DNA of 64,000 nucleotides from NCBI GenBank assembly GCA_028279655.1, contig JANQNH010000021.1, forward strand, positions 1 to 64,000, written 5' to 3'. A model generated the notes under the pieces. It had not been told where the DNA came from, made no database searches, and saw nothing but the letters and a program-made list of their open reading frames with translations. Within the stretch, counting starts at the first letter, position 1. Every line of letters begins with the position of its first letter. Of the stretch, positions 1-64,000 are shown one piece after another. This stretch comes from Candidatus Nanoarchaeia archaeon. GTDB lineage: Archaea > Nanobdellota > Nanobdellia > Woesearchaeales > JACPBV01. The translations under genes and the position numbers were made by a program.

Positions 1-203
1 CTGGAAATCTAACTCTGGTTTATCTGAATAATACTGAGAAATATTTCAATCATTCAACTGGACTTGAGGTCTGTAGCGGATATGATTGTGATGATGCTAC
101 TCTGAATGAAACTCTGAATACGTTCTACCACATATCACCACCACGTGGTTTGAAGGCTGGAACGTATAATACGACTATTACTATGACATTGGGTGAGAAA
201 TGA
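1..203 (+). CDS. 3' end of a secreted or surface protein (truncated by window edge)
   Basis: An open frame enters from the left edge (first full codon at base 3) and runs 66 codons to TGA at 201-203. The fragment is rich in Asn and Thr, has several N-glycosylation-like NxS/T sites and two close cysteines (CSGYDC), and ends without a membrane anchor. This looks like the last beta-sandwich of an exported protein. It lies just upstream of three further exported or anchored proteins on the same strand, so it probably belongs to a surface-protein cluster. The family cannot be named from the fragment. Confidence 0.6.
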   Translation, partial: GNLTLVYLNNTEKYFNHSTGLEVCSGYDCDDATLNETLNTFYHISPPRGLKAGTYNTTITMTLGEK

Positions 204-238
204 AAAGGTTAATAAATATGTATAATTTAAAATAAAAA

Positions 239-841
239 ATGAAGAAAATTATATTTTATGGTTTGGTGGCTTTGTTTGTTGTACAGTTTGTAAGTGCTGG
301 AGTTACTAATCCACAGCCTACGGAGCTAGAACTAATGAAAACAGAGAGCGGCAGATTTAAGTTTCAGATTCAGACCATAACAAATCCTTCCAGCATATTA
401 TGCACTTATTCTTTGGAAGGGGATTCTCCATTGATAGTTGAATTTGATGATGATGAGGTATTAGTTGAAGCGAATACAAAGAAATATGTTTATGGTACGG
501 TTACTGTTCCTGAGAATATTGAGCAGAAGATTTCATTTGATACACAAGGATATATGGTTTTTGAAGAAAATTTTTGTGTTTCATGTGGCAGTGCTGACGG
601 GATTGCAGGTGCCTCTGTCCAGATAAATACTTGTGATCTGCCTATTACGGTTCGAGTAGTTAGCCAAAGAACCCGAGATAATATGTATGTTCCACCAAAA
701 CCTTTGCCAGCACCTGAGCTCCCAGTACCTGGGATTATAATAGTAAGCTTAATTATTGTGGTAATAGCAATAATTGCTAGCTATGTTTATGTTTATAGAA
801 GACGGAAACCAAAGCCAACGCGCCGGAAGCGCCGGAAATGA
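239..841 (+). CDS. Membrane-anchored exported protein, C-terminal anchor
   Basis: 200 residues. A signal peptide (residues 1-20, ending near VSAG) is followed by an exported beta-rich domain with three cysteines in the middle (CVSCGS and a later C). A Pro-rich linker (PPKPLPAPELPVPG) leads to one membrane segment at about 167-188 and a strongly basic cytoplasmic tail (RRRKPKP...RRKRRK). The topology is outside-facing domain with C-terminal anchor, typical of archaeal surface proteins. The stop overlaps the next start (ATGA), so the genes are translationally coupled. I do not recognise the family. Confidence 0.75.
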   Translation: MKKIIFYGLVALFVVQFVSAGVTNPQPTELELMKTESGRFKFQIQTITNPSSILCTYSLEGDSPLIVEFDDDEVLVEANTKKYVYGTVTVPENIEQKISFDTQGYMVFEENFCVSCGSADGIAGASVQINTCDLPITVRVVSQRTRDNMYVPPKPLPAPELPVPGIIIVSLIIVVIAIIASYVYVYRRRKPKPTRRKRRK

Positions 842-1434
842 ACAAAATACATTTCTTAATCTATATTTTACTTATTTTAGTCATGGTACCCAGCTCTATG
901 TCTGCTGTAAAACAGGTCACTGGCTCTTTTATACTTCCTAACTCTGATCCGGAGATTGAGACTATATCCACATATCTATCTGATGACTATGATAATGCTG
1001 AAAACAATTTCGTTATGGGAGATGATCCAGTGATGAGGATTTTTGTAAAAATCCTGGTTAATGACCTAAATGGTTATGAAGAGGCACAAAGTGTTAGGTT
1101 TAAGGTTGTCAAAATGGAAGATAATAATGAGGAAGATTTTAGATTTAGAGAATATATGGGTGCTGAATTCAAGGAAGGCTCAGGTACAAGTGCAAGCTAT
1201 ACCTCTTATTTTGATATGATAAACAATGATGAGGATGGAGATTACAGAATAAAGGTACAGGTTAGTGATGGATTTGGTGTTGTTACTACCCATAAAGATT
1301 TTCGTTTTACCAAGGAATCGATAAATGATACTGCGGTAACTCCTACTGGATTTGTTGTTATTGATGCATTGAATTTTAGAGAAAATTCCTTTTTTAGGCT
1401 GATTAGCAGTTTTTTTGCTAATGTATTTGGTTGA
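838..1434 (+). CDS. Exported protein of unknown family
   Basis: 198 residues with an N-terminal signal peptide (about residues 1-23, ending SSMSA). It starts at an ATG overlapping the stop of the upstream gene by 4 bases. The mature part is acidic and reads like an immunoglobulin-like or cadherin-like beta domain, with a DYRIKVQVSDGFGVVTTHKDF stretch in its second half. No C-terminal anchor or cysteines are seen, so it may be held by partners encoded next to it. The function is unknown. Its place inside a coupled trio suggests a shared surface complex (inference). Confidence 0.7.
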   Translation: MNKIHFLIYILLILVMVPSSMSAVKQVTGSFILPNSDPEIETISTYLSDDYDNAENNFVMGDDPVMRIFVKILVNDLNGYEEAQSVRFKVVKMEDNNEEDFRFREYMGAEFKEGSGTSASYTSYFDMINNDEDGDYRIKVQVSDGFGVVTTHKDFRFTKESINDTAVTPTGFVVIDALNFRENSFFRLISSFFANVFG

Positions 1435-1442
1435 TTGAGAAG

Positions 1443-2768
1443 ATGAATGTGAAACTCTTAATTAAGATAGGTATGATTTTTCTATTACTTATTGTAGGAT
1501 CCATTTTTTATAATCTGAAGTCATTGGAGATTAAACCTACCTCTCATGTTGTTGTAGAGACGAGTGGATCATTTTTAATAGCAAACTATGCCCCAAGACA
1601 GATCTTGGATATCCCAGATCAAACATGGGACGAAAATACGCAATTGAATGATTCGTTTGATTTGGATTCCTACTTCTCAGACGATAATGGAGACATAATG
1701 AGTTATACTGTCAGTGGAAATACCAATATTGTTATTACTATAGATTCTGCTAATGTTGTTTCATTTGATCCTACAGATGATTGGAGTGGTGCTGAAAATG
1801 TTGTCTTTAAAGCATCGGATGGGGATAGTTCTACTGATAGTAATAGTGTAAAGTTGACTGTAGAAGAAGTGGAAGATGAGGATGAAGAGGAGGAACCAGA
1901 GAGCGGTGGTGCTGTTGGTGGCGGAGGAGGGGGGGGTAGTGGCGGAGGAGGGGCTGTAGCTGTCCCAATAAGTATGGAAGAAGGGGATATAAAACCATTT
2001 GATGTAGAGATTACAATGAGTGACTCCATACTTGAGGCTGGCCAGCACTTTGATTTCACATATTCTGTAGAGGCCATTACTGATATATCGGAAGATCTGG
2101 TTGTAGATTATTGGATAGAAAAGGATGGAAAAAAACTCATTTCAGGAAGAGATGTTGTCTATAAAGATTTTAAGAAAGAGGTAAGACAATCGGGTTTGCA
2201 GATCGGCAAAGAGATTATAGGAGATTATGACTTTTATATCAGATTCCGCCTTGGTGAATATAGTGCTACAGCCCATCAACCAATAAAGATCATGTATGTA
2301 TTACCACCGATCCCTGATATGGGATCAATAGAATTGATCAAAGACGATATGAATGTAATTTTCATGGTTGATATAGGCCATAATAAGGATAGGGCCTATC
2401 CTTTCAGCATAGATGAGAAACTGATTAAGGAAGGAGAAGTCGTCTGGAAGAAAACCAAGGAGGTTATGATTAAAGAACCAATAAAATTAAGGGAAGAGAT
2501 TACAGATCTAGATCCAGGAAAGTACATAATAAGGGTGGCAGTAAGCTATGGAAATGAGAGGGTTGAAATAGAGAAGCTATTCACCTTGGTAGGCAGTAAA
2601 TTTGAATACCTTGCCCCATTAGTGAAAAATAGGACATTGACAATCAGTCTGGCGGTTATGGCCCTAACATCTATCATTGTTCTAGTTAAAGTTTTAAGAA
2701 AATCAAAAAATAAAATACCCAAGAAGCGTGACTTACGTAAATCGTCAAAGAGGAAAGGAAGTAGTTAA
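1443..2768 (+). CDS. Surface protein with cadherin-like domain, Gly-rich hinge and C-terminal anchor
   Basis: 441 residues from the ATG at 1443. A TTG at 1431 would add four residues and overlap the previous stop. An N-terminal membrane segment is followed by a cadherin/dystroglycan-like repeat (about residues 50-140; IPDQTWDENTQL and YFSDDNGD calcium-site-like motifs). An acidic run and a long Gly hinge (runs of G7 and G4 around residue 165-175) come next, then a second beta-rich region, a membrane helix near 396-418 and a basic tail. The poly-Gly stretch separates two rigid domains. It is the last gene of the surface cluster; 125 bases separate it from rfcL. The exact role is unknown. Confidence 0.75.
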   Translation: MNVKLLIKIGMIFLLLIVGSIFYNLKSLEIKPTSHVVVETSGSFLIANYAPRQILDIPDQTWDENTQLNDSFDLDSYFSDDNGDIMSYTVSGNTNIVITIDSANVVSFDPTDDWSGAENVVFKASDGDSSTDSNSVKLTVEEVEDEDEEEEPESGGAVGGGGGGGSGGGGAVAVPISMEEGDIKPFDVEITMSDSILEAGQHFDFTYSVEAITDISEDLVVDYWIEKDGKKLISGRDVVYKDFKKEVRQSGLQIGKEIIGDYDFYIRFRLGEYSATAHQPIKIMYVLPPIPDMGSIELIKDDMNVIFMVDIGHNKDRAYPFSIDEKLIKEGEVVWKKTKEVMIKEPIKLREEITDLDPGKYIIRVAVSYGNERVEIEKLFTLVGSKFEYLAPLVKNRTLTISLAVMALTSIIVLVKVLRKSKNKIPKKRDLRKSSKRKGSS

Positions 2769-2893
2769 ATGAAGCAGGTATAAACAATTAATAAATGGTA
2801 TAAAGATATACTAGGATTCGTAAAATTCTTTGTTTAGTTTATTATTCATTGAAAATCAATACTTTAATAAATCTAAAAAGATACCCCTTTGCT

Positions 2894-4099
2894 ATGATTC
2901 CGTTTACAAAAAAATATTCTCCAAATACTCTTAAGGATATTAAAGGGCAGGATAATGCTATCAAGGAGTTTAAGGAGTGGGTTTCTTCTTTTAAGGAGCA
3001 GAAGAAAAAGGCTGTGTGGATCTATGGGCCTTCTGGGTGCGGGAAGACCTCATTGGTGTATGCTTTAGCTAATGAGCTTAACTATGAGCTTATCGAGGTT
3101 AATGCTTCTGATACCAGGAACAAGGACCAGATCGAGCAGAAACTGGGCGGGGCTGTTTTTCAACAGAGTTTATTCTCTAAGGGAAAGATCGTGCTTGTTG
3201 ATGAGATCGATGGGTTAGCCGGAAGGGAGGATAGAGGAGGGATGGCTGCCCTGATAAGGATAATTGAGAAGACCGGGTTTCCTGTTGTGCTTACTGCAAC
3301 AAATCCCTGGGATTATAAGTTTAATAAGCTTCGGCGTAAGTGTAATCTTATCGAGTTAGATGCATTGAACTATATGGATATTGGTGAAGTGCTGGTTGGA
3401 ATCTGTTCTAAGGAGAAGATAAAGTATGAGATTGATGTTTTGAAGTCATTGGCAAGGAGGGTAGGAGGAGATTGCAGGGCTGCTGTTAATGATCTGCAAA
3501 GTTTGACTGAGCTTACTAATGAGTTGAGCAAGGATAGTCTTGAGGAGCTGGAACAGAGGAGTAAAGAGGAAAGCATGCCTAATGCTCTACTAAAGGTGTT
3601 TAAGACCACGGATCCTAGAATAGCGATAGGTGCTTTTGATAATGTCAAGGAGGATATGGAACAAAGGGTGTTTTGGGTTGAGGAGAACCTACCTTATGAA
3701 TATGACAAGCCTGCTGATCTGGCCAGGGCTTATGACAAGCTGAGTAAAGCAGATGTTTTTAACAGGCGTATAAGAAGATGGCAGCATTGGAGATTTCTGG
3801 TATATATAAATGCCCTTATCACAGCTGGAGTTGCTACCTCCAAGGATGAGAAGTATAAAAAGTATGTTCAGTACAAGCCCACTGGAAGATTATTGAAATT
3901 GTGGTGGGCAAATCAGAAATCTATGAAGAAGAAAGCGATTGCTGTTAAGATCGCTGAGAAGACGCATAGTTCTGTTAGAGAAGTGGTTAAGGATATTGAA
4001 TACTTTAAGGTTATCTTTAAGAAGGACAAGGAGATGGCCAGAGAGATTTCTGAGTATCTAGATTTAGAGAAAGAAGAGATTGCTTGGTTGAGGAAATAG
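2894..4099 (+). CDS. rfcL: Replication factor C large subunit (clamp loader)
   Basis: 401 residues. With the small subunit it loads the PCNA sliding clamp onto primed DNA. The AAA+ core starts with the family's N-terminal pattern (KKYSPNTLKDIKGQDNAI), then Walker A GPSGCGKTS, Walker B VLVDEIDG, a sensor-1 region at VLTATNPW, and a C-terminal helical collar. The chosen start is the ATG at 2894, because the homologous N-terminus begins there; a TTG 45 bases upstream would add a non-conserved leader. No intein is present, although RFC genes are common intein hosts. The length is near the low end for archaeal RFC-L, which lacks a long charged tail here. Confidence 0.93.
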   Translation: MIPFTKKYSPNTLKDIKGQDNAIKEFKEWVSSFKEQKKKAVWIYGPSGCGKTSLVYALANELNYELIEVNASDTRNKDQIEQKLGGAVFQQSLFSKGKIVLVDEIDGLAGREDRGGMAALIRIIEKTGFPVVLTATNPWDYKFNKLRRKCNLIELDALNYMDIGEVLVGICSKEKIKYEIDVLKSLARRVGGDCRAAVNDLQSLTELTNELSKDSLEELEQRSKEESMPNALLKVFKTTDPRIAIGAFDNVKEDMEQRVFWVEENLPYEYDKPADLARAYDKLSKADVFNRRIRRWQHWRFLVYINALITAGVATSKDEKYKKYVQYKPTGRLLKLWWANQKSMKKKAIAVKIAEKTHSSVREVVKDIEYFKVIFKKDKEMAREISEYLDLEKEEIAWLRK

Positions 4100-4103
4100 G
4101 TTT

Positions 4104-4880
4104 TTATCTGTAGGCTGGGGTGTAGGCAGGTTGAGTTCCAGGCAACGAAGGATTGTAGGCTGGGTTGGTTTCTTTTTTATCCCCTATAAATTTTCTCTTT
4201 AATGTTTTTAACAGCCCTTCTTCTCCTGCAATCAATGAGAATAATACATCATTAAATGTTGCAAGAGCCACCCTAGAAGTTGGATTAGCGAGATAGTTCA
4301 TACTATAGAAATGTATTGGAGATAGCGTTAAGAATGCCTCAGCTACGCTTGATATGTATTTCTTCTTAAGATCTTCATTGTAGGCCTCTTTTAAGTAGCT
4401 AAAGATTTTTCCATTAAACAGACTTTTAACTAATCCCCAGCCACCATACTTCTGGGTTATATAGGTTGTCGCCCTATACCAACCTATCCAAGGAGCTGTC
4501 ATTAACGGATTAAATGCAAGGGTTTTCATAATCTTTCCTGCCAGACTTACTGGAGAGCCTATTATGAAATCAGGGATAGCATATGCCCAATATGCCAAAG
4601 CACCACCAAAATTCGCCACTGCCAATGTCCTTCTCATATCTTTCCATGTTGTTTTTTTCTTTTTCTTTCTGTTAGCCAAATATTTACCAAATCCCAAACC
4701 TATTGGAGCCAAAAGACTAGCTGGACCTCCAATTAGATATGCCAATCCCGCAAATGGAAGGTATTTTGTAGTATCCCATAATATATTCTTTAATTTCCAG
4801 TCACTTTCTTCAACTTTGTTTTCTAAATCTGACCCTCCCTTAGGAGATGCTAGTCTTTGTTCCAGATTGTCATCTGCCAT
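4104..4880 (-). CDS. Polytopic membrane protein, third gene of the RHH operon
   Basis: 258 residues from the ATG at 4880, which has a strong Shine-Dalgarno (AAGGAGGTG, 6 bases away). A GTG at 4889 lies inside that ribosome-binding site and is less likely. The short soluble N-terminus (MADDNLEQRL) is followed by several hydrophobic helices (about residues 38-62, 85-110, 125-145, 190-210) and ends in a Pro/Tyr-rich tail. The start lies inside the end of the upstream ribbon-helix-helix gene (11-base overlap), so expression is coupled to the two regulators. It is convergent with rfcL, 4 bases apart. The family is unknown; it resembles in style the anchored protein at 49416-50099. Confidence 0.75.
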   Translation of the reverse strand: MADDNLEQRLASPKGGSDLENKVEESDWKLKNILWDTTKYLPFAGLAYLIGGPASLLAPIGLGFGKYLANRKKKKKTTWKDMRRTLAVANFGGALAYWAYAIPDFIIGSPVSLAGKIMKTLAFNPLMTAPWIGWYRATTYITQKYGGWGLVKSLFNGKIFSYLKEAYNEDLKKKYISSVAEAFLTLSPIHFYSMNYLANPTSRVALATFNDVLFSLIAGEEGLLKTLKRKFIGDKKETNPAYNPSLPGTQPAYTPAYR

Positions 4881-5016
4881 CTTTAGCACCTCCTTTGAAG
4901 AAGTTTATAGAGAAATCTACTGCATGAGACCTGTTTCGGAATATGCCTGCATCTACTAAGTTGTCTATTTTTTGGAGGAGTTCTCTATCTATAGATATGC
5001 TTAGTTTTGTTTTCAA
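4870..5016 (-). CDS. Small ribbon-helix-helix protein 2
   Basis: 48 residues beginning MKTKLSISIDRELLQKIDN at a TTG codon. The beta-strand (KLSISID) followed by two helices and the turn GIFRNRSHAVDFSI matches the ribbon-helix-helix (CopG/Arc-like) fold of DNA-binding repressors and antitoxins. The frame starts 2 bases beyond the stop of the first RHH gene, which ends at 5018, and runs 11 bases into the membrane-protein gene. Three coupled genes follow one promoter. Start and family are supported by the strong similarity of its layout to the gene just upstream. Confidence 0.7.
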   Translation of the reverse strand: MKTKLSISIDRELLQKIDNLVDAGIFRNRSHAVDFSINFFKGGAKDGR

Positions 5017-5017
5017 C

Positions 5018-5152
5018 TTACCTTTTCTCTAGAAGGCTCTTTAGGAAGAATTCAACAGCCTGGCTCTTGTTTTTGTGCCTGTTAATAGTCATTGATTCCC
5101 TTATCTTGAAAAGGCTTTTCTCGTCAACTGTAACGCTGATTTTGCTCTTCAT
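5018..5152 (-). CDS. Small ribbon-helix-helix protein 1
   Basis: 44 residues, MKSKISVTVDEKSLFKIRES and onwards, with the RHH signature (strand KISVTVD, then helix, a turn with RHKNKSQAVEFF, then helix). The ATG at 5152 lies about 25 bases from the TATA-like box, so the transcript probably has almost no leader. A 7-bp inverted repeat lies between the TATA box and the start codon, where a dimeric RHH repressor would block transcription, so autoregulation is likely. It is not a toxin-antitoxin pair by sequence: the partner genes are another RHH and a membrane protein. Confidence 0.72.
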   Translation of the reverse strand: MKSKISVTVDEKSLFKIRESMTINRHKNKSQAVEFFLKSLLEKR

Positions 5153-5155
5153 AAA

Positions 5156-5174
5156 GGTAGTAGAACGTACTACC
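5156..5174 (-). promoter_or_regulatory. Candidate RHH operator
   Basis: A perfect inverted repeat GGTAGTA-GAACG-TACTACC sits between the TATA-like box and the first codon of the RHH operon. Its position and two-fold symmetry suit a ribbon-helix-helix repressor. A second, weaker palindrome (ATGTAA-6 nt-TTACAT, 5201-5218) lies just upstream of the TATA box. Confidence 0.5.
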
Positions 5175-5176
5175 CT

Positions 5177-5185
5177 TATTTAAAT
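5177..5185 (-). promoter_or_regulatory. TATA box of the RHH operon
   Basis: On the minus strand the sequence reads ATTTAAATA, about 25 bases upstream of the first codon at 5152. That spacing predicts a leaderless transcript, and transcription start would fall directly beyond the candidate operator. Confidence 0.5.
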
Positions 5186-5231
5186 CTATCTATTTTTACT
5201 ATGTAAAAGTAGTTACATTATTTGTTGGTTC

Positions 5232-5301
5232 AAAAAAATTTTGAGTCAGTCCCTACCTCAACCCTAAAGGGCGAGGATTGATCGGGATTGACTAAATTTT
5301 T
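5232..5301. repeat. Nested palindromic element, copy A
   Basis: The outer arms (AAAAATTTTGAGTCAGTCCC against GGGATTGACTAAATTTTT) pair over about 18 positions with one slip. Inside lies a smaller hairpin, CCTCAACCCTAAAGGGCGAGG. The inner ACCTC...CCTAAAGG...GAGG pattern recurs in copy B just downstream. It resembles the end hairpins of IS200/IS605-type (tnpB-associated) elements, but no transposase gene is nearby. It could instead be a bidirectional terminator. Confidence 0.45.
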
Positions 5302-5304
5302 AGG

Positions 5305-5374
5305 AAATTAGGAAGCCTAAATGAAGCCATTCACCTCCAATCCTAAAGGATGGAGATATCTGGCTTCCTAATTT
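5305..5374. repeat. Nested palindromic element, copy B
   Basis: The perfect 13-bp outer arms AAATTAGGAAGCC and GGCTTCCTAATTT enclose an inner hairpin CTCCAATCCTAAAGGATGGAG. The inner core is related to that of copy A 30 bases away, while the outer arms differ, as if a small palindrome had inserted into, or grown together with, different flanking palindromes. Confidence 0.5.
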
Positions 5375-5443
5375 ATATTGAAAGGCAGCCTATGGTTTAA
5401 TGGATTATAGAATTAGAATAAGGTAAAAAGAAAGAGAAAAGGG

Positions 5444-6250
5444 TTAAGAATAGTATCTCCAGGTTATCTCTGTGTCTTCTTTTGGTGATCCGTCCCAGTT
5501 ACCTCCAACCAAGGCTATGTCTTTCTCCCTTGTCTCAACACATAATGTTTGAGATGTCTTAAGGTTAACGTAGGCATTTGCATTGATTGATCTTTCCACG
5601 CAATCTGATCTTGTAGCTTCTTCTACTCCTTTGTCAATAGCCCATATACTTGACCCTGAGCTTTCAGCCCTTAAATAATCACGTCCTACAGCTGGAGAAT
5701 ATAGCTTCAATTTGAAGTCGTAATCATTGATGTCTATCTGAAAGAACTCTCCTTCATCAAAGTCGCTGTATCTCCAACCTGTTTTGTTCATTATTAGCGT
5801 TCCTTTTGTCATGGCATATTTTTCTTCTGACTCTTCTTCATCTGGCGCCTCTTTAATACACTCCCCATCCTTACAACCATAATCACATTTAACAACCTGG
5901 CTGAACATGCAGTTTGATGATTGGTAACCTACCCTGTCTTTATCCAAGCATTTGAAGCCAAGAGTGCATTCTTCTTTTTCTTCTGGTTCTTCTATAGGTT
6001 CATTTGGTTCTGTCACTGGTTCTGGTTCTTCGACAATTGGCTCCTCTTTAACGGTTTCTTCTGCTATTGGCTCTTCGACAATTGGCTCTTGAGGGGTTGG
6101 TTGTGTAGGTGTTGTCTCTGTTGATGTTTCTTCTGGTGCTTTTTCATTTGATTTTTGCATATATACAAAGAGAATGATTATTGCCACAACAGCAATTAAG
6201 ATGATGATTTTAGAATTATCTGACTTTTTTATACTCTTTTTATTTTTCAT
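5444..6250 (-). CDS. Membrane-anchored protein with acidic linker and Cys-rich knot
   Basis: 268 residues. A short basic N-terminus and one membrane segment (about residues 15-31) anchor it with the rest outside. A long Pro/Glu/Thr linker (about 33-90) follows, then a compact Cys-rich module with six cysteines (CTLGFKC, NCMF, KCDYGCKDGEC), and a C-terminal beta-rich domain of about 120 residues. The linker-plus-Cys layout recurs in other anchored proteins of this window. It has its own promoter region facing glyS. The function is unknown. Confidence 0.75.
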   Translation of the reverse strand: MKNKKSIKKSDNSKIIILIAVVAIIILFVYMQKSNEKAPEETSTETTPTQPTPQEPIVEEPIAEETVKEEPIVEEPEPVTEPNEPIEEPEEKEECTLGFKCLDKDRVGYQSSNCMFSQVVKCDYGCKDGECIKEAPDEEESEEKYAMTKGTLIMNKTGWRYSDFDEGEFFQIDINDYDFKLKLYSPAVGRDYLRAESSGSSIWAIDKGVEEATRSDCVERSINANAYVNLKTSQTLCVETREKDIALVGGNWDGSPKEDTEITWRYYS

Positions 6251-6334
6251 GAACCCACCTCTTTTTGTCTCTTAGGTAACTACCCTAGTATTTAAATGTT
6301 TGTGAACATGAAATGCAATCACCTAAGGTAAATA

Positions 6335-6342
6335 TTTATATA
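6335..6342 (+). promoter_or_regulatory. TATA box of glyS
   Basis: TTTATATA lies 22 bases upstream of the glyS ATG at 6365. With the usual archaeal spacing, transcription would begin at or next to the start codon, giving a leaderless message. Confidence 0.6.
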
Positions 6343-6364
6343 TGCCTTTGATTTCCGGTTTGTT

Positions 6365-7810
6365 ATGGCATTAACAATAGAGGATATTTCGGTTTTTTGC
6401 AAGAAGAAGGGATTTGTTTATCCTAATAGTGAGATCTATGGGGGTTTTGCTGGTTTTTTTGATTATGGGCCTTTGGGAGTAGAGATGAAGAATAATGTAA
6501 AGAAGGAGTTCTGGAGAAGATTTGTGACTCAGAGAGAGGATGTTGTTGGGATAGATGGCACAATAATCACCCACCCCAAGGTATGGAAGGCTTCGGGACA
6601 TGTTGATTCTTTTACTGACTATATCTATAGATGTAACAAGTGCAAAACAGTAATCAAGGGAGATGATGATAAGGGCATGAGGTGTCCTAAGTGTGATATA
6701 GACATGAATAATGAGGGCAAATTCAACCTGATGTTTGAATCAAATGTTGGGCCTGTAAAAGGAAATACCTCTTACCTTAGACCTGAGACTGCACAGGTGA
6801 TATTTACCAATTATAGGCTGGTGCAGGAAGGTGCCAGACAAAAACTGCCTTTTGGGATTGCCCAAACAGGAAAGGCGTTCAGGAATGAGATATCTCCAAG
6901 GGATTTTCTTTTTAGGAGTAGGGAGTTCGAGCAGTTTGAGATAGAGTTTTTTGTCCATCCTAAGAAATTTAATTCCTGTCCTTTTATCAAGGAAGTTGAG
7001 ACTATGAAGGTTAATATCATAAGTGCTGAGAACCAAGAGAAGGGGAAGGAACATATTGTTATGAGTATAAAGGATCTTTTTGAGAAGAAAGTATGCGGCC
7101 AGTGGCATGCCTATTGGCTTGCCCAATACTATAAGTTCTTCCTGGATATGGGAATTGACGGAGAGAACCTTAGACTAAGGGAGCATCTCAAGGATGAGCT
7201 TGCTCATTATGCATCTGCTTGTTTTGATATTGAATATAAATTTCCTTTTGGATGGAAGGAGATACATGGTAATGCAGATAGAGGGCAGTTTGATCTAAAA
7301 CAACATATGGAGTTTTCCGGTACAAATATGGAGTATTTTGATGAGGAGAGCAAAGAGAAGGTGATACCTTATGTTGCATCTGAGCCTTCTCAAGGTATCG
7401 ACAGGGCATTTCTAGCATTTATCTTTGATGCTTATAAGGATGATAAGAAAAGAGGGAATATTGTATTAAGGTTGGATAATAGACTAGCTCCTGTCAAGGT
7501 TGGGGTATTTCCTCTGGTGAATAAGCTAAACGATAAGGCTAAGGAGATATTTGATGTTTTGAAGAAGGAATTCAGCTGTACATATGACAAAGGAGGGAGT
7601 GTAGGTCGTCGCTATGCTAGGGCAGATGAGATCGGAGTACCTTATTGTGTTACTGTTGATTTTGACAGCCTGAAGGATGGGGCTTGTACTATAAGAGATA
7701 GAGATAGCACTAAACAGGTTAGGATCAAGATTGATGATCTGGCTAATGTTCTAAACGGATTATTGAATGGTAAGGTTAAGTTTGAAGATGTTTTGAAACT
7801 AAGCAAGTGA
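6365..7810 (+). CDS. glyS: Glycyl-tRNA synthetase, class II, eukaryote/archaeal type
   Basis: 481 residues. It charges tRNA-Gly. Visible features: the N-terminal GGFAGFFDYGPLG signature, a zinc-ribbon insertion (CNKCKTVIKG...CPKCDID), motif-2 region RPETAQ with FRNEISPRDFLFRSREFEQ, motif 3 EPSQGIDRAFLAF, and a C-terminal anticodon-binding domain (LAPVKVGVFPLV). Length and motif order are normal for the archaeal enzyme. It is followed 8 bases later by an OB-fold gene, so it probably leads a three-gene operon. Confidence 0.96.
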   Translation: MALTIEDISVFCKKKGFVYPNSEIYGGFAGFFDYGPLGVEMKNNVKKEFWRRFVTQREDVVGIDGTIITHPKVWKASGHVDSFTDYIYRCNKCKTVIKGDDDKGMRCPKCDIDMNNEGKFNLMFESNVGPVKGNTSYLRPETAQVIFTNYRLVQEGARQKLPFGIAQTGKAFRNEISPRDFLFRSREFEQFEIEFFVHPKKFNSCPFIKEVETMKVNIISAENQEKGKEHIVMSIKDLFEKKVCGQWHAYWLAQYYKFFLDMGIDGENLRLREHLKDELAHYASACFDIEYKFPFGWKEIHGNADRGQFDLKQHMEFSGTNMEYFDEESKEKVIPYVASEPSQGIDRAFLAFIFDAYKDDKKRGNIVLRLDNRLAPVKVGVFPLVNKLNDKAKEIFDVLKKEFSCTYDKGGSVGRRYARADEIGVPYCVTVDFDSLKDGACTIRDRDSTKQVRIKIDDLANVLNGLLNGKVKFEDVLKLSK

Positions 7811-7818
7811 GGTGAAAA

Positions 7819-8247
7819 ATGGCAATAAAAGATTTACAGGCAAGACAAGGTCAGGTTGATATAATTGTAGAGGTTACTGAAAAGGGAGACGTCCGTGAGT
7901 TCGAGAAATTCGGAAAGCAAGGAAGGGTGTGTAATGCAAAGATAAAGGATGCTACAGGTGAGATGACCCTCACCTTGTGGAATGAACAGATCGATACTGT
8001 TAAGGTTGGTCAGAAGGTCCATATCATCAATGGCTGGGTCTCAGAATGGCAGGGGGAGAAGCAGCTCAGCACTGGAAAGTTTGGGCAGCTAGAGGTTGTC
8101 GGTGAAGGTGATGAGAGTGTCGATGAGGCAGAAGAGGCTGAGGTTCTGAATAAGAAAGAGATGTCAACAGATGAAGGAGAGAACATTCTTACAAAGGATG
8201 AGCAGCTAGAGGAAGATATTGTTAAGGACGAAGAGGAGATAAAATAA
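7819..8247 (+). CDS. OB-fold single-stranded nucleic-acid binding protein (RPA/SOSS-B-like)
   Basis: 142 residues. One OB-fold occupies about residues 10-95 (VDIIVEVTEKGDVREFEK, VCNAKIKDATGEMTLTLWNE, VGQKVHIINGWVSEWQG), the pattern seen in archaeal RPA-like and SOSS-B-like single-stranded DNA-binding proteins. A strongly acidic tail of about 45 residues follows, as in many SSBs that recruit partners. A Shine-Dalgarno-like GAGGTG precedes the ATG. The stop overlaps the next start (TAATG). RNA binding is an alternative to DNA binding. Confidence 0.8.
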   Translation: MAIKDLQARQGQVDIIVEVTEKGDVREFEKFGKQGRVCNAKIKDATGEMTLTLWNEQIDTVKVGQKVHIINGWVSEWQGEKQLSTGKFGQLEVVGEGDESVDEAEEAEVLNKKEMSTDEGENILTKDEQLEEDIVKDEEEIK

Positions 8248-8690
8248 TGAAATACAGCCAGGCAAATCTTGGCAGGATTCTTGTAGTGCGATTAGAGGAT
8301 AAGGATACCCTTCATGTTTGTGTTGAAGAGCTTGCAAAGAAAGAGAAGATAGAACGTGCTGCTGTTATTGCTATAGGCGGTGCAGATAAAGGAAGCAAGC
8401 TGGTTGTAGGGCCTAAAGAGGGAAGGGCAGAGAAGATTGAGCCCATGGTTAAGGTGCTGGAAGGAGTTCATGAGATTGCTGCTGTAGGGACTATATTTCC
8501 AGATGTTGAAGGGAATCCTAAGCTGCATATGCATGCATCGTGTGGTCGAAGTGATGATACGATTACTGGGTGTGTAAGGGAAGGGGTGGATATATGGCAT
8601 ATCGGTGAAGTAATAATATTTGAGCTTACTGGGAATGATGCTTCTAGGAAGGTGGATGAGGAGACTGGATTTGAGCTGTTGAGTGTGTGA
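8247..8690 (+). CDS. PPC-domain (PD1-like, DUF296) protein
   Basis: 147 residues covering one whole PPC domain: VRLEDKDTLHVCVEELAKKEKIERAAVIAIGGAD at the start and the metal-site-like HMHASCGRSDDTITGCV segment in the second half. Stand-alone archaeal and bacterial members form trimers and are annotated as DNA-binding, though biochemical proof is thin. It is coupled to the OB-fold gene by a 1-base overlap, which hints at a nucleic-acid-related role. Confidence 0.85.
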   Translation: MKYSQANLGRILVVRLEDKDTLHVCVEELAKKEKIERAAVIAIGGADKGSKLVVGPKEGRAEKIEPMVKVLEGVHEIAAVGTIFPDVEGNPKLHMHASCGRSDDTITGCVREGVDIWHIGEVIIFELTGNDASRKVDEETGFELLSV

Positions 8691-8760
8691 ATAGTTCTTA
8701 GAACAATAATAAAGTTTATAAAGTGAGTATTAGTTCTGTAGTATAAAGGTTGAGCACAAT

Positions 8761-8940
8761 GGGGATTTTAAGAGTAACTCTCTTAAGACCAGAACCTTAG
8801 CTCAGCCTGGGAGAGCACTAGTTTGCTTTCAAGCAAGGTGATACTGAAGATTCCTTGCTGAGAACTCAGATCTGATGACTGCTCATGCAGGATGATTATC
8901 GGAGATCTAGGTGTCGCGGATTCAAATTCCGCAGGCCCCA
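8761..8940 (+). tRNA. tRNA-Phe (GAA) interrupted by three introns
   Basis: Four exons join into a complete cloverleaf: 8761-8764 (GGGG), 8795-8821, 8843-8849 (ACTGAAG, anticodon GAA) and 8905-8940. The mature stems pair perfectly: acceptor GGGGCCT/AGGCCCC with A73, D-stem GCTC/GAGC, anticodon stem CTAGA/TCTAG around loop CTGAAGA, and T-stem GCGGA/TCCGC around TTCAAAT. Intron 1 (8765-8794, 30 nt) splits the acceptor stem after nucleotide 4 and has a 9-bp hairpin. Intron 2 (8822-8842, 21 nt) lies between 30 and 31. Intron 3 (8850-8904, 55 nt) is at the canonical 37/38 site. Bulge-helix-bulge folds can be drawn at each: introns 2 and 3 have 4-bp central helices with one G-U each, and intron 1 has 3 of 4 pairs. 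A T-rich run follows the 3' end. No CCA is encoded. Confidence 0.88.
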
Positions 8941-8968
8941 TTTTTTTCTTTTCTAATTTCTTATAGAA

Positions 8969-11155
8969 CTATGCCGCACCTAACAAACTAGTGGCCATTA
9001 TCTTGTTTGCTATGAAGTTGAAGATAAGCATTATCGCTCCTGCTACGACTGTGTATAGTATGGTGGACCTTATGAGGTTGTTTCCAAGAAGGTATCTTTC
9101 ATTCAGCTTATCAGAGCCGTTCTGGATGCCATTGGATAGTATGGTCAGGATATAGGTTATCTGTACTACGTATATGCCTACGACCAGCTGGAAATAATAA
9201 GTTGGTACTCCTTGGCCGAAGAACCCTGATGCAATGGCTCCTCCCATGCCTCCTTCGGATCCTTCGGTGAGCTGTTTCATCTGTAAGGCTAGCTTTCCTA
9301 ATATTGTTGTGACCATAGAGGTTATACCTATCACTATCCCTGCGATGACTGGCGTAAGGAACTTTATCTGTGAGTTCATTGAAGATATTACCTCTGCCAT
9401 GAGGTCTTTAAGGCGTTCGTTAACCTTGTGAATCTCCTTTATGTATCTGGAGATGTTCATCAGCGCCATGGCTGCTACTTTTGGGCCTTTCTTCACTGAT
9501 TCTATAAGCACTTTCATGGAGCTTTGGATGAGATTTGAAGGAAAATATACGACAGCCCCATGCTTTGGATTGAATATAGCTTCAGCAACACCCATGCCCA
9601 GCCTTCTTATGTTTAATGAAACCATCTGGAAGAAAGAGCCAGAGGTGGTTCCTTGCATTGCTGTGGCAACCTTTCCAAACGCGGTTTCTGCAGGAAGGCC
9701 ATCTCCTAACCTATTCCCAAGCTGGAAAAGACCAGAAGCAAATTCCTGCTCCAGTTCCTCTGTCTTTTTCCTTATCTCTATTACTTTACTTGAGCGTAAC
9801 TTGAAGTAGTAACCCAGAGAGAATCCAGCACTGATGGTGATGAAGAGACTTAAAAGAGAGGCTCCTAACCCGAAAGGACCTATAGTCTTATCGGTTTCTG
9901 TAGTCCTGTAATCCAGAAGACAGAAGGCCCTAAGGCATGTTGATGATTCATCATCATCTCCAAAACCCAGGTTGGACTCATCTTCAATAAACATATGTAA
10001 AATCAATGGGCTTAATCCAATAATCAAGAATAAGATAGCAATCGTAACGCTAAGGTGTATTGGTCTTATCTTTATCTCTGTTTTTCCTGCTTTTAGGGTA
10101 AGACCTTTGTATTTCTGGTATTCCGGTAGTTCGCTTATATCTGTGTTGCCATAGCCTGTTGGCCTTTTTGAGAGTATGGTCTTACCCAGATAGAAGACAA
10201 GAACAGGCAATCCTATGTTATAGAGCAGGGATATATAATACCATTTAACATTGCTCAGGAAGCTTACGATCAATGGCATTATGACCAAGCCTAGGATGGG
10301 AAGTATTATACCCAACATATGGAGCATGGTAATTGGACTCTTGAGGTTTTGGGCGTAATGCAACATCCTTTCGTATGTTTCTGTAAGTATAACGTCGAGC
10401 GCCTTATCCAGGGTAGCTACCCTTGTCTTTTCCTCTCCTTCGTATAGGGAGGCTTCTATAAGATGGAAGGACTCTATGAATTCCAGATTCCATTTCCTCC
10501 ATGTCTGCAGGTATGCCTCTAAGGACTCTTTGATAGTAGAATAGTGTTCTGTCTCTACATTCCATACAATCTTCTTAAGGTCCAGATTCAATGGGGGTGC
10601 AATATGATCAGAAGCAAACCTTAATGCCAATTCAAGATTAGAGGTATGCCTCATATATGTTACCACATAGAAAACACAAAGAACCATCTGATTAGAAGCT
10701 TTCAGACGCCAGGTGTTTGCCAGGAATATTGGCAGTTTACCAAGGGGGCCTATTATGGATATCCCCAGGATTATGAAAAAGAGGACAACAAAGAAGGATT
10801 TGAAGAACAGTATTGATATTATAGAGGTTACGACAATGAGGAAAAGCGGAAAGACCATAGCAAAGGATGTTGCTCCTGTCGGAGTAATATTAAGATGGCA
10901 GATATTGATAGATTCCTTTAACTCCTCTTCTTTCTTCTTATCCGGAGTTACCTTAACAAGACCCTCAGAGATGTTACATGCCTTTTCATAAAGGGTCATA
11001 TGGCCTGGGATATATTCATCCTTAAATTCAAGATACTCTTTGGTCATTGTCTTTTCTTCAAAATTCTCTATCCCTTTCTCTACTGTAGGACCTAGTTCTG
11101 ATTCTATCTTCTTTTTGTACCTATCAATCAGATCCCTCATCTCTTCTTCTGGCAT
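8969..11155 (-). CDS. FlaJ/TadC-like membrane platform of a type II/IV-pilus-like secretion system
   Basis: 728 residues, membrane-embedded. Two copies of the T2SF-type region are visible, each with a cytoplasmic helical part (around residues 180-270 and 480-600) followed by membrane helices. One reads LALRFASDHIAPPLN, the other FASGLFQLGNRLGDGLPAETAFGK. This is the layout of archaeal FlaJ/ArlJ and PilC proteins that anchor the assembly ATPase. It starts 1 base after the ATPase gene stop, so the two form one unit. No prepilin or archaellin gene is in the window, so archaellum, adhesive pilus or secretion cannot be told apart. Confidence 0.85.
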   Translation of the reverse strand: MPEEEMRDLIDRYKKKIESELGPTVEKGIENFEEKTMTKEYLEFKDEYIPGHMTLYEKACNISEGLVKVTPDKKKEEELKESINICHLNITPTGATSFAMVFPLFLIVVTSIISILFFKSFFVVLFFIILGISIIGPLGKLPIFLANTWRLKASNQMVLCVFYVVTYMRHTSNLELALRFASDHIAPPLNLDLKKIVWNVETEHYSTIKESLEAYLQTWRKWNLEFIESFHLIEASLYEGEEKTRVATLDKALDVILTETYERMLHYAQNLKSPITMLHMLGIILPILGLVIMPLIVSFLSNVKWYYISLLYNIGLPVLVFYLGKTILSKRPTGYGNTDISELPEYQKYKGLTLKAGKTEIKIRPIHLSVTIAILFLIIGLSPLILHMFIEDESNLGFGDDDESSTCLRAFCLLDYRTTETDKTIGPFGLGASLLSLFITISAGFSLGYYFKLRSSKVIEIRKKTEELEQEFASGLFQLGNRLGDGLPAETAFGKVATAMQGTTSGSFFQMVSLNIRRLGMGVAEAIFNPKHGAVVYFPSNLIQSSMKVLIESVKKGPKVAAMALMNISRYIKEIHKVNERLKDLMAEVISSMNSQIKFLTPVIAGIVIGITSMVTTILGKLALQMKQLTEGSEGGMGGAIASGFFGQGVPTYYFQLVVGIYVVQITYILTILSNGIQNGSDKLNERYLLGNNLIRSTILYTVVAGAIMLIFNFIANKIMATSLLGAA

Positions 11156-11156
11156 T

Positions 11157-13442
11157 TTATTGTACTTTTCTCTTTTTTATACTCCTTTTAAGCCATTCGT
11201 TCCATTCAAAGAAAATCCTTTTTGAATCTAAGGAACCAACCTCATCTTTTATCTTATCTGATATCCTATGATATTCGTCGTTGCTTTGAATAACAAATTG
11301 AGCTTCTATCAGGGAAAGATCCTTATGTTTAACAGCAAAATCAACCAAGGTTTCTTTGATCTTTGCCCTTAATTGTATGTTATCCCATACTGCATCCCAA
11401 TTACCTGCCCACTCTTTGATTGATCCTGCTATTGACTTAAGTATTTCAGATTCTCCGTTAATTAGGTCTTGAGAGGGTACAAGTTCGTCTGTCTTGCTAT
11501 CATACTTCATAAGATCTGAGAATCCGTTTTCCAGCAGAGGGTCCTTGTCCCATTGTTTTCTTATCTCTGTTATCTGAGTTACCCTTCTCCATTTGTGCAT
11601 GCCGTCTGCTGATTTTATCGGATTAGCCACCACTACGAAATCCGTTGCCTTAAAGCTTGTTCTTGGAACTCCAAGATCATTAACAACCCTGTCAAAGACG
11701 CCGTAAGGGGAGTCTCCATGGATAGTTCCTGCTACAACGTTTGCCAGTGCTCCTACACGCATGGCTTCATAAAGGGATTTTGCCTCCGTGCTTCTTACTT
11801 CTCCTACAATTAGGCAAGAGTCTCCCAAACGTAAGGTGGTCCTTATACCTTCCTCTGCAGATACCTCTGATGTTGCCTTTGTCATTGCTGCTGCTACCTT
11901 CATCTGCTGGATATTATAGCCTAGTTTTCTTAATCCTTCACCTGGGAGTTCCAGGGTATCTTCTATAGTTATTATCCTATATTTTCGCATTATTTCTGTT
12001 AGGATTGCACCTAGCAAGGAGGTTTTACCTGCTGACCTTGTACCTGCTACAAGCATTGTCCTTGATCCGTCTACCAGGAAGCTGATTATTCCTGCTCCTA
12101 ATGGATTCAACATTTTGTTATGAATGAATAAAGGAAGTGTCCATGGCTTGTCTCTGTGTCTTCTGAAGGCATATGCTAATCCAGTAGGATCAAGAGGAGA
12201 ACTTATCACTGCAACCCTTGATCTAGCTCCTGGCAGGATTAGTTCTGTGTCAAGGATAGGGTTTGCCTCATCCAAGGGTCTTCCTGAGATCATCCTCAGT
12301 TTAGAAGCCCATGAATCTGCCTCTGTTGTTGTCGGGATTATATTGGTTCTACAGTCTCCAAAGTCTGCATGAACTATGAAAATTGGGATTTCTCCCATCG
12401 GAGAGTTTATTGTTATGTCCTGTATTTTTTCATCTTGTAGAAGGACTTCTATCAGACCGAATCCTACTGTGTACCTCACCAGGATATTGGTCAATTCGTC
12501 AATCTCCTTGTCGCTAAGCTTTATTTTCTTGAACTGCGTCAGTTCTTCAATCAGATCGTGGCCTATATTGTAGAAAACAGCCCTCATCCTTTCAGGATCA
12601 ACAAACTCTGATTCCTTTGGCTTGTGCTCGGTCATTATCTTTCTGGCTGAATCTAAGATTTCATACTTATCTTCACTAAGCCTGAATTCAGGAGGATTTA
12701 TGTGATAGAGATATTGGATTGTATCTGGAACGTTAAAGATCGTAACTTCTGTGTTGTTGACCTCATAGGAGTCCAGTTCTTCTCCTTCTTCTGGGAATTT
12801 TGACATCAGTTTTGTGAAGAGGAAATCCGGCTTTATCAATGGCTTGAAAATCATCCTATAAAGATCCCTTGACCCTACCTTGTAGCCTGCTAAATGTGGT
12901 TTTGCTGTTGTTATTATCTGAGTTTTATCTAACATGTCGGTCAGGTGTGTGACTAAGGAGATATACTTTTGTTCGCAGTGCTTGCACCTATCATCAGTTG
13001 CTTTTTGGGCTTTTATGTGTTCTTCCCTAAGTATTCGCTTTAATTCCACGTAGGCTCCTATTGGATCTGACCTTAGCATGTTTGATATTATGTTTTTTAT
13101 CTCTGAGTACCATTTTGTTATGCATTTGGTGCAGGACTTATCATAGACAAATGCATTATAGCTAAGGATATCCCTCTGTCTAACCAATTTTTTATAAAGG
13201 TCTGCCAGCTCCTTTAGGAAAACTGTCTGAGAATAATCATATTCAATATTTCTTCTTTGGAAATAAACTACCTTAGTAACTGTCCCTGCCTCGTTCAGGA
13301 TATCTATGGTCTTAGACATTGTTATAGGGTCTCCTTCTAAGGATGGAACCCTAGTATATGTTTCGCAGTTAACCTGCAGAATTATCTCTTCTCCTTCCCT
13401 AACTATGTCATATGAGAATGGTTTTTTGTCGAATAAAGCCAT
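11157..13442 (-). CDS. FlaI/VirB11-like secretion ATPase
   Basis: 761 residues, longer than typical FlaI (about 550). The C-terminal half carries the secretion-ATPase core: Walker A AGTRSAGKTSLL, Asp-box region YRIITIEDTLELPG, Walker B LGDSCLIVGEVRSTEA and His-box GTIHGDSPYGV. The N-terminal extension has two CxxC pairs (CTKC near 108, CKHC near 155) that could bind zinc. It drives filament assembly or export with the FlaJ-like protein encoded directly downstream. A small RHH gene and a palindromic repeat lie upstream. Confidence 0.9.
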   Translation of the reverse strand: MALFDKKPFSYDIVREGEEIILQVNCETYTRVPSLEGDPITMSKTIDILNEAGTVTKVVYFQRRNIEYDYSQTVFLKELADLYKKLVRQRDILSYNAFVYDKSCTKCITKWYSEIKNIISNMLRSDPIGAYVELKRILREEHIKAQKATDDRCKHCEQKYISLVTHLTDMLDKTQIITTAKPHLAGYKVGSRDLYRMIFKPLIKPDFLFTKLMSKFPEEGEELDSYEVNNTEVTIFNVPDTIQYLYHINPPEFRLSEDKYEILDSARKIMTEHKPKESEFVDPERMRAVFYNIGHDLIEELTQFKKIKLSDKEIDELTNILVRYTVGFGLIEVLLQDEKIQDITINSPMGEIPIFIVHADFGDCRTNIIPTTTEADSWASKLRMISGRPLDEANPILDTELILPGARSRVAVISSPLDPTGLAYAFRRHRDKPWTLPLFIHNKMLNPLGAGIISFLVDGSRTMLVAGTRSAGKTSLLGAILTEIMRKYRIITIEDTLELPGEGLRKLGYNIQQMKVAAAMTKATSEVSAEEGIRTTLRLGDSCLIVGEVRSTEAKSLYEAMRVGALANVVAGTIHGDSPYGVFDRVVNDLGVPRTSFKATDFVVVANPIKSADGMHKWRRVTQITEIRKQWDKDPLLENGFSDLMKYDSKTDELVPSQDLINGESEILKSIAGSIKEWAGNWDAVWDNIQLRAKIKETLVDFAVKHKDLSLIEAQFVIQSNDEYHRISDKIKDEVGSLDSKRIFFEWNEWLKRSIKKRKVQ

Positions 13443-13484
13443 TATCTATCTCCTCTTTTTCTATTATGTTATTTAATCTGTCTA

Positions 13485-13595
13485 GAAAATTTTAATAACA
13501 ATAACGGCTTCGGACGGTCTCGCTTTGCTCGACCTATTCGGCACCCCGATGGGGGCAACCCCTGCCTCATCCTCGCCATTGTTATTAAAATTTTC
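13485..13595. repeat. Palindromic intergenic element, family copy 1
   Basis: Perfect 18-bp inverted arms (GAAAATTTTAATAACAAT and its complement) flank a GC-richer core of about 75 bases. The core contains TCGGCACCCCGATGGGGGCAACCCC, almost identical to the element at 24545-24648. The arms differ between the copies and match their own surroundings. It lies between the FlaI-like gene and a small RHH gene. No coding frame is seen. Confidence 0.6.
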
Positions 13596-13607
13596 ATTAT
13601 CTAATCG

Positions 13608-13751
13608 TTATTTATCTTCTCCCTTCAATTTTTCTAAAGCGATCTCGATGAGATGTGATTTATTCCTGAACCTTGTTTTGTCCTTTAGCTTGTTGTTTAT
13701 CCATACAATGAGCTCTTCATCGATTGTTGCTGAGATTGGTCGTTTACCCAT
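13608..13751 (-). CDS. Small ribbon-helix-helix protein
   Basis: 47 residues: MGKRPISATIDEELIVWINN, then a turn with RFRNKSHLIEIALEKLKG. The strand-helix-helix layout and the RNKSHLIE motif parallel the two RHH proteins at 4870-5152. It stands alone, with a TATA-like AT-rich stretch upstream on its strand, and ends 13 bases from the palindromic element. It may regulate the FlaI/FlaJ unit downstream or an unlinked target; the sequence does not say. Confidence 0.7.
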   Translation of the reverse strand: MGKRPISATIDEELIVWINNKLKDKTRFRNKSHLIEIALEKLKGEDK

Positions 13752-13872
13752 CTTTAGTTTTATATTAGAATATGTAGTTTATAATACTTTCTATTATTTA
13801 ATATATTTTATAATATATTTAACTATTAGAGGCAGAATATGTTTATAAATAAAAATATAATCCTTTCTTAGT

Positions 13873-14172
13873 ATGTTTGAAATGAAAGATATTTTTAAAG
13901 ATGGAATTGACATCACATTTTATGAGCTTCCACCTGGGGTTGATCCAGATAAAATAATCGAAAAACTACTTTCAATAGATGACCTCATTTTACAAAAAAG
14001 AGGAGATCCAGATTGTACAGACCCATGGAATCCATTTAATTCTGAAGAGATTTTGGACCCTAAGGGTAGACATATTTTGGATTTATATAACTTTCCTGAT
14101 CGAAAACCACAATACCGTGTAGAGTTAGGTAGAGATTGTAGATATTTTTTAGGAGCTCTTCTTCCAGATTAA
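13873..14172 (+). CDS. Small acidic protein of unknown function
   Basis: 99 residues, MFEMKDIFKDGIDITFYELPPG and onwards. Acidic and Pro/Asp-rich in the middle (DPDCTDPWNPF), no membrane segment. A TATA-like TTTATAAATA lies about 25 bases upstream, suggesting a leaderless message. Convergent with the M50 protease gene. I do not recognise a family. The ATG at 13873 was chosen; an ATG three codons later is possible. Confidence 0.55.
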   Translation: MFEMKDIFKDGIDITFYELPPGVDPDKIIEKLLSIDDLILQKRGDPDCTDPWNPFNSEEILDPKGRHILDLYNFPDRKPQYRVELGRDCRYFLGALLPD

Positions 14173-14202
14173 CTTCTTCACCAAATATGGATTTGTAGAT
14201 AA

Positions 14203-14766
14203 TCAGAAAAAAACACTAAACAAAGCTGCAAAGAAATTATATCCGTCAAATCCTGGAATAGGGAGCATATTGAATATGCATAGGAACATGTTAATCTTTC
14301 CCATGGGAACTATTATCTTATAGTATTTTCTGTCTACTAGCTTGTATTTGACTACTGCCAGGGCTGCTAGCCATAATAAGAGGTTTGTTAATGGGCCTGC
14401 AATTGAAACAAAGGCTGATTGCAACGCTGGGAGGGGGGTGTGAGAGACGTAGCCCCCTATAAAGAACAATAATGGGAATCTCATCAGTTTTAGAAGGATA
14501 ACAATTGCATACATTGTATAGGGTGCATGCAATGTTGCTTGCGCTCCAAAGGACATAGCCACAAACTTATGGGCCAGTTCGTGCAGGACCACAGCAGGTG
14601 CTGTTATCATAGCTGCATGTTTTATGTTTTCCCATAAAGGCGGCCTTTGGTAGTATTTTAATGGATCATAGCCTTCCAAGGGTTCTCTTTTGAAGAAATC
14701 TGAGAATATATAACCTATTGCAAAGGTCATTATAACTATGTCAATTATCTCTCCTATTGAGATCAT
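14203..14766 (-). CDS. M50-family membrane metalloprotease (site-2 protease-like)
   Basis: 187 residues, about five membrane helices. The zinc-site motif is VLHELAHKF (HExxH) inside a helix near residue 50, with the partner motif NMLPIPGFDGYNFF (the LDG-type third ligand) near residue 165. This is the minimal catalytic core of intramembrane site-2 proteases, which cut anchored regulators or lipoprotein remnants. The start at 14766 directly follows the stop of the PspC-domain gene (1-base gap), so the two are co-transcribed and may act together in membrane stress (inference). Confidence 0.85.
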   Translation of the reverse strand: MISIGEIIDIVIMTFAIGYIFSDFFKREPLEGYDPLKYYQRPPLWENIKHAAMITAPAVVLHELAHKFVAMSFGAQATLHAPYTMYAIVILLKLMRFPLLFFIGGYVSHTPLPALQSAFVSIAGPLTNLLLWLAALAVVKYKLVDRKYYKIIVPMGKINMFLCIFNMLPIPGFDGYNFFAALFSVFF

Positions 14767-14767
14767 C

Positions 14768-15196
14768 TTATTTCTCAGGTATTATAATCCAAGCTATTAT
14801 GTATGCTAATATTCCAGAGCCTCCTGCTAGAACGAAGATTACCCACAGTAATCTGATCAATGTTGGATCTGTATTAAAATATTCTCCTATTCCTCCGCAG
14901 ACTCCTGCGATGACTCTGTCCTTCTTGCTCCTATAAAGCCTTTTTATATTCTTATTTGTTGCCATTTTTATGTTAAGCCCCCTATAGTTTTTATTTAGCC
15001 TTACGAAAATCAGGTAAAGCAATGCTCCAATGAAGTTAAAAAAGAAAATAACCAGTATCCATAAGAGTTTGTCTGGATCTTTAAGGTTGGACCGTATGCA
15101 ACTTACTAAAGCCCATATCCAGAATACTATGGATAATATAAAAAAAATTGGGATTACGAAAAAAAAGCCGAACGGGAAAAAGATTGACCTAAACAT
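14768..15196 (-). CDS. PspC-domain membrane protein
   Basis: 142 residues. The N-terminal part has two hydrophobic helices joined by WALVSCIRSNLKDPDKLLWILV, the pattern of the phospholipase-D-nuclease N-terminal (PLDc_N) membrane module. The C-terminal part is a PspC domain (KRLYRSKKDRVIAGVCGGIGEYFNTDPTLIRLLWVI and a final helix). PspC proteins take part in envelope stress responses in bacteria. It is upstream of and adjacent to the M50 protease gene. Confidence 0.85.
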   Translation of the reverse strand: MFRSIFFPFGFFFVIPIFFILSIVFWIWALVSCIRSNLKDPDKLLWILVIFFFNFIGALLYLIFVRLNKNYRGLNIKMATNKNIKRLYRSKKDRVIAGVCGGIGEYFNTDPTLIRLLWVIFVLAGGSGILAYIIAWIIIPEK

Positions 15197-15238
15197 AGTA
15201 ATCGATAGTAGTAGGGTATTTATAAAGATTTTCTTTAG

Positions 15239-16027
15239 TTAATCTTCTATAAGATACTCAGGTACATTAACATCATCATCCTTTACTGTGTTGAAGGAGG
15301 CGTCTGAGAATGTATAATCTTTCTCTCCTGACTTTATGCTGTAGATAAATCCAAAGTTAGAGTCTATAACGACCTCCCCTATATTAGTGTCAAGTTTCCA
15401 TGACTGCTTCCCATAATAGAATCCCTCATCTATCTTACTTGAATCAGTTATTCTGGCAAGCCAATCAATAGGGGTATCCAAATATGCCTCATTGTAATCC
15501 AAATCACCTATCTTTCCAGTCTCCCTGCCGCATCTTGAGTGAGAGATGCACCATTCCTCTGCAGTCTGTTTTTCTGTGTCAATATATATCTTATTATCAT
15601 CTGATAAGGACCCAATTCTAATTTTGTTATCTTTTACATAGATGTTATACATTTTTCCTAAAGGTGTCTTGTATTTGTAATAGTAGCTATGTATCTTTTT
15701 TTCTGCCAGACCCAGGATCTTTTGTATCTCTTCCTCTTCGCTTAGAAGGGGTTGTTCAACTTCAGGAACGATCTCTTCTGCTCCATCATCACCTAATTCT
15801 GCTCCAATGTCCTCTTCATCATCATAGTGTATCTCCTCTTCTGGTTCTTCTACTGGATCTTCTATCGTTTCCTCTGGTTGTGTCTCTTCTGGTGGCTCTG
15901 TGGCTGGTGCTTCAGGTTGTGATGGAGGTGGTTGAACTGGTTGTGAAGGTTCTAAGGCTATCTCTTCAGATGTGCAGCCAACCACGAACAGAATTAAAAT
16001 GCATAATGCAACATATTTGTATCTCAT
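15239..16027 (-). CDS. Lipoprotein-like exported protein, paralog A
   Basis: 262 residues. Signal peptide with a lipobox-like end (LFVVGC at about residue 13-18), then an acidic Pro/Glu linker to about residue 95, then a globular domain with YKYKTPLGKMYNIYVKDNKIRIGS, two cysteines (CISHSRC) and DYNEAYLDTPIDWLARIT. The same domain recurs in the gene at 16192-16893, so this is a tandem duplication. Both have their own upstream regions. The function is unknown; a periplasm-like binding role is possible. Confidence 0.78.
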   Translation of the reverse strand: MRYKYVALCILILFVVGCTSEEIALEPSQPVQPPPSQPEAPATEPPEETQPEETIEDPVEEPEEEIHYDDEEDIGAELGDDGAEEIVPEVEQPLLSEEEEIQKILGLAEKKIHSYYYKYKTPLGKMYNIYVKDNKIRIGSLSDDNKIYIDTEKQTAEEWCISHSRCGRETGKIGDLDYNEAYLDTPIDWLARITDSSKIDEGFYYGKQSWKLDTNIGEVVIDSNFGFIYSIKSGEKDYTFSDASFNTVKDDDVNVPEYLIED

Positions 16028-16191
16028 TTTATCACCTTTTTTTATTGTTGGAAGGAGTTTATTTAAAGTTTGTTGATTTGAGTAAGTGTTTCGCTTATGC
16101 TCAACACTTTTTTCCTCCCCATAATACCCCGACTAAAGTTGCTTTTCCCACCCCTACATTTAGATTATGCATAGCACAACTAAATCTAAAA
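16028..16191. other. Intergenic region with small hairpins
   Basis: Between the two lipoprotein paralogs. It holds an 8-bp inverted repeat TTTAGATT/AATCTAAA (16159-16166 and 16183-16190) next to the 3' end of paralog B, which could mark its transcript end, and a second loose hairpin around 16087-16112. No gene is seen. Confidence 0.35.
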
Positions 16192-16893
16192 TTAGGATGG
16201 AATCACATCAGAATCTTTTACAGAGTTGAAGGATGCGTCTGTGAATTCCCAAACCTTTTTTCTTTCTTCTAACTTGTAAAGGAAACCGTAATATGATTCT
16301 ACTGTTATCTTACCAATATTTGTATTCAGATAAAACGCCTCTCTTCCTTCAACCTGCCTTTCATCTATCACTTCTGCACTGGTCACTTTTTCAAGCCAAT
16401 CCAGTGGTGTATCTATGTATGCGCTTTCATAGTCTAGGTCTTTTACTTTACCTACAGTTCCTTCACAATCGGAATAACCAATACAGTGGGCTTGAGCTGT
16501 TTTCGTTTCCGTGTCGAGGTAGATTGTATTGTATCTTTTATCTTTATCATCTGTGTTTGCTTCAGGTAAGGTTATCCTGATGTTTTTGTCTTTCACAGAT
16601 ATCTTGTAGGCTAGATCGCTTTCAGGATTTTTGTAGTTGTAGGAATAACTTTTTAGTTTTGTCTTTCCTTTTTCAAGGATTTCCCTGATGTCGTTTGGTA
16701 TTTTGATTATCTCTTCTTCTTGAGGTTCCTCTTTTAATTCTTCTTCTGGTTCTTCTGGGGGGGCAGGAGCAGTTGTGCCCGTAGTCTCTGGTTTTGCAGG
16801 AATTTCCTGTTGCTGGATTTCTTGGTTTTGCTGTGTTGTGCAGCTAACTAGTAAAACAAGAACTAATACAATAAGATATATCTTTAGTTTCAT
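16192..16893 (-). CDS. Lipoprotein-like exported protein, paralog B
   Basis: 233 residues from the ATG at 16893 (AGAGGTGG Shine-Dalgarno upstream; a GTG at 16902 lies within that motif). Signal peptide with lipobox LLVSC, Pro/Glu linker, then the same domain as paralog A: SYNYKNPESDLAYKISVKDKNIRI, paired cysteines CIGYSDC, DYESAYIDTPLDWLEKVT, and an ending FTDASFNSVKDSDV that matches FSDASFNTVKDDDV in A. Divergently arranged with the gene at 16960. Confidence 0.78.
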   Translation of the reverse strand: MKLKIYLIVLVLVLLVSCTTQQNQEIQQQEIPAKPETTGTTAPAPPEEPEEELKEEPQEEEIIKIPNDIREILEKGKTKLKSYSYNYKNPESDLAYKISVKDKNIRITLPEANTDDKDKRYNTIYLDTETKTAQAHCIGYSDCEGTVGKVKDLDYESAYIDTPLDWLEKVTSAEVIDERQVEGREAFYLNTNIGKITVESYYGFLYKLEERKKVWEFTDASFNSVKDSDVIPS

Positions 16894-16959
16894 AAAAACC
16901 ACCTCTGGTTCTTTTGTTTAACGCAAAACTATATAAATTTTGCTGAATTCTCGAGTTTT

Positions 16960-17316
16960 ATGACTGATTTAATCGCTTGTTTATCAACTGGAAAAGGGAC
17001 TATAGTGCATGTCGAGAGGGTTATAGAAGGAATGGAGTGGGGCAAGATTTTCCTTATAAGTGATGGTATGTTCAAGGATAAGTTCAATTGTTCTAAGGAA
17101 GCGGAGCTTATTATTGTTGATAAGAACAAGACAATAAGCGAGATGTCTGATGAGATAAAGAAGGCTCTTTCTGGAAAAATCTCTGATCTGGAGGTTGGCC
17201 TTAACATTGTTTCAGGAGAAGGCAAGGAACATATGGCAATTATATCTGCTTTGTTATCTTTGGGATTAGGGATTAGGTTGGTTGCATTGACCAGAGAAGG
17301 AGTTAAGGTAATCTAG
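16960..17316 (+). CDS. Conserved-looking archaeal protein with Rossmann/CARF-like character
   Basis: 118 residues. Alternating strands and helices (DLIACLSTGKGTIVHVERVI, WGKIFLISD, AELIIVDKNKTISEM, VGLNIVSGEGKEHMAIISALLSLGLGIRLVALT) suggest a Rossmann-like nucleotide or ligand fold of the kind seen in CARF domains, but without an attached effector or CRISPR genes. A TATAAAT box at 16931-16938 lies about 25 bases upstream. The last 14 bases overlap the end of the convergent methyltransferase gene. The specific role is unknown. Confidence 0.65.
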   Translation: MTDLIACLSTGKGTIVHVERVIEGMEWGKIFLISDGMFKDKFNCSKEAELIIVDKNKTISEMSDEIKKALSGKISDLEVGLNIVSGEGKEHMAIISALLSLGLGIRLVALTREGVKVI

Positions 17317-17899
17317 ACAGATATATCCTGTATCCTGATTTCTTTGCTATCGATTCTACGTTATTGAAGATTTCATTCATCTTTTTTTCCAGCTCTTTGC
17401 CCCCTTTGTTGTGTCTTGCTACTAATTGTAATAGGCCTCCTTTTTTTAGATGGGGTTTTGCCTGTTGGATTATCTGGAAGCACACCTCTTTTCCTGCTGT
17501 CTGGGGCGGGTTTGTTATTATTGTGTTGAAGGTTTCCTTTATTCCTTTATATAGGTCTGATTTTCTTGTTTTGGCGTTGGTTATACTGTTTAGTTCGGTG
17601 TTATTTCTGGCTAATTTAACCGCTCTTTCATTTATATCTGTCATCAACACCTTTGTAGAGGGGAATGCTTTTGCAATTGCGATTCCTATAGGGCCGTAGC
17701 CACATCCCAGATCAAGTATCTCCCAGTTTTCCTTAATTATGCAGTTTTCTATCAGCAGGTGTGTCCCTGGATCTATCCTTTTTATAGAAAAAACTCCAGA
17801 TCCAGTATAAAGCTTAAGTTTATTTCCTCTTAGTTCACAGTTTAGCTCTGTGATTCTTAACTTGGATGTTTGTTTTTCAGAGTAATAGTGTTCTGTCAT
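17303..17899 (-). CDS. RsmC-like class I SAM methyltransferase
   Basis: 198 residues. SAM-binding motif I is ILDLGCGYGPIGIA, an acidic residue after strand 2 sits in VLMTDINERAV, and motif IV is IITNPPQTAG (NPP, typical of enzymes methylating exocyclic amino groups such as guanine N2). N-terminal YTGSGVFSIKRIDPGTHLLIEN matches the RsmC/MJ0882 family layout. The likely target is rRNA or another RNA. It overlaps the upstream anchored-protein gene by 4 bases. Confidence 0.85.
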   Translation of the reverse strand: MTEHYYSEKQTSKLRITELNCELRGNKLKLYTGSGVFSIKRIDPGTHLLIENCIIKENWEILDLGCGYGPIGIAIAKAFPSTKVLMTDINERAVKLARNNTELNSITNAKTRKSDLYKGIKETFNTIITNPPQTAGKEVCFQIIQQAKPHLKKGGLLQLVARHNKGGKELEKKMNEIFNNVESIAKKSGYRIYLSRLP

Positions 17900-18624
17900 T
17901 CCATTATACCATATAGTCTTAGAAGCAACCTATTTGTGGATCTTACTATGTCTGGCCCTATCCCCTGCACAATCATGCAGTTGTCCTTAAAAATAACTTT
18001 TGGCTCTGGCTCTTGCTGCAGGTATAGAACAGCTTTAGATGTGCTGTTGCAGGTGATTATCGGCCTTGTAGAACAAGCTTTTGTCTGGTTTTTGTCGCAG
18101 GCTGCAACTGGAAACTTGTTGAAAGCCTTTATAATGCTCTGATCAAATTCACCTACTGCTAAGGCAACATAGTTAAGGTTTTGGCCTAACGGATCAAAGG
18201 TTACAAATATTTCCTTGTTAGCATTGAATATATCTGCATTGAAATCTCCAATTATAGGTATGTCTTCAACTGCTTTTGGACCGTAATGCAAGGGTATATT
18301 AAATATGGATGTTCCTGAAATAGTCTGCACTTGGGTGTACCATAAACCGTTTGCATAAACAAAGGAATATCCTCCATATATGTAACCCTCCTCTGGGTTT
18401 AGCTTCCCTCTAAGGTTTAGTGAGTGCAGGTCCTCTATTGTTTTTGGTGCTTCTTCTGCCTGAAAGAACCTGAATCCGAATATAATTACAATGGCTATTA
18501 TTATCGCTGCTATTGCCACCATCAATGCCTTATCAGAGTTCTTTTTTTCTGATTCTGGCTCTATCTCAGTCTCTTTTATCTCTTCGTTTACTTCTTCAGG
18601 TTTAATCTCCTTGATATCTTCCAA
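17896..18624 (-). CDS. Membrane-anchored extracellular protein, paralog C
   Basis: 242 residues. Acidic cytoplasmic N-terminus, one membrane helix at about residues 32-52 (ALMVAIAAIIIAIVIIFGF), then an outside domain with three or four cysteines (CDKNQTKACSTRPIITCNS) and an ending DNCMIVQGIGPDIVRSTN...LYGIME. The tail closely resembles that of the neighbour at 18636-19208 (DNCIIAEARNNMDILRIKD...FGIME), so the two are paralogs. Function unknown. Confidence 0.75.
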   Translation of the reverse strand: MEDIKEIKPEEVNEEIKETEIEPESEKKNSDKALMVAIAAIIIAIVIIFGFRFFQAEEAPKTIEDLHSLNLRGKLNPEEGYIYGGYSFVYANGLWYTQVQTISGTSIFNIPLHYGPKAVEDIPIIGDFNADIFNANKEIFVTFDPLGQNLNYVALAVGEFDQSIIKAFNKFPVAACDKNQTKACSTRPIITCNSTSKAVLYLQQEPEPKVIFKDNCMIVQGIGPDIVRSTNRLLLRLYGIME

Positions 18625-18635
18625 ATAGATCCACC

Positions 18636-19208
18636 TTATTCCATTATACCAAATATAGAATATAGTATTCGGTCTTTTATTCTAAGTATGTCCATATTAT
18701 TTCTTGCTTCTGCAATTATGCAGTTATCCTGCAGTGTGACTTTTGTCTGATTAGAATGTTGGAAGTAGATTATGGGTACTGCCAGTGTTGCATCCATGCA
18801 TGTGATTATCGGCATATCATAGGTATTGTTTGTTGTAAAACCACTTCTAACATAGATGTTTAGTGTACTTAGAGAAATACCCATATTGTATTGCGCCAAA
18901 GATATATCCTCTATATAGATATCATCAGTATCTGAAGTTATATCTATCTCTGGTTTGTTAAGCAAGATTGTTTTTGTCTCTTCGCTTAGTTCTATCTGTT
19001 CTACCTCTGAAGGGAAATAGTCAAAGCTTAGCCGCTGGTTGTTTATTGTAGTAAACCATTGGGTCTGTGTTCTTGTAAACTTGAAGTCTTTGTATTTAAA
19101 GGAATCTGTCTCCCCACTATATATGAAGCCCACTATTGAGCTTACAAAAATGAAAACTATGAAGAAAACAACAAATGCTCCGAACTTTGATTTTTTTTCC
19201 TTTCTCAT
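18636..19208 (-). CDS. Membrane-anchored extracellular protein, paralog D
   Basis: 190 residues with one N-terminal membrane helix (about 9-29) and an outside domain sharing its last 50 residues with paralog C. It is the first gene of the run, with a TATA-like TTTATATATTAA on its strand shortly upstream of the ATG. Paralogs C and D probably form a heteromeric or redundant surface component (inference). Confidence 0.75.
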   Translation of the reverse strand: MRKEKKSKFGAFVVFFIVFIFVSSIVGFIYSGETDSFKYKDFKFTRTQTQWFTTINNQRLSFDYFPSEVEQIELSEETKTILLNKPEIDITSDTDDIYIEDISLAQYNMGISLSTLNIYVRSGFTTNNTYDMPIITCMDATLAVPIIYFQHSNQTKVTLQDNCIIAEARNNMDILRIKDRILYSIFGIME

Positions 19209-19351
19209 ATCTTATTGATTTAATAGTTAATATATAAAGGTTTTTCTTCATTCTGGTTGGTTTTTTTATTTGTATATATTAATTTATATATAAATTGATA
19301 TATATTTAAATAGTAATATTTAAATATATGTTATAGGTAATTCTAATTATA

Positions 19352-19513
19352 ATGTCTAATAAGTCAATCCTTCAATTTCCTAACAAGCAACAGTTCATAG
19401 TCACTATACCTAAGGGTTTGGTTTTGGCTAAAGGCTGGAAACAAGGGGATAAACTGGAATTCATTATCGATAATAACGGGGAGATCATGATTAAGAAGGA
19501 GCGTAAACTTTAA
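19352..19513 (+). CDS. AbrB-like small DNA-binding protein
   Basis: 53 residues, MSNKSILQFPNKQQFIVTIP and KGLVLAKGWKQGDKLEFIIDNNG. The FIVTIPKGLV...GWKQGDKLEFI pattern is the swapped-hairpin AbrB/SpoVT fold used by dimeric transcription regulators and antitoxins. It is preceded by a very AT-rich stretch with TTTAAATA boxes and followed by the regulator that opens the ABC transporter operon, so it may contribute to that operon's control. Confidence 0.72.
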   Translation: MSNKSILQFPNKQQFIVTIPKGLVLAKGWKQGDKLEFIIDNNGEIMIKKERKL

Positions 19514-19577
19514 ATATAAGTTGATTTTATAACTTTTAATAAATATTAAAAGTTGTGAAAAACAAAATGTGATTGAA

Positions 19578-20057
19578 ATGGAAGGTTTTGAAAAAAAGAT
19601 CATAGAACTCTTTTATGAGATGGGTAAAGGTCAGGGAATGCAGGATCAGCTGATGATGACCTTGTTTGCCAAACTATATATCGCTCCTGAACCTGTTGCA
19701 ATGGATGACCTAGCTAAGGAAACAGGCTATAGTCTGGCTTCTGTAAGCAACAAGGTTAAGATGTTTGGCCCAATGTGGCAGGTAAAGAGGATTAGGAAGC
19801 CAGGATCAAAGAAACTTTTCTTGTATATGGAGAAAGACATCCTTAAGATATGGAAGGATGCTTTGATCAAGAAGGAAGAACATGTCATAAGCAGATTAAA
19901 AGAGAAGCTGCCCCCTATAGTAAAAGAATATAGGGGTAAGGTAAAGTCTGATATTGACAAGAAGAAACTCAAGATAATAGAGGAATACTATAACCAGATA
20001 TTGAAATTTGAAGGAGTGTTGAAGAAGATCATCAAAGAACTTGAAAAGGTACAATGA
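19578..20057 (+). CDS. MarR/GbsR-like winged-helix regulator of the ABC operon
   Basis: 159 residues from the ATG at 19578 (a GTG at 19569 is an alternative). The N-terminal winged helix shows LYIAPEPVAMDDLAKETGYSLASVSNKVKMF and a wing with VKRIRKPGSKKLFLY; the C-terminal half is helical and probably mediates dimerisation. This is the GbsR-type layout. The stop overlaps the ABC ATPase start (ATGA), so it most likely controls its own operon. Confidence 0.82.
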   Translation: MEGFEKKIIELFYEMGKGQGMQDQLMMTLFAKLYIAPEPVAMDDLAKETGYSLASVSNKVKMFGPMWQVKRIRKPGSKKLFLYMEKDILKIWKDALIKKEEHVISRLKEKLPPIVKEYRGKVKSDIDKKKLKIIEEYYNQILKFEGVLKKIIKELEKVQ

Positions 20058-20746
20058 AGGATGTAACGATAAAACTGGATAATGTATGGAAGATCTATAA
20101 GATGGGTGAGGTGGAGGTCCCTGCATTGAAAGGGATAAACCTTGAGGTAAAGCAAGGGGAGTTTCTGGCTGTGATGGGTCCATCTGGAAGCGGTAAAAGT
20201 ACTGCAATGAATATGATTGGGGTATTGGATATACCTACCAGAGGGAAGATATCCCTGAAGGGACAGGATATCTCAAAGCTGTCTGAGTCAGACCTGGCTC
20301 AGATAAGGGGAAAAACAATAGGATTTATCTTCCAGCAATTCAACCTGATATCCACTTTAAGTGCACTGGAGAATGTTACATTACCCATGATATTCCAGAA
20401 TATGCCCAAAGATGAAAGGGTCGAGAGGGCGCTAAAGCTTTTGGAGATGGTCGGATTAAGAGAAAGGATAGATCATAAACCAGGAGAGATGAGCGGCGGG
20501 CAGCAACAGAGGGTTGCGATAGCCAGATCATTGATAAATGATCCTGAAGTCATACTTGCAGACGAACCTACAGGGAACCTTGATTCAGAATCAGGGCATA
20601 AGGTAATTGATTTTCTTCAGGATCTTCATAAAAAAGAGAAGAAAACAATCGTTATGGTCACTCATGATGAAGATATAGCAAAATTTGCTGGGAGGACTGA
20701 ATACCTGCATGATGGACAAATTGTCAGAGGAAGAAAAAGATTTTAA
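20054..20746 (+). CDS. ABC transporter ATPase, MacB/LolD family
   Basis: 230 residues, a full nucleotide-binding domain: Walker A GPSGSGKST, Q-loop FIFQQFNLIS, signature MSGGQQQRVAIARSL, Walker B VILADEPTGNLDSES and switch His in VMVTHDE. The family-specific NLDSESG sequence after Walker B identifies the MacB/LolD class, which powers extrusion of lipids, peptides or drugs through FtsX-type permeases. Two such permeases follow in the same operon. Confidence 0.95.
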   Translation: MKDVTIKLDNVWKIYKMGEVEVPALKGINLEVKQGEFLAVMGPSGSGKSTAMNMIGVLDIPTRGKISLKGQDISKLSESDLAQIRGKTIGFIFQQFNLISTLSALENVTLPMIFQNMPKDERVERALKLLEMVGLRERIDHKPGEMSGGQQQRVAIARSLINDPEVILADEPTGNLDSESGHKVIDFLQDLHKKEKKTIVMVTHDEDIAKFAGRTEYLHDGQIVRGRKRF

Positions 20747-20759
20747 CGAGGTGTTTTAA

Positions 20760-22058
20760 ATGAACAAAAAAATATTAATCGGAATTTTGGTTTTGAGCAT
20801 GATAGTTTGCAGTTCTGGTGTTTTTGGAGCATCAACTTCTGCAACTGGGAGGACACAACTGTATTTTCATGATGTAGATGTAACTATGGTAAATCATGAT
20901 CCTGATCCTGCGGAGGCTGGCAGGTATGTCACTGTAAGGTTTAAGGTTGAGAATACAGGGGCGGAGACTGCCAAGGATATAGTCCTTGAGATATTGCCTA
21001 AGTATCCTTTTTCCCTGGATCCTGGGGAGAGTGCAATCAAGAGCATAGGTTCTGTTAGAAGCAGACAGATTGGAGATACGGGGGTTATTGAGGATTATAG
21101 GCTAAGGATCGATGAGAATGCTATTGAAGGGGATAATGAGATTGAGTTAAGGTACAACATTGACGGTGGATCTTGGATCAAATTAGAGCCTTTTGATATT
21201 GAGGTTAACCCTCATGATATAATCCTAAGCATAGCCAGTGTGGAATCACCAAGCATGATTAATCCTGGTGAGGTTAGCAGGATCGATATTAATCTTGAGA
21301 ATCTTGCCTTGAGTTTCCTAAAGGAGGTGAAGGTAAAACTAAATATAGATGATATACCCTTTGCTACAATAGGTTCCACAAACAGGAAGATAATAAAGCA
21401 GATAGAAGCAGATTCTACGGCTATGGTGAGCTTTAACATAATGGCTGAACCGGATGCAGAATCACAATTATACAAGGTTCCTATTGAACTTGAGTATAAC
21501 GACAGGTTGGGTGTAAAATATAATAAGACAGAGATTGTTGGATTGATAGTTGGGGCAGAACCTGACCTGAGCGTGATAATTGATGACTCTGAGATCTATA
21601 ACAGTGGAGGTACTGGGGAAGTCTCGATAAAATTAACTAACAAAGGAGTCACTGACATCAAGTTCGTGAATTTAATGTTGCTGGATGGGGAGTATACCAT
21701 CCTCTCTCCGGAAGAGGTGTATGTAGGGAATATTGATTCTGATGATTATGAGACTGCAGATTTTAATCTGAAGCTGGATAAATTAAAGACAGAAGAGGTT
21801 GCATTGCCTCTTATTTTAGAGTATAAGGATGCTAATAACAACGAATACAAGGAAGAGATCAGATTACCGTTGAAGCTTTATTCGTCATCAGATGCCAAAG
21901 CAATAGGAGTTAAAAAAGGAAACAGCACTGTGGGAATAGTAATTGTGTTGATTATTGTTGTAGGTGGGTTCTTTATCTATAGAAGGTGGAGGAAGAAGAA
22001 AAAGGGACAAAAGATGGACGGATTTGGTACTAAAGTCCCTTTCTTAGGGAAGAAATAG
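20760..22058 (+). CDS. Exported S-layer-like (COG1361) protein with C-terminal anchor
   Basis: 432 residues. Signal peptide (1-23), then repeats of CARDB/NEW3-like beta domains (DPAEAGRYVTVRFKVENTGAETAKDIVLEI; MINPGEVSRIDINLENLALSFLKEVKV; GEVSIKLTNKGVTDIKFV), one membrane helix near 397-415 and a basic tail. Such proteins often accompany MacB-type transporters in archaea. It probably acts outside the membrane as a substrate or adaptor protein for the two permeases encoded next. Confidence 0.82.
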   Translation: MNKKILIGILVLSMIVCSSGVFGASTSATGRTQLYFHDVDVTMVNHDPDPAEAGRYVTVRFKVENTGAETAKDIVLEILPKYPFSLDPGESAIKSIGSVRSRQIGDTGVIEDYRLRIDENAIEGDNEIELRYNIDGGSWIKLEPFDIEVNPHDIILSIASVESPSMINPGEVSRIDINLENLALSFLKEVKVKLNIDDIPFATIGSTNRKIIKQIEADSTAMVSFNIMAEPDAESQLYKVPIELEYNDRLGVKYNKTEIVGLIVGAEPDLSVIIDDSEIYNSGGTGEVSIKLTNKGVTDIKFVNLMLLDGEYTILSPEEVYVGNIDSDDYETADFNLKLDKLKTEEVALPLILEYKDANNNEYKEEIRLPLKLYSSSDAKAIGVKKGNSTVGIVIVLIIVVGGFFIYRRWRKKKKGQKMDGFGTKVPFLGKK

Positions 22059-22083
22059 AACAGGCTTGAAGTAAGGAGGCAAT

Positions 22084-23307
22084 ATGCTAAAGGATTATTT
22101 CCTTTTCTCTTTTAATAATCTGAAGTCCAGGAAATTAAGAAGCTGGCTGACTATGTTAGGTATATTTATAGGTATAGCTTCAGTTGTTGCTCTTATCGGC
22201 CTGGGAGAAGGGCTTAGGAATGCTATCAATGCACAATTTGGTTTTCTCGGTTCGGATATAATCAGTGTTACTGCTTCTGGGGGTTTTGGACCTCCGGGAA
22301 CGGGTGTTGTTGATCCCTTGACTGATGAGGAGATAAAGGCTATAGAGAATATTCCTGGGATCGAGGAATCTGCAGGGAGGATACTTGAATCTGGAAAGCT
22401 GGCTTTTAACAATAAGGTTGCTTTTGGTTATGCTGCAAGCATGCCTGATGGTGATGATAGGGATCTTATGGAGCATATCTTTAACCTGAAGGCTGAGAGG
22501 GGGAGGCCTTTGCAGGATGGAGAGAGCGGGTCTGTATTTTTGGGGTATTCCTTTATAGAAGAGGACAATCCTTTTGGGAAGCCTATCCTTCCAGGAACCA
22601 AGGTCGAGGTATTAGATGAGGAGTTCAAGGTTGTCGGGATAATGGAGAAGAAAGGAAATTTCCAGCTGGATGGTATTGTTCTTATGAATGAGGATGATCT
22701 CAGGGGGCTGGTGGATAGGCCTGGAGATGATTATGATGTTATTGGTGTAAGGTTTAATGAGGATGCTGATGTTGCAAGAGTAAAGAGTGATATCGAGAAG
22801 AAACTTAGGAAGATAAGGGATGTTGACGAAGGAGAGGAGGATTTTTCTGTACAGACTCCTGAGCAGGTTCTGGAAACAGTAAATTCAACCATACTTGCTG
22901 TTCAGATATTTGTGTATATAATCGCAGGAATCTCCCTTTTGGTAGGGGGGATCGGGATAATGAACACTATGTATACCTCTGTTGTAGAGAGGACAAAAGA
23001 GATTGGGATAATGAAATCTATAGGGGCCAGGAACTCTGCTATTTTTACCCTATTTTTTGTCGAGTCTGGATTATTGGGATCTGTAGGGGGAGCTATAGGA
23101 GCAACGCTTGGTTTTTTATTAGCAAAAGGTGTGGCTTTTATCGGAAAATTAGCACTGGGTTCTGACCTGATATCTGCAGATATCGGTTTTGGCCTGATAT
23201 TTGGATCTTTGGCATTCTCATTTATAATCGGTTCTTTTTTCGGAACATTGCCTGCTTTGCAGGCTTCAAAGCTTAATCCTGTTGATGCCTTAAGGTACAC
23301 GAAATGA
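22084..23307 (+). CDS. MacB/FtsX-type ABC permease 1
   Basis: 407 residues. N-terminal membrane helix with FNNLKSRKLRSWLTMLGIFIGIASVVALIGLGEG, a large periplasm-like MacB_PCD domain (about 50-275) and three C-terminal FtsX helices with the coupling segment TMYTSVVERTKEIGIMKSIGARN. The ending GTLPALQASKLNPVDALRY is family-typical. A Shine-Dalgarno AAGGAGG precedes the ATG. The stop overlaps the next gene by 4 bases. Confidence 0.93.
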   Translation: MLKDYFLFSFNNLKSRKLRSWLTMLGIFIGIASVVALIGLGEGLRNAINAQFGFLGSDIISVTASGGFGPPGTGVVDPLTDEEIKAIENIPGIEESAGRILESGKLAFNNKVAFGYAASMPDGDDRDLMEHIFNLKAERGRPLQDGESGSVFLGYSFIEEDNPFGKPILPGTKVEVLDEEFKVVGIMEKKGNFQLDGIVLMNEDDLRGLVDRPGDDYDVIGVRFNEDADVARVKSDIEKKLRKIRDVDEGEEDFSVQTPEQVLETVNSTILAVQIFVYIIAGISLLVGGIGIMNTMYTSVVERTKEIGIMKSIGARNSAIFTLFFVESGLLGSVGGAIGATLGFLLAKGVAFIGKLALGSDLISADIGFGLIFGSLAFSFIIGSFFGTLPALQASKLNPVDALRYTK

Positions 23308-24524
23308 AACTAGACCTATTGAAATACTCGGTATCAAACCTGTGGAGCAGGAAGATGAGAAGTTTCCTTACAATACTTTCTATACTCATAGGGATAACTT
23401 CCATATATGCATTGATAAGCTTTGGACAGGGTATCAACAAATATATGGAGGATTTTGCGCAGGAGATGGGCTCGGATAAGGTATTCCTGATGCCTGGAGG
23501 GGGGCTTTCAAACGCTCCTGGAACCAGCAATATAATGTTTTCAGAGGATGATCTGGATTTCATCAGCAAAAGCAGAGGTATCAGTGAAACAACGGCGATG
23601 ATGATCGACTTTGGGAAGGTGGAGTTCAAGGATTTCAGAGAGAAATACCCTTATGTGATGGGGCTTTCTACAGAAAGCGGTGAGAAGAGACTTATAGAAG
23701 AGATGTTTGGCGGAATAGGGGTTATGGAAGGGAGAGGTTTAAAGAAAGGGGATGTGCTGAAAGCAGCTGTAGGCTACTCTTATACCATACCCAACAGGAT
23801 GTTCAAGAAGGCTATGTCTGTGGGGGATAAGATAGAGATAAACGATGTAAAGGTTGAGGTGATTGGGTTTTATGAAGAGATTGGGAACCCCGGGGATGAT
23901 TCAAATATCTACTTATCTCAAGAAGGCTTTAAAGAGATATTTGATACAGAGGAGTTTGAATATATCTACATGAGGGTCGCTCCTGGTGAGGATCCCTCTG
24001 ATATTGCTGAAAGGGTAAAGGAGAGGTTCAGAAAAAGAAGGGGACAGAAAGAAGGGGAAGAGGATTTCACTATACAGACATTTGAGGATGTTATGGCAAC
24101 ATTCACAAATATGATAATGATCCTTAACGGGGTTTTGGTTATGATCGCGCTTATATCTCTTGTTGTTGCTGCTGTCAATATAATGAACACAATGTATACA
24201 TCTGTACTTGAAAGGACAAAGGAGATTGGGATAATGAAGGCTATCGGTTCAAGAAACAGGCAGATACTGAATGTTTTTTTGGTAGAATCTGGAATTCTTG
24301 GACTGGTTGGTGGTGGTTTGGGTATCTTATTAGGGTATAGTATCGCAAAGATGGGACAAGCTGCTGCAAGGGCTGCTGGCCTAACTTTCCTTAAGCCCCA
24401 TTTCCCACTATGGTTGACTATTGGTAGCTTATTGTTTGCTTTTTTGATTGGTGCTCTTTCAGGGACCTTGCCTGCTATCAGAGCTTCAAAGCAGAAGCCT
24501 GTGGATGCATTGAGGTATGAGTAG
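23304..24524 (+). CDS. MacB/FtsX-type ABC permease 2
   Basis: 406 residues, same architecture as permease 1 (SNLWSRKMRSFLTILSILIGITSIYALISFGQG; TMYTSVLERTKEIGIMKAIGSRN; GTLPAIRASKQKPVDALRYE). Adjacent paralogous permeases suggest a heterodimer driven by the single ATPase. It is the last gene of the operon. A palindromic repeat follows within 25 bases of the stop. Confidence 0.93.
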   Translation: MKLDLLKYSVSNLWSRKMRSFLTILSILIGITSIYALISFGQGINKYMEDFAQEMGSDKVFLMPGGGLSNAPGTSNIMFSEDDLDFISKSRGISETTAMMIDFGKVEFKDFREKYPYVMGLSTESGEKRLIEEMFGGIGVMEGRGLKKGDVLKAAVGYSYTIPNRMFKKAMSVGDKIEINDVKVEVIGFYEEIGNPGDDSNIYLSQEGFKEIFDTEEFEYIYMRVAPGEDPSDIAERVKERFRKRRGQKEGEEDFTIQTFEDVMATFTNMIMILNGVLVMIALISLVVAAVNIMNTMYTSVLERTKEIGIMKAIGSRNRQILNVFLVESGILGLVGGGLGILLGYSIAKMGQAAARAAGLTFLKPHFPLWLTIGSLLFAFLIGALSGTLPAIRASKQKPVDALRYE

Positions 24525-24544
24525 TATATTTAATTTTAAAGAAT

Positions 24545-24648
24545 AAACCACCACCAACATAGGCACCTACGGACAAAGCTTCGCTTTGTCCTACTCGGCA
24601 CCCCGAAGGGGGCAACCCCCACCTCGTCGGTACCATTGTTGGTGGTTT
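24545..24648. repeat. Palindromic intergenic element, family copy 2
   Basis: Inverted arms ACCACCAACA/TGTTGGTGGT enclose a core with a hairpin GGACAAAGCTTCGCTTTGTCC and TCGGCACCCCGAAGGGGGCAACCCC, which matches copy 1 at 13485-13595 nearly base for base. The arms of the two copies are unrelated. It sits between the ABC operon and the MATE gene; no frame is open through it. Confidence 0.6.
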
Positions 24649-24690
24649 TTCCATTAACTTAATAAATGGATGCTATCCTCTTTCTTTTTT

Positions 24691-26040
24691 ATGAGAAAGG
24701 ATCTGACTATTGGTGGGATAACGAAAACCATATTGGTTACAGCTATGCCTATGGTATTTGCTCTTCTATTGCATACCGGATTCAATATTGTTGATGCAAT
24801 TTATGTAGGTCGTATCAGTGCAGAGGCTATTGCTGCTGTTTCACTGGCATTTCCTATAATGTTCTTTGTGTATGCTCTTGCTGGAGGGGTTGGTGTTGGG
24901 GCAACTTCTTTGATTTCCAGATATGTTGGCGCTAAGGAGATTGAAAAGGCAGATAATGTTGCTGAGCATGCTTTATTGATAGGTGTTGTTTTAGGGCTTT
25001 TGTTAACTGTTTTGGGGCTGGTATTTGGAAGGGGGCTGTTGATGTTAATGGGTGCTGATTCTTTGGTTGATCTGGCCTTGAGTTACCTGAATGTAATCTT
25101 TCTAGGAACTGTATTTATGATGATATTCGTCGTTGGGAACAATATCTTTAGAGGAGAGGGAGATATGAAGACACCCATGGTATTCATGACTGTTGCTACG
25201 ATTGTCAACATAATACTGGATCCAATATTTATCTTTGTACTTGGGATGGGGGTCAGGGGTGCTGCTATTGCAACAATCATATCCAATTCTATCGGATGTG
25301 TTGCTGTAGTATTGGGTTTTGTTATTGGCAAGTCTTCTGTGAAGATAAGGCCTAAATGTTTTAGGTTTGATCCTGGTATTGTGAAGAAGATTTTCCAGAT
25401 CGGTGTTCCTTCTTCTTTGTCGCAGGTTAGCATGTCTGTAAGCTTGTTTGTGCTTACAAGGATAGTTGCTACATTCGGACCTTATGCTATCGCTGCTTTT
25501 GGAATTGGTTTCAGGCTGGATTCTATTGCTATCCTTCCTACGTTGGGATTAATGATGGCTTTGATACCTATTGTCGGACAGAATATCGGGGCCAAGAAGA
25601 TTGAAAGGGCTGAGAAGAGCGCATATGCTGCTGCTGTACTAGCTGCTGCTTTTACAGGCTTTGTTGGCCTTATTTTTATCCTGTTCCCTTCGTTTTTTGT
25701 CTCTCTTTTTAACAGCCAGCCAGAGGTTCTAAGGAGTGGAGCTTTGTACCTTAGGATTGTTGGGTTGAGCTATCTTTTTGCTGGCATCGGGATTTCTATG
25801 AGCGGTGCTTTTTTAGGAGCTGGAGATGCTTTTCCTGCTCTAATGTTGACTCTGCTTAGGGTGATTATCCTGTCTATCCCTCTTGCCCTGGTATTTGCCT
25901 TTTCTTTAGGCTGGGGTTTGAAAGGGGTGTGGTGGGCTATCAGTTTCTCTAGCATTATCTCATCTATTGTTGGTTTGATCTGGTTTAGGAAAGGCGGGTG
26001 GAAGAAGAAGCATGCTAGGATGGAGATGGTTGTTGGTTAA
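24691..26040 (+). CDS. MATE-family efflux transporter
   Basis: 449 residues from the ATG at 24691 (MRKDLTIGGI, the usual family N-terminus); an ATG at 24670 would add seven residues. Twelve membrane helices in two related halves, with hallmark stretches PMVFALLLHTGFNIVDAIYVG and FRGEGDMKTPMVFMTVATIVNIILDPIFIF. MATE proteins expel cationic compounds using Na+ or H+ gradients. It ends 4 bases into the end of the convergent radical SAM gene. Confidence 0.93.
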   Translation: MRKDLTIGGITKTILVTAMPMVFALLLHTGFNIVDAIYVGRISAEAIAAVSLAFPIMFFVYALAGGVGVGATSLISRYVGAKEIEKADNVAEHALLIGVVLGLLLTVLGLVFGRGLLMLMGADSLVDLALSYLNVIFLGTVFMMIFVVGNNIFRGEGDMKTPMVFMTVATIVNIILDPIFIFVLGMGVRGAAIATIISNSIGCVAVVLGFVIGKSSVKIRPKCFRFDPGIVKKIFQIGVPSSLSQVSMSVSLFVLTRIVATFGPYAIAAFGIGFRLDSIAILPTLGLMMALIPIVGQNIGAKKIERAEKSAYAAAVLAAAFTGFVGLIFILFPSFFVSLFNSQPEVLRSGALYLRIVGLSYLFAGIGISMSGAFLGAGDAFPALMLTLLRVIILSIPLALVFAFSLGWGLKGVWWAISFSSIISSIVGLIWFRKGGWKKKHARMEMVVG

Positions 26041-26951
26041 TTATTTTTCATCCTTTTCAGATATTTTTCTAGCTGGATTTTTATTTTTTTATCTAGGTCC
26101 TTAGTATTTATCTTCGGAACCTTTGTTAGTGTTCCTATGAATTTCCTGTTTGCTAATTTTGCTTCTTTTTCAATGGTTTTTGCGTATTTTGTGTTGAACT
26201 TTCTTATTGATGGGAATTTTGTGATTGTGTCTGCCCCTGCGTTAAGAAGCAGGTGTATCTCGTCTAGATGCGTTAACCATGAGCCTACGACTATCTTTAT
26301 TTTTGGGAACTCTTTTCTTGTAAGATTGATCCATTCTCTGTAGTATTTTGATGCTATTGGTTTCTTTTTTTCAAAGAATGTATTTTTTTGTGGTTTTAAT
26401 CTGTAGAATGTTATTCTTTGTAGGTTGTGTTTCTTTATGAAGGATTTTAGGTATTTGAAGTCCTGTATTGTTTCTCCTAGGCCCAGGATTAATGTTATTG
26501 TTTTCTTAAGATTAAGTTTGGTTGCTGTTTTGAACATGTCTTCGATTTCTTTTAGCGGCTTACTTGGGCATATCTTGTCTCTTAGTCTTGGTGTTATGCA
26601 TTCTACTGTTCCGCATATGCCTTCTGTGTATGGTTTGAAAAGTTTTAGTTGTTTTTCATTCAGTATTCCTAGGTTAAGCCATTGTTTCTGCCTGGTTATA
26701 TTATGAATGTGTTTTATTATGTTTAGAAGTTCTTTGTCTGTGTAGGTGTCGCATCCTCCGGAGATGAATTCTACCTTCCAGCTGCAGGCTTTGCAGATTA
26801 TTGCTTCTGCTAGTATTGATGGTAAGGAGCGTCTGTCTTTTATCGGATCTTGTTTTGTGTTCTTTCTGCTACTTAAGTAACAGAACTTGCAGTCTCTTTT
26901 TGAGCAGTACCAGCTAATGAATATTGCTCGCTCGAATTGGGTTGATTTCAT
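26037..26951 (-). CDS. Radical SAM protein with a CX4CX2C cluster motif
   Basis: 304 residues. The N-terminal iron-sulfur motif reads CSKRDCKFCY, i.e. four rather than three residues between the first two cysteines, unlike canonical CX3CX2C. Further features fit a biotin synthase-like barrel: FISGGCDTYTDKELLN, GTVECITPRLRDKICP and LGLGETIQDF. The C-terminal 60 residues are very basic. The substrate is unknown. It lies upstream of nothing obvious on its strand and next to a tRNA gene. Confidence 0.8.
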   Translation of the reverse strand: MKSTQFERAIFISWYCSKRDCKFCYLSSRKNTKQDPIKDRRSLPSILAEAIICKACSWKVEFISGGCDTYTDKELLNIIKHIHNITRQKQWLNLGILNEKQLKLFKPYTEGICGTVECITPRLRDKICPSKPLKEIEDMFKTATKLNLKKTITLILGLGETIQDFKYLKSFIKKHNLQRITFYRLKPQKNTFFEKKKPIASKYYREWINLTRKEFPKIKIVVGSWLTHLDEIHLLLNAGADTITKFPSIRKFNTKYAKTIEKEAKLANRKFIGTLTKVPKINTKDLDKKIKIQLEKYLKRMKNN

Positions 26952-26961
26952 CTTAAAAAAA

Positions 26962-27048
26962 AGCCCCCGGGGAGAGTTGCACTCCCGACCTGCAGATCTC
27001 CTGCCTTAGGATACGAGTCTGCCGCAATAGCTACTATGCTACGGAGGC
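26962..27048 (-). tRNA. tRNA-Thr (CGT) with a 14-nt intron and an unusual elbow
   Basis: Acceptor GCCTCCG/CGGGGGC (one T-G pair) with U73, the discriminator seen in archaeal tRNA-Thr. Anticodon stem GCAGA/TCTGC, loop CTCGTA-A with anticodon CGT at 27013-27015. The canonical 37/38 intron (26998-27011) has a 2-bp mini-hairpin and a relaxed bulge-helix-bulge. T-stem GGGAG/CTCCC. The T-loop is TGCAACT, with G where the near-universal U55 stands, and the D-loop lacks the GG pair, having AGC. The D-stem has only three pairs. Either a divergent but working tRNA or one that is decaying. Confidence 0.75.
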
Positions 27049-27071
27049 GTATTAAGAGAGAAACAGTGGAG

Positions 27072-27215
27072 CTATTTAAGATTTTTCAATAGCTCTTCTT
27101 TGGTCGTGTATTTCTTTTGGCATTCTGGGCAGACTGGTTTTTTTCCTACATAGGTACCTAGGATCTTTCCAAGAAAGGTTGTTTCTATCTTGTTGCTGCA
27201 GATTGCGCATTTCAT
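27072..27215 (-). CDS. Small zinc-ribbon protein
   Basis: 47 residues with two CxxC knuckles, CAIC near the start and CPEC at about 29-32, the spacing of a rubredoxin-like zinc ribbon, followed by a basic helix. The ATG begins two bases after the TAA of the upstream winged-helix gene, which carries an AGAGGT ribosome-binding motif in its last codons. The tight coupling suggests a joint regulatory role. Confidence 0.72.
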   Translation of the reverse strand: MKCAICSNKIETTFLGKILGTYVGKKPVCPECQKKYTTKEELLKNLK

Positions 27216-27216
27216 T

Positions 27217-27588
27217 TTAGATACCTCTAGCAGAAGCAGGCATAGCGACTGGAGCAGAACCTGAATAATCTGTTTTTTCTTCTTTGATTCCTAGGTGCTT
27301 ATCAACTTCTTCGTTGACAACAGACCAAAAAAAATCAATAAATTTCTGTACTTTTTTGCTTTTCAGATTTAGTTTATACATCTGTGCCTTTCCTACTTTT
27401 CTCGTTAGAATTATCCATTTATCCCTGATTAATTCTTTTTTTAGCTGTTTCATGCAAGGGTAGCTTATCTCTGAGTATTTAGCAATATCCTTAAGTGAAT
27501 AATCAAAGTCTTGTGCAACTATTAAAAAATCAAGTACTTTATTCTTTGGTGTAAAACCTTCTTTCTTTAAAAACACTGATTTTTCCAT
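27217..27588 (-). CDS. Winged-helix DNA-binding protein
   Basis: 123 residues. A predicted winged helix covers about 15-75 (KNKVLDFLIVAQDFDYSLKDIAKYSEISYPCMKQLKKELIRDKWIILTRKVGKAQMYKLN), followed by a helical part and a flexible Ala/Pro tail. Members with this layout are common stand-alone archaeal regulators. It is divergent from the gene at 27703 with about 110 bases of AT-rich promoter region between. Confidence 0.7.
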   Translation of the reverse strand: MEKSVFLKKEGFTPKNKVLDFLIVAQDFDYSLKDIAKYSEISYPCMKQLKKELIRDKWIILTRKVGKAQMYKLNLKSKKVQKFIDFFWSVVNEEVDKHLGIKEEKTDYSGSAPVAMPASARGI

Positions 27589-27702
27589 TGTAATTTATAG
27601 AAAAACCTAGTTATATTTAAAGATTTCTATTTATACCATAAGGGATATATTTGTATACCTAAAAAGGAAAGGTATTTAAAAAGAGTTGTATTAACAGCAA
27701 GT

Positions 27703-27999
27703 ATGAAAATCCATAAAGGCGAGTATATCAAATACAGCAGGTTCATAGTAAAAAAGCTTCATAAAACAACGTGCTATGGTGCTGGATCAATGTATGAGGA
27801 TAATGTTTTGAAAGGATTATATGATAAAGGGATTGGCAAGAAAATTTTAGAGGCCTTAACAAAACAAAAAATCTGTTTAAAAAAGAAAAAGGAACATGGC
27901 TGGAAATATTATCTAAATATTGAAAGATTGGATAAAATAAAAGAAATTATAAAGGAGAAAGGAAATAGATCAATAATCCCTGTTTTATTGATGTTATAA
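27703..27999 (+). CDS. Small basic protein, possibly helix-turn-helix
   Basis: 98 residues, very Lys-rich (KQKICLKKKKEHGWKYYLN). The middle (DNVLKGLYDKGIGKKILEALTKQKI) could form a winged helix with LKKKKEHGWKYYL as the wing, but this is weak. TATTTAAAAAG lies about 25 bases upstream of the ATG. It is followed after 1 base by the ABCE1 gene. Confidence 0.6.
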   Translation: MKIHKGEYIKYSRFIVKKLHKTTCYGAGSMYEDNVLKGLYDKGIGKKILEALTKQKICLKKKKEHGWKYYLNIERLDKIKEIIKEKGNRSIIPVLLML

Positions 28000-28000
28000 A

Positions 28001-29758
28001 ATGTCAAGAATAGCCGTTATCCAAAAGGAGAAATGTAACCCTATGGGGTGTGGAGGATATCTTTGTATTAGGGTGTGCCCTGTCAATAAGATGGGAGAGG
28101 AGTGCATAGTAGAAGATGATGACAAGAAGCCTAAGATAAATGAGGAGGTATGCACAGGATGCGGCATATGTCAGAATAGATGTCCTTTTGGAGCTATATC
28201 GATAATTAAATTACCTGAAGAATTGGACAAACCACCTATCCATCAGTATGGCAAGAATGGTTTTCATCTCTATAGCCTGCCTACACCCATTTTTGGAAAG
28301 GTTGTGGGGGTTGTTGGGGTTAATGGTATTGGTAAATCGACTGCTATAAAGATATTAGCTGGTGTATTAGAACCGAATTTGGGGAAATTAGATGGGAATC
28401 TAGACTATAAGGAACTGATTAATTATTTTAAGGGAACTGAGGCTCAGGTTTTTTTTGAGAAGGTAAGGGATAAGAAGATTAAGATTAGTTACAAACCACA
28501 GCATGTTGACCTTATACCTAAGCAGGTTAAAGGTAAGGTGAAAGAGCTGCTTAAGAAGGTTGATGAGAAGAAGAAGCTAAAGGAGGTTGTTAAGGAGCTA
28601 CAGATTGAGAATATACTGGATAATGATATCGGTAAGATCTCTGGAGGGGAGCTGCAGAGGGTTGCTATTGCAGCTGCTGTTCTGAAGAAAGCGGACCTGT
28701 ATATCTTTGATGAGCCAAGTTCGTATCTGGATATTAAACAGAGGCTTCGTATTGCTAAGTTTATCAAGAATCTAGCGGATGATAAGACCTCAATCGTGGT
28801 GATTGAGCATGATCTGATCGTGATGGATTATATGGCTGATCTTGTGCATATAATGTATGGTAAGGAAGGATGTTATGGTATTGTAAGTCAATTAAAGGCT
28901 GCAAAGGCTGGGATCAACGCGTATCTTGAGGGTTTTATCAAGGAGGATAACATCAGGTTTAGGGATCATAAGATCAAATTTGAAACTAAGCCTGCTGTTA
29001 AGAAAGGAAAAGAGTATATGTTGACAGAATGGCCTGAGATGAAGAAGAAATTAGGGAAATTTAAGTTAACTGTTGATTCTGGAAGTGTTAATAAGCATGA
29101 AACTATTGGGATAATTGGAGAGAATGGTATAGGAAAAACGTCTTTTGTTAAGTTACTTGCTGGAGTGGAGAAGGCTGATTCTGGCGAAGTGGATGATAAG
29201 GTAGAGGTTTCATATAAACCGCAGAAACTGGAAGCAGATTCTGATGAGTTGGTTGTTAATGTCTTGAGTGATGCAATAAAGAAGCACACCAAGGATATAA
29301 TCAATCCTTTGAATATTAAGGACCTATATATGAAGAAATTGAGCGAGTTAAGCGGAGGGGAGCTACAACGGGTTTCTATTGCCCTCGCTTTGTCTAAGAA
29401 ATGTAAATTATGTTTACTAGATGAACCTTCAGCTTATCTGGATGTTGAGCAGCGTTTGCTTGTGAGCAAGGTCATTAAGAATGTTGCTGAGCACAGCGGG
29501 CTTTCTGTTATGGTTGTTGATCATGATCTTTTGTTTATTGACTATCTATCTGATAGGTTGATTGTCTTTGAGGGTGAACCTGCCATAAATGGTGTTGAGA
29601 AGGGGCCTTTTACAATGGAGGAAGGGATGAATTCTCTTCTTACTGATGTTGAGATTTCTTTGAGACGTGATGATGCTTCCGGAAGGCCAAGGATTAATAA
29701 GCCTGGGAGTGTTAAGGACAGGGAGCAGAAGAGTAAAGGGAAGTATTATTATGGATAA
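28001..29758 (+). CDS. ABCE1/Rli1 ribosome-recycling ATPase
   Basis: 585 residues. Splits terminated ribosomes. The N-terminal ferredoxin-like domain carries two 4Fe-4S sites (CNPMGCGGYLCIRVCP and CTGCGICQNRCP). Two ABC domains follow: Walker A VNGIGKST and ENGIGKTS, signatures ISGGELQRVAIA and LSGGELQRVSIA, Walker B IFDEPSSYLD and LLDEPSAYLD. The hinge and length are normal for archaea. Among the most conserved archaeal proteins, so identification is secure. Confidence 0.97.
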   Translation: MSRIAVIQKEKCNPMGCGGYLCIRVCPVNKMGEECIVEDDDKKPKINEEVCTGCGICQNRCPFGAISIIKLPEELDKPPIHQYGKNGFHLYSLPTPIFGKVVGVVGVNGIGKSTAIKILAGVLEPNLGKLDGNLDYKELINYFKGTEAQVFFEKVRDKKIKISYKPQHVDLIPKQVKGKVKELLKKVDEKKKLKEVVKELQIENILDNDIGKISGGELQRVAIAAAVLKKADLYIFDEPSSYLDIKQRLRIAKFIKNLADDKTSIVVIEHDLIVMDYMADLVHIMYGKEGCYGIVSQLKAAKAGINAYLEGFIKEDNIRFRDHKIKFETKPAVKKGKEYMLTEWPEMKKKLGKFKLTVDSGSVNKHETIGIIGENGIGKTSFVKLLAGVEKADSGEVDDKVEVSYKPQKLEADSDELVVNVLSDAIKKHTKDIINPLNIKDLYMKKLSELSGGELQRVSIALALSKKCKLCLLDEPSAYLDVEQRLLVSKVIKNVAEHSGLSVMVVDHDLLFIDYLSDRLIVFEGEPAINGVEKGPFTMEEGMNSLLTDVEISLRRDDASGRPRINKPGSVKDREQKSKGKYYYG

Positions 29759-29826
29759 TATAGTTCTCATTATAGAGTAGATAATATAGTTAAGTTTAAA
29801 TACCCTGTAGGATTTCTTAGGTGAAA

Positions 29827-30258
29827 ATGGCTATACCTAGAACAAATAAAACAACAAGACAACATATAGTTGATCTTCTTTATGCAGGTCTTGGATTTAC
29901 GGAAAGACAAAAGGAGATAGCAGCAGCGATCTCTAATATAAATAAGTTAGTTCCAGGTAGTCTTGAAGTAGTTGCTTCTTTACCAAATGAACAAGGAGTA
30001 CGGATTCCTGATATTAACGATAGTTATAATTCCCAACTTCCTTTACAAGCAAGAATTCAGAGGAGATATTTTAATGCAAAAAATCTGGGATTGCTGCTTG
30101 AAAGGGAAGGTTTAAGTCAATTTCAAAGAGGGTCAATTGACCAATCAGATTATCCTAATAGTCTAGGTGTTCAATTTGATGCAGGTAGGGGTCCTGGTAG
30201 AAGAAGTAAACAATATACAGTTTATTTAAGTGTTAAGCCAAAGCCCAAAAGTAGATAA
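29827..30258 (+). CDS. Small basic protein of unknown function
   Basis: 143 residues from the ATG at 29827 (TTAGGTG ribosome-binding-like motif; the GTG at 29821 is within it). N-terminal MAIPRTNKTTRQHIVDLLYAGLGFTERQKEIAAAI may form a helix-turn-helix; the rest contains basic patches (RGPGRRSKQ) and ends KPKPKSR. A TTTAAATA box lies about 30 bases upstream. No family recognised; nucleic-acid binding is plausible from charge alone. Confidence 0.55.
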   Translation: MAIPRTNKTTRQHIVDLLYAGLGFTERQKEIAAAISNINKLVPGSLEVVASLPNEQGVRIPDINDSYNSQLPLQARIQRRYFNAKNLGLLLEREGLSQFQRGSIDQSDYPNSLGVQFDAGRGPGRRSKQYTVYLSVKPKPKSR

Positions 30259-30289
30259 ATTCTTTGTGAAAAAATATTTACCATAACAT

Positions 30290-30299
30290 TTATAAATAG
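30290..30299 (+). promoter_or_regulatory. Candidate TATA box upstream of the carA leader
   Basis: TTTATAAATA. If used, transcription would start near 30325 and give carA a leader of about 220 nt containing the three hairpins described for 30421-30533. A closer box around 30395 (TATATTAATA) is an alternative and would still include them. Confidence 0.4.
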
Positions 30300-30420
30300 G
30301 TTAATCATCCTAACTTTAGTATCCAGTTAAAAATCATCTTCTTAGGGGGAACCCTTTCTCTACCGTCGTGAAATGACTTCTTGAGTATAGAAAAGTATAT
30401 TAATAGGTTGGTATCATATA

Positions 30421-30533
30421 TAATTCTTGATATGGTCAGAAATAAAATTTCTGAGCATGTTCAAGAATCTATGATTCTTGACATGAAGTATAATATCAAG
30501 ATTGCAAAATTCTTCTTTTGTAAGTCAATCTTG
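30421..30533 (+). promoter_or_regulatory. Structured leader of carA with mutually exclusive hairpins
   Basis: Three hairpins precede carA: TCAGAAAT/ATTTCTGA (30436-30454, perfect 8 bp), TCAAGAATC/GATTCTTGA (30461-30481, perfect 9 bp) and CAAGATTG/CAATCTTG (30497-30533). The block CTTGATAT at 30426-30433 is also complementary to ATATCAAG at 30493-30500, which would break hairpins 2 and 3. Alternating complementary blocks of this kind are typical of regulatory leaders. No coding frame crosses the region. Confidence 0.5.
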
Positions 30534-30544
30534 TTTTGTTCAAA

Positions 30545-31654
30545 ATGAAAGCAGTACTGGCGCTAAAAGATGGAACGGTGTTTTCCGGAAAGGGATTTGG
30601 AGCAGAGAAAGAGATAGGAGGGGAGGTGGTTTTTAATACCTCTTTGGTTGGTTATGAAGAGAGCCTTACTGATCCCAGCTATAAAGGGCAGATTTTGACT
30701 CTGACTTATCCTTTGATTGGGAATTATGGAGTAAGGAAGGATAGTTTTGAGTCTGATGGGATCCAGGTAGAGGGTTTTGTGGTAAGGGAGCACCAGGATT
30801 TCTATTCACATCGTGGTGCTGTTAAGGGTGTTAGTGATTTTCTTAAGGATTTTGATATCCCAGGGATATCCGGGATCGATACAAGGATGCTTACAAAGAA
30901 GATAAGAGAGCATGGTGTGATAAATGGCTCTTTGGTAACTTCTAAGGATAAGATCGATGTTGAGTCTGTTGTTGAGAAGGCAAAGAAGCTGGAGGATTAT
31001 TCCAGTTTTGACCTATTGCCGAAGGTTTCTGTTAAAGAGAAGGAGTTTATCGATGCTAAGGGTATTGTGCCCAATAGTTCAAGCAAAGCTCGAACTGATA
31101 AGACAATAGCGATGATCGATACTGGTGTTAAATTAAGCATTGTCCGTAATTTTATCAAAAGAGGGGTTAATGTTTATAGGCTGCCATATAATGTGAAGCC
31201 GGATGAGATTAAGGACCTAAAGGTTAATGGTTTGTTTGTTGCTAATGGTCCTGGTGATCCTGAAAGGGCTGTTGATGCTATAAATGCTGTAAGAGAATTG
31301 CAGTCTGAATTACCCATAACAGGAATCTGTTTTGGGAACCAGATTATTGGGCTTGCCCTGGGAGGGAAAACCTATAAGCTAAAGTTCGGGCATAGAGGGA
31401 CTAATCAGCCCGTAAAGAATATTTCTGAGAATAAAGTATATATTACATCACAGAACCACGGATTTGCTGTTGATAAAGACAGTTTAGATGGAACAGGGCT
31501 TAATGTTTCACACATTAATCTTAATGATGGTTCGGTTGAGGGATTGAAGCATGAAAGATTGCCGATACAATGTGTTCAGCACCATCCGGAGAGTAATCCT
31601 GGTCCGTGGGATACTGAGCATACGTTTGATGACTTTGTTAGGGAGTTGAAATGA
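30545..31654 (+). CDS. carA: Carbamoyl-phosphate synthase small (glutaminase) subunit
   Basis: 369 residues from the ATG at 30545 (a TTG at 30536 is less likely). It hydrolyses glutamine and channels ammonia to CarB, for arginine and pyrimidine synthesis. N-terminal domain KAVLALKDGTVFSGKGFGAE, FNTSLVGYEESLTDPSYKGQI; C-terminal class I amidotransferase with nucleophile Cys in ITGICFGNQIIG and catalytic His/Glu in QHHPES. The last codons overlap the start of the LAGLIDADG gene (ATGA), where carB would be expected to begin. Confidence 0.96.
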   Translation: MKAVLALKDGTVFSGKGFGAEKEIGGEVVFNTSLVGYEESLTDPSYKGQILTLTYPLIGNYGVRKDSFESDGIQVEGFVVREHQDFYSHRGAVKGVSDFLKDFDIPGISGIDTRMLTKKIREHGVINGSLVTSKDKIDVESVVEKAKKLEDYSSFDLLPKVSVKEKEFIDAKGIVPNSSSKARTDKTIAMIDTGVKLSIVRNFIKRGVNVYRLPYNVKPDEIKDLKVNGLFVANGPGDPERAVDAINAVRELQSELPITGICFGNQIIGLALGGKTYKLKFGHRGTNQPVKNISENKVYITSQNHGFAVDKDSLDGTGLNVSHINLNDGSVEGLKHERLPIQCVQHHPESNPGPWDTEHTFDDFVRELK

Positions 31655-32742
31655 TAGCTACTACTCCGAAAAATACAGGGCATTCATCATTTGATTATGA
31701 TTTTCAAAAGCTTATCATTCCAGAAAAGAGTGATTTTATGAATAATAAACAAAAATCAAATAAAATTGAAATGAAAGTGCATTTTTGGGAGTTACCAGAT
31801 ACAATCAAAATTAGATTAAATAGTGTCTACTCTAAGAAGTTATTTAGTAGGTTACTAATTAAATTTAATTCAAAACTAATCTCCAAGAAATTAGGTGTAT
31901 CTAGATCACATTTTTACCACTTAAAAAATCAAAGATACTCAATTAAACCTTCTCAATTAGTTAAGATATCTATGCTTTTAGATGAGGATTTAAATGTCAT
32001 TGAAAAAAACATTGAATATATTAATTCTACTCGTGGAGGGGTTTCAAGATTCAAATTTCCATTAGTTGGCGATGAGAATTTATCTTCACTAATAGGACAT
32101 TGCTTTGGTGATGGAAGTATTTTTACTAAAAAACCACAATTTAAGTTTTGTAACTTTAACCAATATTCTCTGGATGAAGTAGAATCAATTATTGAAAAAC
32201 AATTTAAAAGTCCAAATATTGGTAAGACTAAAACTACAATAGCTTATTCCTCACTAATTGGAGAAATTCTTCACCACTTTGGTGCACATAGAGGCCATAA
32301 GCTGAAATTGAATGTTGAATTACCTAATTGGATTAAAGCTGGAAGCGATAAAATAAAATCTAGGTTCTTAAGAGCATTATTTGATGACGATGGTTCTGTG
32401 TCTTCTTCAGGAAAAAATAAGAATATTAATCTTCATCAAACTGTTTTATGTGAATATAATTCTTACTCGAAAGATTTTCTTAAATCTGTAGCTGGTATGC
32501 TAAAAGACTTCAATATCAGAGTACATGGCCCTTATTTATCCAGAACTTATAGTGTAGATGGAAAAAGGAGAAACGTTAATTATATAATAATAACTGATTG
32601 GAAGAGTATGGAAAACTTTTCTAATAGAATAAATTTCTATCATTCTGAGAAGAAAGAAAATTTGAAGAGGGTCTTAGATAGGAAAGAGTACTCAAAGAAT
32701 TTTGAGGAGGTGAAAACAAATCCCAAAACGCAAAGATATTGA
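31651..32742 (+). CDS. LAGLIDADG homing endonuclease between carA and carB
   Basis: 363 residues. A helix-turn-helix-like N-terminus ([19 protein letters not shown], about 76-95) precedes two LAGLIDADG motifs, [10 protein letters not shown] (about 147-156) and [11 protein letters not shown] (about 239-249), the single-chain two-motif type that cuts a long asymmetric site. The ATG overlaps the carA stop; an internal ATG at 31738 is an alternative start. The last 23 bases overlap the carB reading frame in another frame. It is more AT-rich than carA and carB. It is not an intein, because the carB frame is not continuous with it. It probably drives spread of itself and of the 23-nt carB intron 54 bases downstream. 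Confidence 0.88.
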
Positions 32743-35700
32743 AAAAATAATGGTAATAGGTAGTGGGCCAATTATTATCGGACAAGCCGCTGAATATAAG
32801 CAATAAGCTTTATCAGAGTCGACTATTCCGGTACTCAGGCCTGCAAAGCCTTAAGAGAAGAAGGATATAAAGTAGTTTTAGTCAATTCTAATCCTGCAAC
32901 AATAATGACTGATCCTGATATGGCTGATGCAATATATATCGAGCCTTTAAATCCTGAGATCCTATGTGAGATTATCCGTAAGGAGAGGCCTGATGGTCTT
33001 TTGCCTACAATCGGAGGGCAGACAGGATTAAATCTGGCGGTTGCTGTTGCTAAAACAGGAGTATTGGAGGAATGCAATGTTGAGGTTTTAGGGACATCTA
33101 TAGAATCTATCGAGGAAGGAGAAGATAGAGAGCTTTTTAAGAAGCTGATGATAGAGATTAAGGAACCTATCCCTAAGAGCAAGACTGTGAATACTGTTTC
33201 TGAGGCTAAGGAGTTTGTCAAACAGATCGGGCTGCCGGCTGTGATAAGGCCAGCTTACACTTTAGGCGGAACAGGAGGGGGGATTGCTTTTACTGATGCT
33301 GAGCTTGAAAAGATTACACAGCATGGACTTAATCTAAGTCCTATAACACAGGTGTTAATAGAACAGGCAATATTAGGGACAGCAGGATGGGGGGAGTTTG
33401 AGTTAGAGGTTATGAGGGATAAGAACGACAATTGTATCATAATCTGTCCTATGGAGAATTTTGATCCTATGGGTATACATACTGGAGAGAGCATAGTGAC
33501 TGCTCCAACGCAGACATTAAATGATCATGATTTTCAGACCTTACGTACCTCTGCTATCAAGATTATCAGGGCATTAAAGGTCAAAGGGGGATGCAATATC
33601 CAGTTTGCTCTTAATTATAACACTGGAGAGTATGTGATAATCGAGGTCAATCCGAGAGTGAGCAGATCATCTGCACTTGCATCCAAAGCTACTGGTTATC
33701 CTATTGCCAGGATAGCTGCAAAGATAGCTATAGGTATGACACTTGATGAGATACCCAATGATGTAACTAAAGAAACGAAAGCTTGTTTTGAGCCAACAAT
33801 CGACTATGTGGTTGTGAAGATACCCAGATGGCCTTTTGACAAGTTTGAAACTGCAGACAAAAGAATTGGAACACAGATGAAATCTACAGGGGAGACTATG
33901 GCTATCGGCAGAACCTTTGAAGAGTCTTTGCAGAAGGCTATCAGAAGCCTGGAGGTAGGTAGATTTGGATTAGGGCATGACCCTAAGGATAAGGTATGTT
34001 CAGATAATGAAGAGATCATCAGTAATTTGAAGGTTGCTACGCATAAAAGGATGATGTATGTCCGGGATGCAATAAAGTGTGGGATCAGCCCTTCTGAGAT
34101 ACATGAGATAAGCGGAATAAACCAATGGTTTCTGGAGAAGGTAAAAAATATCTATGATATCGGAGAGAAGATAGAGTTAACCAAGGAATCTATTCTTTTG
34201 GCTAAAAGGAACGGATTTTCTGATGTTCAGATTGGTACTGTTGTAGGGAAGAGTGAGAAAGAAGTGAGGCAGTTTAGGATTTCAAATGGAGTAATACCAA
34301 CTTATAAGATGGTGGATACATGTGCTGCTGAGTTTAAGGCATATACCCCCTATATGTATTCAACTTACGAGAGAGAGGATGAATCAAATCCTACTGACAA
34401 TGATAAAAAGGTTATTATTGTTGGTGGGGGGCCTATTAGAATAGGGCAAGGGATTGAGTTTGACTATGCTTGTGTACATTCGGTCTTTGCTTTGAGGGAA
34501 CTTGGATATGAGGCCTTGATAATAAATAATAATCCTGAAACGGTTTCGACTGATTTTGATACATCTGATAAATTATATTTTGAGCCTTTAACGTATGAGG
34601 ATGTTCTTAATATCATCGAGAGGGAGAAGCCTTATGGTGTGATATTGCAGTTTGGAGGACAGACCCCTATCAATATGGCTATGAAACTAGAAGAAGCAGG
34701 GGTTAATATATTGGGAACACAGCCTTCAAGCATAGATACTGCAGAGAACAGGAATAAGTTTGGTGCAATCCTTGACAGATTAGGTATTCCCTCTGCTGAT
34801 TGGGGGACTGCTTTTTCGTTTGAAGAGGCTCTAAAAACAGCAAACAAGATTGGCTACCCTGTTTTGGTTAGGCCATCTTATGTTTTGGGTGGAAGAGCAA
34901 TGCAGATTGTGGATAATGATGAGGAATTAAAAGGTTATATGAAGGAGGCTGTTAATGTCAGTCCTGAACATCCTGTTTTGATTGATAAGTATCTTGCGAA
35001 TGCTATTGAACTTGATGTAGATGCTCTTTGTGATGGGGATTCGGTCTTTGTTGCTGCGATAATGGAACATATCGAGGAGGCAGGGGTTCACTCTGGAGAT
35101 AGTGCCTGCGTAATACCTCCCCAGAATATTTCTGATTCTATCAAAGATAAGGTAATTGAATACACTAAGAAATTGGCTGTTGAGCTAGGTACTGTTGGGC
35201 TGATAAATATGCAGATGGCTGTAAAGGATGATGTAGTCTATATTCTTGAGGCAAATCCCAGGGCTTCCAGAACTGTGCCTTATGTGAGTAAATCTGTAGG
35301 TGTTCCTCTGGCTAAGATGGCTACAAAGATCATGCTAGGAAAGAAACTCTCTGAGCTGGGGCTTAAGGAGTATAAGGAGCCTAAGTTTGCATCTGTTAAA
35401 GAGGTCGTGTTTCCTTTCTTGAAGCTGCAGGGAGTGATTCCAGAGTTAGGGCCAGAGATGAAATCTACCGGAGAGGTAATGGGTATTGATTCCAACTTTG
35501 ACAGGGCTTTTTTTAAGGCGCAGGCTGCTGCAGGTGTTGAACTTCCTTCAAAAGGTAATGTTCTTATGGCTATCGGCAAGGACAAACATAAGATAGAAGC
35601 AATACCTCTGGCTAAGGAGATTATCGAGATGGGATTCAAGCTTTATTGTACAAGGAGTACTGCAGATATCTTCAAGGAAAATGGTGTTGAGTCTGTGAAG

Positions 35701-35961
35701 GTCCCTAAGATAAGGGATGATCCTCTGGTTCTGGAGATGATGAAGAAAAAGGAAATACAATTAGTGATAAATATCCATAGAGGAAGCCATCCTAAGAGCG
35801 ATTCTTCTACTATAAGGAGGGCTTGTGTTGAGCTGGATATTCCATGTATAACCAGGATGAGCTCAACAAAAGCTGCCATCAGGGCAATAAAGGCATTGAC
35901 TAATGATAAGATTTCTGTTAATTCTTTGGAAGAGTATTACAAGGAATTTAATAATATATAA
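32720..35961 (+). CDS. carB: Carbamoyl-phosphate synthase large subunit, interrupted by a 23-nt intron
   Basis: Joined 32720-32795 and 32819-35961 encode about 1,072 residues, the normal CarB length. Two ATP-grasp halves (first [26 protein letters not shown] and [18 protein letters not shown]; second [43 protein letters not shown]), metal-site [25 protein letters not shown] segments in both, and a C-terminal allosteric MGS-like domain. Without splicing the frame hits TAA four codons after Glu (TAT AAG CAA TAA). The start is uncertain: the codon aligned with the usual initiator Met (before PKRKDI) is ATC at 32720, though a perfect GGAGGTGA lies 7 bases upstream; the first ATG in frame is 32750. 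The gene follows carA and the endonuclease. Confidence 0.92.
32796..32818 (+). other. Bulge-helix-bulge intron in carB
   Basis: 23 nt. Pairing: outer GCCG with CGAC (one mismatch), 4-bp central helix CTGA/TCAG, 3-nt bulge ATA on the 5' side and AGT on the 3' side, inner helix TAAGC/GCTTTA around AATAA. The archaeal splicing endonuclease cuts between nucleotides 2 and 3 of each bulge (AT|A and AG|T), which joins GAAT to TCGAC and restores codons GAA TTC GAC (E-F-D) of the invariant EFDYSG motif. Confidence 0.9.
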
Positions 35962-36097
35962 GGTAAAGATTTATAAATGCTAAAGTATTCACTACTATAT
36001 AATTAATAATACTTAGAGATATTAGATATTTTCTTAGGTGTTTAGACAGAGATTGATTGCTAGATAGTTTAAAGGTAAGAGTGTGGTTGGAAGAAGA

Positions 36098-37447
36098 ATG
36101 AAGCATATAAACAGACGCCAATTATTGAAGTTAGGTATAGATTCAGTTAAAGTGGGTTTTGGGGCTAGTATTGGTTTGGGTGTAGGTTATACTCTATTTA
36201 ACACCCCAACTGAAAAATATGTCAGGCCTGAGAAAGCTGAATTTAATCCAGAACCACCCGGGATAAATCCTTACAAGCAGTGGACGCTGGAGAAGGTATT
36301 AGATGATGGGTCTGTGGAATTGGAAGATATAACCTCCATCATTACTGAAAGATTAAAAGAATTGGAAGCACTACTAAAAGGAACAGATGTTAATTTTAAG
36401 CCAGAAAGGTATGTTGACAGGCACCATCATGATGCTGTTATAAGCAGTAATGGCTCATACTTTGCTACAAAGTGGATTAGGACTACTTATAATGATAATG
36501 AACCTGTATTAAGATTACTCCATGAGCATGATAATAGCATAGAGGCATGGAGAGAGGGCATCATTGAAACATATTGCCTGATTGACTCGAATGCAGAAAA
36601 GATATTCTTACTTCCTAAGTTCTTGCCTGAACTTGAAGAGAGAGGGTATAGTGGACCTATTGATATTAAGGTTCTTGGTGTGAGTGATAATGGCATTTGT
36701 TCGTATGTTTTGCATCCTAGAGGCAAACCAGAGGAACCTATTGCAGGAGTTTTTGCAGACCTTCCAAATGGGAGGATCCAGCCTTTTTTTCAAGAGGATC
36801 AAGGTGTAGAATGGGATTTTAGCAATTTTTGGATCTCTTCGGATGGGGAATTAGCTAGAATCATGCCTGATGGACATGTACTTTATTTTAATACAAATGA
36901 TGGTTCTCTTGTTCCAGGAGGGTATGGTGTTTTGGAGGCGCTTAGTGAAGATAAACAAGTAGCTATCTTTAGGCGTGATAGTGTTCCGGGAAGTAATAGC
37001 CGTTTTAAATCCAATTATGTTGTTTTTGATCCAAGAATGGTAGATGGGCATTATGACATGCGGAAGAATTTTGTTACCCGTCACAAGAGCACTAGTAACG
37101 GAGGTTTAGATTATCGAATCAGTCCCAACGGAGATGCTTATATGTCTATACACCATGTAAAAAGGAGTAGAAAGATGGGTCTTAGATGGCGTGATTTGGT
37201 GGGTCTCTTTAGAGGTAGCCCTAAAGAGTACTATAGGTTGATTGTCAATAGAAGAAATGGGATAAGGTATGAGATGTCAAGACCTGAGGTACCTCGTGAC
37301 AAACCTTTGCATAATCCTTATATTATTCTGCCTGGTGATATGGGCCAACCACATATTGCAGATAATGGAGAGGTTATTGTTGGAAGAAAGAGAATTCCGT
37401 TTTTTTCAAGAAAGGTACCTCAACCAGTAGGACAACGGCCGTTATAG
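36098..37447 (+). CDS. Tat-exported protein, possibly beta-propeller
   Basis: 449 residues from the ATG at 36098 (a GTG at 36083 adds five residues). The N-terminus NRRQLLKLGIDSVKVGFGASIGLGVGY is a twin-arginine (Tat) signal, meaning export of a folded protein. The body has repeated blade-like segments (VISSNGSYFATKW, VSDNGICSYVLHPRGK, ISSDGELARIMPDGHVLYF, ISPNGDAYMSIHHVK, IADNGEVIVGRK) each with an NG/DG turn, as in WD40/YVTN-like propellers. No cofactor motif is obvious. It lies alone between carB and purL with its own AT-rich promoter. Confidence 0.7.
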   Translation: MKHINRRQLLKLGIDSVKVGFGASIGLGVGYTLFNTPTEKYVRPEKAEFNPEPPGINPYKQWTLEKVLDDGSVELEDITSIITERLKELEALLKGTDVNFKPERYVDRHHHDAVISSNGSYFATKWIRTTYNDNEPVLRLLHEHDNSIEAWREGIIETYCLIDSNAEKIFLLPKFLPELEERGYSGPIDIKVLGVSDNGICSYVLHPRGKPEEPIAGVFADLPNGRIQPFFQEDQGVEWDFSNFWISSDGELARIMPDGHVLYFNTNDGSLVPGGYGVLEALSEDKQVAIFRRDSVPGSNSRFKSNYVVFDPRMVDGHYDMRKNFVTRHKSTSNGGLDYRISPNGDAYMSIHHVKRSRKMGLRWRDLVGLFRGSPKEYYRLIVNRRNGIRYEMSRPEVPRDKPLHNPYIILPGDMGQPHIADNGEVIVGRKRIPFFSRKVPQPVGQRPL

Positions 37448-37485
37448 TAAAGAATCCTTTTTTATCGGTACAATGTTCCACAAAC

Positions 37486-37495
37486 TTTATATATA
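37486..37495 (+). promoter_or_regulatory. TATA box of the purine operon
   Basis: TTTATATATA, 27 bases upstream of the purL ATG at 37523, predicting an essentially leaderless transcript for the purL-receiver-purQ-purS unit. Confidence 0.6.
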
Positions 37496-37522
37496 CACCC
37501 AAATCCTTCTAAATTGAGAAAA

Positions 37523-39868
37523 ATGGGTGGCGTTGATGTTAAGACAATTCCAATTATTTCTATGTCTGATAAAGATATCTCTGCGTTCATAAAGAAGAAT
37601 TCTCTTGCATTAAAGGTTGATGAATGCAGGAAGATTACTGAGCTTATCGGCAGAGATCCTACGCTTACTGAGCTACATATGTTCAATATTGAGTGGAGCG
37701 AGCACTGCAGCTATAAGTCAAGCAGAGAGGTCCTTAAGATGTTGCCTACTTCTGGGCCCACTGTAATCCAAGGGCCTAAGGAGGATGCAGGGATAATTAA
37801 ATTCGCTAAGGTTGATGGGGAGCAGTATGGGATTGTAATTGCTCATGAAAGCCACAATCATCCATCACAGGTTGTCCCCTATGAAGGTGCGGCTACTGGA
37901 GTAGGAGGTATTGTAAGGGATGTTCTTTGCATGGGGGCTAGGGTTATAGCAACTGCTGACCCTTTGCGTTTTGGTGATGTTAGTGGGAAAAAGAAGAACT
38001 ATGTGAAATATGTGGCAAATGCTGTTGTTGATGGTATTGCTGGTTATGGTAATCCATTAGGCGTTCCAAATATTGCAGGGGATGTTTATTTTAATTCAAG
38101 CTTTGATGATAATTGTCTGGTGAATGTTGTTAGTTTAGGGCTGATAAAGGAGAAGGAGATCATACATTCAGCTGCTCCTTCTGATGCAGAAGGATATGAT
38201 ATTATCGTTGTAGGAAAAGCAACTGATAACTCTGGTTTTGGGGGAGCTGCTTTTGCTTCGCTTGTTTTGGATGAGGAAGAAGAGGAGTATAACAAAGGTG
38301 CTGTCCAGGTTCCTGATCCTTTTTTGAAGAATATATTGTTCAGGGCAACTGAGGAAGTCTTTAGGGTTGCTAGAGAGAAAGGAATCAAATTGGGTTTTAA
38401 GGACATGGGTGCTGGTGGTATTATGTGTGCCAGCTCTGAATTGTGTGAATCTGGTGGGTTCGGTGCTGATATTGATGTTGATAAGATACATATATCTATG
38501 AAGGATCTTCCTCCGTATGTTATTGCATGCGGGGAGACACAGGAAAGGTTTACATGGATCAGCCCCCCTTCATTTACTCCAACAATCCTGAAGATATACA
38601 ATAAGGACTTTGAGCTGCCTATGGTGGCTGAAGGAGCGCAGGCAAAGATCATTGGCCAGGTAACAAAGTCCACTGACTACATATTGAGGTGTGATGGAGA
38701 GATCGTATGCAATGTTGATGTTAATGTACTCACTAAAGGTATACTGTATGATAGAGAGAAGAAGGAGAATAAGAGGGGCTTTAAGGAACCAAGTCTTAAG
38801 GAGCCTTCTGATTATAGTAAGATTGGTTTGAGGATCTTAAACCATCCGAATATCGCTTCTAAGGCCAAGATCTACAAACATTATGATACTGAGGTTCAGG
38901 GCCTCGCTGTTATCCGTCCTGGGGAAGCAGATGCTGGTATACAAGCACCAATCCCTGGATGTAAAGCAGGATATGCCCTTTCTGTTGATCATAATCCCAA
39001 ATATTCCCGTATTGATCCTTATATGGGTGCTGTCAACGGTGTTGCTGAAGCTATGAGGAATGTTGCTGCTGTCGGCGCAATCCCTTATGGGATGACTGAC
39101 TGTCTGAATTTTGGAAATCCTGAGGTAGCTGAAGCGTTTAATGATTTTGTGTTGAGTGTTGAAGGGCTTAGGGATGCTGCAACAAAGATATGCTGGAAGG
39201 GTGATGGTAAAAGTGCAGTCCCTTTTGTGTCTGGAAATGTAAGTTTCTATAACGAAAGTGTTACTGGGAAGCAGGTCGATCCATCTCCTGTTATTGCCTG
39301 TATGGGTTATATGGATGATTATAGAAAGGCTATCACTATGAAGCTAAAGGAAGAGGGTTCTTCGCTTTTTTTAGCTGGAGATAGGAAGGATGAGCTTGGT
39401 GGTTCGGTCTATTATGAGGTTAATGGTGAGATCGGTGCGAATGTCCCTAAGGTTGATTTCTCTAAAGAGAAGAATATGATCTATGGTGTTATTGATTGTA
39501 TCGATAAAGGGCTTTTGTTGAGCTGTCATGATATATCTGATGGTGGTTTTTTTGCTTGTGTTTCGGAGATGATATTAGGAGGGGAAGCAGACGGTGTGAT
39601 TGGGGCTTCTGTTAATCTTGATTCATCTTTAAGAGCTGATAAGTTATTGTTTTCAGAGTCGTCTGGGTTTGTTTTTGAGGCCAATGAAAAAAATATCAAT
39701 AAAATAAAGTCCATATTTAATGAGTATGGTCTGGAGATAATCAATATAGGAAAAACCACTAAAAATAAATCGTTAATAATCAATAATAATGATAAAAAGA
39801 TAGTAGATCTATCAATTGATGAACTTAAAGAAGCCTGGACAAATGGTCTGGTGGAGGCATTAGAATGA
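37523..39868 (+). CDS. purL: Phosphoribosylformylglycinamidine synthase, large subunit
   Basis: 781 residues from the ATG at 37523 (a TTG at 37514 is unlikely). Converts FGAR to FGAM with ATP and ammonia supplied by PurQ. Visible: TELHMFNIEWSEHCSYKSSREVLK, ATP/metal region AHESHNHPSQVVPYEGAATGVGGIVRD, GNPLGVPNIAGDVYF, second-half NFGNPEVAEAFNDF and FVSGNVSFYNES, and DISDGGFFACVSEM near the C-terminus. The size is that of the small-type PurL that needs separate PurQ and PurS. The stop overlaps the receiver-domain gene by 4 bases. Confidence 0.96.
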   Translation: MGGVDVKTIPIISMSDKDISAFIKKNSLALKVDECRKITELIGRDPTLTELHMFNIEWSEHCSYKSSREVLKMLPTSGPTVIQGPKEDAGIIKFAKVDGEQYGIVIAHESHNHPSQVVPYEGAATGVGGIVRDVLCMGARVIATADPLRFGDVSGKKKNYVKYVANAVVDGIAGYGNPLGVPNIAGDVYFNSSFDDNCLVNVVSLGLIKEKEIIHSAAPSDAEGYDIIVVGKATDNSGFGGAAFASLVLDEEEEEYNKGAVQVPDPFLKNILFRATEEVFRVAREKGIKLGFKDMGAGGIMCASSELCESGGFGADIDVDKIHISMKDLPPYVIACGETQERFTWISPPSFTPTILKIYNKDFELPMVAEGAQAKIIGQVTKSTDYILRCDGEIVCNVDVNVLTKGILYDREKKENKRGFKEPSLKEPSDYSKIGLRILNHPNIASKAKIYKHYDTEVQGLAVIRPGEADAGIQAPIPGCKAGYALSVDHNPKYSRIDPYMGAVNGVAEAMRNVAAVGAIPYGMTDCLNFGNPEVAEAFNDFVLSVEGLRDAATKICWKGDGKSAVPFVSGNVSFYNESVTGKQVDPSPVIACMGYMDDYRKAITMKLKEEGSSLFLAGDRKDELGGSVYYEVNGEIGANVPKVDFSKEKNMIYGVIDCIDKGLLLSCHDISDGGFFACVSEMILGGEADGVIGASVNLDSSLRADKLLFSESSGFVFEANEKNINKIKSIFNEYGLEIINIGKTTKNKSLIINNNDKKIVDLSIDELKEAWTNGLVEALE

Positions 39869-40254
39869 GCCTTTATCTGTTATTAGTTGACGATAGGGAG
39901 AATGAGGTTGATGCCTGGGAAGGTTGTTTAGAAAGAGTGGAAGCAATAATGAACATGGGAATAAAATTTTTAAAAGCTTATGATGGGAAAAGTGCATTAG
40001 AATTGATTGATTCTCATTCAAATGATATATGTGGTGTTGTTACGGATTTAGGTGTAACCTCTGCTATAGATGGAATAGATGGGATAAAGATTATTGAGCA
40101 TGCACGAGATAGGGTGAGTGATTTACCTGGATTACTAATAACATCAAGAAGTCCACCAGCAGGATATATTGGAGTTACTGGTAATTTTTATGTAGCTAAA
40201 CCAGTAGAGATTGCATTGCTAAGGCAAGTGGCAAGAGAGATGCTAAGTTTATGA
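39865..40254 (+). CDS. Stand-alone receiver (CheY-like) domain inside the purine operon
   Basis: 129 residues. The receiver landmarks are present: acidic pair D9-D10 (LLLVDDREN), a phospho-acceptor candidate D61 (CGVVTDLGVT), hydroxyl residue in LLITSRSP and Lys112 (YVAKPVE). No output domain. It overlaps the purL stop by 4 bases and precedes purQ by 10, so it is expressed with the enzymes. No histidine kinase is in the window. A phosphorylation-controlled or purely structural partner of the FGAM synthase complex is possible; so is a simple gene insertion. Confidence 0.78.
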   Translation: MSLYLLLVDDRENEVDAWEGCLERVEAIMNMGIKFLKAYDGKSALELIDSHSNDICGVVTDLGVTSAIDGIDGIKIIEHARDRVSDLPGLLITSRSPPAGYIGVTGNFYVAKPVEIALLRQVAREMLSL

Positions 40255-40264
40255 AGTATGTAAA

Positions 40265-41026
40265 ATGAAAAAAATCGCTGTGATAATGTTTCCAGGGAAC
40301 AATTGTGAGAATGAGACAGCTAGAGCTATAATAGATGCTGGGATGAAAGCAAAGGTTGTAAGATGGAATGAAACTACTGGTCTTTCTGATTATGATGGTT
40401 ATGTGCTTCCAGGTGGATGGAGCTATGAGGATAGGATAAGGGCAGGAGTGATATCTGCCAAGGATCCTGTGATGGAGGTTATTAAGAGAGAAGTGGATTC
40501 TGGGAAGGTGGTTCTGGGTATATGCAACGGTTGCCAAATACTGGTAGAGTCTGGGATTATACCTGGGCTAAAGGATAAGATACAGATGGCTCTTGCTCCA
40601 AACATCAACCCTTTTATCAATGGTTATTATTGTACCTGGATCAGGATCAAGAATAGCTGTAAAAGAACTACGGCCTTTAACATTACTATGGATGAAGATG
40701 AGACCATTCCTATTCCTATTGCACATGGAGAAGGAAGATTTGCAACTAAGGATAATGATCTGATGGGGCAGTTGATCTCTAATGATCAATTGTTGTTCAG
40801 ATATTGTGATGATATGGGGAATATTGCTGATAAGTTTCCTGTTAATCCAAATGGTTCACTAATCAATATTGCAGGAATTTGCAACAAGAAAGGGAATGTA
40901 GCTGCTATGATGCCTCATCCTGAAAGAGCAACATGGATGCACCAGGTTCCTGGGATGCACATTAAAGGAGAAGAGTTTGGTCCTGGGATGAAGATATTTA
41001 AGTCAATTAAGGAGTATCTAAAATGA
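40265..41026 (+). CDS. purQ: Phosphoribosylformylglycinamidine synthase, glutaminase subunit
   Basis: 253 residues. Class I glutamine amidotransferase giving ammonia to PurL. N-terminal VIMFPGNNCENETARAI, PGGWSYEDRIRAG, nucleophile Cys in LGICNGCQILVE, catalytic pair in MMPHPERA, and the PurQ-specific IPIAHGEGRF. Ends in a 4-base overlap with purS. Confidence 0.95.
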   Translation: MKKIAVIMFPGNNCENETARAIIDAGMKAKVVRWNETTGLSDYDGYVLPGGWSYEDRIRAGVISAKDPVMEVIKREVDSGKVVLGICNGCQILVESGIIPGLKDKIQMALAPNINPFINGYYCTWIRIKNSCKRTTAFNITMDEDETIPIPIAHGEGRFATKDNDLMGQLISNDQLLFRYCDDMGNIADKFPVNPNGSLINIAGICNKKGNVAAMMPHPERATWMHQVPGMHIKGEEFGPGMKIFKSIKEYLK

Positions 41027-41457
41027 CCAATGTAGAATTGTTTGTTGGATTAAAGATCCCTGATACAACAGCTATAACTACTTTTCACACTATTGAAAGA
41101 ATGGGTATTGGGGTTAATAAGGTTAAGAGGGAGATCTACTATAGGTTTGATATTGAGGGGGATGCTTCCAGGTTTTCTGATAAGGTGAGTAAGATTGATG
41201 TTTTGGTGAATGCAAATAAGAACAAGTTTTCTCTTAAGTTGGATAAGGAAGAAGGTGTTTTTTACATATTGGTCAAAGAGAGTGATGATAAATGTTCTGG
41301 ATTGTTGAAGACATTGCATAAGTTGGGGCTTAGCGAGATAAAGAGTATGGAGAAAGGGGTTTTGTGGTCTTTATATGTTGATTCTTTGGATATTGCCAAA
41401 GAGATTGCTTCAAAATTGCTGTTTAACGAGAACTATCAGGATATTGAGGTTTTGTAG
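41023..41457 (+). CDS. purS: PurS-like subunit, apparently two PurS domains in tandem
   Basis: 144 residues, about twice the usual 80-90 of PurS. The first half (VELFVGLKIPDTTAITTFHTIERMGIGVNKVKREIYYRF) and the second half (VFYILVKESDDKCSGLLKTLHKLGLSEIKSMEKGVLWSLYV, then KEIASKLLFNENYQDIEVL) each read like one ferredoxin-like PurS unit. PurS dimers bridge PurL and PurQ, so a fused pair would act as a built-in dimer. Identification rests on position after purQ plus the weak motif match. Confidence 0.72.
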   Translation: MTNVELFVGLKIPDTTAITTFHTIERMGIGVNKVKREIYYRFDIEGDASRFSDKVSKIDVLVNANKNKFSLKLDKEEGVFYILVKESDDKCSGLLKTLHKLGLSEIKSMEKGVLWSLYVDSLDIAKEIASKLLFNENYQDIEVL

Positions 41458-41521
41458 GGCTTTCTGTATATGACTACTAAACAATAGAAATATTTTAATA
41501 TTTGATAATATTCCCTTACTT

Positions 41522-42196
41522 ATGGATGATCTCATAAAGGGTTTAAGGAATCAAATAATCGGTTATTTAAAACATAGTCTGGTAAGAGACTATAATGAAT
41601 TAACTTCCTTTCTCAAGGCACAGATTATAGAATTATTGCATTCTAAGTATGGAGCCGAACCAGTAGAGAATGATCCCTCTCATGTTGCTTTTTCTCAAAT
41701 TGGGGAAATACATGGGGAGCATTATCCTGTGAGGGAAAAGGATTATTCTGCCTGGGTTGCTAACTCAATGGTTGTACCTATCTATTCTAGGTATGGATTA
41801 CATACCTTGGAAGAGGTAATGGGTTTAAGGCAGAGAGAAGTGGATCATGCCAGGGAAACAGGAACTAGAATAACAAGGGATTTGACTGTGATTTTCTCAC
41901 CCAATACATGGTATCTTGTTGAGGATAGTGGTGAAGCCGAGCCTTCAGAATTTGAAAATTTTGTAAACAATGCCAGTAAGGACATTATGCAACTGATGTG
42001 GGGGATAGCAGAAAGAAAAGATGCTTTTGAGTTTTGTCCAGATATATTTGATCCAAATCCAGATTTATCCCTAAGGATAAATGATGATATAATAAGAAGC
42101 ATTTATAATGGCAAAGATGCTTCGCCTTTAACAAAAAAGATCATGCAGGATTATAAACCTGAAAAACCAAATGGAATTAGTAATGTTGCAGCTTAA
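41522..42196 (+). CDS. Protein of unknown function
   Basis: 224 residues, soluble and mostly helical, beginning MDDLIKGLRNQIIGYLKHSLVRDYNEL. It has a conserved-looking HGEHYPVREKDYSAWVANSMVVPIYSRYGLHTLEEVMGLRQRE stretch. A TTTTAATA-type box lies about 25 bases upstream. Located between purS and guaA but with its own promoter. No family recognised. Confidence 0.6.
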   Translation: MDDLIKGLRNQIIGYLKHSLVRDYNELTSFLKAQIIELLHSKYGAEPVENDPSHVAFSQIGEIHGEHYPVREKDYSAWVANSMVVPIYSRYGLHTLEEVMGLRQREVDHARETGTRITRDLTVIFSPNTWYLVEDSGEAEPSEFENFVNNASKDIMQLMWGIAERKDAFEFCPDIFDPNPDLSLRINDDIIRSIYNGKDASPLTKKIMQDYKPEKPNGISNVAA

Positions 42197-42271
42197 TTCT
42201 TAATAATTCCATAATTTTTCAATTATTACCAATAACAAAATATTTAAAAAGAGAACGGCATTTCCTTCTAT

Positions 42272-43804
42272 ATGCTGGTGGTTATTAATTTCGGTTCTCA
42301 ACTGGCCCATTTGATAGCAAGAAGAGTGAGAGACCTGGGCGTTTATTCTGAAATTGTTCCTTATGACATTTCTGCTGATAAGATAAAGGAGATGGGCCCT
42401 TCTGGGATTATATTATCTGGCGGGCCTTCATCTGTGCATGAGAAAGGGGCTCCTTTGATTGATGAGAAGATATTTGAATTAGGTATCCCTGTTCTTGGCA
42501 TATGTTATGGGCTTCAGCTTATCGGAAAGGTGTTTGGGAAGGTAGAAGAGCACCAGATAAAAGAGTATGGAAAAAAGATCATTGAAGTTAATAAAAATGG
42601 TAAGCTATTGAATGGGCTTTCAAAGAAAGAACAGGTATGGATGAGCCATGGTGATTCTATAACTGCTCTTCCTGGATTTGATATTCTTGCAGATACTGGT
42701 TTCTGCAAGGTTGCTGCTGCCGAGAATAATGAAAAGAAGATCTATGGTGTCCAGTTCCATCCAGAGGTTGTGCATACATTAAAAGGAAACCATATCATTA
42801 AGAACTTTATCTTTGATATATGCAAAGCAAAGAAGGATTTTAACATCAAGGATATGGCAAAGAAGCTTATTGAAGAGATAAAAGAGACAGTTGGAGAGGA
42901 TTCTGTTTTGATGGGGACTTCCGGAGGAGTAGACAGCACTGTTGCTGCTGTATTGCTTCATAAGGCTATCGGAGACAGATTACATTGCATATTCATCGAT
43001 CATGGGCTTGTGAGGAAGAATGAAAGAGAAGAGGTAGAAAATTCTTTTAAGAAGCATTTTCGATTTGAGAATTTCTATTCTGTTGATGCCTCTTCATTAT
43101 TTTTAAAGAAGCTAAAAGGAGTTATTGATCCTGAAGAGAAGAGGAAGATAATAGGGCATACATTTATAGAGGTTTTTGAGAAAAAGGCCAAGGAGCTTGA
43201 AAAATCCAACCCCAAAATCAGGTTTTTGGGCCAGGGAACTATTTATCCGGATAGGATTGAATCTGCCCAGCCTTCGAAGCAGGCTTCAAAGATCAAATCC
43301 CATCATAACCTTACTTTGCCTGAGAAGATGCATCTAAAGGTGATTGAGCCTTTAAAGGACCTGTATAAGGATGGTGTAAGAAAGCTAGGTAAGGAGTTAG
43401 GAGTTGATGATGAACTTTTGAACAGACATCCTTTTCCTGGACCAGGGCTAGGAATAAGGATATTAGGAGAGGTTACTTCAGATAGATTAGACATACTTAG
43501 GGAAGCAGATAATATATTTATAGAAGAATTGCGGTCGTCTGGATATTATAATAAAGTATGGCAGACACTTGCTGCTTTATTTCCTGTCAAGGCAGTGGGG
43601 GTCATGGGAGATGCCCGTACTTATGAATATGTCATAAGTCTTCGTGCTGTTACTTCTGTTGATGCTATGACTGCTGACTGGGCAAAGATACCCAATGATG
43701 TTCTTGAGCGTATTTCTTCCAGGATTGTTAATGAGGTCAAGGGAGTAAATAGGGTTGTCTATGATATCACTCAGAAGCCACCAGGAACAATCGAGTATGA
43801 ATGA
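42272..43804 (+). CDS. guaA: GMP synthase (glutamine-hydrolysing), single-chain
   Basis: 510 residues. Converts XMP to GMP. N-terminal class I amidotransferase (GGPSSVHEKGAP, nucleophile LGICYGLQLIG, QFHPEVVHT), then the ATP pyrophosphatase PP-loop GTSGGVDSTVAAVLL, and the C-terminal dimer domain (HPFPGPGLGIRILGEV, KPPGTIEYE). Many archaea split this enzyme into two genes; here it is one chain of bacterial-type layout. TATTTAAA lies about 25 bases upstream. It ends directly next to the convergent gene at 43805. Confidence 0.96.
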   Translation: MLVVINFGSQLAHLIARRVRDLGVYSEIVPYDISADKIKEMGPSGIILSGGPSSVHEKGAPLIDEKIFELGIPVLGICYGLQLIGKVFGKVEEHQIKEYGKKIIEVNKNGKLLNGLSKKEQVWMSHGDSITALPGFDILADTGFCKVAAAENNEKKIYGVQFHPEVVHTLKGNHIIKNFIFDICKAKKDFNIKDMAKKLIEEIKETVGEDSVLMGTSGGVDSTVAAVLLHKAIGDRLHCIFIDHGLVRKNEREEVENSFKKHFRFENFYSVDASSLFLKKLKGVIDPEEKRKIIGHTFIEVFEKKAKELEKSNPKIRFLGQGTIYPDRIESAQPSKQASKIKSHHNLTLPEKMHLKVIEPLKDLYKDGVRKLGKELGVDDELLNRHPFPGPGLGIRILGEVTSDRLDILREADNIFIEELRSSGYYNKVWQTLAALFPVKAVGVMGDARTYEYVISLRAVTSVDAMTADWAKIPNDVLERISSRIVNEVKGVNRVVYDITQKPPGTIEYE

Positions 43805-44533
43805 TCAGGTTGTGGGAATTGTCTTTCTTATTTGTGCAGCGGTTATGTAATCTTCTCCCTTTAATGCAATCATCACATCAGTATGTTTGCGGAGTGTTCT
43901 TCCTTTTACAGTTCCTCCGAGTATCTCACTACATAAATTACTAGAGTAGTCTGCAAAGCGTGAACCCCCGCTAAATCTATGTAAATCGTCAGCAAGGACC
44001 TGGAACTCTCTTGGTTTTCCTCTTGCACGCATTAGGGGTATCAAGTATTCTCTTAAGATATAGCGCTTGAGATCTGCATCTGAGTAGTCTTTATATGTTC
44101 TCTTTCTTGTATCTTCTGGTAGGACCTTACGGTTACCGTCTTGCTGGTCTAAATAACGCAGAGCATAATATTGTGAGGCCAAAAGAATTGCATGTTTACA
44201 TCTATCAGGACTAGAAAATTCGTTTGGAACATAGAGGATATCACATTCTTTAGGTAAGGCATTCTCATGGGAGATATTATGAAGAAAAGCATGATGAAAT
44301 TTTTGAGGGGCTCTCTTTTGTTCTTTGGTCTGTCTCCCCATTATGATAGTCCTTGCAGTATGCAGTTCCTCCACAGACATATTTACTTTTCTTAGAAAAT
44401 CTTCTGTGTTACATGAAGTATATGCGGCAATTATTATTGGGTCTGCTGTTACTTCAGGCTGAAATATAGAATAAACTACGGCTCTTCCTTCAAGAGCCTC
44501 CCAATCTCCCTGTTTTAATATCATCTCTAACAT
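43805..44533 (-). CDS. Protein of unknown function
   Basis: 242 residues, soluble, with alpha/beta character (GRAVVYSIFQPEVTADPIIIAAYTSCNTEDFL; CDILYVPNEFSSPDRCKHAILLASQYYALRYL) and a C-terminal region LADDLHRFSGGSRFADYSSNLCSEILGGTVKGRTLRKHTD. No membrane segment and no recognised family. Its stop abuts the guaA stop (convergent, no gap). Confidence 0.6.
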   Translation of the reverse strand: MLEMILKQGDWEALEGRAVVYSIFQPEVTADPIIIAAYTSCNTEDFLRKVNMSVEELHTARTIIMGRQTKEQKRAPQKFHHAFLHNISHENALPKECDILYVPNEFSSPDRCKHAILLASQYYALRYLDQQDGNRKVLPEDTRKRTYKDYSDADLKRYILREYLIPLMRARGKPREFQVLADDLHRFSGGSRFADYSSNLCSEILGGTVKGRTLRKHTDVMIALKGEDYITAAQIRKTIPTT

Positions 44534-44621
44534 TCTGGTTATAGGTAGTCTAAATGTACTTATTAATCTTTCTATTTTTGCTACTTACTGATAGTTACAT
44601 ATAGAATTAATCTGTTTTGTG

Positions 44622-45185
44622 TTATGCTTGACCTTTAGATTCTCCTGTTACGACTCCACCTGCTATGAGATGAGATACTCTAATTGGCTCGGGTATTAGT
44701 GATCTCGTGCAGGTTAGCTTTAGAATCTCTTTTGCTTTCTTTTTTGTTATGCCTTTTCTTTGGATATAGATCTGGTTTATTTTTTCAACTGGTCCTGCTT
44801 TTTGCATCAGTTTGAATTTGCTTTGTTTTTTTAGTTTCTTTAGGGTATCTTCTATCTTCTTGAAGTTTGGATATTTTCTTATTACAACCATTACTGGGAT
44901 CTTGGTTTGTTTGTTTAGTTCATGTATATCTATTACGTTGAATCCTGCCAAGGCAATTCCGTTAATAAGTATGCATCTTAATTGTACTTTGTATTTGCTC
45001 TTGTTGATCATCTCTATGAGTTTTTTTGTTGAGTTGTTGCCATCTATAGATACTTTTGTTGTTAGTATCCCGTCCAATAAGGTTCCACCCCTAAAGACTG
45101 TCCCTATGACTATAACGTTTCCTTTTTTGAACTTCTTGAATGGAGAATCGTCAATTCCTATTGTACGTATCTCTTTTTTGTACAT
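44622..45185 (-). CDS. DUF99-family protein
   Basis: 187 residues from the ATG at 45185 (MYKKEIRTIGIDDSPF); a longer in-frame extension upstream would overlap the neighbouring gene. The N-terminal IRTIGIDDSPFKKF, VIVIGTVFRGGTLLDGILTTKVSIDG and LINGIALAGFNVIDI are the DUF99 pattern, an archaeal family with an endonuclease V-like RNase H fold but not proven activity. Ends RVSHLIAGGVVTGES. It overlaps nothing downstream. Confidence 0.82.
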   Translation of the reverse strand: MYKKEIRTIGIDDSPFKKFKKGNVIVIGTVFRGGTLLDGILTTKVSIDGNNSTKKLIEMINKSKYKVQLRCILINGIALAGFNVIDIHELNKQTKIPVMVVIRKYPNFKKIEDTLKKLKKQSKFKLMQKAGPVEKINQIYIQRKGITKKKAKEILKLTCTRSLIPEPIRVSHLIAGGVVTGESKGQA

Positions 45186-45192
45186 TTTAAGA

Positions 45193-45522
45193 TTAATGAA
45201 GCCTGTAGAGGCCTTCTGCAACCATTAGAGCAGCTGTAACTAAAGGGGCGGTTGAGGAAACTGCTTCTGGGAGAAATGTTTTTACGAAGTATAATGCTGC
45301 TATTATAATGAATATCAGAGGTACACCTATTCCTATTATCTTATTTGTCCCTCCTGTTATATTTCCTACAATGGCGAATGCTTCATGTGCAATGAAAATA
45401 ACTATGCCTATTACCACTAGGTTATAATCTAGAAAGGTATCTGGGATTATCTCAAAATAGGTCAGACCTATAAAGATACCGAAGAGGATAAGCACTATCC
45501 CTGTGATTCTAGCTAATACCAT
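45193..45522 (-). CDS. Small membrane protein
   Basis: 109 residues with four hydrophobic helices (about 4-24, 32-52, 62-82, 88-105). No charged loop long enough for a soluble domain. It ends 7 bases before the DUF99 start, and is divergent from glmS. Function unknown. Confidence 0.65.
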   Translation of the reverse strand: MVLARITGIVLILFGIFIGLTYFEIIPDTFLDYNLVVIGIVIFIAHEAFAIVGNITGGTNKIIGIGVPLIFIIIAALYFVKTFLPEAVSSTAPLVTAALMVAEGLYRLH

Positions 45523-45537
45523 TTTAATTCATAATGC

Positions 45538-45544
45538 TTATAAA
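45538..45544 (+). promoter_or_regulatory. TATA box of glmS
   Basis: TTATAAA, 25 bases upstream of the glmS ATG at 45570, predicting leaderless transcription. The closer TATATAAA at 45562-45569 abuts the ATG and is too near to serve this start. Confidence 0.5.
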
Positions 45545-45569
45545 GACATTATCGATTCCTCTATATAAA

Positions 45570-47396
45570 ATGTGTGGTATTGTTGGGTATATTGGGGGTA
45601 GGCAAGCCAGTGGAATTTTATTAAACTCAATCAAAAGATTAGAGTATAGAGGGTATGATTCAGCTGGTATAGCGACCACTATTGGAGGCAAGATTCTCCT
45701 TAAAAAGGATATTGGAAAGATAGACGAAGTAGATAAAAAAGTGAATTTTTCCGAATTAAAAGGTGATATCGGCATTGCACATACGAGATGGGCTACTTGC
45801 GGGAAGGTAACTAAAGATAATGCCCACCCACATACTGGCTGCGGTGGAAAGATTGCGATCATCCATAATGGAATCATCGAGAACCACTCTGAACTACATG
45901 AAGAGTTGGCTGAGAAAGGACATAGGTTTGTTTCTGAAACTGATACAGAGGTGATTGTACACCTTATTGAAGATAATTACAAGGGAGATCTCAAGGAAGC
46001 TGTATTGGTGGCTTTGAAGAAGCTGGAAGGATCTTATGCGCTGGGTGTTATCCATTCTGATCATAATGAACTGGTAGCTGCCAGGAATGATAGCCCTTTG
46101 ATCATTGGTGTTGGAGATGGAGAGAACTTTATCGCTTCTGACGTCCCTGCTATTTTAGACCATACAAAGAAGGTCATCTATCTTGATAACGAGGAAGTTG
46201 CAGTCCTGAAAAAAGATGGATTAGAGGTGTTTGGTCTTGATGGCAATAAAAGAGAGAAGGAGGTCCATGAGGTAGATTGGGATTCTACGCAGGCAGAGAA
46301 ACAAGGATATAAACATTTTATGCTAAAGGAGATCTTTGAGCAGCCTCAAGCTGTTACCGAAGCCATAAAAGGCAGGGTGGAGGATTCTAACATAATGATA
46401 AAGGATGAGATTGGCCTTAGTGAAGAGCAGATTAAGAAGATTAACAGGATAATAATCGTTGCTTGTGGAACCTCGTGGCACGCTGGCCTGGTTGGGGAGT
46501 TTATGCTTGAGGAATTGGTGGATATACCTGTTGAAGTTGAGTATGCATCTGAATTTAGGTATAGGGACCCTATTGTTGATGAAAATACGCTTGTAATCGC
46601 AATCTCACAAAGTGGAGAAACTGCCGATACCTTGGCTGCCTTAAGGGAAGCGAAGAAAAAAGGAGCTAAGGTAGTTTCTATTGTCAACGTCAAAGGAAGC
46701 TCTATAGACAGGGAATCTGACAGCGTTATCTATACATATGCTGGTCCTGAGATAGGTGTTGCTTCTACAAAGGCATTCACTTCACAGTTGGTCGTTTTGT
46801 ACCTCATCACTGTATATTTTGGAAAACTAAAGGGGTTGCTGCCTGAGGAACAGGTAAGAAACAGGGTTAGGGACCTTAGGAAGCTGCCTCTGCAGATGCA
46901 GTCTGTTTTAGAGGAGAAGGATTACATTAAGCTGCATGCTGAAAAGTTCTATCAGAGGAAAAATGCATTGTATTTGGGGAGAGGGATTAACTACCCTATT
47001 GCTCTGGAGGGTGCCCTGAAGCTAAAGGAGATCTCTTATATACATGCTGAGGGGTATCCTGCTGCTGAGATGAAACATGGTCCTATTGCCCTTATAGATA
47101 AGGATATGCCTGTTGTATTTATTGCCACCAAGGACGACAGAACATATAAGAAGGTCCTAAGCAATATCGAGGAGGTCAAGTCCAGAGGGGGGGAGGTAAT
47201 TGCCATCGAAAGCAAAGGGGATGACGATGTTAAGAAAATAGTCGACCATAATTTTTATATTCCTGAGAATTCATATATATTGACACCAATATTGGCTGTG
47301 ATTCCTCTGCAATTGTTGGCTTATTATATCGCTGATCTAAAAGGATGTAGCGTCGATAATCCCCGCAACCTCGCTAAAGCGGTAAGTGTGGAGTAA
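45570..47396 (+). CDS. glmS: Glutamine-fructose-6-phosphate aminotransferase
   Basis: 608 residues from the ATG at 45570, which makes Cys2 the N-terminal nucleophile after Met removal (MCGIVGYIGG). Makes glucosamine-6-phosphate for surface sugars. Class II amidotransferase (RWATCGKVTKDNAHPH, HNGIIENHSELH), then two SIS domains (ACGTSWHAGLVGEF, ISQSGETADTLAAL, LGRGINYPIALEGALKLKEISYIHAEGYPAAEMKHGPIALI), ending DNPRNLAKAVSVE. Upstream in-frame codons are not conserved. Confidence 0.96.
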   Translation: MCGIVGYIGGRQASGILLNSIKRLEYRGYDSAGIATTIGGKILLKKDIGKIDEVDKKVNFSELKGDIGIAHTRWATCGKVTKDNAHPHTGCGGKIAIIHNGIIENHSELHEELAEKGHRFVSETDTEVIVHLIEDNYKGDLKEAVLVALKKLEGSYALGVIHSDHNELVAARNDSPLIIGVGDGENFIASDVPAILDHTKKVIYLDNEEVAVLKKDGLEVFGLDGNKREKEVHEVDWDSTQAEKQGYKHFMLKEIFEQPQAVTEAIKGRVEDSNIMIKDEIGLSEEQIKKINRIIIVACGTSWHAGLVGEFMLEELVDIPVEVEYASEFRYRDPIVDENTLVIAISQSGETADTLAALREAKKKGAKVVSIVNVKGSSIDRESDSVIYTYAGPEIGVASTKAFTSQLVVLYLITVYFGKLKGLLPEEQVRNRVRDLRKLPLQMQSVLEEKDYIKLHAEKFYQRKNALYLGRGINYPIALEGALKLKEISYIHAEGYPAAEMKHGPIALIDKDMPVVFIATKDDRTYKKVLSNIEEVKSRGGEVIAIESKGDDDVKKIVDHNFYIPENSYILTPILAVIPLQLLAYYIADLKGCSVDNPRNLAKAVSVE

Positions 47397-47432
47397 CCAA
47401 TAAATCTTATTATTTCTGTTACAATAGAAAGA

Positions 47433-47440
47433 TTTAAATA
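47433..47440 (+). promoter_or_regulatory. TATA box of the glmS-adjacent endonuclease gene
   Basis: TTTAAATA, 32 bases before the ATG at 47473. It shows the endonuclease gene can be expressed independently of glmS. Confidence 0.45.
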
Positions 47441-47472
47441 TTTTAGTTGTTTTCCAATAATAGGGCATTCTT

Positions 47473-48945
47473 ATGAAAACAACAAAATTCAAATCGATTG
47501 TAAAGAAAGGAAATAATAAAGGAGTTGGTTTTATCTCTATACCGCTCGAAAAAAGAAATCTTTTTTCTATAAATGATCAAATAAAGATAATTGTAAACTC
47601 AAGAATTGAATTTTTCTCCAGAGTGAAATTTCATGGCACTAAGGGATTCTATGTTCCTTATAAAATTATGATTAAAAATAAATTATTGGATAAAGATGTT
47701 GATGTAGAAGTGGAAAAAATTGATGGGTTTTTTACAACTATTGGAAATAGGGGTGGAATCTATATTCCCCAGAACATAGCTGAAAAATACTTTTTGAAAT
47801 CTGGAGATATAGTAGAAATAGAATCTAAGATAAATAATGAAAAGATTAAAAGATACTGTCTTATCCATCTTAGGGAAAGAGGAAAGACTAGAGAATATAG
47901 GTGTATGTTTGATCTCAAAATACCTAATCAAAAAGGAATCTTCAAATTACTTAGAAAATTACCTAAGAAGTTACAGAATACTCATTTCCTGAAAGATATT
48001 TTAAAAAACTTTAATTTTGCTGAGATTGATAATGAAAGAATAATCAATTATTACGGCAATAGGGTGCCCATTATCATTAATTCTAAGATAGATATTGATA
48101 AAATTGCTTATTATCTTGGTTGTTATTTTGCAGATGGTACTAAAAGAGGAACTCATTGGGGAATCTGTGCCTCTACTTTTGAACAGGCAATATACTTTAA
48201 AAAAATGCATGAAAGATTAATCGGAGATTCAAGGATAGTTTTTAGTATAACTTATTGTGATCCTAAAAATATAGAACAAGATGCTCTTAAAGTGGATATT
48301 ATTAATAGATGGGAAAGGAATACTAATATTAAGTTAAAAGGAATAAGTGTTAGAATAATCTCCACCAAATATGAAAATGCCGGAAATAGGAATCCATATG
48401 GCTCATTAATTTTTAAAGAAAACAGGGAATTAATAAGAATATATTATGTGATGTTATTATCCTTTTTGTTTTATAAAATTAAAAAAGACAATGACAAAAG
48501 AATTGCCCTAGATTTTATTTTAGGTGTATTAGAAGGGGATGGTTCTGTAAATGCAAAAAAGAAAGGGCATATAATAATCACATCTAACTTTAAAGAGTTA
48601 AAGATTCTTGAAGATTTATTTAAAATTGCAAATATTAATTATGGGTTTTATATGGAAGACAAAAATAAGGGATATATAAGAATCGGGTCTCTAGAAGTAA
48701 TTAGGAACATCTCAATCCTAAAAGACAGACTATTCAAATATTATCCAAAAAGAAGAAGAATACTGAAAGAAAGATTAGCTCAAACTGGTTGTGCTAGGTT
48801 TTTACTAGGTGAGTCTAAAAGAACATCTAATTGGTTGATTGGGCAATTAAATGATTATGGGATTTTAAATGGTAAGGGGAATTTAACAGAATTTGGGAAA
48901 AAAACACAAAAAGATTTAAAGGAATTCCTATTATCGAAGGATTAG
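47473..48945 (+). CDS. Free-standing LAGLIDADG endonuclease with AbrB-like N-terminal region
   Basis: 490 residues. The N-terminal part contains a swapped-hairpin-like motif (TTIGNRGGIYIPQNIAEKYFLKSGDIVEIE, about 88-117) and a likely second degenerate unit before it. The nuclease core has two LAGLIDADG motifs, YYLGCYFADGT (about 213-223) and FILGVLEGDGSV (about 348-359). The C-terminal part is a basic helical domain, perhaps winged helix. It is markedly AT-rich and Lys/Ile/Asn-rich compared with glmS. It is neither an intein nor inside an intron that I can see. The GNAT gene starts 1 base after the stop. Confidence 0.85.
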   Translation: MKTTKFKSIVKKGNNKGVGFISIPLEKRNLFSINDQIKIIVNSRIEFFSRVKFHGTKGFYVPYKIMIKNKLLDKDVDVEVEKIDGFFTTIGNRGGIYIPQNIAEKYFLKSGDIVEIESKINNEKIKRYCLIHLRERGKTREYRCMFDLKIPNQKGIFKLLRKLPKKLQNTHFLKDILKNFNFAEIDNERIINYYGNRVPIIINSKIDIDKIAYYLGCYFADGTKRGTHWGICASTFEQAIYFKKMHERLIGDSRIVFSITYCDPKNIEQDALKVDIINRWERNTNIKLKGISVRIISTKYENAGNRNPYGSLIFKENRELIRIYYVMLLSFLFYKIKKDNDKRIALDFILGVLEGDGSVNAKKKGHIIITSNFKELKILEDLFKIANINYGFYMEDKNKGYIRIGSLEVIRNISILKDRLFKYYPKRRRILKERLAQTGCARFLLGESKRTSNWLIGQLNDYGILNGKGNLTEFGKKTQKDLKEFLLSKD

Positions 48946-48946
48946 A

Positions 48947-49414
48947 ATGAAATTCAGAAAAGCTAAAGGGAAGGATGCTGTCGGGATTGCTACTGTACTT
49001 AAGGAATGTTATAATATTTATTCTATACAGGAAGGAGTTAAGGTTTTTGAGGAAGAGGTTTCTAAAAGGTATAACTTTATTGTTGCGGATGATGATGGAC
49101 GTATAGCTGGACTTACAACATGGCAGATGCATGGCCTTCCAAAGCATGGACTTTGTGAGCTGGATAGAATTGCGGTTTTGAAAGAATATAGGGGGAAAGA
49201 CCTAGGGAAGGCTTTGTTTAGGGCTTTGGTGAAGGCTGCATCAGAGGCGTATAAGAAACAGGGTTTTAGGTTGCGTAAGTTGTATATATTGACCCATGCT
49301 GACAATAAGATAGCTCAGGCATTCTATAAAAAGATGGGCTGTAAGCATGAGACTACCCTAAAGAACCATTATTATAAAGGAAAAGACGAGTTTGTGTTTA
49401 GTCTATTCTTCTGA
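48947..49414 (+). CDS. GNAT-family N-acetyltransferase
   Basis: 155 residues, one GNAT domain. Acetyl-CoA site ELDRIAVLKEYRGKDLGKALFRALVKAA (the RxxGxG/A-like turn is RGKDLGKA), then LYILTHADNKIAQAFYKKMGCKHE and a C-terminal strand. Substrate unknown. The ATG follows the endonuclease stop by 1 base. If the endonuclease gene is an insertion, glmS and this acetyltransferase may once have been adjacent, which would suit amino-sugar acetylation (inference). Confidence 0.85.
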   Translation: MKFRKAKGKDAVGIATVLKECYNIYSIQEGVKVFEEEVSKRYNFIVADDDGRIAGLTTWQMHGLPKHGLCELDRIAVLKEYRGKDLGKALFRALVKAASEAYKKQGFRLRKLYILTHADNKIAQAFYKKMGCKHETTLKNHYYKGKDEFVFSLFF

Positions 49415-49415
49415 A

Positions 49416-50099
49416 CTATGCTGCCTGTAGTTGTGGCGAATATTGATTCGTTTGTTGAGTAGAGTAAGATTCATTTGGAACATCCTTCTTTGCCCTTCTT
49501 AGACCCACATAATCTACAAGAAAACCTATTACGGCTGCAATTGGTACGTGCAATACCGGACTAGCAAAGAAAACATTGAGTAGCATAAGGGGTGCTGTAA
49601 GATACATTCCTTTCATTATCTGAAGTATTGACCTAAATGACCTGTATATCCCCTTTGTAGTTTGTTTTGTGGATAAGTGATCAGTTGGAGCAACATATGC
49701 ACTACTAACTGCAGGATAAATTGCTCCGTTAACCAATGCTCTGCTTGTTATTTTATCAACATCAAGTGTTCCTGTAGAAATTGTCTTTGGGATAGTATCA
49801 ACAGGAAAATACTTGTTCATAAGTCCATAACTATAGTGGATATACGGGCTCACTAAAGCACCAAAGTACATTCCCTTGACTACTTCATCAAGATATCTTG
49901 GGTTTCTATTCTCTTTTTTTGCTTCATTCTTTTCCTTTACCATCTTTGAAGCAACCAGCGAACCAGTCAGGACAGCATGGTCTCTAACTGCTTCAGCTGT
50001 AAGTCCCATTAAACCTATGGAAGCAAAAGTTAGTGCTGATAGTAATGCTGTTCTTTTCATTACTCTAAATGTTTTTTTTACTATTTCTTCTAAAGCCAT
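49416..50099 (-). CDS. Membrane protein of unknown function
   Basis: 227 residues with three or four hydrophobic helices (about 13-33, 76-90, 125-140, 165-195), ending in a Gln/Pro-rich tail (YSTQQTNQYSPQLQAA). The layout (short soluble N-terminus, spaced helices, polar tail) recalls the gene at 4104-4880, but clear homology cannot be claimed. Divergent from the Lrp-like regulator, sharing a roughly 100-base AT-rich promoter region. Convergent with the GNAT gene, 1 base apart. Confidence 0.65.
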   Translation of the reverse strand: MALEEIVKKTFRVMKRTALLSALTFASIGLMGLTAEAVRDHAVLTGSLVASKMVKEKNEAKKENRNPRYLDEVVKGMYFGALVSPYIHYSYGLMNKYFPVDTIPKTISTGTLDVDKITSRALVNGAIYPAVSSAYVAPTDHLSTKQTTKGIYRSFRSILQIMKGMYLTAPLMLLNVFFASPVLHVPIAAVIGFLVDYVGLRRAKKDVPNESYSTQQTNQYSPQLQAA

Positions 50100-50197
50100 T
50101 AGTTTTATAAGTTAATGAAGTATATATAAAATATTTTTATAAAATTTTTACTAAAAGGGTAATATTTATATAGTAATTCCATTTTATGTAAATAATA

Positions 50198-51226
50198 ATG
50201 GTAAAAATTGATGTAAAGGATAAGAAGATACTCTACCAGTTAGAGTTAGATGCCATGCAAAGTTATAGCAGTATATCAAAGAAAGTTGGACTCTCCAGGG
50301 AAGTTGTTAACTATAGAATTAAGCGTCTGGAGAGATTAGGTGTTATAGACAGGTATGTAACAATCTTAAATACAAAAAAAGCAGGTTATAGTTCATTCAA
50401 ATGGTATATCCAGTTTGAGAATGTTGATGATAGCAAACTTAGGGAAATAATCAATGAGTTCAAAAAACACCCATATTGTGTATGGATACAGACCTGCACT
50501 GGTAGATGGGATTTAATCATTGTCCTTTTTGTTTTGTCCCCCACCCATTTTAAAGAGATTACTAGCTACTTTTTTGCTAGGTACAATAAATATATGAGGG
50601 AAACAAATTTCATTATAGAACTTGGTGTCTATCACTTTAAGAAGAAATATATATGGGGAGAAAAATCTTCACTTAAAAAAACACCTTATTTTGGGGGAGA
50701 ACCTGAAAAAGTAAAGTTGGGTAAAGAAGAGATTAAGATTCTTATCCAGCTTTGTGAAAATCCAAAGCAGAATATAGTCGATATCATGGGAAAGACTGAC
50801 CTTTCTATTGATGTTATAAAGAATCGTCTAAAGAAAATGAAGAATAATGGACTGATTCAAGGATCTAGAGTTGAGATTAATAATGCAAAATTGGGTTTTG
50901 AATCTTACAAAATACTACTGAAAACTAAATTCATAAGTAAAGAGAAAGAACAATTGTTTTTAAACTACTTAAATCATAATAAAAATGTATGTGATGTGAT
51001 CCATTGTATTGGTAATTGGGACATGGAAATCAATATTGATGTCAGAAATAGTGTTGAATTCCATAATGTCATCATGGAAATGAAGAATGCTTTTTCTGAA
51101 ATTATTAAAGGTTATGACCCAATCCAGTTATTTGAAAATTATAAGACTAATTTCTTTCCAATGGGGGAATATCTACTAAAGAATTCAAATCTTCCTATAA
51201 AAACACATAGAAGTCCTCTTAATTAA
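50198..51226 (+). CDS. Lrp/AsnC-like regulator with two tandem units
   Basis: 342 residues. Two HTH-plus-RAM-like units in one chain: unit 1 HTH at DVKDKKILYQLELDAMQSYSSISKKVGLSREVVNYRIKRLERLGVIDRYV, unit 2 HTH at LGKEEIKILIQLCENPKQNIVDIMGKTDLSIDVIKNRLKKMKNNGLIQG; each is followed by a ferredoxin-like ligand part (WIQTCTGRWDLIIVLFV; VIHCIGNWDMEINIDV). Ordinary Lrp proteins have one unit and dimerise, so this is a built-in dimer. It overlaps the end of the convergent GNAT gene by 8 bases. Confidence 0.82.
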   Translation: MVKIDVKDKKILYQLELDAMQSYSSISKKVGLSREVVNYRIKRLERLGVIDRYVTILNTKKAGYSSFKWYIQFENVDDSKLREIINEFKKHPYCVWIQTCTGRWDLIIVLFVLSPTHFKEITSYFFARYNKYMRETNFIIELGVYHFKKKYIWGEKSSLKKTPYFGGEPEKVKLGKEEIKILIQLCENPKQNIVDIMGKTDLSIDVIKNRLKKMKNNGLIQGSRVEINNAKLGFESYKILLKTKFISKEKEQLFLNYLNHNKNVCDVIHCIGNWDMEINIDVRNSVEFHNVIMEMKNAFSEIIKGYDPIQLFENYKTNFFPMGEYLLKNSNLPIKTHRSPLN

Positions 51227-51650
51227 AAGGATATTCCATCCTAAAGTGTTCTATCTTTCCAAATAATGTATGGGATTTTGCTGTTTTTTTGTATCCTAGT
51301 TTTTTGTAGAATGGAACTGCTTCTTTTCTTGCATTCAGTACTATCTTATTAAGTTTTAATTCTCTTGCTTTCTCATGTATTTTGGATAATATTGTTTTTC
51401 CAATCCCTTGTTTCCTGTAATCTTGAGATACTGCCATGAATCTTATCTGACCTTCTTCATCGCTATTCTTATGCAACCTACCAACCCCCACTAATTTATC
51501 ATTATCAAAGGCGGCTATGTGATAGGCTTCTTCTTCTAGCTCGTCTTTTTCAGAGCCTTTTGGCTGATTCCATGGTTTTCTAAGAAGTTCCCACCTAAGC
51601 TGATAGTAAGAATCGAGTTCTTCTTTTTTTGGTTCTCTTATTCCTATCAT
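51219..51650 (-). CDS. GNAT-family N-acetyltransferase
   Basis: 143 residues, one GNAT domain: VGVGRLHKNSDEEGQIRFMAVSQDYRKQGIGKTILSKIHEKA (acetyl-CoA loop RKQGIG), then IVLNARKEAVPFYKKLGYKKTAKSH. N-terminal LRKPWNQPKGSEKDELEEEAYHIAA fits the ElaA/YjgM-like subgroup. It overlaps the tRNA methyltransferase gene by 4 bases upstream, so both are transcribed together. Confidence 0.85.
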   Translation of the reverse strand: MIGIREPKKEELDSYYQLRWELLRKPWNQPKGSEKDELEEEAYHIAAFDNDKLVGVGRLHKNSDEEGQIRFMAVSQDYRKQGIGKTILSKIHEKARELKLNKIVLNARKEAVPFYKKLGYKKTAKSHTLFGKIEHFRMEYPFN

Positions 51651-52378
51651 ATTTTTCTAACAAAGCTTAAGAAACCAGTATGTACTGTCTGGGTTGTCTT
51701 TGGTCTTACCTTTCTATCTTCAATCTCCCATTCCCTTTGGATCAACTCTATTGTTTTAATATGGATGAGGTGTTTGTCCTTGTTTATCTTATTTACAAAA
51801 TCCATAACTTGAGGTATTGTTGGTGAGTAATTAACCAGAAACCCTCCTGGTTTTAGTGCTTTCTTTGCTTTTTCTATTGCCTTCCATGGCTCTGGCAAGT
51901 CTAATGTGATTAAATCGATGTTTTTTTCATCTATTCCTTTGTATAAGTCTTTGTTCTTTATAGTCAGGTTTTTTAGATGCAGTAGTTCCTTGTTTTTCTT
52001 TACTATTTTTATGAAGTCTTTTCTTATCTCGTATGTTGTAACTTCCTTGCATATGTTTGCTAATAATATGGCCAGGGCTCCTGATCCTGCTCCTGCATCA
52101 ACAACCTTGGAGTCTTTGTTTATACCTGTCTCTGCTATAATCATTGCTGCATCCTTTCTTGTTATTATCTGTGGTGCTCTCTTTATCTTTTTGTAGGTGT
52201 CTATAAAAAAAGGTGTGAATAATGTCAATTCTTTCTTTGTGTTTGTCTTTATGATTGAACCATCCTTTTTCTTCAGGTCTTTTGCCTTGATAAGTCCGAA
52301 CTGGCAGTGAAAGTCTTTAGAGATGTCTTTAATGTAGAATGATTTTCCTTCTGGTGTTACGAGTAGTTTTGGTGTCAT
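51647..52378 (-). CDS. trmI: tRNA (adenine-58-N1)-methyltransferase-like (TrmI family)
   Basis: 243 residues. N-terminal small domain (FYIKDISKDFHCQFGLIKAKDL) then a class I SAM fold: RKDAAMIIAETGINKDSKVVDAGAGSGALAILLANI, TTYEIRKDFIKIVKKN, DLITLDLPEPWKAIEKAKKALKPGGFLVNYSPTIPQV. The order and the LDLPEPW motif match TrmI, which methylates A58 (and in some archaea A57) of the T-loop and stabilises tRNA. The tRNA-Arg gene lies 11 bases upstream on the same strand, a fitting neighbour. Confidence 0.85.
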   Translation of the reverse strand: MTPKLLVTPEGKSFYIKDISKDFHCQFGLIKAKDLKKKDGSIIKTNTKKELTLFTPFFIDTYKKIKRAPQIITRKDAAMIIAETGINKDSKVVDAGAGSGALAILLANICKEVTTYEIRKDFIKIVKKNKELLHLKNLTIKNKDLYKGIDEKNIDLITLDLPEPWKAIEKAKKALKPGGFLVNYSPTIPQVMDFVNKINKDKHLIHIKTIELIQREWEIEDRKVRPKTTQTVHTGFLSFVRKI

Positions 52379-52389
52379 TTTAAATAAAA

Positions 52390-52480
52390 TGGGCCTGGAA
52401 GGATTTGAACCCTCGACCTTTAGCTTAGAAGGCTTACGGAGAATATCTTTACCGCTCTATCCAAGCTGAGCTACAGGCCC
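52390..52480 (-). tRNA. tRNA-Arg (TCT) with an intron in the anticodon stem
   Basis: Acceptor GGGCCTG/CAGGCCC with A73, D-stem GCTC/GAGC, T-stem GAGGG/CCTTC around TTCAAAT. The anticodon loop CTTCTAA (TCT) is intact; the 5' side of the anticodon stem is split. Removing 16 nt (52434-52449) joins ...GGTA to GC and gives stem GTAGC/GCTAA (four pairs plus one mismatch at 27-43). The splice fits a relaxed bulge-helix-bulge: central helix GCGG/CCGT (one G-T), bulges TA|A and AA|G. Position 29/30 is non-canonical. Mature length about 75 nt. Confidence 0.82.
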
Positions 52481-52523
52481 ATAAACCATTAGAATGAGTA
52501 TTTCATTTATAAATGTTATTAAA

Positions 52524-52658
52524 TTACTGCAAAGGTATCATCTGGTCGGCACTTTCAGCTTTTTGAGTGCATTCCTTCTTCTCTTCCCAGAATACCCAGC
52601 ACTTCTTCCCGAACTGATCCCATTTCAAGCAGTCTTCACAACATTTTGGAATTGCCAT
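52524..52658 (-). CDS. Small Cys-rich protein
   Basis: 44 residues, MAIPKCCEDCLKWDQFGKKC and onwards, with five cysteines (CC..C in the first ten residues, then C20 and C30), likely a zinc-binding miniature domain. Rich in Trp and charged residues. It lies between the tRNA-Arg gene and top6A on the same strand. The role is unknown. Confidence 0.6.
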   Translation of the reverse strand: MAIPKCCEDCLKWDQFGKKCWVFWEEKKECTQKAESADQMIPLQ

Positions 52659-52701
52659 TCTGAATATGTAGATAGAAGTAGTATATATATTTTTTGAAAA
52701 A

Positions 52702-53787
52702 TCAAGGTAACCAGGTTTTGGAATCCTTTAGCTTGTTTGGGAGATATTTGTCTATAACATAGTTAAGACCCCATTTGGCCAATGCCTGCTGCTCTGCCCT
52801 TACTTTCATTCCTACCTGCTTCTTTATTGCTTTCTGCCACTGTCTATGGTGCTGTACAAAAGGATCGTTCTTAATTGCATCCTTTGCTCTTTTTATATCT
52901 ACATCTTTCAATGGGTGTGTTGGAAGCTTGTAATCCTCAATATCCTGGGGGGTGACTCCAAGGAACTTAGCCTGAGGTACACAGAAATATTCATTTATGT
53001 GGGCTGCATTGCCTGATCCAACCTTAAGGGTCCTGTATATATTAAAATAACCGTAAGGGTCTCCATCTGTGAATACATAAACAGGTAATTTCCTTGCATC
53101 TGCCAGTCGTCTTATGAATCTCCTACAGGCTCTTGTTGGTACTCCTCCCATAGAGACCAATATGCAGTTTGCCTTTTTCCAATATTTATGCTTAACTAAT
53201 CTTTGAAACATACCTGCTGTCTCTATTGCAAGGATAAACTTGGCCTTTGTCTCAAACTTAAGGTGTTCTACTGAGATTGGAATTGAGTATGCACCTGAAC
53301 CGAACTTTGTACAATCTATCCTAAGATCCTTCTTTGTTTCTGGATCCCTATCTATCACAACCAATTGTCCTGCAATCTCTCCCCCCTTTTCTTCAGGTAT
53401 AAATCCAAGCTGTTCCCTATTTACCATGAGCATTGCTTCTACATCATCCATCACAGCATCGGAATCCGGTTGCTGCTTGAACATGGCTTCCTTCCAATTC
53501 TTGGAGATGTAATATGCTTCTCTTTTTGATGCTATGTCGTCCTGCTCAATCAGCTGCTTGGAAAGGCCCATCATTCTAAGTGTCTGTGCAAATGTCTTAA
53601 TTGTCCCTACTGTCAGTGTTCTTTCCTTTTTCTTTCCAAGAATCTCAAAATATCCATCTTTTTCATTGTATTTTACGTTTGATAGGGATCTTAAAGGGAG
53701 GTCTAGCTCTGGGGCTTTCTTTTTTAGGATTTTTTTATATACGTTAGTTGCTTTTTCCTTTATTCCATCCAATACTTTGTTTTTCAT
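52702..53787 (-). CDS. top6A: DNA topoisomerase VI subunit A
   Basis: 361 residues. Cuts both DNA strands; related to Spo11. The winged-helix (5Y-CAP) part contains the catalytic tyrosine region (SKREAYYISKNW), followed by the TOPRIM domain (ILVSMGGVPTRACRRFIRRLADARKLPVYVFTDGDPYGYFNIYRTLKVGS, with the DGD metal site). Downstream of top6B by 10 bases, the usual pairing. Confidence 0.96.
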   Translation of the reverse strand: MKNKVLDGIKEKATNVYKKILKKKAPELDLPLRSLSNVKYNEKDGYFEILGKKKERTLTVGTIKTFAQTLRMMGLSKQLIEQDDIASKREAYYISKNWKEAMFKQQPDSDAVMDDVEAMLMVNREQLGFIPEEKGGEIAGQLVVIDRDPETKKDLRIDCTKFGSGAYSIPISVEHLKFETKAKFILAIETAGMFQRLVKHKYWKKANCILVSMGGVPTRACRRFIRRLADARKLPVYVFTDGDPYGYFNIYRTLKVGSGNAAHINEYFCVPQAKFLGVTPQDIEDYKLPTHPLKDVDIKRAKDAIKNDPFVQHHRQWQKAIKKQVGMKVRAEQQALAKWGLNYVIDKYLPNKLKDSKTWLP

Positions 53788-53797
53788 TTTAGTTCTT

Positions 53798-55519
53798 TTA
53801 TTTTAGTTTTGTTTGTTGCTCTGGCTTTTTTGCTGATTTTTTTGATTTTTCTTTTCCTTCTTTGATTTTTTCTTTGTTATCTTCATTTGGTTCTTCTTTT
53901 TTACCCATATTTGCCAATTCCTCATCATAATCAGGATTATTTATCTCAATCTTCTCCAACTTGCCTCCTCTTTTATGCTCTAGGATCTGTTCCAATATGG
54001 TCTTTACCTTCTCTTCATCGGTCTTATTATAACCAACCAGATCCTTTAATGCCTCTGCAACATGGGGTATGTATGTTTCTATGTAGCTTCTTTTTGCCCC
54101 TTCCATCTGGATCCGTTTCTTCTTATGTATAAATATGGAAAGTTTTCTTCCACATTCCTGAAGGGCTAATTTCAACTCCTTGATTATCTCAGGATAATGG
54201 GCAATTGCCTCTTTGCTTTCTGATGTGAATGGGACCCATACGGAATTTATTGAAATAACGATTGTTGCTGGGCCTATGGGTAATGCTCCTTTGCTCTGGC
54301 TTAACCCATAGTTTCTCCAGGCAGTATTAATAGTAGATTTTGTTATAGCACATGCCCCTTGCTGGAATAACAAAGGTACCCTGTTTGCGTACCTTAGCGC
54401 TTTCACAGAGCCTTCTGGATCCTGTTCTCCCCCATATGCAATTCCTGCTTCAACTACAAAGGGGTTGCCCCTATATACTGCAGGGGGTCTTGTTGCTGCA
54501 CAGTAGAACTCTGCATTTATCTCTTTTCTAAGTCCCTTTTCAAGCAGTTCTTCTCCTATGGGGCTTATACAGTTTGTTGGAGGGGCAATAATCTTTGTTT
54601 TGTTGATGCCCTCCAGCAGTTTCTCTGCCATCTCTCTATTTATGTTTCTTGGTTTGGTAGCTGGTAGAAGGGCTGCATTCTCGCAGATATCTTTAGCAGT
54701 ACCAGATCCTACTCTTGAAAATTCATTCATCAAAAAGGACTGAAGGGTTCTTGATTCGGAAATCTTAAGCATGCTAATCAGGACCCCAAGCTCTACGCCA
54801 TAAGGATGAGGCTTTATCTCAACCGGTTTATGGGGCAGTTTATCGGTTGCCCTGGCAAATATGAACTGTTCTGCTTTTGGATTCGTGTATATTATTGTGA
54901 CATGAGGGTTTGTGATTGCAGTCTGTTTTAGGTATTGATCAATAGACTGGGAGCCTCCCTGATAGCTACCCTCCAACTCAAGTTCAACTTTGGTACCATG
55001 ATCCTTTTTCCATTCTAGGATTTCTTCCTTTATTATATGGGGTTTATTCTTCTGGGAATCTATCTTTAACTCATAATAGTGAGCATCATGTTTTCCAGAT
55101 ATCCTAGAAGTGATTTTAGCGGGTTTTCCTGTTGTTAGCTGTGAATAAAGGACAGAAGCAGATATTCCAATGCCCTGCTGGCCCCTAGATTGCGAAAGCT
55201 TGAAGAATTTTGAACCATATAGCAATCTCGCAAATATATGGGGGATCTGTTTTTTCACTATCCCTGGCCCGTTGTCCTCTATGATGACCCTAAAACGGTC
55301 ACCACCCATGTCAATCAACTCAACACCTATCTCTGGAAGGATGTTTCCTTCTTCACAAGCATCTAAGGAATTGTCCACCGCTTCCTTGATTGTTGTCATA
55401 AGTGCTTTTCTCTTATTATCAAAACCAAGGAGGTGCCTGTTCCTAGCGAAGAACTCAGCTACTCCGATTTCCCTCTGTTTTTTTGCCAGTTCCAGTGCTA
55501 TTGGTACATCTTCTGCCAT
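53798..55519 (-). CDS. top6B: DNA topoisomerase VI subunit B
   Basis: 573 residues. GHKL ATPase subunit that drives strand passage. ATP-site motifs: [15 protein letters not shown] (N-box), [26 protein letters not shown] (G1), [17 protein letters not shown] (G2). H2TH and transducer domains follow ([29 protein letters not shown]). The C-terminus ends in a long Glu/Lys-rich tail (from about residue 535) that is longer than usual and probably disordered. Confidence 0.96.
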
Positions 55520-55592
55520 TTTTTGTGAAATTTTATTTGTTTTCTTAAAAAATTGAAGCCACTTATTATTAAACCTTTTGATTTAGTGAAAC

Positions 55593-56162
55593 TTATGATA
55601 TCTTATCTGTTTTTAGATCTTCCCCCATCAATCTTGCCCGCTTCATCTCTCTTCTTTTTTTCTCCAAGAACCTGTAAACTCCTGAATGGGGGGATCCTTT
55701 CAGTAATTTCTCAACAGCTTCTCTCGCTACTGATGATGATTCTGGCAACCCTATGATGCCAATTGTCTTTCCATATACGCAGATGTGGGCTTCAGTCAAT
55801 TCTTCTATCAATCTTCTTGATTTTCCTTCTGCCCCAATTACTCTTCCTTTAATCCTTAATAATGTATCTTTTGATTTGCCTGCCCATTCCTTTAGGTCTA
55901 TCAACTCGAAACAGTAATCTGATTTGAGCAATAGTTTTGCTATATCTGGATTGAATCCTCTGCCTACGGCCCGGATAACTTCCCTACATGAGTATAATCC
56001 CAGGGCATCCTCACCAGAAATAAAAACATCTCCTTCTTTGCTGTCTACTTTTATCTTTGTTTTTGTCTCAAGTTCTATTTCTTTCTTTATCTTCCCTTCT
56101 TTTCCTATAAAGACAGCAATCCTATCCTTAGGTATCCTTAGTTCGTATAGATATTCAGTCAT
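55593..56162 (-). CDS. KH-domain ribosome-assembly protein (Dim2/Pno1-like)
   Basis: 189 residues with two KH domains. KH1: LYELRIPKDRIAVFIGKEGKIKKEIE (GxxG is GKEG). KH2: LLRIKGRVIGAEGKSRRLIEELTEAHICVYGKTIGIIG. The archaeal Dim2 homolog binds the 3' end of pre-16S rRNA and acts with the Rio1 kinase, whose gene is directly upstream in the same unit. That neighbourhood supports the assignment. Confidence 0.9.
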   Translation of the reverse strand: MTEYLYELRIPKDRIAVFIGKEGKIKKEIELETKTKIKVDSKEGDVFISGEDALGLYSCREVIRAVGRGFNPDIAKLLLKSDYCFELIDLKEWAGKSKDTLLRIKGRVIGAEGKSRRLIEELTEAHICVYGKTIGIIGLPESSSVAREAVEKLLKGSPHSGVYRFLEKKRREMKRARLMGEDLKTDKIS

Positions 56163-56190
56163 TTTGGAGGCGATTGTTTTCTTTTATTTC

Positions 56191-56901
56191 TTAAGATTCT
56201 TGTATCTTTTTTAAAACTTTTGTTTCGTCTGGTTTCATACCTGTTTTTTTGAAGAATGTTGATATGTTTTTAATATCTCTTTTTAGATATTCTAGGGATC
56301 TTGAGGTTTTTATTGGGGTTGCTTGTGAGAAATCTATAAAGACCGGCTGTTGGCTGCTGTTTAAGATGTTAAATGGAGAAAGATCTGCATGGACAAGGCC
56401 TGCCTTGTATAATCTTTTTATGTTGTTGATTATTTTATTGAAGAACTGTTTTGGATCCTTTGGCTTGTCTACAGCCAACCTATGTGCTATGAGGTCTTTG
56501 CTTCCTATAAACTCCAGCACCAAGATGTTGTTCTTGAATGTGATTGGGGTTGGAACATTAACCTCTGCTTCCCTTGCTTTTATCAGATTTCGATATTCTC
56601 TCTGTACCCAGAAGAAGATTATCTTTCTTTTTTTTCCTTTAATATCTGCATATCTTGGATCTTCCTTGATGTAATCGTACATCTTGTTAAAGTCGCATGA
56701 TTCCAGCCTGTAAATCTTGACCATGACCCTGCTTTTGTCCTTTGTCTTTGCTGAGAAGATGTTTGCCTCTTTTCCAATGCTTATGGGTGATTCAAGGCCT
56801 TCAAAATATCCCTCTGATATTAGTTTGAATAGAGTCCTATTTGTGAATTCGTCAAATACATTGTGCATGGTCTTGAATTTTTCTTTAGACTTGTTTGGCA
56901 T
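56191..56901 (-). CDS. rio1: Rio1-type atypical protein kinase
   Basis: 236 residues. RIO kinase fold without activation loop: nucleotide region SPISIGKEANIFSAKTKD, lysine in RVMVKIYRLESCDF, hinge VLEFIGSKDLIAHRL, catalytic loop GLVHADLSPFNILN, metal loop VFIDFSQAT. Acts late in small-subunit maturation. Followed by the Dim2-like gene 28 bases on. Confidence 0.95.
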   Translation of the reverse strand: MPNKSKEKFKTMHNVFDEFTNRTLFKLISEGYFEGLESPISIGKEANIFSAKTKDKSRVMVKIYRLESCDFNKMYDYIKEDPRYADIKGKKRKIIFFWVQREYRNLIKAREAEVNVPTPITFKNNILVLEFIGSKDLIAHRLAVDKPKDPKQFFNKIINNIKRLYKAGLVHADLSPFNILNSSQQPVFIDFSQATPIKTSRSLEYLKRDIKNISTFFKKTGMKPDETKVLKKIQES

Positions 56902-56902
56902 T

Positions 56903-57646
56903 TTAGTTTCCTATAGACCACATATAATCAGCATATGCTTTTAAACCTTCTGATAGGTTTTTTGATTTTATCTGAATAAATAACTCATCTAAACCAATAG
57001 AGATCAATGTTTTGTCTTTGTATATTATGAAGACAACAGGAGTGAATAGTTCTTTTTGGAGATATTTTATTTTTGTCAATGAAATAGGCGCTAATTTATT
57101 TCCAATCTCTTCTGCCAGCTCATTTACTATAATTTTACACTTGATACCCTGTTTTGCTCTTTTTTTATGGAAATTAACAACAAATCTTTCAAAGTGTGGT
57201 GTAAATTTAGAGATCCCAAGAACATAGTATTCCTCTCCCTTGTTTAAGGTTTTAAGAATATCGTCAAAGCTTGTCTCTGCTCCTTTCATCCCTTTATAGA
57301 CTATTGTCTCTGAACCTATCCCTGCCATGCTTCTTTTCAGTTCTAACTCAGGCAGTAGTTTTTCTATTTGTCCTTTTTGTTGTTTTAGTTTTGCTTCTTT
57401 TTCCTGCATATAATCCAGTATTCTGGAAGGAGGGGCAGACTCGAAATATTTAACTCCTGATTTGATAACATAAGATACTAGGCCTTTTTGTATAAGCTTT
57501 TCAAGAAGCTCATATATTTTACTAGAAGCTACCCCAGACTTATCTACTATTGGCCCTTTTGTTGTTGATCCTAGATCTAACAAAGCAAGGTAAACCTTGG
57601 TTTCTGAATCTGTCAGGCCTATATTTCTAAAAAATTCTGTATTCAT
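56903..57646 (-). CDS. TrmB-like transcription regulator
   Basis: 247 residues. N-terminal winged helix IGLTDSETKVYLALLDLGSTTKGPIVDKSGVASSKIYELLEKLIQKGLVSYV, coiled region (MQEKEAKLKQQKGQIEKLLPEL), then a PLD-like effector part (ETIVYKGMKGAETSFDDILKTLNKGEEYYVLGIS). Smaller than sugar-binding TrmB. First gene of the run that continues with rio1 and the KH gene; TTTATATAG lies upstream on its strand. Confidence 0.88.
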   Translation of the reverse strand: MNTEFFRNIGLTDSETKVYLALLDLGSTTKGPIVDKSGVASSKIYELLEKLIQKGLVSYVIKSGVKYFESAPPSRILDYMQEKEAKLKQQKGQIEKLLPELELKRSMAGIGSETIVYKGMKGAETSFDDILKTLNKGEEYYVLGISKFTPHFERFVVNFHKKRAKQGIKCKIIVNELAEEIGNKLAPISLTKIKYLQKELFTPVVFIIYKDKTLISIGLDELFIQIKSKNLSEGLKAYADYMWSIGN

Positions 57647-57753
57647 GATATGGTTATGTGGGTTTAACTATATAAACTTTGTTATAAGTACCCCTATTGG
57701 GGGGCTTAATCTTTATATATCTAATCTATGGTTTTATAATTGAGGTTGATAGA

Positions 57754-58137
57754 ATGGTTGAGAAAACAATTGACAATAAACTTGATAATAAAGAAGAAAA
57801 GGATGTAAGAGAGCTTGGAGTAGATGAAGGCCTTTTTGAAAAGCTAATGGATGCTTCTGGTGCTGCTGTTGGCGCTTCATCTGTAATTAAGGCAGTGGTA
57901 TCTGGAGCTTCTTATGGTTCTGTAGGGCTTGCTTATTTAATCCCATATGGTATTTTTAAGGGAATCAAGTACATGTATAATGCTATAATGAAAAGTGAAG
58001 AGATGCTAAGTCTTGATGGAATAAGGTATATGGCAAAAGACGGATTAGGTAAGATCCTTCCATCTGGAGAGAGAAAACTGCCTGCTTTAGTCGGTGCTGT
58101 AGCTGGAAGTTATGGGTTAGCAAGTTCTTACATATAG
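57754..58137 (+). CDS. Small membrane-associated protein
   Basis: 127 residues from the ATG at 57754 (in-frame codons upstream would read through the promoter TTTATATATCTAATC and are not credible). Charged N-terminus (MVEKTIDNKLDNKEEKDVRELG), then two or three hydrophobic, Gly/Ala-rich segments (GAAVGASSVIKAVVSGASYGSVGLAYLIPYGIF; LVGAVAGSYGLASSYI). Possibly a two-helix membrane protein. Function unknown. Confidence 0.6.
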   Translation: MVEKTIDNKLDNKEEKDVRELGVDEGLFEKLMDASGAAVGASSVIKAVVSGASYGSVGLAYLIPYGIFKGIKYMYNAIMKSEEMLSLDGIRYMAKDGLGKILPSGERKLPALVGAVAGSYGLASSYI

Positions 58138-58170
58138 TTAAAGAAAAAGCTATTTATGATGGTTTTCCAG

Positions 58171-58656
58171 TTATTTTTGTTCTCTAAGAAGTAATTCATA
58201 AGAGGCTATAATGCTAAGATATTTTTCTGGGATTCTTGCCAAACCTATAACCTCTATCGGTAGTTTAGTTGGTTCTTGATCTGCTTTATAAGCACTTATC
58301 TCTGAGGGGGTTATAATAATAAAATAGTTCAGACCTAAATCACCATATTCAAGCAAGCATTCACAATCTGATTTAATATCGTAATCTGTGCGTGGTATGA
58401 AGCAGGTAGGTAGTATTTCTATAGATGGATAGGTTTCTTTTAGTTTTAGGGATCCTTCAATTGTTTCCCTAGTTCTGGCAGCGGCACGTGGTCTATCGCC
58501 TTCTATCTTTCCAAGAATAGTAGATTGAATACAACATATACCACATTCCAATGTATCTGCCAAAGTAATCCCAATTTTAGGGGTGTCTTCCTCCCTCCAT
58601 TTATTTGTGAAATGTTCTTCAATGTTTTTAGGTAGAATTAATAGATCTGAGCCCAT
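58171..58656 (-). CDS. Protein of unknown function with conserved-looking cysteines
   Basis: 161 residues, soluble alpha/beta (IGITLADTLECGICCIQSTILGKIEG; YFIIITPSEISAYKAD). Cysteines cluster as CGICC near residue 38 and CECL near 97. The end PIEVIGLARIPEKYLSIIASYELLLRE is hydrophobic. It is divergent from the non-coding region before dnaG. No family recognised. Confidence 0.6.
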   Translation of the reverse strand: MGSDLLILPKNIEEHFTNKWREEDTPKIGITLADTLECGICCIQSTILGKIEGDRPRAAARTRETIEGSLKLKETYPSIEILPTCFIPRTDYDIKSDCECLLEYGDLGLNYFIIITPSEISAYKADQEPTKLPIEVIGLARIPEKYLSIIASYELLLREQK

Positions 58657-58733
58657 TATTCCTTTGAAAAACTTATGGGTGTTTATTAATCTTTTGTTGT
58701 ATACTACTTTAAAATGGTTACAAAATAGAAAGG

Positions 58734-58741
58734 TTTATATA
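58734..58741 (+). promoter_or_regulatory. TATA box of a non-coding transcript
   Basis: TTTATATA preceded by a BRE-like GAAAGG. Transcription would start near 58765, at the 5' side of the hairpin region. Its continuation TAGTAGTT is repeated after a second box, TTTAAATA at 58976-58983, suggesting two related promoters. Confidence 0.5.
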
Positions 58742-58764
58742 GTAGTTCTACTATTGAATAGTAA

Positions 58765-58965
58765 CAGTGAGAGGGGTGGTAGAATCCTCTTAAATTTACT
58801 ATTAAATGCCAATATTACAACTAATATTGTCTAAACACCTCTTTTCCCTTGCAAACGCTCCAAAAGAGCGCTTGCTTGGGTTTTAAACATCAAAAAGAGA
58901 TCATAATCACCTCTTTTTCCCTAGCAAGGGTCTCGCAAGAGATTCTTGTTAGGGTTTTATGATTA
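58765..58965 (+). ncRNA. Candidate structured RNA with tandem hairpins
   Basis: No reading frame of note. Hairpins in order: CAATATT/AATATTG (58810-58829); CCCTTGCAAACGCTC with GAGCGCTTGCTTGGG (three mismatches); AAAAAGAG/CTCTTTTT (58892-58918); and CCCTAGCAAGGGTCTC with GAGATTCTTGTTAGGG, fully paired over 16 positions when G-U pairs are allowed. The G-U pairs work only for plus-strand RNA, so the strand is fixed. The two long hairpins form tandem units, each led by CACCTCTTTT and ended by GGGTTTT. Confidence 0.5.
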
Positions 58966-59005
58966 TACCTACACATTTAAATAGTAGTTAATCATTACGA
59001 TTAAT

Positions 59006-59110
59006 ATAGCTTTAATCAAGCTATGTGAGCCCGTCACGAGAGTACTCAATGGAGCTTACGCTAAATGCAAGCAATGAGCTTGGGAGTTAGTGTTACGGGC
59101 TACAATTATA
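59006..59110 (+). ncRNA. Candidate second structured RNA
   Basis: Begins about 25 bases after the TTTAAATA box at 58976-58983 with a 5' hairpin ATAGCTT/AAGCTAT (59006-59024). A closing stem AGCCCGTCAC/GTTACGGGCT (59028-59037 with 59092-59101, one mismatch) encloses a branched interior with AGCTT and ACTC/GAGT pairings. A stable closing stem around a multibranch is typical of functional RNA, including riboswitches. I could not match it to RNase P, SRP or known riboswitch cores. Confidence 0.45.
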
Positions 59111-59248
59111 TTTACAGGCTTAATACGGTTAGAAAAGTAAAAATAGAGCAAGTTTGTGCTTAATATTCATTTATTTCCGTTATTTCACTTAAAGAAGGAA
59201 AGAAAGAGCTTAATTTAGGCTAGACTTGTTCTATAATTTAGAAGATTA

Positions 59249-59326
59249 TACAGAAGGAGAAGATCAAAATCATTATCATCACTTCAATCAATGGTAGAAG
59301 TTTGATAGTAGGTAACTCCTTCTGTA
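59249..59326 (+). promoter_or_regulatory. Long hairpin in the dnaG leader
   Basis: An 11-bp perfect stem TACAGAAGGAG/CTCCTTCTGTA with further pairing inside (ATCAAA/TTTGAT and CTTC/GAAG) ends 31 bases before the dnaG ATG. It contains an AAGGAG sequence that is hidden in the stem. It could control dnaG translation or mark the 3' end of an RNA. An H/ACA-like guide RNA is possible but no clear ACA box is present. Confidence 0.45.
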
Positions 59327-59356
59327 GATAGTAATTAAAGTTATGGAGTGATAAAA

Positions 59357-60619
59357 ATGGGAAAGATAAGTCCAGTTTCATCAAAGTATATTGTAAATTC
59401 ATCTATAGAGATAGATGGGATTGTTGACAGACCGGATGTTATAGGTGCAATTTTTGGCCAAACAGAGGGTCTGTTGGGAGCAGATCTGGAGCTTAGAGAG
59501 CTTCAAAGATCCGGAAGGATCGGAAGGATAGAGGTTAATGTAGATACAAGAAGCGGAAAGACTAGCGGAACAATAACCATACCCTCTAGCCTGGACAAAG
59601 CAGAAACTTCAATAGTTGCTGCAGCTTTGGAGATCATCCAAAGAATAGGCCCTTGTAATGCTAAGATAAAGGTCCAGAATATCGAAGATGTCAGAGTAAC
59701 AAAGAGAAGCTTTGTGATAGAGAGAGCAAAGGAATTGCTTAAGACTATGATGGAAGGAGTTATTCCAGATTCACAGGAGCTAGCAGATGAGGTTGCATAT
59801 TCTGTAAGGGTTATGGAAGTTCAGGAATATGGAAATGATAGGTTATCTGCAGGTCCGGCAATAGATGAAAGTGATGAGATTATCGTAGTAGAGGGAAGAG
59901 CAGATGTTCTAAACCTGTTGAAACATGGTTTTAAGAATGTCATATCCCTTAATGGCACTTCTGTCCCAGATACAATTATAGAATTAAGCAAGAAGAAAGT
60001 AATAACCGCTTTTGTCGATGGTGACAGAGGAGGGAGATTAATAATAAAAGAGCTTACAAACAGAGCTGAGATCGACTATGTGGCTATGGCCCCAGATGGT
60101 AAAGAGGTAGAAGAGATAACTAAGAAAGAGATCCATAAGTCCTTGAGAGGCAGGGTTTCTGTAGAACAGGTGAAGTTAGAGCTCGGCAAGGAAGTGGAGA
60201 GGATAGATAAGCCACAGATGTATGAATCAAGAAGGCAGCCTCAACAGGGTTACAACAGACCTCAGAGATCATTCACACCAAGGTCTTCTGCTCCTCCAAG
60301 CAGGGCCTCCTCAAAGAAGAACGCTACTACAGAAGAGAAGAAGGTCTTCAAAGAGATGCTTGAGAATCTTGTCGGAACAAGGGGGGCACATATACTGGAT
60401 GATAAGCTGAATATACTTGGAAAGGTGCCTATCTCTGAGCTTCAGACTACTATCAAGAGTTTGTCTTCAGGCGTATATGCTATTGTGTTTGATGGCAGTA
60501 TTGACAAGGACCTCGTTAAGACAGCAGAAAGGGCTAATATTACATTCCTTATTGGGATGGACCTTAAGATCAAAGCAGACGAAACCAATATTCGGATGCT
60601 GACTGTTAATGAATTGTAA
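59357..60619 (+). CDS. dnaG: Archaeal DnaG (TOPRIM) primase-like protein
   Basis: 420 residues from the ATG at 59357 (GGAGTG ribosome-binding motif just upstream; a GTG at 59348 lies in it). N-terminal [38 protein letters not shown] domain with Glu in [27 protein letters not shown] and DxD in [15 protein letters not shown] Gln/Pro/Arg-rich linker (about 293-325) precedes a C-terminal domain. In archaea DnaG is tied to both RNA degradation (exosome cap) and priming. Confidence 0.95.
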
Positions 60620-60672
60620 TTATTTTTTGTTTCTTTTCTTATATTTTATTAGGCAAACTTAGGACTTATATT

Positions 60673-60771
60673 AACAATGCTGCGCTCCGTGCGAGTTAGG
60701 CATTGTCTTATGCAGCCAAGTACTTTCGCAAGGCAAAGTTATAAGCATGGACTTCGCTGGGCAGCATTGTT
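60673..60771. repeat. Palindromic intergenic element, candidate family copy 3
   Basis: Perfect 11-bp arms AACAATGCTGC/GCAGCATTGTT around a core of about 77 bases with several short hairpins (CTCCGTGCGAG, ACTTTCGCAAGGCAAAGT). The terminal AACAAT...ATTGTT is shared with the junctions of copies 1 and 2, but the core is different. It lies between convergent genes (dnaG and the thioredoxin-like gene), where a terminator is also expected. Confidence 0.45.
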
Positions 60772-60785
60772 ACTTAAGCTGACCA

Positions 60786-62117
60786 TTATATCCTAGAAAG
60801 CTCTTCCTTACATTCTTCAAAGGTGTTTACTTCACAGATCTTTTCCTTTATTAGGTTTGCAGGAAGGATACCTCGAAACTTTACCTGGTTGTTAAGAAGG
60901 AAAGTAGGATATGTATTGATGTCCATCTCTTCTTCCAACACCTTCTTTTGTCTCTCAGTAACCAGATGCTTATCAAAGGTTATCTTGCCGTTGAATAGGT
61001 CTGAAACTTCCTTCAGGTGCGGCTCTAGCTGCTGAGATGAATCCGGAAGAAGATATATATCCATCTTATTCTTAATCATCGGTCTTCTAAAATAGTATAT
61101 GGCTCCTGAAGCTGTGTTGGTCATAACATAATTATCTCCTCTTTGCGAAAGAGCACTATTGAAGTTAACAAAGTTTATTGCATCTTTTATGTTTGAATCA
61201 AAGATGTATGCTGGCAGAGCGTCTATCTTCAGTTTCTCTGTAAGGTTTTTTGCCTCTTTTGTACTGAAATCAATCTCTTTGATATCTATATTCGGGAAGA
61301 TTGCTTTAACAATTGTTTTTGTGGTAGTTGAATCACAGGATTTACAGTTCTTGTCGTTGATTACTAAAAGGTTTGTTTCTACATCCTTTTGGAATTCGCA
61401 CACTGATTCTTTAGTGTCTGGATTAGAACACGTACCAAAAGCCCCTTCCTGTTCACAATCTGAATCCGAAGAACAAACAGGGGTAATTTCCTCTAATAAG
61501 GTCTCTTCAGAAGGCATATCTTCTGTGTTGTCACACCCCCTTATGTAGAAAAACAGTATTAGTGCTAGGATAATAATCATGATCCCATATACCCACTTGG
61601 ATATTGATTCTTCTTGTGGTTCAATAGATTCCTCTTTTTGCTCCTCTTGTTTCCCTTCTTGCTGTGGTTTTTGTGTATCTTCTGGTTTTTTCTCTGTTTC
61701 TTCTGGTATCTGCTGCCCTATTGGTTTTTTCTCTTTCTCTTCTGTCTTTTCTATCTGTGTATCTGGTGCCTTTTCTTGGGGCTCTGTGGTCTCTTCAGCA
61801 CCAATGATCTTTGTCGGTTGTTCCTTTATTTCCTTTATCTCTATCTGTGGCTCTTGCTGCTCCTGCACTTCTTCCTGAGGGGCTTCTTCTTTTGGCTGCT
61901 CTTCTGTCTGAGGTTCTGGTGTTTCTGCCTCTCTTGGTTCTTCCTTAATCTCCTCTGTTGGTGTTTCTTCTTCAGGTACCTCCTCTAGTTCCCTGATCTT
62001 TCTTTCTATCCTCTCCTTGCCTCGCTCAAATTCATCCTTAGATATAACCTCTGCCTCGAGGCTTTCCTCTAGGAATTTTAGTTCTTGCTCTAGTCTTTCT
62101 TTTTGTTGTTCATCCAT
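60786..62117 (-). CDS. Membrane-anchored thioredoxin-fold protein with CxxC
   Basis: 443 residues. Cytoplasmic coiled-coil N-terminus (about 1-45), a long Glu/Pro/Thr/Gln low-complexity region to about 185, one membrane helix (about 186-206), a Cys-rich spacer (CSSDSDCEQEGAFGTCSN) and then a thioredoxin-like part with the redox motif CKSC in LLVINDKNCKSCDS and ALPAYIF (cis-Pro region), plus a second thioredoxin-like half with NTYPTFLL. It faces outside. Probably disulfide exchange on exported proteins. It starts 1 base after the stop of the foldase-like gene upstream. Confidence 0.8.
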   Translation of the reverse strand: MDEQQKERLEQELKFLEESLEAEVISKDEFERGKERIERKIRELEEVPEEETPTEEIKEEPREAETPEPQTEEQPKEEAPQEEVQEQQEPQIEIKEIKEQPTKIIGAEETTEPQEKAPDTQIEKTEEKEKKPIGQQIPEETEKKPEDTQKPQQEGKQEEQKEESIEPQEESISKWVYGIMIIILALILFFYIRGCDNTEDMPSEETLLEEITPVCSSDSDCEQEGAFGTCSNPDTKESVCEFQKDVETNLLVINDKNCKSCDSTTTKTIVKAIFPNIDIKEIDFSTKEAKNLTEKLKIDALPAYIFDSNIKDAINFVNFNSALSQRGDNYVMTNTASGAIYYFRRPMIKNKMDIYLLPDSSQQLEPHLKEVSDLFNGKITFDKHLVTERQKKVLEEEMDINTYPTFLLNNQVKFRGILPANLIKEKICEVNTFEECKEELSRI

Positions 62118-62118
62118 T

Positions 62119-63240
62119 TTAAACCACTAGTTGTTCAATAACTCTTTTGAATTCTGCCTCTTCATCCTCCAAGGAATCATAGGCGTTTCCTATTCGTACA
62201 TATTTACATCCGAACACATAGGTGGGCACTGTATTTTTTGGATTATATTCCTGGAATATCTCTACTTCCTCCCTAGGAATTCCTTTCTCTACTGTGCTTG
62301 TCAATGTGTTGTCTCCTGTGTCTAGCTGCCAATGGTAGGCGACAATATCCCTGCCATATTGAGCTGCTAAATCATCAAATGTATCACTAATCCAGTTTGA
62401 TGCTGAATTGCTTGTAGTTGAAAAGAACCTTACAATTACCTTTCCGTCTTTTTTACATATCGGACCTTCTTTTTCCTCAAAAGTATCAACATCCTTTGGC
62501 TCCACTGTCTCTTCTTTCTCCTCTGGAGTGTCTCCTTTCTTGGTTATAACTGCATTGGACTTAAGCTGATTGATGTACAGTTCTATTGAATTGCCTGATA
62601 TATCGCTGAGCAATATCTGTTTGATCTGATCTTTTGCGGCAATATAAGAGATATCGTTCTCTTTGAAGTATTCCTCGTTTGTCTGATAGTAGCTCTTTAT
62701 CTGGGATTCTGATATCTCTATCTTTGAGATTACAGTTATGTTAAGCAGCTTGTTAATCATCAGTTGCTCTCTCAGCTGCTCTTTTAATTGTTCTAGGTTG
62801 ATGTTCTGTTGTTTTAACGCTTCCTCGAAAGCCTCGTCTGTAGGTGAGCTCTCTCTTATCAAGTTAACTTCTGATTCAATCTCTATTTCTGAAACTGCAA
62901 TACCTTGTTTTTTGGCTTCCTGCAAAAGCAGTTTTACATTTATGATCTGGTCAAGGAAGGCGTCTTTGGTTATAAAAAGTTTATATTGGTCTGGAAGCTG
63001 GCTGTATTTCTGATCCAACTCCTGGTTCGTGATAACCTCGTCATTGACTGTTGCTACTGTCTGCTCTGGCCTTAAGGTCCTGAATGCGAAATACAAGACA
63101 ACAGCCAGTATGGCAATCAGAATGATTATAGTAGTTATCTTTTTTATTATGCTCTTCTTAACCTTTTTGGACTTTTTCTTTTTGGAATCCTTAGAACTAT
63201 CTTGATCCTTTTTATTCTTCTCCTCATTTTTTTCTGGCAT
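62119..63240 (-). CDS. SurA-like chaperone domain fused to a DsbA-like domain lacking CxxC
   Basis: 373 residues. Lys-rich cytoplasmic N-terminus, membrane helix at about 31-52, SurA/PrsA-type N-terminal chaperone domain (ATVNDEVITNQELDQKYSQLPDQY, VKLLLQEAKKQGIAVSEIEIESEV) to about 225, acidic linker, then a DsbA-like thioredoxin fold (KVIVRFFSTTSNSASNWISDTFDDLAAQYG, YNPKNTVPTYVFGC). Where DsbA has CxxC this protein has STTSNS, so the domain is probably not a thiol oxidase. Coupled to the CxxC protein downstream, which suggests joint work on export folding. Confidence 0.82.
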   Translation of the reverse strand: MPEKNEEKNKKDQDSSKDSKKKKSKKVKKSIIKKITTIIILIAILAVVLYFAFRTLRPEQTVATVNDEVITNQELDQKYSQLPDQYKLFITKDAFLDQIINVKLLLQEAKKQGIAVSEIEIESEVNLIRESSPTDEAFEEALKQQNINLEQLKEQLREQLMINKLLNITVISKIEISESQIKSYYQTNEEYFKENDISYIAAKDQIKQILLSDISGNSIELYINQLKSNAVITKKGDTPEEKEETVEPKDVDTFEEKEGPICKKDGKVIVRFFSTTSNSASNWISDTFDDLAAQYGRDIVAYHWQLDTGDNTLTSTVEKGIPREEVEIFQEYNPKNTVPTYVFGCKYVRIGNAYDSLEDEEAEFKRVIEQLVV

Positions 63241-63418
63241 TTTAAATCACCCTGGGTATTTATATGATTAAAGTAACCTATTCAGAACCTCTTTTGAAAT
63301 ATAAAATAATGTATCTTATTTAAACCTTTTGATTTGACGTTAATCATAATTCTTAAAAGTTCACCACCTATTAGTTTTGATAAACATTTATATTAATTCC
63401 GGCGTATATTGATGTCAG

Positions 63419-64000
63419 ATGTATGATATTGTAATCGGAAGAAATGAAAAAGATAGAGGTAAGTATGGAAAAGAAGGGACTATTTTTCTAGGAAAACATT
63501 ATGTAAAGATGGGGCAGACAACATCTTTGTCTAATGAGATTTTTATGGATGTTACAAGAAGCCATGTTGTCTTTGTTTGCGGCAAAAGGGGGTCTGGAAA
63601 GTCATATACCATGGGGGTAATTGCTGAAGGTATGAGCAACCTGCCTGAAGAGATCAAAGGAAATATATCTGTTGTTATGCTTGATACCATGGGGATATAC
63701 TGGACGATGAAGTATGCCAATGATAAGGAAGCAGGATTGTTGAAGGAGTGGGGCCTAGAAGGTATGGGGCTTGATGTGAAGATCTATACTCCTGCCGGTT
63801 ATTACAAAAAATATAAGGAAGAAGGGGTGCCTACTGATTTTCCGTTTTCCATAAAACCTTCTGAATTAGACCCTTCTGACTGGTGTATGACTTTCAATAT
63901 AGATGTTACAAGTCCGGAAGGCGTTATGATCGAAAGGATGATAAATGAGCTGAAGGAGAAGAGTGATGACTATAGTGTTGAAGATATTATCAGCACAATA
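63419..64000 (+). CDS. HerA-like ATPase (5' part, cut by window edge)
   Basis: 194 codons to the window edge, starting MYDIVIGRNEKDRGKYGKEG. N-terminal HAS-barrel-like beta region (GTIFLGKHYVKMGQTTSLSNEIFMDVTRSHVVFVCGKRGSGKSYTMGVIAEGM) with Walker A GKRGSGKS at about residues 57-64, then VVMLDTMGIYW, the DUF87 pattern. Full-length HerA-like proteins are hexameric DNA translocases, here of unknown partner. No NurA is visible in the window. CATTTATATTAA lies about 25 bases upstream of the ATG. Confidence 0.85.
   Translation, partial: MYDIVIGRNEKDRGKYGKEGTIFLGKHYVKMGQTTSLSNEIFMDVTRSHVVFVCGKRGSGKSYTMGVIAEGMSNLPEEIKGNISVVMLDTMGIYWTMKYANDKEAGLLKEWGLEGMGLDVKIYTPAGYYKKYKEEGVPTDFPFSIKPSELDPSDWCMTFNIDVTSPEGVMIERMINELKEKSDDYSVEDIISTI

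Follow-up and report, generated by a model that had tools for sequence, protein, structure and literature searches.

The window analysed here comprises 64,000 nt (G000:C13:1-64000) of an assembly of 2.07 Mb in 39 contigs, which is 89.9% complete. The putative DPANN lineage suggested by the first-pass annotation of this DNA holds, since the window genome (G000) falls, in the scheme used for our searches, within the same order as MAGs titled Candidatus Woesearchaeota or Nanoarchaeota. On the forward strand, the gene for the small chain of carbamoyl-phosphate synthase (carA, 30536–31654; an ORF with PF00988 and PF00117) lies upstream of a LAGLIDADG homing-endonuclease ORF (31651–32742), which overlaps the carA stop codon and is followed, in a different frame, by carB. 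The endonuclease ORF was identified by a PF14528 match (E 6e-8), by alignment with its homologues (alignment A1) and by its predicted structure (mean pLDDT 84), for which Foldseek returned 7qsu, 2dch, 1dq3 and 1vde, representing LAGLIDADG endonucleases of inteins and archaeal introns. A search for a phage origin of the endonuclease yielded no match at E 1e-5 among 50,697 phage records.

The carB gene is represented by exon 1 (32723–32795), assigned by direct reading and by alignment with intact carB genes, and by exon 2 (32819–35961), which is open for more than 1,000 codons up to its stop codon, with its domains intact. The start codon of exon 1 is uncertain: the frame is closed upstream by a TGA at 32711–32713, the first in-frame ATG is located at 32750, and no in-frame ATG, GTG or TTG was found ahead of it. 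As a carB start codon is not evident and the endonuclease is devoid of the C-terminal domain that is present in P0002 and P0003, the closest related sequences in alignment A1, the window copy may be decaying. Several of the endonucleases share a similar leader (window 31690–31770; columns 1–65 of A1), with some of them starting at MNNKQKSNK; this leader may correspond to conserved 5' sequence and not to protein. Elsewhere in the window, at 52389–52481 on the reverse strand, ARAGORN called a tRNA-Asn(ATT) whose D arm and anticodon arm are separated by an additional hairpin; it may be a tRNA of different identity that contains an intron.

A predicted bulge-helix-bulge intron in carB

Direct reading confirmed that carB is interrupted by 23 nt at 32796–32818, as had been described in the first-pass annotation. 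At IGQAAE, the gene reads GGA CAA GCC GCT GAA T ATAAGCAATAAGCTTTATCAGAG TC GAC TAT TCC GGT, the insert introducing a frameshift and an in-frame TAA and splitting the F codon (T|TC) before the frame resumes. The fold proposed earlier for this insert was likewise found, together with an outer stem: a central 4-bp helix is formed by CTGA in the exon (32790–32793) and TCAG in the intron (32813–32816), flanked by the 3-nt bulges ATA (32794–32796) and AGT (32817–32819), with an inner stem inside, and these elements are those expected of a bulge-helix-bulge (BHB) intron. When each bulge is cut behind its second base, between 32795 and 32796 and between 32818 and 32819, GAA TTC GAC is obtained, whose deduced product (EFD) corresponds to the intact EFDYSG of genomes of the same family (G001, G002 and G003). 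Among 4,753 nearby cut pairs scored for BHB geometry this pair ranked first, with all four pairs of the central helix formed, and minimum free energy folding of 61 nt around the insert gave a z-score of −2.40, with 4 of 200 shuffled sequences being equally stable. The insert thus has the structure of a BHB intron, and its excision from the carB mRNA is predicted.

A second, intact carB was sought in the genome and none was present; PF02786 matched only the window carB and one other gene, a 630-aa open frame that matches a carB fragment at only 24%. A group I or group II intron was rejected, as no such Rfam match was obtained (only a tRNA reached a gathering score in the window) and 23 nt is far too short, and an intein was rejected because the insert shifts the frame and contains a stop codon, and carB and the endonuclease ORF are in different frames.

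The window genome encodes a single tRNA splicing endonuclease, EndA (PF01974, 190 aa), which aligns to the enzymes of N. equitans and M. jannaschii (3iey and 1a79) and in which the positions of Tyr, His and Lys, which we take to be the catalytic residues, are matched. One gene for the ligase RtcB was found, itself carrying two mini-introns in its active-site region, so that splicing of the rtcB message would itself depend on help from the ligase.

Interrupted carB genes across the order

A carB fragment matched 113 of the 352 genomes of the order, in some cases only through other ATP-grasp genes. carB was read at 93 loci representing 92 genomes (G033 twice, as L016 and L108), of which 91 were assessable, as L040 starts at a contig edge; G018 (L017), which begins inside carB, was left out of the counts, and of six loci that the script left unassigned, five were found to be intact by eye. 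The first-pass annotation had proposed a search of related genomes for intron-less and intron-bearing alleles, and both were obtained, with 73 carB genes being intact and 18 interrupted. The latter carry 23 inserts of 17–36 nt at two sites, designated here as site A (E|FDYSG; 16 genomes) and site B (GSGAL|K; seven genomes), with five genomes interrupted at both. The conserved motif was regained in all 18 spliced proteins, and the weakest case, the site B insert of G282, ranked 159 of 5,390. Outside the set of genomes of the order, three further site A inserts were identified, in two Micrarchaeota records (JACRGH010000060, 32 nt; JACRGC010000016, 29 nt) and in one unclassified archaeon (JANLHD010000069, 42 nt).

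Additional lesions were observed in some of these genes, namely an extra in-frame TAG in the carB of G137 and a deletion and frameshift in that of G142 (L034 and L035 among the loci concerned), and the rtcB of G134 (L217) is devoid of the stretch between PIGG and IGFD; decay or assembly errors are possible in these cases.

Predicted mini-introns in rtcB and metK

The insert had originally been described as a small intron in a metabolic enzyme; this was supported by our analysis, in which it also proved not to be a lone case, as inserts recur in the carB genes of relatives and in rtcB and metK. In total, 51 inserts of 12–42 nt were collected, 26 in carB, 23 in rtcB and two in metK. The rtcB of the window genome (L162, G000:C35:112932-114245, reverse strand) has two in-frame TAG codons and carries two inserts, of 30 nt in PDAHFG|YG and of 18 nt in GF|DINCG. 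Fifteen further rtcB genes were opened because of stop codons or split matches and do not represent the 314 rtcB-bearing genomes at random. Mini-introns were found in 16 genomes (22 inserts and a further one, of 12 nt, in G241), and all 16 rtcB genes regained their motifs, one motif of G158 having S where relatives show W, E or F. The 12-nt insert of G241 (L164), located in SPGG|IGFD, has a BHB-type cut and is too short for an inner stem, and its inner-stem score is meaningless because just five bases are left for the loop. In metK, a 29-nt BHB insert is located in GHPDK|VCD of the window genome (L154, G000:C31 ~222470-222570), and G177 carries a 31-nt insert at the same position.

In many rtcB genes of the order (L204–L229), inteins several hundred residues long seem to be present near the mini-intron region. 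Among 32 genomes with two rtcB matches that were searched again, those with a single open frame of ~950–1,040 aa and a split near residue 50 were read as containing inteins and rejected as intron carriers. Nine others were opened, eight of which have mini-introns, while G271 is intein-like.

When 48 inserts were scored for BHB geometry, 47 were among the best 1% of nearby cut pairs, with a score (central helix ×2, outer helix ×0.5) that had been re-weighted after a first version, with the outer helix at full weight, placed the inserts of G022 and G013 low or off the list. For each insert the best-scoring of one to six protein-restoring cuts was taken, and the p values of this scoring are therefore optimistic by up to that factor. 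The central helix has four pairs (G-U allowed) in 34 of the 48 inserts and three in the other 14, in which the outermost central pair is mismatched. In the inner helix, 88–94% of the cells of four site groups are paired, with as many as five types of pair at one position, compared with means of 49–65% after shuffling, although for the seven site B introns some shuffles equalled the observed pairing. The predicted intron helices covary. Among 49 inserts of known phase, 26 are in phase 0, 21 in phase 1 and two in phase 2, so that 23 split a codon.

LAGLIDADG genes adjoining interrupted genes

The seven best homologues of the window endonuclease outside the window, among the 352 genomes, are all located directly upstream of a carB with a site A insert. 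Overall, an endonuclease gene was found directly upstream of 8 of the 16 site A carB genes and of none of the 75 others (Fisher test blind to the tree, 1.5e-7), and also in all three of the further records; each of the 11 carB-adjacent endonuclease genes is thus beside a site A insert. In a control for the tree, only four well-supported independent pairs remained, with none against (p 0.125). At L038 only 65 nt of upstream sequence was available, and its lack of an endonuclease therefore says little, while G013, which is interrupted at site B only, has a 63-aa endonuclease match that looks like a remnant. At three loci (P0004, L230 and L118), the endonuclease frame continues into exon 1 of carB and terminates within the intron.

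In the window genome, a LAGLIDADG ORF also overlaps the start of metK, and another LAGLIDADG gene is located divergently upstream of rtcB. The metK endonuclease family (L243–L251) adjoins metK in all nine readable loci, two of which (the window genome and G177) have the intron; among the metK loci, G035 is a truncated copy and G288 ends at a contig edge, and several intact metK targets read VADQ, IADQ, MSDK or HADK. Next to rtcB, endonuclease-like matches were found at four of eight loci tested (divergent in the window genome; G205; weak in G241 and G172). The family beside rtcB was rejected as a homing partner of that gene, its relatives adjoining other genes at all ten loci read. With two introns among nine metK loci and the rtcB relatives located elsewhere, intron and endonuclease are closely paired at carB but loosely at rtcB and metK. 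The neighbours of 15 other LAGLIDADG places in the window genome were read by eye, and inserts were noted in metK and rtcB only. In other genomes of the order, free-standing LAGLIDADG genes were observed beside endA, htpX, aspS and ribosomal protein genes (L171–L180), and no inserts were noticed by eye at these loci.

Distribution and flanking sequences of the predicted carB introns

Tree and codon comparisons were based on 85 carB rows of at least 120 codons, with L034 and L035 left out. On a carB tree built from few columns and with many open forks, the 14 intron-bearing rows require 14 changes, compared with a mean of 13.1 for shuffled labels, and the starred branches alone force at least five intron changes; the scattering of predicted introns over the carB tree is clear. 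Near the insertion site, synonymous codon identity was 0.45–0.54 among intron carriers and 0.32–0.42 among intact genes, with smaller gaps farther off. When the BHB-forming codons were removed a small excess remained, which was above 500 of 500 random sets and, with the duplicate locus removed, above 300 of 300. As the raised identity sits mostly in the BHB-forming codons, the flanking signal lends weak support to co-conversion.

Proposed mechanism and alternative explanations

The carB insert is probably a BHB intron of the mRNA, cut by EndA and joined by RtcB, whose spread is likely to have proceeded via the adjoining LAGLIDADG endonuclease. According to this proposal, the tRNA splicing endonuclease would cut the intron out of the carB mRNA and RtcB would join the exons. 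The LAGLIDADG endonuclease would cut intron-less carB at the E|FDYSG site, and repair would then copy the intron and the upstream endonuclease gene together (collaborative homing), with the intron, by splitting the target, protecting the host's own DNA from cutting. Extended to the whole set of inserts, the proposal becomes one of a mobile class of mRNA introns, in which, in DPANN archaea, BHB introns of 12–42 nt would settle in the parts of carB, rtcB and metK that specify active-site regions and would be spread through collaborative homing by LAGLIDADG genes located outside the intron, with the interrupted sole RtcB gene found in the window genome forming a self-dependent loop. For this wider version we consider the balance to be slightly favourable.

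Much less likely is that the mini-intron is real and spliced while the neighbouring endonuclease is an independent, free-standing gene without a role in its spread. This explanation would account for the half of the site A introns that have no endonuclease gene, for the metK endonucleases, which are mostly beside intact metK, and for the free-standing LAGLIDADG genes that adjoin many other genes at which no introns were noticed. It is at odds with carB, where the endonuclease gene occurs only with the site A intron, both in the order and in the further records.

A very improbable arrangement is that the endonuclease ORF is itself part of a second BHB intron of 1,021 nt (31701–32721), which would link carB to an upstream ATG. 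With these junctions in their best BHB pairing the frame is kept and a start codon would be provided; however, 8 of 200 shuffled junction pairs scored equally well, for which this intron was rejected, and the carB genes of relatives generally have their own start behind the endonuclease.

It is more doubtful still that the window carB is a pseudogene in decay or results from an assembly error. The broken frame, the start codon that is not evident and the truncated endonuclease would be consistent with such an origin, as would the further lesions in the carB genes of G142 and G137, but exon 2 is open and intact in its domains in what is the sole carB of the genome, and 16 genomes of the order, as well as three other records, share a similar insert at this site in independent assemblies. 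Least credible is an unspliced insert that the ribosome passes by translational hopping or frameshifting: the hairpins of the inserts, which lie next to stop codons and close to a homing gene, resemble known bypass elements such as that of T4 gene 60, yet hopping from one whole codon to another would not restore the T|TC codon of the window carB or the codons split by 23 of 49 inserts, and the bulge geometry and cut positions obey the BHB rule.

Relationship to known systems and implications

Small BHB introns of an archaeal protein gene are known from the cbf5 pre-mRNA of crenarchaea, in which introns of 16–44 bp are removed by the splicing endonuclease (Yokobori 2009, PMC2738675; also Watanabe 2002). 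The carB introns resemble these in kind and differ in gene and phylum; the cbf5 introns are said to lack the length needed for encoding a homing nuclease, and their description, in the relevant passages, mentions no adjoining endonuclease gene, unlike the situation at carB (PMC2738675). The BHB introns of archaeal rRNA likewise combine BHB splicing with LAGLIDADG homing (PMC2738675, PMC6125680), whereas in that case the endonuclease is encoded inside the intron and the host gene specifies rRNA, while at carB it is encoded outside an intron that interrupts a protein gene. In phages, ORF-less group I introns are mobilised by free-standing endonucleases in collaborative (trans) homing (PMC3984707). 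The endonuclease is similarly encoded outside the intron there and, as proposed for carB, would cut the intron-less insertion site, but the phage introns are self-splicing group I elements, in contrast to the archaeal BHB introns of 17–42 nt in carB, for which we infer the cleavage. Protein-gene inserts as small as the 12-nt insert in the rtcB of G241 also have a parallel in the putative 12-bp introns reported by Peng et al. for an archaeal virus genome (in PMC2738675), the differences being the viral host and the putative status of these introns, with no homing gene mentioned in that account.

According to the pertinent section of a 2020 paper, the cbf5 intron was the only further archaeal BHB intron reported, beside the processed 5' UTR of that study (PMC7714728). 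Among the matches listed from the open-licence literature, with bioRxiv outside it (in one listing the best 10 of 1,176), no introns in archaeal carB, rtcB or metK were reported, and no endonuclease encoded outside a BHB intron was described among them. The proposed system would thus consist of known parts, with BHB introns recognised by their structure and collaborative homing by the arrangement of the genes, while RNA splicing and DNA cutting are predictions from the sequence.

If the proposal is true, intervening sequences in protein genes would be common in some DPANN archaea, and ordinary gene finding would break or truncate the genes that carry them. BHB introns would be mobile while coding for nothing, and the long-standing question of how introns become associated with homing endonucleases would become directly testable. 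In addition, a tRNA ligase gene that needs the ligase for its own expression would raise a regulatory question.
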